Assembly (NCBI GenBank): GCA_030625965.1
Contig: DAOUPV010000020.1
Coordinates: 1 to 32,061 of the forward strand
Length of the DNA stretch: 32,061 bases
Direction: 5' to 3'
Origin: Clostridia bacterium
Lineage (GTDB): Bacteria > Bacillota > TC1 > UBA5767
The notes beneath the pieces are model-generated. The model ran no database searches. It was not told the DNA's origin and saw nothing but the letters and a program-made list of their open reading frames with translations. Position numbers and translations under genes: made by a program. Positions 1 to 32,061 of the stretch are shown here, one piece after another; the first letter of the stretch is position 1, and every line of letters begins with the position of its first letter.

Positions 1-293
1 AATACCAGACCCAATATGCGGTATACCTTCCGGTACCATCTGTAGATACCCTGGATGCGTGGCGCATCCCCCGTACTGACCGGTCCGTAGAGCGCGGTCA
101 GAAAGGAGGGCTGGATACCGAATCTGAAGTAATTGAGCACGATGTAGAGATCCGCAAACAAGGCAATCAGTCCGATGGCCTCCTGGCCCAGCACGTCAGC
201 CACAGTGCTACGGGCAAAGAAGGCCAAGATGGTAGTGAGGGTGATAGCCAGTAGTCCAATCAGGCTGTTCCGAAGTGTGTGTCTGCTACGCAT
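1..293 (-). CDS. Polysaccharide flippase (Wzx/MATE-like), N-terminal part, cut by window edge
   Basis: This is the first 97 codons of a leftward gene whose remainder lies outside the window. I translated it by hand from the ATG at 293-291. The product starts MRSRHTLRNS and has one clear hydrophobic segment (about residues 10-27). It continues with FARSTVADVLGQEAIGLIAL and then YFRFGIQPSFLTALYGP, ending near WYRKVYRILGLV. This pattern (an FxRS-x-LGxExIGLxxLF start, then a short amphipathic loop and a KVYRI helix) matches Gram-positive oligosaccharide flippases of the MOP superfamily, which move lipid-linked sugar units across the membrane. The start lies 3 bases after the stop of the glycosylphosphotransferase gene, so it is the next gene of the same operon. 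It would be a second flippase besides the one at 25.3 kb. The family call is moderately firm; the substrate is unknown. Confidence 0.72.
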   Translation of the reverse strand, partial: MRSRHTLRNSLIGLLAITLTTILAFFARSTVADVLGQEAIGLIALFADLYIVLNYFRFGIQPSFLTALYGPVSTGDAPRIQGIYRWYRKVYRILGLV

Positions 294-296
294 CAC

Positions 297-1631
297 TTAC
301 TCTTCTTCCTCAATACCCGCCGCCTGTTCCGGCAGCAGTACTGTACGCACAGTCTGCAATAGGATCCTGATATCCAACAACAGACTGTAATTTAGAATAT
401 ACAGCAGGTCGAATTTTAACTTGTCTACAACCCCGGTACTGTATTTCCCATCCACCTGAGCAAGACCGGTGATGCCCGGTTTGAGCCGGAAGCGTTCCTG
501 GTAATTGGGAACCGTTTTCTTAAACTCCTCCACGAAAAATGGCCTTTCCGGTCTGGGCCCAACCAAGCTCATATCCCCGATCAGCACATTGAACAATTGG
601 GGCAACTCATCGATGCGTGTCTTTCTTAGGAAATTACCCACCTTAGTGATACGGGGATCGCTTAAGGTAGCCAACACCGGACCCGATTGCTTCTCGGCGT
701 CAACATACATGGTCCTGAACTTGTACAGGTTGTAGGTCTTTTCATCCATTTTCACCCGCTCCTGGCTGAAGATTGCCGGACCCTTGTCCTCCACTCTGAC
801 AGCCAAGGCCGCCAGGAGCATCAGCGGTGAAAGGACCACCAGCATCAGGGTTGCAAAAAGCAGATCAAGCAACCGCTTGACGAAGCGCTCTTCAATGGAC
901 ATGGCTCTGTTGTCCATCCTGAAAATCAGGGTGTCATCAAAACGCACCAGTCTTGCCCTTCTATAGCCGATCTGCAGAATGTCCGGATCGTAAAAAATAG
1001 GCAGGTCGTGATGCAGCGCGTAGGCCACCAGACGCCGTTCCTCATCCCTATCGTTCAAACGTCCCATGTATAGCGCATCCACCTGCTGCAGCTCTGCCTC
1101 TTGGATCTGTTCCACCGATCCGGTGCTGGCTACGATGCGGCAACGATTGCGCGACTTGTTCTCAAGCAGCTTCTTAATCTGTGGGAGTTCATCTTCCGAG
1201 CCCACCAGCAGCACCTTGATGGCTGGTATCACTCTGCGATGAATTGCGTCGCGCAACGTTAACAGTGGGAGTAGTATCGCAATCTGCAATCCATAGGCAT
1301 AGATGAACAACTTTGCCGGTAATACGAACACGTTGAATCCTACTGCCACTACAACCAGCGCGGCGTTGCCGATTATACCGGCCAGCAGCAGTGAAAGGAA
1401 CAGCTGAATACCATCCAGCTCCCCCGCTTCATACAGGCCGAAGACATCGAACAGGACCATCATGCCCACCAGCAGAAATGGCATCAGAACAGTAATATCT
1501 GAGAACAGATACGCATGGCCGTGCAGCCGGTTGAACAGCATCAAGGCAAACTGGTAGGAATAGTATATGCCAGCAAGCATCAGCACTCCCTGTAGAATTG
1601 TATACGTCTTGCTTGTAAAAAAATTCTTCAT
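297..1631 (-). CDS. Polyprenyl-phosphate sugar-phosphate transferase (WbaP/CpsE-type initiating enzyme)
   Basis: This 444-residue enzyme should attach the first sugar phosphate to undecaprenyl phosphate in the membrane, starting repeat-unit or primer synthesis. The N-terminus has about four membrane segments (residues 10-135), then a nucleotide-binding-like cytoplasmic domain (138-235). The catalytic domain starts with a membrane helix at about 250-278. Its hallmark motifs are all visible: KFRTM (304-308), DELPQLFNVL (341-350), GPRPERP (358-364) and PGITGLAQV (385-393). The length is usual for the full-length family. The ATG at 1631 follows GGAGAGAGTT, a fair ribosome site, and lies 11 bases after the DUF2061 gene. 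The tail ends in acidic EEEE. The sugar transferred (galactose-, glucose- or N-acetyl-type) cannot be read from sequence. Confidence 0.92.
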   Translation of the reverse strand: MKNFFTSKTYTILQGVLMLAGIYYSYQFALMLFNRLHGHAYLFSDITVLMPFLLVGMMVLFDVFGLYEAGELDGIQLFLSLLLAGIIGNAALVVVAVGFNVFVLPAKLFIYAYGLQIAILLPLLTLRDAIHRRVIPAIKVLLVGSEDELPQIKKLLENKSRNRCRIVASTGSVEQIQEAELQQVDALYMGRLNDRDEERRLVAYALHHDLPIFYDPDILQIGYRRARLVRFDDTLIFRMDNRAMSIEERFVKRLLDLLFATLMLVVLSPLMLLAALAVRVEDKGPAIFSQERVKMDEKTYNLYKFRTMYVDAEKQSGPVLATLSDPRITKVGNFLRKTRIDELPQLFNVLIGDMSLVGPRPERPFFVEEFKKTVPNYQERFRLKPGITGLAQVDGKYSTGVVDKLKFDLLYILNYSLLLDIRILLQTVRTVLLPEQAAGIEEEE

Positions 1632-1642
1632 AACTCTCTCCG

Positions 1643-1849
1643 TTATCCGTTCATTTGGCGACTGTCGATTTTCTCCCAGGCTCTCTCATGTAGATAGTAT
1701 GCCAACATCTTGGTCCCCGCCTCAATAGCAGTCACCCCGCTCGCTATCTTGATTTCGCCGGACACTAAGTATACTAACAAGAATGTTATGCAACTGGCGC
1801 ATAGGCGCCAGGTGAGAGTCTTGATCATGCTTCGCTTCCTGCTGTTCAT
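1643..1849 (-). CDS. DUF2061 small membrane protein
   Basis: A 68-residue protein starting MNSRKRSMIKTLTWRL. It has a KR-x(3)-KT-x-TWR entry, a first membrane segment (about 15-30, CASCITFLLVYLVSG), a second hydrophobic stretch (33-52) and an exit motif YYLHERAWEKI. This is the pattern of the DUF2061 family. From general knowledge, members of that family often sit next to, or are fused with, sulfate-activation enzymes such as APS kinase. Here the gene is in the same operon as cysD and cysNC, separated by two nucleotide-sugar genes, which fits that association. The start follows GGGAG with 6-base spacing. Its molecular role is not established; a part in sulfate uptake or PAPS handling would be a guess. 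Confidence 0.82.
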   Translation of the reverse strand: MNSRKRSMIKTLTWRLCASCITFLLVYLVSGEIKIASGVTAIEAGTKMLAYYLHERAWEKIDSRQMNG

Positions 1850-1882
1850 TATGTTCTCCCTGCCTTCGTCATTAATATCCGT

Positions 1883-3049
1883 CTAATCCCTAGCATAGAG
1901 ATCCCGGGTGTACACTCTGTCTTGAACATCCTTAAGGTCATCGGACATCCTGTTGGTGATGATCAGGTCCGTGCTTCTCTTGAACTCTTCCAAGTCCTTA
2001 GTCACTCTGGATCGGAAGAATTCTTCACCTGGGTACTCCGGTTCATAGACCAGGACCTCGATACCCTTGGCCTTGATGCGCTTCATGATGCCCTGGATGG
2101 AGGAATGGCGGAAATTATCCGAATCCTTCTTCATGGTCAGTCGGTAGACACCGACCAGATGGGGTTTCCTGGCCAGGATCATATCGGCGATATGGTCTTT
2201 TCTGGTGCGGTTGGCATCTACGACGGCCCCTATCATGCTATTGGGCACATCCTGGTAATTGGCCAGTAGCTGTTTGGAATCCTTGGGCAGGCAATAACCT
2301 CCGTAACCGAACGAAGGATTGTTATAGTGATCCCCGATGCGTGGATCCATACCCACACCGTCAATAATCTGGGCCGTATCCAGCCCCCGTAGCTCTGCAA
2401 AGGTATCCAATTCGTTGAAGAAAGCCACCCGCATGGCCAGATATGTATTGGAAAATAGCTTGACCGCCTCCGCCTCTGTGGAATCCGTGAATAGTGTGGG
2501 AATATCTTCCTTTACTGCACCTTCCTGAAGCAGTCCGGCGAAGACTCGGGCCCGCTCACTCCTCTCTCCCACGATGATCCTAGAGGGATACAGGTTGTCA
2601 TAGAGGGCTCTACCTTCACGCAGAAACTCCGGAGAAAAAAACAGATGCTCCGTCTGAAGTTCCGCCCGGATGCGACTGGTGTAGCCAACCGGAACCGTTG
2701 ACTTGATGACCATCACGGCTTCAGGATTGACCCTCATCACCTCACCGATGACCATCTCCAGAGAGCTGGTGTCGAAATAGTTCTTTTCGGGATCATAATT
2801 GGTCGGCGTGGCAATGATGACGTAGCTGGCACCCACAAACGCTTCCTCAGGATCAAGCGTGGCCAGTAGGTTCAGCTCCTTCTTGCGGAAGAACTCATCC
2901 ATCTCTGCATCCACGATGGGCGCGATCTTGCTATTTACTGACTTCACCTTGTTCTCATCGATATCCAGGGCCACTACTTCGTGGTTCTGGGACAGAAGCA
3001 TGGCGCTAGACATGCCTACATATCCGATTCCCGCAATAGCTATCTTCAT
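1883..3049 (-). CDS. ugd: UDP-glucose 6-dehydrogenase
   Basis: It oxidises UDP-glucose to UDP-glucuronate with NAD in the cytoplasm, supplying the uronate donor for this locus. The 388-residue protein begins [13 protein letters not shown], the NAD-binding Rossmann start. It carries KSTVPVGYT (116-124), SPEFLREG (139-146) and the catalytic cysteine motif [13 protein letters not shown] with Cys253. I chose the ATG at 3049 over the upstream in-frame ATG at 3124. The 3049 start has AGGAGG at 6-7 bases and gives the canonical N-terminus, while the extra 25 residues would lie inside the upstream gene. It starts one base after the stop of the 4-epimerase gene. UDP-glucuronate from this enzyme feeds both the 4-epimerase next door and the UDP-xylose synthase at 23 kb. 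A GDP-mannose dehydrogenase is less likely given those neighbours. Confidence 0.92.
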
Positions 3050-3050
3050 C

Positions 3051-4061
3051 CTATTCCTCCTCAGCTTTCCGACCGGCCTCATAAGGTATGAACCAGTCTG
3101 TAAAGCGCCTAAGACCTTCCTCAAGGCTGGTAGTCGGGCGGTAGCCGATGGCCTCTTCCAGTTTGCTTACATCTGCATAGGTCACTGGCACATCACCTGC
3201 TTGCATGGGAAGCAGGTTCTTCGTAGCTTCCCTTCCCAGTTCCGACTCCAGGATTCCGATAAAATCCATCAGATTCTCTGGGTGGGAATTACCGATATTG
3301 AATATCTCATGCGGTACAGCCTTCTCCCCGTTCGGTGGTATGGCCAATAATTTCTCAATGGCTTCTGTTATATCGTCAATATAGGTGAAGTCGCGCTGCA
3401 TATCACCATGATTGTAAACATCAATGGTTTCGCCAGCCATGATTCTTCTAGCGAATTTAAAGTACGCCATATCCGGACGGCCCCAAGGTCCGTAGACCGT
3501 GAAGAACCTCAGTCCGGTTGACGGTATGCCATACAGATGACTGTAGGTGTAAGCCATCAGCTCATCCGCCTTTTTGGTGGCTGCATAGAGGCTGACCGGT
3601 TTATCTACATTCATGTCCTCGCGAAACGGCACCTCCGACTTACCTCCATATATCGAGCTCGACGAAGCATACAGAAGGTGTTCGACTGGATGGCTACGAC
3701 AAGCTTCCAGGATGCTAAGGAAGCCCTCTACGTTGCTGTCAACGTATTCGAAAGGATGGTCCAACGAGTATCTGACACCAGCTTGGGCCGCCAGATGGAT
3801 GACCATCTGGGGTCTGTGCTTCGTAAAGATGGCTTCCAGTTCTTGCCTGTCGTTCAGATCCTGCTTGTAGAACAAAAAGCCCTCCCTCTCCGTCAGTTTC
3901 TCAAGCCTGGCCTGCTTCAAGGATACATCATAGTAATGGTTCAGGTTGTCCAACCCCACTACTTTGTGCCCGCTATCCAAAAGCCGGTTGGCCATATGGT
4001 ATCCAATGAAACCGGCTGCGCCAGTTATCAGTATATTTTTAGAATCGCTTTGCAAACTCAT
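3051..4061 (-). CDS. UDP-glucuronate 4-epimerase (CapI/GAE type)
   Basis: An extended short-chain dehydrogenase (336 residues) expected to convert UDP-glucuronate to UDP-galacturonate. It has the TGAAGFIG nucleotide loop (13-20), the [17 protein letters not shown] segment (37-53), SSSIYG (134-139), catalytic Y159-x3-K163 and [12 protein letters not shown]. The NHYYD...LK..RL and [10 protein letters not shown] motifs are characteristic of the CapI/LpsL 4-epimerases rather than plain GalE. I chose the ATG at 4061 because AAAGGAG lies 9 bases upstream. The in-frame ATG at 4094 has no clear ribosome site and overlaps the sulfotransferase gene end. The gene is directly upstream of ugd, so product and substrate pair naturally. 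UDP-galactose epimerase activity is the main alternative. Confidence 0.86.
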
Positions 4062-4080
4062 ATCACAGCTCTCCTTTATT

Positions 4081-4851
4081 TCATCGTGCTTCATTTAAAT
4101 GTTGCATCAGTTGCTGGTAATCCTCCTGATAACCGAAAAGTTCGATATCCTTGCGAAATCTCTTATACACCAGATGGGCTGTTTCATGAGTATAGTAATC
4201 CATCCAGCTATAGTCTTTGCTCTTGTTATAGTGCGGCAGATTGCCCAGGTTATAGCACACCTGGAGGGCCGAAAATTCCTCTCCGATGTTTTCCAAATGA
4301 CCAATCTCTTTAACAAGCTTCCGATTTCTGAAATCATGCGTCAAACGGTATTGTGAACGAAAATGCTTGTTTGACAAGCAATCAGGTATACGAGCCACAT
4401 TTTTGACAAACTGCTCGAAACCCTTATCTTTTCTCATAACTCCCAATAGGTAGTAATCGAACGTCAGTTGCTCCCAATCCTTATCCAAATCACCTTGGTA
4501 TTTGTCAATATAGCAAGATACCAGTCTCTTAAAAGGATTCCTGACAAAAGTGAATGAATGGAAATCCTTTATATTTTCCGGCACTTTATGAACTTCATCG
4601 AAAGAGTACTTATGGATACTAGAGCCGTCTCCCTGAATATCCTGCGTCAATGTCTGCTTAATGGAAGAACAGCCTACCTTGGGATTAGATAGATAAATCA
4701 GCTTCTTGTCCCTCAGGACAACAAAGATTCTATTCTGCACCATACCGTATCGGCATAGTCTCAAAAATTCCTTTATGGTGTATTTGATCTGGAACCCAAT
4801 GTTGATTCTCCTTGACTGCCCGGTTGATCTCATATTTCCATTAATCTTCAT
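4081..4851 (-). CDS. Carbohydrate sulfotransferase, Sulfotransfer_2-like
   Basis: It probably transfers sulfate from PAPS to a sugar hydroxyl. The 256-residue protein has the 5'-phosphosulfate loop LIYLSNPKVGCSSIKQTL (about 51-68) and the 3'-phosphate motif SFTFVRNPFKRLVSCYIDKY (99-118), then HFRSQYRL. The NPKVGCSSIK...FVRNPxxRLVSxY pattern is that of the family including chondroitin 4-O- and heparan 2-O-sulfotransferases. No signal peptide is seen, so it acts in the cytoplasm, where PAPS is. The start is uncertain: the ATG at 4851 has AGGGAGG at 8 bases, but an ATG at 4914 (or TTG at 4917) adds about 21 residues with a weaker site. The gene is clearly AT-rich: three sampled 60-base lines are 33-38% GC, against 60% in a sampled cysNC line. 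This suggests separate acquisition. Acceptor unknown. Confidence 0.85.
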   Translation of the reverse strand: MKINGNMRSTGQSRRINIGFQIKYTIKEFLRLCRYGMVQNRIFVVLRDKKLIYLSNPKVGCSSIKQTLTQDIQGDGSSIHKYSFDEVHKVPENIKDFHSFTFVRNPFKRLVSCYIDKYQGDLDKDWEQLTFDYYLLGVMRKDKGFEQFVKNVARIPDCLSNKHFRSQYRLTHDFRNRKLVKEIGHLENIGEEFSALQVCYNLGNLPHYNKSKDYSWMDYYTHETAHLVYKRFRKDIELFGYQEDYQQLMQHLNEAR

Positions 4852-4937
4852 ACAACCACCCTCCCTGACGGTCAATAACCTCAACTCAAGTATATCCTCA
4901 TAGAAATGTTCCATCAACCAAACCCCTGCACTCGCCC

Positions 4938-6773
4938 TTATTGCCTGCTGGTCTCAGATAAATCCGACAATGTCACTTCGATTTGGCTGATAGCTTCGGA
5001 TAATTCGATTTGGCTGGTATCCACACGCAAATCAGGATTCACTGGTTCTTCATAGGGGCTGGAAATACCAGTGAAGTTGGGTATCTCGCCATTTCTGGCC
5101 TTTTGGTACAAACCCTTTGTATCCCTGCCCTCGCATACCTCAAGCGGTGTGCTGACATGGACCTCCATGAACCCCTGTCCGATGATAGATCTGGCCTGTT
5201 CCCTGTCCTCCTCGTAAGGTGATATGAGAGCCACGATAACGATGAGTCCCGCATCATTCATCAGCTTGGCCACTTCAGCCACACGTCTTATGTTCTCAAT
5301 GCGATCGACCTCAGTGAATCCCAAATTGCGGTTCAGTCCGTGTCGCACATTGTCCCCATCCAGAATCATGGTGTGTCTTCCAGCTTGAAGCAACTTGCCT
5401 TCCAGCGCATTGGCAATGGTGGACTTGCCCGAACCGGACAGTCCAGTCAGCCAGACGGTTCCTGGTTGTTGGGCCTTCTGTTTGGCCCTGACCTGACGGG
5501 TGACTGCGGTCTGCTCCCAAAAGACATTGGTAGAGCGTCTCATGGAGTGACTAATGGTGCCGCAGGCCGAGGTCATGTTGCTTACCCGATCCATCAATAT
5601 GAACGAGCCCAGGGTCCGGCTATTCTCAAATTTCTCAAAGACCATGTTTTCAGATAATGCGATGGTGCAGACCCCGATTTCGTTTTTCATCAGGCGATCC
5701 ACGCTCAACTGTTTGCCCGAATGCACATCGATTCTGTGTTTGATCTCAAATATGGTGGCAGGAAGGACCTTAGTACCGCACTTGATTAGATAACTCCTTC
5801 CTTCGACCAATTCATGATCGTCCATCCAGAGCAGCTTTGCCTCGAAGAGGTCCGCCAATTGCACTCCCTCATCGCTAGAAAGCACACAACCACGGGAAAC
5901 ATCGACCTCCCGATCCAGTTGTACGGTCACAGGTTGTCCGTTGGCAGCGTCCTCCACTTCCCAGTTGCCCACATACAGACTCTTGACCTTGGCTCTCTCC
6001 CGGCTGGGTAGACTCACCAATTCATCACCTACCCGAACGGCTCCTGACTCTATTTGGCCCTGGAAACCCCGGAACTGGTGATTCGGTCTGGACACCCGCT
6101 GCACCGGCATGATGAAGCGACTGTTTTGCTCTTCTCTAGATACGTCAATGGATTCCAGTAATGGCAGCAGCGGTAGTCCCTCATACCATCTGGTGTTCTC
6201 TGACAGACTGGTCACATTGTCTCCCTCTGTAGCAGATACGGGTATCACCTGTAAGCTGTCCAGTTCAAAGATTGCTGCAAAGGATAGAAACTCGTTCTTG
6301 ATATCTTCAAATCGGTTCTTGTCAAAGTGGATCAAATCCATCTTATTAACAGCCAGCAGCATATGCTTGATGCCCATCAGGGCGCAAATCCTGGCATGGC
6401 GTTTGGTCTGCGACAGAATGCCTTGAGTGGCATCCACCAGGATGACTGCCAAATCAGCGAAAGAAGCTCCGACCGCCATGTTCCGTGTGTACTGTTCGTG
6501 CCCCGGACAGTCCGCTACGATGAAGGATCTCTTGTCAGTGGAAAAGAATCGGTAGGCCACATCTATGGTGATACCCTGCTCCCGCTCGGCCATCAGGCCG
6601 TCGAGCAACAATGAGTAGTCAATGGCGCCTTCCCTGCTACCCACCTTGCTCTCCAGTTCCAACGCCTTTTCCTGGTCGGTGAAGATCAGCTTGGCATCAA
6701 AGAGCATATGCCCGATCAACGTGGATTTACCGTCATCCACGCTGCCGCAGGTTATGAATTTCAACAATTCCAT
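4938..6773 (-). CDS. cysNC: Bifunctional sulfate adenylyltransferase subunit 1 / APS kinase (CysN-CysC fusion)
   Basis: A 611-residue fusion like NodQ. The first part is the GTPase subunit of ATP sulfurylase: GSVDDGKST (10-18), the switch region [16 protein letters not shown] (62-77), DCPGH (88-92), NKMD (143-146) and two EF-Tu-like beta domains to about 420. The second part is APS kinase: GLSGSGKST (444-452), [10 protein letters not shown] (472-481), ALISPY and [11 protein letters not shown]. With CysD it makes APS, then phosphorylates it to PAPS, the sulfate donor for the sulfotransferases. I chose the ATG at 6773: it starts one base after the cysD stop and gives the canonical MELLKF start. 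The earlier in-frame start at 6830 lies inside cysD. There is no CysH nearby, so the product is probably reserved for sulfation. Confidence 0.95.
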
Positions 6774-6774
6774 C

Positions 6775-7665
6775 CTAGAAGTACCCCTCTCTCTTGCGTC
6801 TTTCCATGCTGGCTGCGGCTTCCTGGTCAATGACCCGGCTAGTCCGCTCCGAGGTGAGGGCCATCAGCGTCTCTTCGATGATGCCATCCAATGTATCCGC
6901 ATCGGATTCATAGCCTCCGGTAAGGGGATAACACCCCAAGGTACGGAAGCGTACATTCCTCCTGACAACCTCTTCCCCAGGCAGAATCCGCATACGTTCG
7001 TCATCCACCATGATGATGTTGCCGTCCCGGTAGATCACCGGCCTCTCCTTGGCAAAGTACAAGGGTACGATATCGATCTGTTCCCGGCGGATGTATTGCC
7101 AGATATCCTTTTCTGTCCAATTGGATACGGGGAAGACACGCATGGATTCCCCTTTGTTGATTCTAGTATTGTAGAGCTTCCACATCTCGGGTCGTTGATT
7201 CTTGGGATCCCAAGCATGGCTGGCATTGCGGAAGGAAAAGATACGCTCCTTTGCCCGGGACTTTTCCTCGTCCCGGCGTCCACCGCCAAATGCCGCTGTG
7301 AAGCCGTACTTATCCAATGCTGCTTTAAGAGCTTCCGTCTTCATGATATCCGTATAGGCCGATCCATGGTCGAAGGGATTGATGTTCTTGGCCACCCCGT
7401 CCTGGTTGGTATAAACCAGCATCTCGATGTCCAGTTCTTCAGCCTTGCGATCCCGGAAATCAATCATCTCTTTAAACTTCCAGGTCGTATCGATATGCAT
7501 GAAGGGAAAAGGCGGCTTTTCCGGATAGAAGGCCTTTAAAGCCAGGTGCAGCATCACCGAGCTGTCCTTGCCGACAGAATAGAGCATGACCGGCTTTTCG
7601 CATTCTGCAGCCACTTCCCTCATGATATATATAGCTTCCGCTTCCAATTGGTCTAAATGTGTCAT
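6775..7665 (-). CDS. cysD: Sulfate adenylyltransferase subunit 2
   Basis: The catalytic subunit of GTP-driven ATP sulfurylase, forming APS from sulfate and ATP together with the CysN half of the neighbouring fusion. The 296-residue protein has the PP-loop [11 protein letters not shown] (29-39), [11 protein letters not shown] (58-68), the conserved [15 protein letters not shown] (127-141), [12 protein letters not shown] (178-189) and the C-terminal [10 protein letters not shown]. All key motifs are intact and the length is normal. The ATG at 7665 sits 4-5 bases after a perfect AGGAGG. The upstream in-frame ATG at 7683 would place the start inside cysQ and has no such site. Its stop is one base from the cysNC start, so the two subunits are probably translationally coupled. 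Confidence 0.96.
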
Positions 7666-7673
7666 TTTTCCTC

Positions 7674-8462
7674 CTACACCCATATGTTTTCCTTTCGATT
7701 GACGATATAAAAGCCCTTGCGGTTTAAATTGTCTTCCCTGTTATATCTCATGATGCTTCCATCCATCTGTCTGAAGATACCGCCGGCTTCCTCCACGATG
7801 CACTGCATGGCCGCCGTGTCCCACTCCGAAGTGAGTCCAAAGCGGTAATATACATCTGCCAAACCTCTGGCCACCATACAGCCCTTGAGCGAGCTACCCA
7901 TGGAGGTGATTTCTTCGATATCCTTTTCATGCTCCGAATAGAGCTTCTTTTCCTCTTCGCTGGTATGAGACCTGCTGCCTACGACTACCAGTCCTGTCTT
8001 CTTCTCACTGACCTGTAGCTTTTCTTTTGCACCAGTCTCCATGTTCTCATAGAAGGCGCCGTCGCATTCACTGGCGCTATACAGTTCCTTGGTTACAGGC
8101 ACGTAGATGACCCCGGCTACTGGACAACCTCTGCGACACAATGCGATGTTCACCGTGAACTGACCGTTCCTCTTTACGAACTCCTTGGTGCCGTCCAACG
8201 GGTCCACTACAAAGCAATAGTCATTCTCCATCCTAGAGAAGTCTTCCTTACCTTCCTCCGAGAGCATGGCATAGTCAGGATAGGCTTCCTGCAGATCTGC
8301 AACTATGATATCGTTGGCTCTTTGGTCCGCCAACGTAAGCGGTGACTGGTCCTCTTTCAAATTATAATCGAAGTCCGTCTCGTATACTTCCAGTATGGCT
8401 TTCGATGCACGAAGTGAAGTCTGGGTCAACGTCTTGATGATGTCTTTATAGTAGCGGTTCAT
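7674..8462 (-). CDS. cysQ: 3'(2'),5'-bisphosphate nucleotidase (CysQ)
   Basis: It hydrolyses PAP, the by-product of every sulfotransferase reaction, to AMP, relieving product inhibition and recycling the nucleotide. The 262-residue inositol-monophosphatase-fold protein shows the metal-binding motifs LSEEG (67-71), [10 protein letters not shown] (86-95) and SEWDTAAMQ (212-220). TLADQRAND near residue 43 is also typical of CysQ. The ATG at 8462 follows AGGAG, with a 3-base gap after the upstream sulfotransferase stop. It lies between the sulfotransferase pair and cysD. That is good context for PAP rather than inositol phosphate as substrate. Confidence 0.93.
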
Positions 8463-8465
8463 AGT

Positions 8466-9470
8466 CTAACTCCTGTCTAGTATATGCTTCAGATACAATC
8501 TGTATTCTTTGAATAATGCATGATAGAATGACTGCGGGATTTTCACAGACAACTGTTTCTCTATATCTCCGACCTTTTCCTGAACCGTTTCCATTTGACC
8601 TCCATGAGGCAAATAACGATTGATTTCGGCCACACAATTATTGATTTTCTCCGCTTGATCCTTACTATACTCAATATCCAGACGGAATGGAACATCCTCA
8701 ACATTCGAAAACACATTAATCGGTATCCGTTTATGGCATAACCCTCTCTCCTGATTCAAATTGCCATTCCGCAATAGCGGATATTCCTTGTTGTATCTTT
8801 CCAACAGCAACACCGAGTACAAGCCGATCGACTGGTTGACTCTTGGTGCTGGTGCCAACTTCAGGTCGGAGTCATCGATTTCAGCTGCATGGAAAAAGTC
8901 CGAGATAAGATCCCCCTTGTGAAAGGCTTCTTTTCGAAACGGTCTCAGACGAAACTCATACTCCGGACAAGCCTCAATCCATGTCAGCAATCTCTGATAG
9001 CCGCACTGATCTAGCAGCGTTTTTAATTCTGTTCTGATACTCGGTCTGCCATTTTTCATTCGCTGCTGTATTGAGCTGGAAATATATGAATCATAATCTC
9101 GAATATAGGCGATAACAACGATCTTGTCAAAATACTGACTTAAGACCTGTTTCAGCCTGAAAATATCCTCTCGAGGGAAAAACATCAACTGTTCTGCTGA
9201 TATGATGGTCGTGTTCATATCGGACTTGATTTCCTCTAACCACAATTCATGCCAGGATGACGTCATTTCCCCATAGTTTATAATTTTCTTCTGTATGGCT
9301 TTCCCGGTTTTAGTATTAATCAGGGAAAAAATGGTCTTGTTATGCGGATGTACACTCATCGGGTAGTTTATGCCATATTTTACCAATGTATCCGCATTAT
9401 CCCTTAAGAATCCCTGAATGGAAGAGGAGCCAGCTTTGTTCATTCCAATATGTAAAATCAATCGTTTCAT
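8466..9470 (-). CDS. Sulfotransferase-like protein (KAGSSSIQ loop type)
   Basis: A 334-residue protein starting MKRLILHIGMNKAGSSSIQ, a phosphosulfate-binding loop at residues 7-19. A likely 3'-phosphate motif follows: VIAYIRDYDSYISSSIQQRM (119-138). Near the middle it has GLYSVLLLERYNKEYPLLRN and then NLNQERGL, segments shared with the N-terminal half of the next gene upstream. The two are thus tandem paralogues. The ATG at 9470 follows AAAGGGA; the ORF extends 11 residues further up but that part overlaps the neighbour. Two sampled 60-base lines (9121, 9301) are 38% GC, lower than the sampled cys and rml genes. The acceptor is unknown. The sulfotransferase call rests on the loop and on location directly before cysQ. 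Confidence 0.75.
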   Translation of the reverse strand: MKRLILHIGMNKAGSSSIQGFLRDNADTLVKYGINYPMSVHPHNKTIFSLINTKTGKAIQKKIINYGEMTSSWHELWLEEIKSDMNTTIISAEQLMFFPREDIFRLKQVLSQYFDKIVVIAYIRDYDSYISSSIQQRMKNGRPSIRTELKTLLDQCGYQRLLTWIEACPEYEFRLRPFRKEAFHKGDLISDFFHAAEIDDSDLKLAPAPRVNQSIGLYSVLLLERYNKEYPLLRNGNLNQERGLCHKRIPINVFSNVEDVPFRLDIEYSKDQAEKINNCVAEINRYLPHGGQMETVQEKVGDIEKQLSVKIPQSFYHALFKEYRLYLKHILDRS

Positions 9471-9471
9471 A

Positions 9472-11478
9472 TCAGTTCCCTTTATTCTGCTCTGCCATTT
9501 CAATGGCTTTGTGATAGCAATTCATCCATTCAACAAATAGCGATTCATCAAGAATCTGCTTTGATTCACCCACACCATCATCCAATTCCTGTAGTTCATC
9601 CGGGGACAGCAACGCCTCAAGGTGGATGTGTTCCATCAATCTGTCCGGATACAGCACTCCATGCAAGTCACTTGGTACGCTGTCATCATATTTCAGACTT
9701 TCTGCCGGGTTCTCATCCCAGCAGGATAGGCAGTAATGCAGGATGCTGGATATTCGAATCGGATAGTTAGGTCCTTTTTCCGTATCCGGCACACTTATGT
9801 TTCGTTCAACTGCTATCCTGGTATCAGGAAATTCGCAGCTTAACGTTTTCACTCTGCGGAGCATCTGGAGATACTCTTGTTTTTTTGACATCGCACTATC
9901 TTGATCCAGCCCTTTGCCATCCTGATGCCAGAATACGTATGTAGTGAAATCCGGCAGAATGATTTTGACTCGATTCCGTCCACCTTGACAAGCATTCTGG
10001 ATCATTTCCATGGCCACTGCGTCATCATCCAGTTTGAAATCTCCTAGTCGATGATCAGTCCATTGAAGCCGTAGATTCGTGGTATCCTTGGCCGCATGGA
10101 TGCTCAGCCCTCTCTTCAGGTACTCCCGAACTAGGGGGTTGATGAATGTTGACTTGCCGATCCCTCCCCCTGCCCTCGGCAGTCTCTTCTCATAGGCTCC
10201 ATACAAGAAGTAATGTTTCAAAGCTGATATGTTGGTGTAATCGACATCATCATACATGGCTTGATAGTAGTCTTGATTGAAGATTACCCGGTCTTTGAAT
10301 AGTGCAAATTGGATTAAGCGAAATAGCATTCTGGGAGACTTGCTAATCTTCTCCTGAGATAGGTTCACTTTTAAGCGTCTTACACTCTTCCGGCCACTTC
10401 CTGAATTGTCTACACGATTCTGCAACGCATGTATTCGCTGATTCTTTCTTTCAACCAGCTGATTATAAGCGTTAATCACTTCCACAAAATAATCAATACT
10501 TGGATCTTCCTCTAGTGATTCCGAACAGGCCCCGGTAGCTGAGGTCTTCTGCTCAGGAATCGTACAACTGATCCAATCCTGCTCCGGCAGAAATCGATTT
10601 ACATATTCTACCTGCTCAGCGATAGCCTTGCGCCGTTCCGAATCATAGTACAAAGGGATGCTGATTCGAGTCCCTTCGTAATGCTGGAACACACCGAAGG
10701 GCAACGGTCGATTGCCCATCCCCCGTTCTTCGTTCAACTTCCCATTCTTGATGGTCGGGTACTTCTTGTTCAGTTCATAAAGAAAGATGGCCGATTCAAG
10801 ACTCAAGGATTCATTCCGTCTACTGACTGTCAAGGTCTCCGGTCTGATGTCCACGCCGCAACCGTGGTAGAAGAAATCCATTTCCAATGATCCATTGCGA
10901 AATGACTTAGGTTGAAATGGCCGGACCACGACATTTTCCTGGCCAAAAATCTTAATCCAACGGGATAATTGTTCCTTATACTTTATTTCTATTTCCCGTC
11001 CCTGATAGTATTCCAAAAATGATTTATCGCTGGGAGTATACCCGTTCTTAATATCCTGCTGCAGCATACTGGGAATGTATCTACCTGGATCACGAAAATA
11101 GATAATAATTCTAATTTCATCAAACAGCGGCGAAACAAACGTATGCAGCCTCTTGATATCCGGCAAACCGTAAAAGGACATTGTTTCGCTGGATACAACA
11201 GCTGTTCCCTCTTCTATCTCCTCCCAGAGATCAGTCCAATGCCTTTTCAGTTGCTGAACTTTGGATTTTACATCAGTAGTACCATAATTCTTCTTCCAGT
11301 CATATGAGGCTTCCGGTCTGGACTTGAACAGCGGTGAAAAGCTATGATTGTTATGATGCATTTCGGCGAAATAAAATATGTTTTGTTCTTTAAACGCAGG
11401 TATGGACGAGATCAGACATTCCTGAATCGAACTGGTACCCGTCTTCATGGTCCCGATGTGTATTAACAGTCTTTTCAT
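9472..11478 (-). CDS. Sulfotransferase-like fusion protein with uncharacterised C-terminal half
   Basis: A 668-residue protein in at least three parts. Residues 1-300 are a sulfotransferase-like domain paralogous to the downstream gene, with LIHIGTMKTGTSSIQE (5-20), IIYFRDPGRYIPSMLQQ (125-141) and KNGKLNEERGM (244-254). Residues 335-360 form a polar, possibly coiled linker. Residues 398-434 hold FNQDYYQAMYDDVDY...ALKHYFLYGAYEKRLP. This resembles the short DYY..YPDV..HYL.YG..EGR module that accompanies many polysaccharide glycosyltransferases. AGGGIGKS follows (436-443) and formally fits the Walker A pattern. About 220 further residues match nothing I recognise. The ATG at 11478 has GAGGA at a fair distance. 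It probably sulfates the growing polymer; the C-terminal function is unknown. Confidence 0.72.
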   Translation of the reverse strand: MKRLLIHIGTMKTGTSSIQECLISSIPAFKEQNIFYFAEMHHNNHSFSPLFKSRPEASYDWKKNYGTTDVKSKVQQLKRHWTDLWEEIEEGTAVVSSETMSFYGLPDIKRLHTFVSPLFDEIRIIIYFRDPGRYIPSMLQQDIKNGYTPSDKSFLEYYQGREIEIKYKEQLSRWIKIFGQENVVVRPFQPKSFRNGSLEMDFFYHGCGVDIRPETLTVSRRNESLSLESAIFLYELNKKYPTIKNGKLNEERGMGNRPLPFGVFQHYEGTRISIPLYYDSERRKAIAEQVEYVNRFLPEQDWISCTIPEQKTSATGACSESLEEDPSIDYFVEVINAYNQLVERKNQRIHALQNRVDNSGSGRKSVRRLKVNLSQEKISKSPRMLFRLIQFALFKDRVIFNQDYYQAMYDDVDYTNISALKHYFLYGAYEKRLPRAGGGIGKSTFINPLVREYLKRGLSIHAAKDTTNLRLQWTDHRLGDFKLDDDAVAMEMIQNACQGGRNRVKIILPDFTTYVFWHQDGKGLDQDSAMSKKQEYLQMLRRVKTLSCEFPDTRIAVERNISVPDTEKGPNYPIRISSILHYCLSCWDENPAESLKYDDSVPSDLHGVLYPDRLMEHIHLEALLSPDELQELDDGVGESKQILDESLFVEWMNCYHKAIEMAEQNKGN

Positions 11479-11488
11479 CTTTTTTCCT

Positions 11489-14464
11489 CTAAACCAAATG
11501 CCTGATACGTCTCAATAAGCTATACGTATTCTTAGCAAACTGCAAAAATCTTGGATGTGCCGCAAACTTGGTCTTAAAGCGTTGCTTGAATTCCACACGA
11601 TTATAGAGCAAGTAGAACAATGCTTTTTGGTGTGAGCTCCGGCCATAGAGAAACGTCGGTTCTTCGCCTAGCTCCAGAGACGGATTAAGCTCTTTCATAG
11701 CAATCTCATCCATCTGCTTTCTTTCAGCAAGTTCTCTCTTCCATAAATAGAAAATGGAAATACTCTTTCCCGCGTCCATGTACTCTGCGTATTTAAACAA
11801 GCGCTTATCCACTTCCAAATCGGAAAACAACAACCTTTGCAGCGCACGGTCCAATCCGTATGTCTTATCCCCAAGATACTCTGCATACTTGGAATACGTT
11901 GCTTTGAAATCAGATGCCAACAACATTATGCCTCTACTCATCTCATGAAGCAGATACTGATTTATTGTATGTCGGTTCACATCAGCAGCACCCAAGGATT
12001 TTTGATAGTCCAAAACGACAGTTCTACCCAGAGGATTTAGAAAGTACATTTCGATACGGGCGGACCACACGACATCCCTGTTCTCATAGTATGTCATGCC
12101 GTCTCTTTCTTCGCTGTCGGCATGGAGGTACAACCGACCTGTCTCAGGGCGGAATCTCTGGAAAAAGGACTCCGTCAATCGGCAGTATCCATAACTCAAA
12201 TAGGCCGTGGTAGCCCCATCAAAATCAAGGGCTATCTGTTCCGCTTTTCCTCTGACCAGATTCAGCTTATGGCTTTCCAGAGTCAGCAGCAGATCATAAA
12301 ATTCAGTCTCACCCCGGAATTCCTCTTCAGTAACCGGTACTACTTGTTGGATTTGGGTTCTAGTTTCGCTTGGAACATCCAAGATATCATACAGTTCAGC
12401 AGATGAAAATTCCTTGATGTCATAATAGTGAGGAATGCGAAACAGATCCTCCGCAGACGTGCAAAGAGCTTTTAACATATCCCTTTTAGAAAATTCTGCG
12501 CATACCAGACTGCACTCTTCTTCAGCACCAAATAACTCTTCATACAACACGCTCAGAGTGTCATATATGTCGCTATCAACTATTAGCTGTTTGATACCTG
12601 ACCGAACGATGTGGTTATGCAGCCACAAACAGGCCCCCAACAGATAGAATCCGACAGGTAAGTATCCGTACAAGTTCGGTTTCCCCAAGAAATCGGAGTC
12701 CAAGCAGTTTTCGTTCTGCAATGTACCATAATAACGTTTCTGGACCAGGCCTACCAAGAGTCTCACTAACAGCTCATCATTCTTGGATTTCCCCGCAACC
12801 TGCCATTTCTTATTCTTCTGTCGAACGAATCCCAGATAATCCATGGCAGTCTGCATGTGCTTATGTATGCCAGGATAGTATATGCGTCCTTTTTCAGAGT
12901 CAGCCACTTCCGGATCCAGTGTGATTTCCAGAATCGTTTCCTGGTCAAGGGCGGCAAATTCCTCCAGGTCACACACGCTGATGCTTCGGGTAGCAATCTC
13001 TTCATCCTCCACCATCCTGACCAGTGCATGGTTTAGCGTTTCCTTATTGTGCACCGTGTCATTGATAACCGCAATTGTCTTGCCTGCGGATGCGGCCACA
13101 TGCATGAACTCCAGCAGCTCACCATGAAGGTACCGTATCTCTCCATATGCTGTAACTTCCCTGCGCTTCATATCGGTCAGGCTGTCTTCGGGGTATAGAC
13201 CGGTTTCCCGGAGTAATGCATATACTTTGTCCAGCCTGCCAATGTTTGTGTGCGGTTTCATCGCCTTCGCCACTGTCTCTGCCCACATTCTCATCATGGG
13301 AAAATCTGTAGTCTCAAGATCTGTTCCCAGGCAGAGGAGATGATATTCATCTTCTCTCTTACAAACGGGACTCACCAGACATTGGGATGCCATAAGAGCT
13401 AACCGAGTCCTCTCAGAGTTGTAGATATGCTGTAGCGTTTCCTCCAGCCAGGCAGATGCCGGGCGCTCATAGGAATAGAAGTAATTATCAGTATTTTCTG
13501 CCGCTGGAATCTTATTCACGGAGAATGTTTTCTTCAGATAATTGATGAGTTCCAGCTTAGCATGCGGCGCAAGCAGCGTACCCTTGATTTTCAGGGAGTA
13601 GCTGAAGACTTCCCTCTCCATCCATAAGGCCAGGTCATGTCTATGTTGTTCAAGAACCTGCTTTTTCTCGAGGAATGTCTCCATCAGGCCAAAGGAGAAA
13701 CGAAGGTCACCAATCAGTTTGATGAATTTCTTCTTATTACCTGAAATGCTTGTTGTTGAGTTGATATTGCGGATGTAGAAATAACCCTCATATTCTACGC
13801 TGGTATAGCGATTGGCATAAAAATGCAAAAGCATAGTTTGGTAGACATCTTCGTAATTGAGAAAATGACGCACGATTTCCAGATCCTCTTGCGCCTTCTC
13901 CCACACGCTCCGGTGGTATAGCTTATTCCATAAAACCACCCAATGGAAAGCATTCCTGGCATGCCTCATATATGCTTTGAAAACATCCTTCCCCTCCAGG
14001 ATCTCTCCCGTTGGCCTGTTAAGAATGTTTACGGATTTCCTATCATTGATTTCATCTACCACCACCATATTACCGCAGACCATATCCGCGCCAGTCTGAA
14101 GCGCAGTTCGCATCAGTCGTCGGTAGAAGTCCACTCCGAGATAATCATCGCTATCCACACAGGCGATATACTCTCCGCTTGCATGCCGGAATGCGGTCAT
14201 CCTGGTCGCGAACACGCCCTGGTTCTTCTCATGTTCGATGAAATTCACCCTTCGATCCGCCTCCAGATATGGTTGGATGAGTTCCCTTATGTTACCTGGC
14301 GAACAATCACTGACCACAATGATCTCCAGATTGGCATAGGTCTGGTTGAGTATGCTCTTTAGACAGCGTTCGAAGAGATCCTCCGTGTTATGTACAGGTA
14401 CCAACACTGATATTTTCGGTTGATTCTCAACCATTCTTTCTTCTGGTGACAAATCTCTTATCAT
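11489..14464 (-). CDS. Large GT2 glycosyltransferase with C-terminal HAD-like region
   Basis: A 991-residue cytoplasmic protein. Residues 17-240 are a GT-A fold family 2 glycosyltransferase: KISVLVPVHNTEDLFERCL, then IVVSDCSPGN and the metal-binding VDSDDY (103-108). From about residue 375 the protein resembles the HAD-like domains found in surface-polysaccharide loci. It has TDLETT (381-386) in the place of motif I, GKTIAVINDT (461-470) near motif II, and YGYLPVGFYLLGACLWLHNH (599-618). Several catalytic positions look altered, so this part may be inactive. The start is uncertain. The ATG at 14464 has AGAGGAAG and overlaps the ATPase gene by 38 bases. An ATG at 14434 overlaps by 8 but has a weaker site. 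It lies between the ABC exporter and the sulfation module. Confidence 0.75.
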   Translation of the reverse strand: MIRDLSPEERMVENQPKISVLVPVHNTEDLFERCLKSILNQTYANLEIIVVSDCSPGNIRELIQPYLEADRRVNFIEHEKNQGVFATRMTAFRHASGEYIACVDSDDYLGVDFYRRLMRTALQTGADMVCGNMVVVDEINDRKSVNILNRPTGEILEGKDVFKAYMRHARNAFHWVVLWNKLYHRSVWEKAQEDLEIVRHFLNYEDVYQTMLLHFYANRYTSVEYEGYFYIRNINSTTSISGNKKKFIKLIGDLRFSFGLMETFLEKKQVLEQHRHDLALWMEREVFSYSLKIKGTLLAPHAKLELINYLKKTFSVNKIPAAENTDNYFYSYERPASAWLEETLQHIYNSERTRLALMASQCLVSPVCKREDEYHLLCLGTDLETTDFPMMRMWAETVAKAMKPHTNIGRLDKVYALLRETGLYPEDSLTDMKRREVTAYGEIRYLHGELLEFMHVAASAGKTIAVINDTVHNKETLNHALVRMVEDEEIATRSISVCDLEEFAALDQETILEITLDPEVADSEKGRIYYPGIHKHMQTAMDYLGFVRQKNKKWQVAGKSKNDELLVRLLVGLVQKRYYGTLQNENCLDSDFLGKPNLYGYLPVGFYLLGACLWLHNHIVRSGIKQLIVDSDIYDTLSVLYEELFGAEEECSLVCAEFSKRDMLKALCTSAEDLFRIPHYYDIKEFSSAELYDILDVPSETRTQIQQVVPVTEEEFRGETEFYDLLLTLESHKLNLVRGKAEQIALDFDGATTAYLSYGYCRLTESFFQRFRPETGRLYLHADSEERDGMTYYENRDVVWSARIEMYFLNPLGRTVVLDYQKSLGAADVNRHTINQYLLHEMSRGIMLLASDFKATYSKYAEYLGDKTYGLDRALQRLLFSDLEVDKRLFKYAEYMDAGKSISIFYLWKRELAERKQMDEIAMKELNPSLELGEEPTFLYGRSSHQKALFYLLYNRVEFKQRFKTKFAAHPRFLQFAKNTYSLLRRIRHLV

Positions 14465-15230
14465 GCTTTCTTCCTCTTCTTTTTCCCTGCATGGCAGCTT
14501 CATAAGCTTCAGCAATCTCCGTAGAAGGCCCCTCTCGTACGATTCTGCCTTCCTCCATCCAGATTGCCCTCGTTGTAAGCTCACGTATGCTTTCCAGGCT
14601 ATGGGTACAAAGAATCACCGTCTTCTTGTCAGCAATCATTCCCTTCATAGTATCGTAGCTCTTCTTTCTGAAACGCAGATCGCCCACACCCAATACTTCG
14701 TCAAGGACCAGGATCTCAGGGTCTATCTTGCTGGCAATGGCGAATCCCAGTTTGGCCCTCATCCCGGATGAATAGTTTTTCACCGGGATATTGATGAAAT
14801 CCTCCAATTCCGAATAGGCTACAATCTCATCAAAAATCTGATCAATAAATTCTTTCTTTTTGCCAAGAATGGCAGCATTGAGGTAGATGTTCTCAGCTCC
14901 GGTGAATTCTGTTTCGAACCCTGCGCCCAGCTCCAGCAGAGGAGCAATCTTACCCTTGACCTCTACCGTTCCCCTTGTGGGTTTCATCACCCCGGAAATC
15001 ACTTTAAGAAGCGTGCTCTTTCCAGCACCGTTGGGTCCGATAATACCGAACTTATCACCTCTATTAATGCACAGGTCAATACCATCCAAGGCCAAGAACC
15101 GTTGCTTATCGATTCCTCCGTGCATACGGCGTATGAAATATTCCTTCAGGCTGTCAATCTTCTCATTAGGAACTATGAACTCCATCCCCACATTGTTCAG
15201 CGTGACTACGACCTTATTATTGCACTGCAT
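14427..15230 (-). CDS. Polysaccharide ABC exporter ATPase (Wzt/TagH type)
   Basis: The nucleotide-binding subunit of a polysaccharide exporter, energising transfer of lipid-linked polymer across the cytoplasmic membrane. In 267 residues it has Walker A GPNGAGKST (65-73), a Q-loop region LLELGAGFETEFTGAENIY (98-116), the signature YSSGM (153-157), Walker B LVLDEVLGVGD (174-184) and the H-loop CTHSLE. GAGFxxEFTGxENIY is a hallmark of the polysaccharide/teichoic-acid exporter family. It lacks the extra C-terminal carbohydrate-binding domain found in some Wzt proteins; only a short basic tail follows. The ATG at 15230 has AGGAGG at ideal spacing, preferred over the longer in-frame start at 15263. 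It pairs with the permease gene immediately upstream. Confidence 0.94.
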   Translation of the reverse strand: MQCNNKVVVTLNNVGMEFIVPNEKIDSLKEYFIRRMHGGIDKQRFLALDGIDLCINRGDKFGIIGPNGAGKSTLLKVISGVMKPTRGTVEVKGKIAPLLELGAGFETEFTGAENIYLNAAILGKKKEFIDQIFDEIVAYSELEDFINIPVKNYSSGMRAKLGFAIASKIDPEILVLDEVLGVGDLRFRKKSYDTMKGMIADKKTVILCTHSLESIRELTTRAIWMEEGRIVREGPSTEIAEAYEAAMQGKRRGRKHDKRFVTRRKNG

Positions 15231-15240
15231 GATAACCTCC

Positions 15241-16026
15241 TTAGAGATACAAAATAAAACCATCTTGCTTCTTTTTGAAATAAGTTACACCCAGTATCAA
15301 GCTGACCAGGGATATAGCCAGGCATAAAAGCAGGTTCGTCGTATCTGGCGCCAATCCATAATAGGTCACCCGGCGAAAGCCTTGCAGAAAATGAAAGACC
15401 GGATTGAATTGCAGCATGAACTGATACTTCTGCGGTACGATTTCCGGCGGATAGATAATGGCACTGGCGAAATAGAGTGCATTGGTAAACACCTTGTATA
15501 TATGTTCCGTGTCCCGGAAATATACAGCAAATGCAGACAAGGCCATCCCTATCCCGACTGTAAATATGAAAATCAGAATCATATAGGGAATCCCCCACAG
15601 GATATTCCAGGTTATATTGTGCCCGGTCACCAACATAATCAGCCCCAAGTCAATCAGTGATATCAAGAAAAAGATATAGTTGGAGCAAAGCTTGGACAAT
15701 ACTAAAATATACTTTGGAATGTAGATTTTCCTGATTAATGGCGCAGCTGCCACGATGGATTGCATGGCAATCGTAGAACCAGAAGTGTAGAACTGAAATA
15801 GCAACCGTCCGGTGAGTAGATAGACCGGATAATTGTCCACGTTTCTGCTGAGTAGCGAAGAAAACACAATGGACAAGATAATCATGTCTAGCAGGGGGCT
15901 CAAAAGACTCCAGAGAATCCCCAGGTAGGAATTCTTGTATTTCTTCTTCACATCCCGCATGGTCAGCAGGTAAAACAGATACTTATGATCCATAAATACT
16001 TCAACTTGTCTCTTAATCGCATTCAT
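15241..16026 (-). CDS. Polysaccharide ABC exporter permease (Wzm/TagG type)
   Basis: The membrane subunit of the exporter, 261 residues, with an N-terminal amphipathic segment and about six membrane helices. The sequence RDVKKKYKNSYLGILWSLLSP (24-44) is the family entry motif. Later segments IGMALSAFAVYFRDTEH and FASAIIYPPEIVPQKY are typical of ABC-2 polysaccharide exporters. The start follows CAGGAG with 8-base spacing. The ATPase gene begins 10 bases after its stop. A sampled line (15661) is only 28% GC, low even allowing for membrane-protein codons. It sits right after two rhamnosyltransferase-like genes and the rml genes, as in streptococcal rhamnan (Rgp) loci, so the exported backbone may be rhamnose-rich. 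Confidence 0.93.
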   Translation of the reverse strand: MNAIKRQVEVFMDHKYLFYLLTMRDVKKKYKNSYLGILWSLLSPLLDMIILSIVFSSLLSRNVDNYPVYLLTGRLLFQFYTSGSTIAMQSIVAAAPLIRKIYIPKYILVLSKLCSNYIFFLISLIDLGLIMLVTGHNITWNILWGIPYMILIFIFTVGIGMALSAFAVYFRDTEHIYKVFTNALYFASAIIYPPEIVPQKYQFMLQFNPVFHFLQGFRRVTYYGLAPDTTNLLLCLAISLVSLILGVTYFKKKQDGFILYL

Positions 16027-16042
16027 CAGTCAAACTCCTGTT

Positions 16043-17014
16043 TCATATCTTTCGTATCAAACATAGCATTAAACGCCCTATCCAGCCCGGTACCACGGAA
16101 TAGAGCGCCTCGAACCAGCGCAGGCTCCGGTCTTCGCCGTAAACATCCCTGCTCCTAAGCAATCGCATGAATCTCTTCTTGCTGAATCCTTCCAGTCGTA
16201 ACTTGAGGTTGCCTATTTGTTCCTCAATACTCCCAGAACGCTTCGGAAAGACATCCATCAGATTCTCCATGCGTCTGATGCTTTCCTCCAGTTTCCCGGC
16301 GTAATCCTCTTTATCATGTATGCCTGCCAGCATCCTGAGCCCTACCTGGTTCCTGCCATGGATCCGGTAACTGAGCAGCGCCCGAGGCACATACACAATA
16401 CTCCCCGCGGCAGACGCATGAAGAGCCAGCCAGTGGTCATGGTGGTACCACTCCTCCGGATAAGGCATAGCTTGAAGAGCCAGTTCCCTTTTAACCATCA
16501 TGCCGCAGCCGGTGACCGCGTTTCTCTTAAGAAAAAAAGGGAACAGGCCATCCCCTTGAACCGGCATTATCCGCCTGTTCTTCTTACTCACCGTCTTGTG
16601 AGTGCGGACTCCCTCAGCATCGATGATTTCCATGTCGGAATAGGCTAGGAGCGCATCTTCTTTCTTTATAGTCATTAGTAAGCTTTCGGTCTTTGCTGGA
16701 AACCAGATATCATCCTGGTCGCAGAATGAGACATATTCCCCCTTGGCACGACGCACAGCCGCCTCGAAGGTTTTAGTGCTGCCAAGGTTCGCCTTATTGC
16801 GGAATAATTCACAGGGAAAGCTCCTGATCTGTTCATCAAGAGAGGCTCTTACTTCCTCGAACACTTCATCCGATATGCTGTCATCAACCACTACCAATTC
16901 CAGGTTGGGATAGGTCTGCGCCTCAAGACTTCTTAGCTGTCCCCTGAAATAATCCGGGTTCGGATGGTAGGTTGCCAGCACGATGCTGACCAGCGGCAGC
17001 ACCGGGCCTACCAT
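16043..17014 (-). CDS. GT2 glycosyltransferase, probable rhamnosyltransferase
   Basis: A 323-residue cytoplasmic family 2 enzyme. It shows LVSIVLATYHPNPDYFRGQL, VVDDSISDE, the acceptor-side motif KGEYVSFCDQDDIWFPAKTE with the metal-binding DQDD, and a HDHWLALHAS helix. FCDQDDIWxPxK is shared by many rhamnosyl- and related transferases of capsule and rhamnan loci. I chose the ATG at 17014, which overlaps the upstream stop by 7 bases (ATGGTAG); the in-frame GTG at 17029 has no better ribosome site. The coupling and the rml genes upstream point to a dTDP-rhamnose donor, but the donor is inferred from context. Confidence 0.85.
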   Translation of the reverse strand: MVGPVLPLVSIVLATYHPNPDYFRGQLRSLEAQTYPNLELVVVDDSISDEVFEEVRASLDEQIRSFPCELFRNKANLGSTKTFEAAVRRAKGEYVSFCDQDDIWFPAKTESLLMTIKKEDALLAYSDMEIIDAEGVRTHKTVSKKNRRIMPVQGDGLFPFFLKRNAVTGCGMMVKRELALQAMPYPEEWYHHDHWLALHASAAGSIVYVPRALLSYRIHGRNQVGLRMLAGIHDKEDYAGKLEESIRRMENLMDVFPKRSGSIEEQIGNLKLRLEGFSKKRFMRLLRSRDVYGEDRSLRWFEALYSVVPGWIGRLMLCLIRKI

Positions 17015-17817
17015 AGCTTCCAACCCCACTTACTGAAATAGAGCATGATCGAATGCACATTGATGAGGAACAGCTTCGGATGTTTGTAGGTACCCCGATA
17101 CCAATCATGAAAAACTTGGGCATGGGGATAGAATATGGTCCTGGAAACCTGGTTGACCCTTCTCGATATGTCCGCATCCTCCAGATACATGAAGAAGCGC
17201 TCATCAAAACCCGCCAGGGATTGGAACACCTCAGTCCTGAACAGCATGAAGCAGCCAGAGGCGTATTCTACATCCATGACGCGGTCGTAGCCCGACTCCA
17301 TCATGGTGTAGACATCCTGCCTGCTCCGTAAGAATGAAAATGGCAACCGCCGGATCATGAGGTCCAGCAGCGTCGGATTCTTCTTGCAAAGATACTGTAT
17401 GCTGCCGTCCGTATTCTTAAGCTGAGGCACCAACAGACCAACATCCGGGTGCTCTTCCAGATATTCTATCATAGCGGCCATCTGTTCTGGACCGCCGATG
17501 CGGATATCCGGGTTCAACACAAGGTGGTACCTGGACTCCAGCCTTCCCAGCAAGGTGTTGTGGCCCCTACCGAATCCCACATTCTCCGGATTGGCGACCA
17601 GCTCCAGTGAAACATGGCTGTATGCCTCGCTCTTCACCTTGAAATCCCGCTCGAAACGCTGCATCTCCTGCCAGGAACCGTCCCCAGAGTAATTGTCTAT
17701 GATATAGAGGCGGCAGGAAAAATCCGTTGGCACTGCGGCCACCAGGTTCCATAAATTATCATATAGGATTTTGCTATTGTCATATACCAGAAATGATATG
17801 GATAAGTCCTGTTGCAT
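17008..17817 (-). CDS. GT2 glycosyltransferase, WbbL-like rhamnosyltransferase
   Basis: A 269-residue GT2 enzyme with ISFLVYDNSKILYDNLWNL at the start and IIDNYSGDGS. NVGFGRGHNTLL follows, with LVLNPDIRI (the NPD motif) and FDERFFMYLEDADISRRV. This set, especially N-x-GFGxG-N and FFMYxEDxD, is typical of WbbL-type rhamnosyltransferases that add rhamnose to lipid-linked sugar. The ATG at 17817 follows AGGAG at 5 bases and 8 bases after rmlB; the ORF could extend 15 residues but with no site. It lies directly after the four rml genes, supporting dTDP-rhamnose as donor. It may add the first rhamnose to the primer. Confidence 0.87.
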   Translation of the reverse strand: MQQDLSISFLVYDNSKILYDNLWNLVAAVPTDFSCRLYIIDNYSGDGSWQEMQRFERDFKVKSEAYSHVSLELVANPENVGFGRGHNTLLGRLESRYHLVLNPDIRIGGPEQMAAMIEYLEEHPDVGLLVPQLKNTDGSIQYLCKKNPTLLDLMIRRLPFSFLRSRQDVYTMMESGYDRVMDVEYASGCFMLFRTEVFQSLAGFDERFFMYLEDADISRRVNQVSRTIFYPHAQVFHDWYRGTYKHPKLFLINVHSIMLYFSKWGWKLW

Positions 17818-17825
17818 GTAAACTC

Positions 17826-18827
17826 CTATAGTACTGTAGTTTCCAGATTCCGCCTGTACCATTCTATGGTCTCCATAAGGCCCCGGTCAAAATCCATCCA
17901 GTTCGTATGACCCAGTTTGAGAATCTTCCCGTTGCTGATGGCATAGCGGAAATCGTGTCCCAGACGGTCACTGACGAACTGGATGCGATCTTTAGGCAAG
18001 CCGAGCAGGTCAAGCAACCGGGTCACCAGATCAATGTTGGCCCATTCGTTCTCCCCGCCTATGTTGTAAACCTCACCCAAAACCCCTTCTCTCAAAACCA
18101 TGTCCAAAGCCCGGCAGTGGTCGCTCACGTGAATCCAGTCTCGGACCTGCAGGCCCTCGCCGTAGACCGGCAAGCTGTCTCCTACTAGTGCCCGGCTGAT
18201 CATATGGGGAATCAGCTTTTCTTGGTGCTGTCTGGGTCCATAGTTGTTGGAACAACGGGTAATGTTCATAGGGAACCTGTAGGTCTTGGCATAAGCCGCC
18301 ACCAGTAAGTCGGCGCTGGCCTTGCTGGCCGCATAGGGACTATTGGGTGCGATAGGAGATGCCTCGGTAAAGACGCCGGTATCACCCAACGCGCCATACA
18401 CCTCGTCAGTCGACACCTGAAGATACCGCACATCATCCCGGTACACGGGATAGCCGTTCTCGCTTTTCCCGGTCTGCCAGACCTTCATACAAGCAGAAAG
18501 CAGGTTCATGGTCCCTTCCACATTGGTCTTGATGAACCTGGTCGGGTCCTCGATGCTCCTGTCCACATGGGATTCAGCCGCGAAGTGTACCACCTGGTTT
18601 ATGTTCCTGCTTTTCAGTAGGTCCTCGATGACCTCCCTGTTCAGGATATCCTCCTTTACGAACTCATAGCGTTCATCGTTTTCCACTTCTCTCAGATTGG
18701 CCAGGTTGCCGGCATAGGTCAGACAGTCTACATTCAGGATCCTTACATCCGTATGCTCTTTGAGCATGAAGTGGATGAAGTTGCTCCCGATGAAGCCTGC
18801 GCCTCCTGTCACCAGTATGTTTCTCAT
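17826..18827 (-). CDS. rfbB: dTDP-glucose 4,6-dehydratase
   Basis: The second enzyme of dTDP-L-rhamnose synthesis, converting dTDP-glucose to the 4-keto-6-deoxy sugar with bound NAD. The 333-residue protein begins MRNILVTGGAGFIGSNFIH and has HFAAESHVDRSI, STDEVYG with its catalytic acid pair, SPYAASKASADLL (YxxxK) and NNYGPRQHQEKLIP. It also has QVRDWIHVSDHC and NIGGENEWANIDLV. Start: the ATG at 18827 overlaps the rmlC stop as ATGA, giving the canonical N-terminus; a GTG 12 bases up is less likely. Length is normal. Confidence 0.96.
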   Translation of the reverse strand: MRNILVTGGAGFIGSNFIHFMLKEHTDVRILNVDCLTYAGNLANLREVENDERYEFVKEDILNREVIEDLLKSRNINQVVHFAAESHVDRSIEDPTRFIKTNVEGTMNLLSACMKVWQTGKSENGYPVYRDDVRYLQVSTDEVYGALGDTGVFTEASPIAPNSPYAASKASADLLVAAYAKTYRFPMNITRCSNNYGPRQHQEKLIPHMISRALVGDSLPVYGEGLQVRDWIHVSDHCRALDMVLREGVLGEVYNIGGENEWANIDLVTRLLDLLGLPKDRIQFVSDRLGHDFRYAISNGKILKLGHTNWMDFDRGLMETIEWYRRNLETTVL

Positions 18828-19393
18828 GAATAGGCCCACCCTTCTTCTAAGATTGACTGGTAGCTTGGCAGCTCGGTATCCTTGTCAGATAAAAGGATAC
18901 GTTCCACATCGGAAAGAGGCCAGTCAATAGCCAACGTAGGATCCTGCCAATGGATGCCTGCTTCCGCACCCGGACAATAGATGTCCGTGCAGTGGTACAG
19001 CACCATCGTATCATCTGCCAACGAGAGGAAACCGTGGGCGAATCCCTCAGGCACATAGAACTGGCATTGGTTGTCCTCCGTCAGCATCATACCCTCCCAG
19101 GCGCCAAAGGTCCGCGAATCCTTCCTCAGGTCCACTGCCACGTCATAGATGGCTCCCTTCATGACCCCGACCAGTTTGCCCTGGGCATGTTCTTTCTGGT
19201 AATGTAGCCCCCGGACCACACCGCTCGCCGAACAGGACACGTTGCCCTGACACAAATCCCCAGGTAGTCCCAGCTCCGAAAAGCTGTCCCGACGGAATAC
19301 TTCCTTGAAGTACCCCCGCTCGTCCGGGTATCTTGTTCCCTCTATGATTTTCAGCCCCTCGATGGAGGTTTCCCATATCTTGAAATTGTTCAT
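18824..19393 (-). CDS. rfbC: dTDP-4-dehydrorhamnose 3,5-epimerase
   Basis: The third enzyme of the rhamnose pathway, 189 residues, a cupin. Visible are DERGYFKEVFR, QGNVSCSASGVVRGLHYQ with the catalytic histidine region, GAIYDVAVDLRKDSRTFG, FYVPEGFAHGFLSL and the C-terminal DPTLAIDWPL. All are family hallmarks. The ATG at 19393 follows GGGAG at 8 bases and lies 13 bases after the rmlA stop. It overlaps rmlB by 4 bases. Confidence 0.96.
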   Translation of the reverse strand: MNNFKIWETSIEGLKIIEGTRYPDERGYFKEVFRRDSFSELGLPGDLCQGNVSCSASGVVRGLHYQKEHAQGKLVGVMKGAIYDVAVDLRKDSRTFGAWEGMMLTEDNQCQFYVPEGFAHGFLSLADDTMVLYHCTDIYCPGAEAGIHWQDPTLAIDWPLSDVERILLSDKDTELPSYQSILEEGWAYS

Positions 19394-19406
19394 CCGTCTG
19401 CTCCCG

Positions 19407-20273
19407 CTACTCTTCACACAGTTTACACAGGTAGGCTCCGTATTCGGTGCTTTTCAAGTTGTCCGCCAGATTCATGAGGCCCTCTTTATCAATCATGTTT
19501 TTCTTGTAGGCGATCTCCTCCAGGCAGGCAACCATCATGCCCTGCCTCTTCTGAATGGCAGCCACGTAGTTACTGGCATCCATCAGGCTGTCACAGGTCC
19601 CTGTGTCCAACCAGGCCATGCCCCGTCCCAGCAGCACCACATCCAAGGCACCCTGATCCAGATAGGCCTGGTTGATGGCGGTGATTTCCAGTTCACCCCG
19701 CGTTGAAGGCTTGATGCACCTGGCCATCTCCACCACCCGGTTGTCATAGAAATAGAGGCCGGGCACAGCATAATGGGACGTTGGATTCTTCGGTTTTTCC
19801 ACGATGGACATGGCTTTCCCGTTATCGTCGAAACTCACGACCCCGTAGCGTTCCGGCTCGTTCACATAGTAACCGAAGATGGTCGCACCCTCTTCTTTTT
19901 CCATCACCTGCCGCAGTATGTCGGAAAGACCACTGCCATAGAAGATATTATCTCCCAGCACCAGAGCCACCGAATCGTTGCCGATGAACGCCTCGCCCAA
20001 GAGGAACGCTTCGGCAATACCCCGAGGTTCATCCTGCACGCAGTACTCTAGCGCAAGACCCCACTGGCTGCCATCCCTCAGCGTCCTCTTAAATGCTTCC
20101 TGGTCCTGTTCAGCAGTAATCACCAATATCTCCCTGATGCCGGCCAGCATCAGGACAGAAAGGGGATAATAGACCATGGGTTTATCGTAGACAGGCATCA
20201 GCTGCTTGGAAATCCCATAGGTCATGGGATACAGTCTTGATCCTTTTCCACCCGCCAATAGTATGCCTTTCAT
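19407..20273 (-). CDS. rfbA: Glucose-1-phosphate thymidylyltransferase
   Basis: The first enzyme of the rhamnose pathway, making dTDP-glucose from glucose-1-phosphate and dTTP. The 288-residue protein starts MKGILLAGGKGSRLYPMT, with KQLMPVYDKPMVYYPLSVLM, LVLGDNIFYG, ERYGVVSFD, SIVEKPKNPTS and AWLDTGTCDSLMDAS. Length is normal for the family. The open frame extends 55 residues upstream, but that part overlaps rmlD out of frame. The ATG at 20273 overlaps the rmlD stop as ATGA and follows AAAGGA, so it is the real start. Confidence 0.96.
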   Translation of the reverse strand: MKGILLAGGKGSRLYPMTYGISKQLMPVYDKPMVYYPLSVLMLAGIREILVITAEQDQEAFKRTLRDGSQWGLALEYCVQDEPRGIAEAFLLGEAFIGNDSVALVLGDNIFYGSGLSDILRQVMEKEEGATIFGYYVNEPERYGVVSFDDNGKAMSIVEKPKNPTSHYAVPGLYFYDNRVVEMARCIKPSTRGELEITAINQAYLDQGALDVVLLGRGMAWLDTGTCDSLMDASNYVAAIQKRQGMMVACLEEIAYKKNMIDKEGLMNLADNLKSTEYGAYLCKLCEE

Positions 20274-21148
20274 ACGCTCATCCTTTCCTGCATGTGCTCC
20301 GCCAATGCCTCTTCCCAACTTTTCATATGGTAGTCCCAAAGTTTTTCCAGTCGCCTGTTCTCCAGCACCGAATAGCCGGGACGTACCGTCCTTGAGGGAT
20401 ATTCCTCGCTTCCGACGGGTTTCAGGTCGACAACGCATCCTGCCATCTCAAAAATCCTCTGGGCGAAACCGTACCAACTGGTCTGGCCCGTGCAGCTGGC
20501 ATGGTACAGACCATAAGCCGCTCTCTCATCCAGCTCACCTGACTCGTATCGCTCAAGCAGATATTCTGTAACCCGCGCCAACTCCATGGCAGATGTCGGG
20601 GAGCCAACCTGGTCGTTCACCACCCGGACCTCTCTGCCACCATCTGCCAGATCGAGCATGGTACCCAGAAAATTCCGGCCCTTGCCGTACAGCCAGCTGG
20701 ATCTTAGTATGATACTGCGTCCGTGCAAATCCATGACAGTTCGTTCCCCCTCCAGCTTGCTTCTGCCATATACGTTCAGAGGCTCCGGTCCGTCTTCCTC
20801 CCCGAACGGAGAGGGTCGTCCTGAAAAGCCGCCCCCGAAGACATAGTCAGTGGAATAATGAACCAGCAGGATGTCTCTGGCCGCACAGACCGTAGCCATA
20901 TGTTTCAGCGCTACCACATTGACGTCATATGCCAGCTCAGGCTCCGACTCAGCCTCATCCACATGGGTATAGGCGGCCGCGTTGATCAGCACATCCGGTT
21001 CGTATTCCCCGACCGCATGTTCCAATTCTTCCTTACTGGTTATGTCCAGATCTTCCCTGGTCAATGCAAGTATATCATGGCGCTTGTCCAGCACCCTCAA
21101 CATCTGCCTGCCCAGTTGGCCCCGGCTTCCGGTTATGATGATTCTCAT
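20270..21148 (-). CDS. rfbD: dTDP-4-dehydrorhamnose reductase
   Basis: The last step to dTDP-L-rhamnose, an NADPH-dependent reductase of 292 residues. It has MRIIITGSRGQLGRQML, the INAAAYTHVDEAE motif, VHYSTDYVFGG with PLNVYGRSKLEGE (YxxxK), ILRSSWLYGKGRNF and VVNDQVGSPTSAMELA. All conserved parts are there. The ATG at 21148 follows AGGGG. The gene order D-A-C-B is complete, so the pathway is intact in this operon. Confidence 0.96.
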   Translation of the reverse strand: MRIIITGSRGQLGRQMLRVLDKRHDILALTREDLDITSKEELEHAVGEYEPDVLINAAAYTHVDEAESEPELAYDVNVVALKHMATVCAARDILLVHYSTDYVFGGGFSGRPSPFGEEDGPEPLNVYGRSKLEGERTVMDLHGRSIILRSSWLYGKGRNFLGTMLDLADGGREVRVVNDQVGSPTSAMELARVTEYLLERYESGELDERAAYGLYHASCTGQTSWYGFAQRIFEMAGCVVDLKPVGSEEYPSRTVRPGYSVLENRRLEKLWDYHMKSWEEALAEHMQERMSV

Positions 21149-21153
21149 ATCCC

Positions 21154-23007
21154 CTACCTATCCTCGAATAATGATTCCCGTGTAACTACCACCGTCTCAG
21201 TTCCCAGCTCATCGAACCAGAAGGACTCGCTGCGCAAGTTGAAGCTCAATAAATCCAGATTTTCCGGCCAGCTGAACCTGACCGTCTTTTCGCGTAATGC
21301 ACCGGGAGCAATCTGTTTGCTTTCTATCTTGAATTCCAATTCCGGAGCCTCCTTGGCCACGATATGAATCATCTGACCTAGTTCATGCTTCAGATACGCT
21401 TCCGGACCAGCGCTTATCTCAAATGTCAGGCTGACGCCATCTTCGCTCACATTCTGCTTTACAAGACGCAGTCCCGGGCGGGATTTCACATCTTCCACTG
21501 AATGGCTACAGTAATACAACGGCGTCCCCGTATCCTTGCGGACCAGCTCCAGATAGCCGGCATCCCCTACTGCTCTAAGCAGGTGATTCATGTCCTCGCC
21601 TCTATTCATGCTGAACAGAAGATACAAACGCTCCTCCTCCAGCAGGGAGCGGATTTCTTCATTCCCCTCCTCACCCAGCAGCTCCCAGTGCTCCCCGATG
21701 ATGACATTATCCAGGTCAGGACTGATTCCATCGCCGATATGTTTTTCTTCGTATCCGTTACGATATAGGAAAGCCGACATCGTCGGGGCATAGACAAAGA
21801 GTTTTTCATCCGTCTGGATTTCCTGTTGTACATAGGTGACCAGATTGTTGATTTCATAGTGGCGACGGTATCTGGCCTCCTGATTCAAAAACTCCAAAGA
21901 TGAGTAGTTAGAAATCATTATGATAGCTACCAGGACTACTATGATGCTCCTCCTGGCTCCATTCAAGTTATTTATCAGTGCTTCCAAGCCCAAAAAGACC
22001 AGTATTCCCAGTAAGGGATAGAGGAACAGTACCAGCCTGGTGTTGAAGGGATACTTGCCGATGGCCGAGGCTACCAGAGTGAGTAAGATTCCCAACAAGA
22101 TTACCCCGGTGGTGCTCTCTTTCTTTATGGTGGAAGCGATTGCTCCTACAGCACCCAAAGCGAAGAGCAGCGCAGAAGAGTAGGAAAACGTGCTGCTGAA
22201 TCCGAGTAGCAGATGCACAATCATTTTAATGTCTTCGAAACTTCGGATGAAGATCGGGAATACCGAATCCTCCCAGTAACCAATCATAAACTCGCTCTGA
22301 GCCACTGGACGAAGCCAGTACCAGTAGTTCACCAGAAAACTGAGCAGCACCAGCCCCCCGTCTACTGCCGTCCGGCGGATTCCGACCGTATCTTTTTGCT
22401 TCAAGCTGCTTATCAGTTCATAGATATAGATGGCCCCCAGGAAGAAGATCAACGGACTGGATGCCCAGACCAGGACCATGGACACAGCGGTCAGCACTTC
22501 AAACCGTAGCCTCTCCCTCTTGTACAAGTCATACAGAACCAGCACCAACAGGATGAAGAAGCAGTCGCTCATATAGGGTTTGAACTCGTTGGCGTAATAA
22601 AGTAGCACCCTCATGGTCGCGATGAATCCTACACCAAGAATTGGCCAGGAAATCTTATATACCCTACTCAATAGATAATAGGCGCAGGACAGCATTCCCA
22701 GATAACTGACAAATGAGAAAATTCTGAGTGTGAACTCCGAATTGCCGAACAGCAAGGTGATGATCTTCACCACATACAAGTATAGGATCGGTGCTATCTG
22801 GTCGATGTCAAGTATTCTGGATGCCATTTCCATGAGCGAACGCTTGCTGAGTGAATAGGCCAGGAATCCCTCATCCAGCCAGAGCGACCGACTCGTCTTG
22901 TAAAGCAGGATCACTGCCGCAATTCCCAAGGCTACGGCCACCCAGCCTATTGCCGTCATTAGCCTGTCAAACCACAGGCTCTCATTCTTCTCTGACTTTC
23001 TCAGCAA
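21154..23007 (-). CDS. GT-C family integral membrane glycosyltransferase
   Basis: A 617-residue protein with about ten to twelve membrane segments in residues 15-370, then a soluble domain of about 240 residues probably outside the membrane. Near the first helix lies [15 protein letters not shown]; the LDE acidic motif in the first outer loop is the hallmark of GT-C enzymes that use polyprenyl-phosphate sugars. [17 protein letters not shown] later also fits. With the Dpm1-like GT2 and GtrA upstream it would form a three-part side-chain addition system acting outside the cell. The start is a TTG at 23007 with AAGGAG 7 bases upstream, overlapping the decarboxylase stop by 7 bases (TTGCTGA). The sugar added is unknown. 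Confidence 0.8.
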
Positions 23008-23957
23008 GGTGATTCTCCTTCCAACTGGGAGCGGAAGTAGGATACCGTTTCAAGCAATCCCTGTTCCAATGTGGTATTTGGCTCCCACTGGAGCAGTTCC
23101 CTTGCCAGGCTGATGTCAGGGCAGCGCTTCACTGGATCGTCCGAGGGCAGTTCGTGGTAGACCACCTGCGAACTGCTACCGGTAAGGCTCAGCACCCTGT
23201 CCGCCAGTTCCTGCATGGTGACCTCTTCGGGTCTGCCGATGTTGACCGGACCGACCACCGAATCCTCACTGTGCATCATCCGGACCATGGCATCAATCAG
23301 GTCGTCCACGTAGCAGAAGCTTCTGGTCTGGGACCCATCGCCATAAACGGTGATGTCCTCACCCCGTAGCGCCTGAATGATGAATTTGGAAACCACCCTC
23401 CCATCGTTCATGGCCATCTTGGTGCCATAGGTGTTGAATATCCTGACAACCTTGATGGGGATCTGGTATTTCCGGTGGTAGTCGAAGAACAGCGACTCCG
23501 CCGCCCGTTTGCCTTCGTCGTAGCAGGAACGTATTCCGTGAGGATTGACGTTACCAAAATAGCTTTCCTTCTGGGGATGTACATCTGGATTGCCATAGAC
23601 CTCGCTGGTGCTGCACTGCAAGATCCTGGCTCCATACTTGCGGGCCAGTTCCAGCAGCCAATACGCTCCCAGGAAGCTGGTCTTCATGGTGTAGATGGGA
23701 TCCTTCTGGTAGTGCACCGGACTGGCGGGACAGGCCAGATTGTAGATCTCATCACATTCCCAGTCATATGGATCGGTCACATCATGCTCTACCAGCGTGA
23801 ACTTGGGATTCCGCATCAACTCTTTGATATTCTCCAGACTCCCGGTGCGCATGTTATCCAGACACCGCACCTCATGTCCTTTTCCCAACAGTCGTTCGCA
23901 AAGATGTGATCCCAAGAAGCCTGCACCGCCTGCAACCAAAATTCGTTTCATTTCCAT
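23001..23957 (-). CDS. UDP-glucuronate decarboxylase (UDP-xylose synthase)
   Basis: An extended short-chain dehydrogenase of 318 residues that converts UDP-glucuronate to UDP-xylose. Motifs are [56 protein letters not shown] and [17 protein letters not shown]. The last carries the catalytic Y-x3-K and the arginine-serine-cysteine signature of [22 protein letters not shown] follows. These are nearly diagnostic. The ATG at 23957 has GAGG at 6 bases; an ATG six bases down (23951) and a GTG at 23960 are possible. It would draw on UDP-glucuronate from ugd some 20 kb away in the same run. Confidence 0.92.
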
Positions 23958-23975
23958 CACCGACCTCTTCGTTCC

Positions 23976-24374
23976 TTATATTTTGTATAAATAGATTTTT
24001 CTCATCAAAAAGTTCCAGACCAGTACGATACCCGTAGCCATAATCTTGGCCGGCATACCGGGCCATCCCAATCGCGCCACCTGGAGGTACATCAGCAGCA
24101 TGTTAAGCGCCAGGCCCACTGCGCTGATCAGATAGACCGCTGCCATCTCCTGGCTACTGTTAAGTCCTGACTGAGCCTTTCTGAAGGTGAGACGCTTTCC
24201 TAACAGGAAGTTGGCGAAAGTGGCCAGTATAAAGGCCACAAATGTGGCCAGGATGTAGTGTGCATCCAACCCCAGATACAGTAGAGCAAAGGCACTCCAC
24301 TCGACTAGGGCTGCGCCGCCCCCCACCATCAAGTAGGAAGTAAACTGCCGGATAAGCTTGTTCATATCCCTCAT
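23976..24374 (-). CDS. GtrA-family membrane protein
   Basis: A 132-residue protein with four predicted membrane segments and an N-terminal FTSYLMVGGGAALVEWSAFALL. This is followed by FILATFANFLLGKRLTF and ends WNFLMRKIYLY. The loop NFLLGKRLTF and the final NFxxRKxYxF are characteristic of GtrA proteins, proposed to flip polyprenyl-phosphate sugars. It lies between the GT2 synthase and the decarboxylase. The start is uncertain: the ATG at 24374 is two bases after the upstream stop with a weak site, and an ATG at 24365 is also possible. Confidence 0.88.
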   Translation of the reverse strand: MRDMNKLIRQFTSYLMVGGGAALVEWSAFALLYLGLDAHYILATFVAFILATFANFLLGKRLTFRKAQSGLNSSQEMAAVYLISAVGLALNMLLMYLQVARLGWPGMPAKIMATGIVLVWNFLMRKIYLYKI

Positions 24375-24376
24375 GA

Positions 24377-25063
24377 TCAGCGGTACCTGAGGATACAGTA
24401 GATGGCCCTGAGTCCGTCCGAAAGCCCGATTTTCTTGCCTTCTTCCTTAGACCTAGGGTAATAGGAGATGGGTACTTCATGTATTCTGATGCCCTTATGG
24501 GATATTTTCGCAGTAATCTCCGGCTCGAAGCCGAAACGATCCTCTACGATGTCGATGGACTGAATGATATCCCGCCGAAAGGCCTTGTAGCAGGTTTCCA
24601 TGTCGCTGAGTTTCTGTCTGGTCAGCACATTGCTCAATTTTGTAAGAAAAGTGTTGGCCCAGATATTCATTCTGTAGGCCCTTTCGTGCTTCACCCGCTC
24701 CAGGAATCGGGAGCCATAGACGACCGGATATTCCTCAGACCAAATCGGTCCGGCCACGACCGGGTATTCCTGGGGATCGTATTCAAGATCCGCATCCTGG
24801 ATGATAACCACTTCCTTGGAGGCATGAGCGAATCCGCTGCGTAAGGCAGCGCCTTTGCCCTGGTTTTTCTCGTGCAAAACCAATTTATCTATATATGGCG
24901 CCAGTTCGCCCTGTAGCACTTCCCGGGTACCGTCGGTAGAATAGTCATCGACCACGATAATCTCCTGGTCCTCTACCGGTGCTTGTCTTACTTTTTTGAG
25001 AATCACTTCTATAGTCTCGATTTCGTTGTAGCAAGGAATGATAATACTTAGTGATTTGTCCAT
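24377..25063 (-). CDS. GT2 polyprenyl-phosphate sugar synthase (Dpm1/GtrB-like)
   Basis: A 228-residue GT2 enzyme without the C-terminal membrane helices of GtrB, like soluble Dpm1. It starts SLSIIIPCYNEIETIEVILK and has VDDYSTDGT, EKNQGKGAALRSGF, QDADLEYDP (metal motif) and YGSRF. ANTFLTKLSNVLT, MetxC-type DMETCYKAFRRD and RFGFEPEITAKIS follow. The DMxTCYKxF and FGFEPEITAKI motifs are typical of synthases that transfer glucose or another sugar to undecaprenyl phosphate. It is the first gene of the long leftward run, with perfect AGGAGG before the ATG. With the GtrA and GT-C genes it should supply an activated side-chain sugar. Donor not readable. Confidence 0.88.
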   Translation of the reverse strand: MDKSLSIIIPCYNEIETIEVILKKVRQAPVEDQEIIVVDDYSTDGTREVLQGELAPYIDKLVLHEKNQGKGAALRSGFAHASKEVVIIQDADLEYDPQEYPVVAGPIWSEEYPVVYGSRFLERVKHERAYRMNIWANTFLTKLSNVLTRQKLSDMETCYKAFRRDIIQSIDIVEDRFGFEPEITAKISHKGIRIHEVPISYYPRSKEEGKKIGLSDGLRAIYCILRYR

Positions 25064-25132
25064 ATTTCCTCCTCGGTGTCAAAAGTTGTTCAGTTTAAAT
25101 AGTTTAAGCTTTCATCAGATTTATACCTTAAA

Positions 25133-25141
25133 ATTATACCA
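25133..25141 (-). promoter_or_regulatory. Candidate extended -10 promoter for the long leftward operon
   Basis: On the minus strand this reads TGGTATAAT, a perfect TATAAT with the extended TGn element. No good -35 lies 17 bases upstream; TTGACT is present (25154-25149) but only 10 bases away. Transcription would begin near 25126, about 60 bases before the first start codon. Confidence 0.5.
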
Positions 25142-25207
25142 TTCACGGAGTCAAAGGGCCATGTAAGTTAGCGAAAACTATGCAACGATCCCATATCAAG
25201 TCTGCGA

Positions 25208-25236
25208 TTGTCTTGCCAGACTGATAGTGGTATCAT
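25208..25236 (+). promoter_or_regulatory. Candidate promoter for the flippase gene
   Basis: TTGTCT (25208-25213), 17-base spacer and TATCAT (25231-25236), with TGG immediately before as an extended -10. Transcription would begin near 25243, leaving a leader of about 44 bases before the ATG at 25287. Confidence 0.5.
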
Positions 25237-25286
25237 GTAGCCAACCATAACAGTATCCGCAGAGGCGGAACCAATGAGGAGCATTT

Positions 25287-26777
25287 ATGAATTCGTCCAT
25301 CAAGCATGTAGGCCAAAAATCATTCCTGGTGACAATCGGCAACGTAATCAGCAGGATTATCAACTTCATATTTGCCATCATCGTCGGTCGCTTGTTGGGT
25401 GCTGCAACCTACGGGGAATACATCTATCTGCTCAGTTTCCTATCCTTTTTCCTGAGCTTGTCCAAACTGGGACTTGGCAGTGGGGCGGTGCATTTCCTAC
25501 CCCTATATAAAGAAGATCCGCAGGAACGTCATCGCATCAGCAGCTTGGTGCTTATGATCCCCGTCCTCACCAGTCTGCTGATCATAGCCCTGCTGGTCAT
25601 ATTTTCCAGCAGCATCTCCGAGCATCTGCTGAACGATCCGGCCTACCGCACCAATTTCCTGATGCTGGCACCCAGCATCCTGATATTGGGCCTTCAGGGC
25701 GGTATGCTATCCCTGATCCGGGGCAGCAAACGCATCAAGGAACAGATCTATGTCAAAAACCTGATCGTTCCCAGTAGCAAGCTGATACTGCTGGTAGTTT
25801 TCGTGATGGTCTTTCGGGTACAGAACATCTACAGCCTGATCATCCCATTCTACCTCTACACTATCTGCGTAGTAATCTTTCTGGCCTGGCGGTTGAAGAC
25901 CTACGGACTCATCGGACGATTTTCTTTTTCCGGTCCGATGGCCAAACGTCTGTTGCAATTTTCCATGCCTCTGCTTTTCAGCGGCCTGGTCGGCATAATT
26001 TCTGGCAATATCGATCAGTTCATGATCGGCTACTATCTTGATTCTTCCCAGGTCGGTATCTACCGGGTGGCCAGACAGTTCGCCGGATTGACTACTATCG
26101 CCTACGCCTCGCTGCTAACCACCATAGGACCGGTAATCGCCGAGCTCTACCACAAGGATAAAATAGGCGAGCTCAAGGAGCTCTACATCCTTTCCACCAA
26201 ATGGGTGTCCGTGTTCAATCTACTGCTCTTCGGTATGCTTCTGTTGCTGGCACCGGACCTGATGCGGGTGGTAGGACCAGAATTCGTATCCGGTTCCGCC
26301 GTACTGGTTATCGTGGGTTTGGGTCTGATCGTCAATGCCATGACCGGCACAGCCGACAGCATCAACATCATGACAGGCCATCCCCGATACAGCCTCTATA
26401 CCAAGCTCGTGGTCATGGGGTCTAATATCATACTCAATGGCCTGCTGATCCCCCGCTTCGGCATCATGGGGGCAGCCGTCGCCACAATGGTCGCTATAGT
26501 GCTTTCCAACACGATGAACCTGATGTTCCTCTATCACCACATGAGGTTCCAGCCTTTCAACCGCCAGTATCTCTACATTCTGGCCAGCATGGGCAGCTCA
26601 GCTCTCATCGTGCACCTGCTGATGGGCTTCATGGATTTCCACTATCTGTACCGCATCCTGCTGGTCAGCATACTGTATGCTCTTCTCTACGGATTTCAGA
26701 TCTTCCGCTACCTGGTCAACCAGGAGGAGAAGAACATGATGCGATCCTTGTGGAAAGCCATCAGTAAAAAAGCTTAG
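25287..26777 (+). CDS. Oligosaccharide flippase (Wzx, MOP superfamily)
   Basis: A 496-residue protein with about 12-14 membrane segments, expected to translocate lipid-linked sugar units. It starts KSFLVTIGNVISRIINFIFAIIVGRLLG, then ATYGEYIYLLSFLSFFLSLSKLGLGSGAVHFLP, the family entry pattern. Later it has SMPLLFSGLVGIISGNIDQFMIGYYL and GIMGAAVATMVAIVLSN. The ATG at 25287 follows GAGGAG. It is the only complete plus-strand gene inside the locus and has its own promoter candidate and terminator. Another flippase is cut off at the left edge. Which of the two serves which sugar unit, or whether this one belongs to the second operon's product, cannot be told. Confidence 0.92.
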   Translation: MNSSIKHVGQKSFLVTIGNVISRIINFIFAIIVGRLLGAATYGEYIYLLSFLSFFLSLSKLGLGSGAVHFLPLYKEDPQERHRISSLVLMIPVLTSLLIIALLVIFSSSISEHLLNDPAYRTNFLMLAPSILILGLQGGMLSLIRGSKRIKEQIYVKNLIVPSSKLILLVVFVMVFRVQNIYSLIIPFYLYTICVVIFLAWRLKTYGLIGRFSFSGPMAKRLLQFSMPLLFSGLVGIISGNIDQFMIGYYLDSSQVGIYRVARQFAGLTTIAYASLLTTIGPVIAELYHKDKIGELKELYILSTKWVSVFNLLLFGMLLLLAPDLMRVVGPEFVSGSAVLVIVGLGLIVNAMTGTADSINIMTGHPRYSLYTKLVVMGSNIILNGLLIPRFGIMGAAVATMVAIVLSNTMNLMFLYHHMRFQPFNRQYLYILASMGSSALIVHLLMGFMDFHYLYRILLVSILYALLYGFQIFRYLVNQEEKNMMRSLWKAISKKA

Positions 26778-26806
26778 GACGGGATAAAATCCCGTCCTTT
26801 CATTTT
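26776..26806. terminator. Convergent Rho-independent terminator
   Basis: A perfect 10-base stem: AGGACGGGAT (26776-26785), three-base loop, ATCCCGTCCT (26789-26798), followed by TTTCATTTT on the plus strand. On the minus strand the same stem is followed after four bases by a run of six Ts. It lies between the stops of two facing genes, so it probably serves both. Confidence 0.88.
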
Positions 26807-27581
26807 AGAAATAATGTTTGTGTAAACTGTGATAGACATAAAAAGAAAAATAATATAATGCCTTGATTCTGGAGAAACCCATGACCTGCCGGTAGTTGTG
26901 CCAGCGCTTCCTGGCGGTCCTGAGCTTATTGGAACTGAGCGTATGTCTGCCGATCCGGTAATAGGCCAGATTCTCCTGCAGACCGTAGGCCCTGTGTCCC
27001 TGTTCCAGGATGTGCCACCAGGCCACATGGTCCTGCCCGCTGCGGATTTCGGGCATATAGAACTCCCCGATCCGTTCCCTGTCGATCATGACCGTCAAAC
27101 ATCCGATGACAGTATTCTTAAGAGAAGCGGCAAGATCAAGCGATTCCGGTACCTTGACCAGTCTGTCCCCCCTGTCACTACGTCCATAAACGTTAGTGTA
27201 TCCCGTATAGGTGAATCCATAGCTGTTTCGTTGCATGAACTCCAGTTGCTTCTCCAACTTCAGGGAATCCCAGTAATCGTCAGCATCCAGAAAGGCCACA
27301 TAACGACCCTCCGCCTGTCTCAACCCCTCGTTCCTGGCCACGGCTGCCCCTTGGTTCTTCTCAAGGAATATGGGGTGGATCCTGTGATCCGCCTCGGCCA
27401 GACGACGCATCAATTCCCCGGTAGCATCCGAAGAAGCATCATCCACCACCAAGACCTCCCAACGGTCATAGCTTTGGCCCTGGATGCTGCGTATGGTCAT
27501 CTCCAACGTCTTCTCGGCATTGAACGCCGGTACGATGATCGATATGAGGTTGTCTTTATACTTAATTTCGTTTCCATTCAT
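26805..27581 (-). CDS. GT2 glycosyltransferase (TuaG-like)
   Basis: A 258-residue cytoplasmic GT2 enzyme. It has NLISIIVPAFNAEKTLEMTI, VVDDASSDATGEL, the donor region EKNQGAAVARNEGL, FLDADDYWDSLKLEKQ (metal motif DADD) and GQDHVAWWHILEQG. FLDADDYWxxxKLEKQ is common in TuaG-like enzymes of teichuronic acid and capsule loci. It is the last gene of the second leftward operon, ending at the convergent terminator. AGGAGG is present but 13 bases from the ATG, unusually far. Donor and acceptor unknown. Confidence 0.86.
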   Translation of the reverse strand: MNGNEIKYKDNLISIIVPAFNAEKTLEMTIRSIQGQSYDRWEVLVVDDASSDATGELMRRLAEADHRIHPIFLEKNQGAAVARNEGLRQAEGRYVAFLDADDYWDSLKLEKQLEFMQRNSYGFTYTGYTNVYGRSDRGDRLVKVPESLDLAASLKNTVIGCLTVMIDRERIGEFYMPEIRSGQDHVAWWHILEQGHRAYGLQENLAYYRIGRHTLSSNKLRTARKRWHNYRQVMGFSRIKALYYFSFYVYHSLHKHYF

Positions 27582-27616
27582 CTTCCCGGCATATCCTCCT
27601 AGTATCAGCTTCTAGC

Positions 27617-28531
27617 TTACAGCGGGTAACCCCATGTTTCAAGACTGTATTTCGGTCCCAGCAATTCAGCCAGCTTGCGGTTGTCGTTTCTGTACTCTTC
27701 CTCAATTTCCTGCTTCAGCCCAAGGCCCAGTTCCCCGGACCCTCTTTTGCCCGCTTTCCAGCGGACCAGCAGTTTTCTTGTCACCTTGCCCAAAGCAGGC
27801 AGGTTGATCAGGTTTTCGCTGTTCAGGTCGCTGACCACAGAGATATGGTTGACTAAACGCTGCAGGTTGGCAGCACTGCTACTAATTGATGCGTTGATGC
27901 GCCTGTCGGTATCTGCCTGAACCTTCAGGCCTTCCAATCCGTTCTCACGCAGGAACCGCTTCAAAAAGTCTTCTGAATCATCGGCAAACCTCTCATAGAG
28001 AAAGACATGCAATGCTTCGCCGAACACACTGCGGCAGTAAGAGACCATGGGGCTGTACCGAAAATAGCGGTAACTGAAATAATCCCTTCGATCGCCCGCC
28101 GGCGGATGCAGATATCTCTTAAGATTCAATCTGCCACCCATCTTGACATACTGCCTGTAGGTCGAGTGAATCATGTCTGGTTGGTTGCGCAACACAAGAT
28201 TAACATGTAGCTCATCATCTGCAAAGGTCCTCTGCAACCGTTCAGCGAGTTCTTTCTCCGCGTACCCGCCTTTTCCCCCGTTATGCGGATTGCCGCTCAG
28301 TTCTTCCTCGGCCAAGACCACGATCTGGTCTTCTCCGGCTTTTTGGAACTCCCTCTCAAAGGTTTCCCGGGCGTGAGAAGGATTGAATTCCAATGAACCG
28401 GGTGCGACCAATGTGTCCCGAACCAGCTTACGGTTCAACATATGGAAGCAAGCGTTCCTACTGAACAACTCATATTGGAACCAACTTGTCCCAGTCTTAT
28501 GATATCCAATCAAACAGATGATTTTTCGCAA
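27617..28531 (-). CDS. Sulfotransferase-like protein (YHKTGTSW loop type)
   Basis: A 304-residue protein with IICLIGYHKTGTSWFQ at the start, a clear 5'-phosphosulfate loop, and VNLVLRNQPDMIHSTYRQY (about 110-128), the 3'-phosphate motif. VFLYERF follows. It probably sulfates a sugar using PAPS. Start choice: a TTG at 28531 has GGAGG exactly 5 bases upstream and gives MRKIICLIGYHKTGTS. An in-frame ATG at 28543 adds four residues but lacks a ribosome site. It is distinct in sequence from the other five sulfotransferases. Acceptor unknown. Confidence 0.82.
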   Translation of the reverse strand: MRKIICLIGYHKTGTSWFQYELFSRNACFHMLNRKLVRDTLVAPGSLEFNPSHARETFEREFQKAGEDQIVVLAEEELSGNPHNGGKGGYAEKELAERLQRTFADDELHVNLVLRNQPDMIHSTYRQYVKMGGRLNLKRYLHPPAGDRRDYFSYRYFRYSPMVSYCRSVFGEALHVFLYERFADDSEDFLKRFLRENGLEGLKVQADTDRRINASISSSAANLQRLVNHISVVSDLNSENLINLPALGKVTRKLLVRWKAGKRGSGELGLGLKQEIEEEYRNDNRKLAELLGPKYSLETWGYPL

Positions 28532-28552
28532 AGTTACCTCCATTGGCCATCG

Positions 28553-29506
28553 CTATGAGCGTTTGAACCGTCTACACCACCGGCGTTTCAACTTTCGACC
28601 GCGCTTTTCCACCTTGCGAACAGCCTCTCGCAAACCCGATACGACTTTATCCCCAACACTGAATTCCTGTAGGCTCGGGCTGAACAAGAGATCATAACCC
28701 AGACAAGGAAGAAAGTCCTTTGTAATCGATTCGAAAATGCGTATATCCCGTTCAGAGAGTCCCTCTCGCCATCGGCCCCGATTCTCTTTTTTCAGTCCCT
28801 TGCCCACCAAGGCATGCTGTTTTTGGGAATGGTCAGGTACACTGAACCGTTCCTGACCGGCAGCCAATTCATTGTAGTCCAGTCCCAGAAACGCGCAAAT
28901 CCGGGATATTTCCGTCCGGGGATCCTCCAGAATATCCTCATACCGGGTCAGCAGCAGCTTGTCCGACCCCAGATGATGTTCCAGCGCAAGCCCGTGCCCC
29001 ACCTTGGAAACCCAGTCCTTAGCGGAGAAGTAAGTCTCATATGGTCCCCAGGTCACCTGGCGGTAGGAATAGGCCACCCCTCTGCCATCCCGCACGATAT
29101 GGATGAACTTGGCATCTGGGAACAGACGGTTCAGCCTAAGTCCGTGGCGCATGTTGTTGGGCGTATGGTCCACCCAGTATCGGGTTTCACCCGGTTGATA
29201 CTTGTCCTGATATTGATCCAGGATGAGCTCGATCAAATCCTGGTAACTTATCCTGGGCTTTCCGGCCAGTTGCGTGGCCAGTTCATCCAGGGAGATCTTC
29301 CAAGATGCAAAGCGATACTCGCTCCTTAGATATGCCATGGCCTGCTCCAGGTCTATCGCTCCATCCTCAGCAGTGTATCGCATCAGCCCTAGCTTGAATT
29401 GTGACTCTGGTGTCACCAACAGGTCCGGATGCTTGCCCAGATAGGAACCCAGCATGGTTGTTCCGCTGCGTTCACATCCCCCAATGAATATGGCTTGTCG
29501 TTTCAT
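28553..29506 (-). CDS. Sulfotransferase, Sulfotransfer_3-like
   Basis: A 317-residue protein with IFIGGCERSGTTMLGSYL (6-23) as the PAPS loop, PESQFKLGL, VDHTPNN (112-118) and FIHIVRDGRGVAYSYRQ (134-150) as the 3'-phosphate site. LLTRYEDILEDP follows. The G-x-x-RSGTTxL and IVRDGRxVAxSY motifs are typical of the Sulfotransfer_3 family, the commonest bacterial type. The tail from about residue 290 is very basic (KRGRKLKRRWCRRFKR), perhaps binding membrane or polyanion. The ATG overlaps the GT4 stop as ATGA with a weak ribosome site, so translation may be coupled. Confidence 0.88.
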   Translation of the reverse strand: MKRQAIFIGGCERSGTTMLGSYLGKHPDLLVTPESQFKLGLMRYTAEDGAIDLEQAMAYLRSEYRFASWKISLDELATQLAGKPRISYQDLIELILDQYQDKYQPGETRYWVDHTPNNMRHGLRLNRLFPDAKFIHIVRDGRGVAYSYRQVTWGPYETYFSAKDWVSKVGHGLALEHHLGSDKLLLTRYEDILEDPRTEISRICAFLGLDYNELAAGQERFSVPDHSQKQHALVGKGLKKENRGRWREGLSERDIRIFESITKDFLPCLGYDLLFSPSLQEFSVGDKVVSGLREAVRKVEKRGRKLKRRWCRRFKRS

Positions 29507-30612
29507 CTGCTATCAGTGTCCTTCCGTATACTCAGTAGTTTTTCATACTGTTCCAAAGTCTTCTCTGCAATCTTCTCCCAAGTATATTGCTCCTCAATCA
29601 GTTTTCTGGCCATATCGCCCCTTCGGGCCAATTCCTCTTTGTCCTCAAAAGCTTTGAGGATGGCCTCCCCGACATCTCTGAAATCCAAATCCACTGCCCA
29701 TCCGGTTCCCGTCTCTTCGATCTCCTCAGCCATGTTTGTCCCAGGCGTGGCCAAGACAGCCATTCCCTGGCTCATGGCCTCCAGTACGGCCATTGGATGT
29801 CCTTCGAAACGCGAAGTAGCAATGAAGAGATCCGAACGCAATAGCGCCTCTTCCTTCATCTTGCCGTAAACCGGTCCGTGTACCGTAAGTACCTCGTCCA
29901 GTCCGTTGACCTCGGCCTGCTGCTGCAACAGCTGACGCTCTTTGTTCCTGGAACCATACAGATCGATGGTCAGTCCCTTCTTTTGCATCGCATCCTTGAT
30001 GTGGCCGATGGCCAGCATCAGGACATCCAGCCCCTTGTGGCGGATATCGTAGCGGCCGATAAAAATCATATTGCTACCGTTTCTCCCGCCCCGCTCAGAT
30101 GATTCGGAAAGCTCTATACCGTTTCCCACTACGAAGCAGTTGCCTCCGAATTGGACTGATTCGTCCATTTCCCGCTTGGTTAGATAGTGGATAGCAGCCG
30201 CACGTCGGATGAAGCTGTTAACGAACAGGGCATTGGCCAGCCGTTTCTTCCAACTGCTCTGGCCCTGGGCCTCTCGGGTCAGGCTGACCCGGGGCGTCAC
30301 CACATATGGAATTCCTCGCATCCTTACCTCCCACCAAAGGGGTAGGTAGCGCTGCTTGTAGATTCCGTGAAAAATCACCAGATCCGGCCGGTTGAACGGT
30401 TCCGGCAGATTGGCAATCCTCCCGTATCGGGGAAAGAAAGGGAAATCGTAGGCTTCCGCCTCGGCTGCCTCCAGCTTCTCCTCCGGTGCTGTATTGAGTA
30501 TGGCCGCTCGAACGCCCTCGATCCGGTTCAGACCGCTGGTCAGTCCGGGTACGGAAAATCTCGGTCCGTTGGCTACCTTCATGAGTATTGGTGACACATG
30601 CAAAATTATCAT
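29503..30612 (-). CDS. GT4 glycosyltransferase
   Basis: A 369-residue retaining GT-B enzyme. It starts MIILHVSPILMKVANGPRFS, with VIFHGIYKQRYLPLWW and RGIPYVVTPRVSL in the N-terminal half. FIGRYDIRHKGLDVLMLA and the donor-binding ATSRFEGHPMAVLEAMSQG form the C-terminal half (the E-x7-E motif). This is the ordinary GT4 layout of polysaccharide loci. GGAGG precedes the ATG at good distance. It lies between two sulfotransferase genes, suggesting they act on the same unit. Donor unknown. Confidence 0.9.
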   Translation of the reverse strand: MIILHVSPILMKVANGPRFSVPGLTSGLNRIEGVRAAILNTAPEEKLEAAEAEAYDFPFFPRYGRIANLPEPFNRPDLVIFHGIYKQRYLPLWWEVRMRGIPYVVTPRVSLTREAQGQSSWKKRLANALFVNSFIRRAAAIHYLTKREMDESVQFGGNCFVVGNGIELSESSERGGRNGSNMIFIGRYDIRHKGLDVLMLAIGHIKDAMQKKGLTIDLYGSRNKERQLLQQQAEVNGLDEVLTVHGPVYGKMKEEALLRSDLFIATSRFEGHPMAVLEAMSQGMAVLATPGTNMAEEIEETGTGWAVDLDFRDVGEAILKAFEDKEELARRGDMARKLIEEQYTWEKIAEKTLEQYEKLLSIRKDTDSR

Positions 30613-30628
30613 CTATATCCTCCAAGCA

Positions 30629-31510
30629 TTATCTGTATCTGTTCTCTTTCTCTTTCCAGTGTGATAAATCCTTCCCGATCAGCAGTTCCAATCGCTCAAT
30701 ATCCTCTCGGTAATACCGCTGAAGTGTCTGGTAGAACTCATCGCTCAACTGCACCTTGAGTCTCTTGTCGCTCCGGTTGTATCGCCGGATGGCGTTACTC
30801 AGTCTGTAGCGTGCAGAATCAAGCAGACGCGGTCCCGATTCCCCCTTAGGCTGGATGTAACGTTTAACGAAGCGGTTCAACACCAACGAACGGGGTGACA
30901 CACCTTTGTTGCTGCTAGCCAGAGGAATCTGCCTGAATTCGATGTCCAGGAAATCGTAGAGTTCTCCCATGCTCTCATCCGTCTCATTCAGCAGGTCCTC
31001 GAACAGCATGATCTTGACCGATGAGAATCTCTCCTGAAATCGCTCCACCTGGTCAGAATAGATCCCACGGCTAAAATAGCTTTGACGGTATCTCGAGCGG
31101 CCTGATGCCGCCAAGCGTTCCGGCTCACACGCAAAGGCCTGTTCCAAATCGAGTATCTCCCATCCCCTTCCGTAGGTCATGCGGTAGTGGGAGACCGCCC
31201 GATCGATAGGATTCCGAAGCAGGATCAGGATCTTGGTCTCGTCGCCCAAAGACTCATGGATACGCTCCGCCACCTGGGGCATAAAGAGATATGCCGGTGT
31301 GATATCCACCCGTACTGGATAATCCTCGGCTCCCCTAAAATGTTTTCGGTAGGAATCTAGATCCTGTCGGTAATCGGGCGCATCGAAGAAATGTAGTTCC
31401 TTACGTTCCGGTACATACACCTGTGGATGTTGCCGCAGCATTTGGTACAAGCTGGAGGTCGCTGCTTTCTGGGCGCCGACACACAACAGGTTTGGTAGAT
31501 TAGAGTTCAT
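30629..31510 (-). CDS. Sulfotransferase, Sulfotransfer_1-like (heparan-type)
   Basis: A 293-residue protein with LLCVGAQKAATSSLYQML (8-25), PERKELHFFD, VDITPAYLFMP (68-78), ILILLRNPIDRAVSHYRM (94-111) and SRGIYSDQVERFQERF. This is the layout of the family with heparan N-deacetylase/N-sulfotransferase and 3-O-sulfotransferase, also common in bacteria. All PAPS-contact motifs are intact. No signal peptide. I chose the ATG at 31510 (AAAGGA, 8 bases); a GTG at 31540 and an ATG at 31528 are alternatives. It is the first gene of the second operon. Acceptor unknown. Confidence 0.9.
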   Translation of the reverse strand: MNSNLPNLLCVGAQKAATSSLYQMLRQHPQVYVPERKELHFFDAPDYRQDLDSYRKHFRGAEDYPVRVDITPAYLFMPQVAERIHESLGDETKILILLRNPIDRAVSHYRMTYGRGWEILDLEQAFACEPERLAASGRSRYRQSYFSRGIYSDQVERFQERFSSVKIMLFEDLLNETDESMGELYDFLDIEFRQIPLASSNKGVSPRSLVLNRFVKRYIQPKGESGPRLLDSARYRLSNAIRRYNRSDKRLKVQLSDEFYQTLQRYYREDIERLELLIGKDLSHWKEKENRYR

Positions 31511-31578
31511 CTTTCCGTTCCTTTCCATCCTGTTATTCACGTCTGTCCTTTACGATCCGCCCTAGAAGAGCGATTCTG

Positions 31579-31587
31579 TGGTAAAAT
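31579..31587 (+). promoter_or_regulatory. Candidate extended -10 promoter for the DJ-1 gene
   Basis: TGGTAAAAT, an extended -10, within the 150-base divergent gap. It overlaps an 11-base palindrome, GTAAAATTTAC (31581-31591), which could be an operator. No good -35 is seen, and no clear promoter for the opposite strand either. Confidence 0.35.
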
Positions 31588-31663
31588 TTACATGTGCAAC
31601 GGATGCGCTGCGCACACAGTCTGACCTGGTTCCCGCAGCAGTCCGTAGATATAAGGAGGTCCT

Positions 31664-32061
31664 ATGATTTATATACTGTTGGCCCCCGGTTTCGAAGAAA
31701 TCGAGGCCGTTACCCCCGTAGATATCCTGAGACGTGCGGGCTTTGCGGTACAGACCGTAGCCGTGCAACCGGATTCCCAGACCATGTCTGTCGAGGGAGC
31801 GCACAAGCTAAGCATCCTTTGTGATTTGAGCATCCAAGAGGCAAATCTCATGACCGCCGAACTGGTGGTGCTGCCTGGTGGCATGCCTGGAACCCTGAAC
31901 CTGGAGAAGGACGAGCATCTCCGAAGAGCTCTGGCCTTCCGCATGGAGAACAACCTTCCGGTAGCAGCCATTTGCGCCGCTCCGTCCATCCTTGGAAACA
32001 TGGGGTTACTTAATGGCAGAAAAGCCACCTGCTATCCAGGACTAGAAGAAAAGCTCGTTGG
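31664..32061 (+). CDS. DJ-1/PfpI family protein, cut by window edge
   Basis: The first 132 codons of a plus-strand gene, translated by hand. It starts MIYILLAPGFEEIEAVTPVD, followed by ILRRAGF, then VVLPGGMPGTLNL and AAICAAPSILG, where the cysteine is the expected nucleophile of DJ-1 proteins. FEEIEA is typical of the YajL/ThiJ branch, linked to glyoxalase or protein-repair activity. The ribosome site AAGGAGG (31653-31659) is ideal. It has no evident link to polysaccharide synthesis and probably marks the right border of the locus. Confidence 0.92.
   Translation, partial: MIYILLAPGFEEIEAVTPVDILRRAGFAVQTVAVQPDSQTMSVEGAHKLSILCDLSIQEANLMTAELVVLPGGMPGTLNLEKDEHLRRALAFRMENNLPVAAICAAPSILGNMGLLNGRKATCYPGLEEKLV

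Follow-up and report, generated by a model that had tools for sequence, protein, structure and literature searches.

The window, a 32,061-nucleotide stretch of a Clostridia bacterium contig, contains an open reading frame for a predicted sulfotransferase that continues well beyond its first domain. The original prediction had placed in the frame a sulfotransferase domain, an FNQDYYQAMYDDVDY...HYFLYG module (the DYY module), the string AGGGIGKST, and a tail of about 220 residues; the sulfotransferase signatures, the module, the string, and a tail of about 224 residues were all found, as were the limits of the frame itself (Table 1). The frame is real, and a second species of the genus conserves both its sequence and its gene order. 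A search of ten genomes of the same class yielded one ortholog there (L002:169-2148, 659 residues, 50% identity), and the order of the surrounding genes is the same. Identity to this ortholog differs strongly from one segment of the protein to the next.

Table 1. Features of the sulfotransferase fusion protein and of its gene neighborhood (window coordinates; percentages are identities to the ortholog unless stated otherwise)
Feature	Coordinates	Strand	Remarks
Whole open reading frame, 668 residues	9472..11478	(-)	ATG start; order sulfotransferase, coil, DYY module, C-terminal domain
Predicted sulfotransferase domain, residues 1-303	10570..11478	(-)	65%
Putative 5'-PSB (PAPS 5'-phosphosulfate) loop HIGTMKTGTSSIQ, residues 7-19	11422..11460	(-)	HxGxxKTGxSSIQ type
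Putative 3'-PB signature YFRDPGRYIPSMLQQDIKNG, residues 127-146	11041..11100	(-)	RxPxxxxxSxxxxxxxxG type
Linker, long predicted helix or coil, residues 304-396	10291..10569	(-)	41%
DYY/HY module, single copy, residues 397-435	10174..10290	(-)	49%
AGGGIGKS, Walker-A-like, residues 436-443	10150..10173	(-)	not conserved; 10% over the ten residues around it
C-terminal domain without family match, residues 445-668	9475..10146	(-)	35%, in one ortholog
Second, stand-alone sulfotransferase, same family	8466..9503	(-)	35% identity to residues 1-301 of the fusion protein; ortholog in same order
Inositol monophosphatase family, CysQ-like (putative PAP phosphatase)	7674..8462	(-)	Pfam PF00459, E=3.8e-56
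CysD-like ATP sulfurylase small subunit	6775..7683	(-)	Pfam PF01507, E=4e-56; called CysD because it precedes CysNC
CysNC, fusion of ATP sulfurylase GTPase and APS kinase (PAPS synthesis)	4938..6830	(-)	Pfam GTP_EFTU and APS_kinase, E=2.6e-68
Sulfotransferase (Sulfotransfer_2)	4081..4917	(-)	
Large GT2 glycosyltransferase, 1031 residues, directly upstream	11489..14584	(-)	ortholog L025:636-3647, 54%
ABC exporter	14427..16026	(-)	ATPase 14427-15263, ABC-2 permease 15241-16026
Sulfotransferase, GT4 glycosyltransferase, sulfotransferase	28553..31540	(-)	28553-29506, 29503-30612, 30629-31540

Residues 1–303 are predicted, from motifs and neighborhood, to form a PAPS-dependent sulfotransferase. The putative 5'-PSB loop follows the pattern H-I-G-x-x-K-T-G-x-S-S-I-Q, which is also seen in a 16-member set of sulfotransferases, and H7, G9, K12, S17, I18, and Q19 are invariant among seven aligned sequences. 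The 3'-PB signature reads Y-x-R-D-P...S-M-x-Q-Q...G, with Y127, R129, S137, and G146 likewise invariant in an alignment of seven. Both signatures are kept in relatives from the genus and in plasmid relatives from Cereibacter and Rhodobacter, and they are present in a wider set of alphaproteobacterial and cyanobacterial relatives that includes Leisingera, Acuticoccus, Paracoccus, and Gloeothece. In Pfam, no sulfotransferase model scores above the cut-off for the whole protein, nor does any model for this domain on its own (Sulfotransfer_1 reaches E=0.007 and 16.2 bits against a cut-off of 22). The curated cut-off was not used to define membership, because sister members of the family also fall short of it; with no Pfam call above it, the assignment is based on the motifs and on relatives that are mostly annotated as hypothetical.

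The neighborhood is that of a polysaccharide pathway, most likely the synthesis of a sulfated capsule or O-polysaccharide. Along with the CysQ-like, CysD-like, and CysNC genes, the ABC-2 exporter, and the glycosyltransferases, the same strand carries a UDP-sugar dehydrogenase, epimerases, the genes for dTDP-rhamnose, and an initiating sugar transferase; three further sulfotransferases on it belong to the Pfam families Sulfotransfer_1, _2, and _3. The second species has a syntenic block, at 49–91% identity. The 32-kb cluster holds five sulfotransferases of at least three families (4081-4917, 8466-11478, 28553-29506, and 30629-31540, the second interval spanning two of them), a number and variety that suggest a polymer sulfated at several positions. 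The stand-alone enzyme next to the fusion gene probably starts at the ATG of MKRLILHIG, at about position 9470. Two other products of the cluster deserve mention. Most of the large GT2 glycosyltransferase beyond its GT2 domain is without a Pfam match, and by eye parts of that region resemble a degenerate HAD-type region. A 308-residue frame at 27617-28543 has no Pfam match at E<0.001, and its ortholog was not seen in the syntenic G009 block.

A useful point of reference is the very similar cluster of Vibrio sp. KMM 8419, whose sulfated capsule is chemically proven and whose gene set is reported to include second copies of cysC, cysN, and cysD, sulfotransferases, UDP-glucose and dTDP-rhamnose genes, and an ABC transporter (PMC11641403). 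The protein described here resembles the sulfotransferases of such clusters in its 5'-PSB and 3'-PB signatures and in having cysD, cysN/C, rml, and ABC-export genes nearby. It differs from them in its fusion to the DYY module and a 224-residue tail, and in a divergence great enough for the Pfam Sulfotransfer models to miss it. Alphaproteobacterial plasmids (Cereibacter, Rhodobacter, Acuticoccus) encode stand-alone members of the same family, 25–30% identical over some 230–370 residues and labeled "hypothetical protein." Unlike the fusion protein, none of the seven that were tested carries a DYY module, and the tail has no match among the plasmid records. A gene for a DYY-bearing glycosyltransferase adjoins a sulfotransferase of this family in Acuticoccus sp. 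I52.16.1.

A different arrangement of the same parts occurs in a third species of the genus, G008, where a protein of 1075 residues (L026:2206-5433) combines a sulfotransferase of this family with a pair of DYY modules and with a GT2 domain, again in a cluster with sulfation, rhamnose, and ABC-transport genes. Where the window protein has its tail, this fusion has about 340 residues without a Pfam match, followed by the GT2 domain. Close by (L026:643-2196) lies a protein of 517 residues in which both halves look, by eye, like sulfotransferases, with GMHRSGTS and GVQKAGTS loops.

The DYY module follows a linker in which the low-confidence full-length AlphaFold model places a helix at residues 326–358. 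On sequence grounds, the module is not a chance pattern. Residues 397–435 fit the consensus F[DN]xxxY...D[VIL]...H[FY]xxxG..EGR, and the Y, D, H, G, E, and R positions are common to all four copies in the genus. A model built solely from the modules of other proteins finds the ortholog's copy with an i-E of 1.3e-6, whereas the window's own copy scores weakly (0.36). Neither Pfam nor NCBIfam has a model for the module. A hit to Pfam dCache_1_like over the module (E 0.013, below the cut-off) was set aside as chance; the other relatives scanned lack it at E<0.05.

The original prediction ties the module mainly to glycosyltransferases, which do carry it, but this view is too narrow. Among plasmid proteins, the module occurs in those annotated as glycosyltransferase, GH99-like, rhamnan synthesis F, GT61, and DUF616, and also in SAM-dependent and FkbM methyltransferases and in RTX-type calcium-binding proteins. 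In another genome of the phylum (G248), some eight tandem copies stand behind an Amidase_3 domain, and a similar array stands behind a Glucosaminidase domain, so that cell-wall hydrolases are among the hosts as well; these tandem proteins are encoded at L048:175-2664 and L049:832-2664. Since a glycan substrate is the common thread of these hosts, we infer a role in binding or positioning glycans, and glycan binding is the likely function. To our knowledge, glycan binding has not been reported for any DYY module; the module itself may be a widespread repeat for glycan binding that has yet to be named.

The original statement that the C-terminal stretch could not be assigned has held up, and the confident match to a known domain that would have refuted it did not appear. 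Pfam, NCBIfam, PHROGs, and PDB sequences were searched with the single sequence and with a two-sequence profile and yielded nothing, and when the tail model was compared by Foldseek with structures from PDB and from viruses, no hit fell below E=0.001. Scans of 399 genomes from the phylum and 391 from a different class, and of plasmids and phages, turned up no relative besides the same-genus ortholog; neither did GTDB contigs or IMG/VR, which were searched with short exact patterns that distant relatives would escape. These collections may leave out near neighbors. Comparisons by hhalign with the neighboring 1031-residue glycosyltransferase and with the G008 fusion were not significant. Two matches within the phylum at E=0.002–0.005 proved to be TrpF proteins that share "GFVFW" by chance.

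We take the tail as a real, maintained, fast-evolving, genus-restricted α/β domain. It is regarded as real because it is open and in frame and keeps 74 residues identical to the ortholog, including NPLVRE, WTD, LPxFxTYVFW, YCLSxW, and FVEWMNC. The proposal of a novel type of domain, catalytic or polymer-binding, stays a conjecture. A fast-diverging stretch that is restricted to the genus and found in two species fits an accessory role better. With two sequences to go by, it would most likely be an accessory, non-catalytic domain, although some catalytic activity is conceivable.

It is conceivable that the tail is instead a decaying remnant without function. It is the least conserved domain of the protein, and the two species show 11-residue length differences. 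Nevertheless, frame and overall length are maintained together with the 74 identical positions, and this reading is unlikely.

For the tail's fold, an AlphaFold model based on the two sequences (pLDDT 49, pTM 0.48) gives the order strand-helix-strand-helix-helix-strand, then helices, in agreement with the separate full-length run, a single-sequence model that is itself of too low confidence for use (pLDDT 36). The predicted elements suggest a Rossmann-like core, and several identities can be considered for it. One is a second, degenerate sulfotransferase domain that has lost its P-loop. Inspection by eye suggests a strand-helix order like that of a sulfotransferase core around VKIILPDFTTYVFW...YLQMLRRVKTL...RIAVERN, and weak viral sulfotransferase structures are among the Foldseek matches. 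Against a 16-member sulfotransferase profile, however, hhalign gave a score of 16.0, within the range of shuffled sequences (median 13.8, top 22.8), over an alignment of just six residues; this identity failed the profile test and is quite improbable.

A second candidate is remote homology to the cyclodipeptide synthases or to the class I aminoacyl-tRNA synthetases (HUP fold); such a tail might decorate the polysaccharide in an aminoacyl-tRNA-dependent manner. The best Foldseek matches in PDB, obtained with the pLDDT 49 model, are cyclodipeptide synthases (2x9q, E=0.03, TM 0.27), followed among the sub-significant matches by 3oqv, 9gun, 4q24, and 6ez3, with the synthetases TyrRS and TrpRS close behind. 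The predicted order of elements is compatible with the cyclodipeptide synthase family (PF16715), and by eye a 44-residue stretch beginning VKIILPD looks like it. Profile similarity, however, was not significant. Against a 15-member profile, hhalign scored 14.8, no better than shuffles can reach (median 13.6, top 22.1), hmmsearch gives 0.1 bits, the tail lacks the GxSP-type motif of these enzymes, and a YH pair, which lies within a predicted helix, is HN in the ortholog. A PF16715 scan of the genome returned zero matches, as did the controls. With no structural match below E=0.001 and a TM of only about 0.27, a relationship of this kind is very unlikely.

A broader form of the same idea, in which the tail is a new lineage-restricted Rossmann/HUP catalytic domain, possibly related to these two families, that adds a second, non-sulfate modification, has an equally slim chance of being right. 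If it were true, the protein would be a bifunctional capsule-decorating enzyme, with both catalytic domains acting on the same polysaccharide.

The reading that survives least well gives the tail a catalytic role of its own, with AGGGIGKST as its P-loop (e.g., as a kinase or NTPase whose substrate is the polymer), and is exceedingly improbable. The string, residues 436–444, does fit [AG]x4GK[ST], a pattern that occurs once in the protein and that 2.6% of its shuffles also contain, but the ortholog has KSMKQKEG at this site (one of ten aligned positions identical), no P-loop family model matches, and the low-confidence full-length model shows coil there, without the preceding strand and following helix that a P-loop would have. 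A P-loop NTPase was rejected because the ortholog lacks the string. The Walker-A-like loop of the original prediction is therefore present as letters but finds no support as a functional element, and it is probably a chance match within a variable linker.

With these alternatives weighed, the protein is best explained, with good probability, as a cytoplasmic PAPS-dependent polysaccharide sulfotransferase that carries a glycan-associated module, an accessory tail, and a chance Walker string. From family identity and neighborhood, CysD and CysNC would make PAPS, and CysQ would clear PAP. The predicted sulfate transfer by residues 1–303 would modify a sugar in a surface polysaccharide that contains rhamnose and uronate, and it would take place in the cytoplasm, before export. 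The DYY module, as its company suggests, probably helps to hold or find the glycan acceptor, and the tail may possibly contribute to acceptor choice or to contacts with the neighboring glycosyltransferases.

Few bacterial sulfated-polysaccharide clusters have been characterized, and we know of none from this lineage. The protein adds a multi-domain polysaccharide sulfotransferase to the sulfated surface-glycan clusters. For its tail, the evidence favors a lineage-specific accessory domain over a surprise. The DYY module reaches further: widespread, associated with glycans, and modeled by neither Pfam nor NCBIfam, it is common to sulfotransferases, glycosyltransferases, and cell-wall hydrolases.
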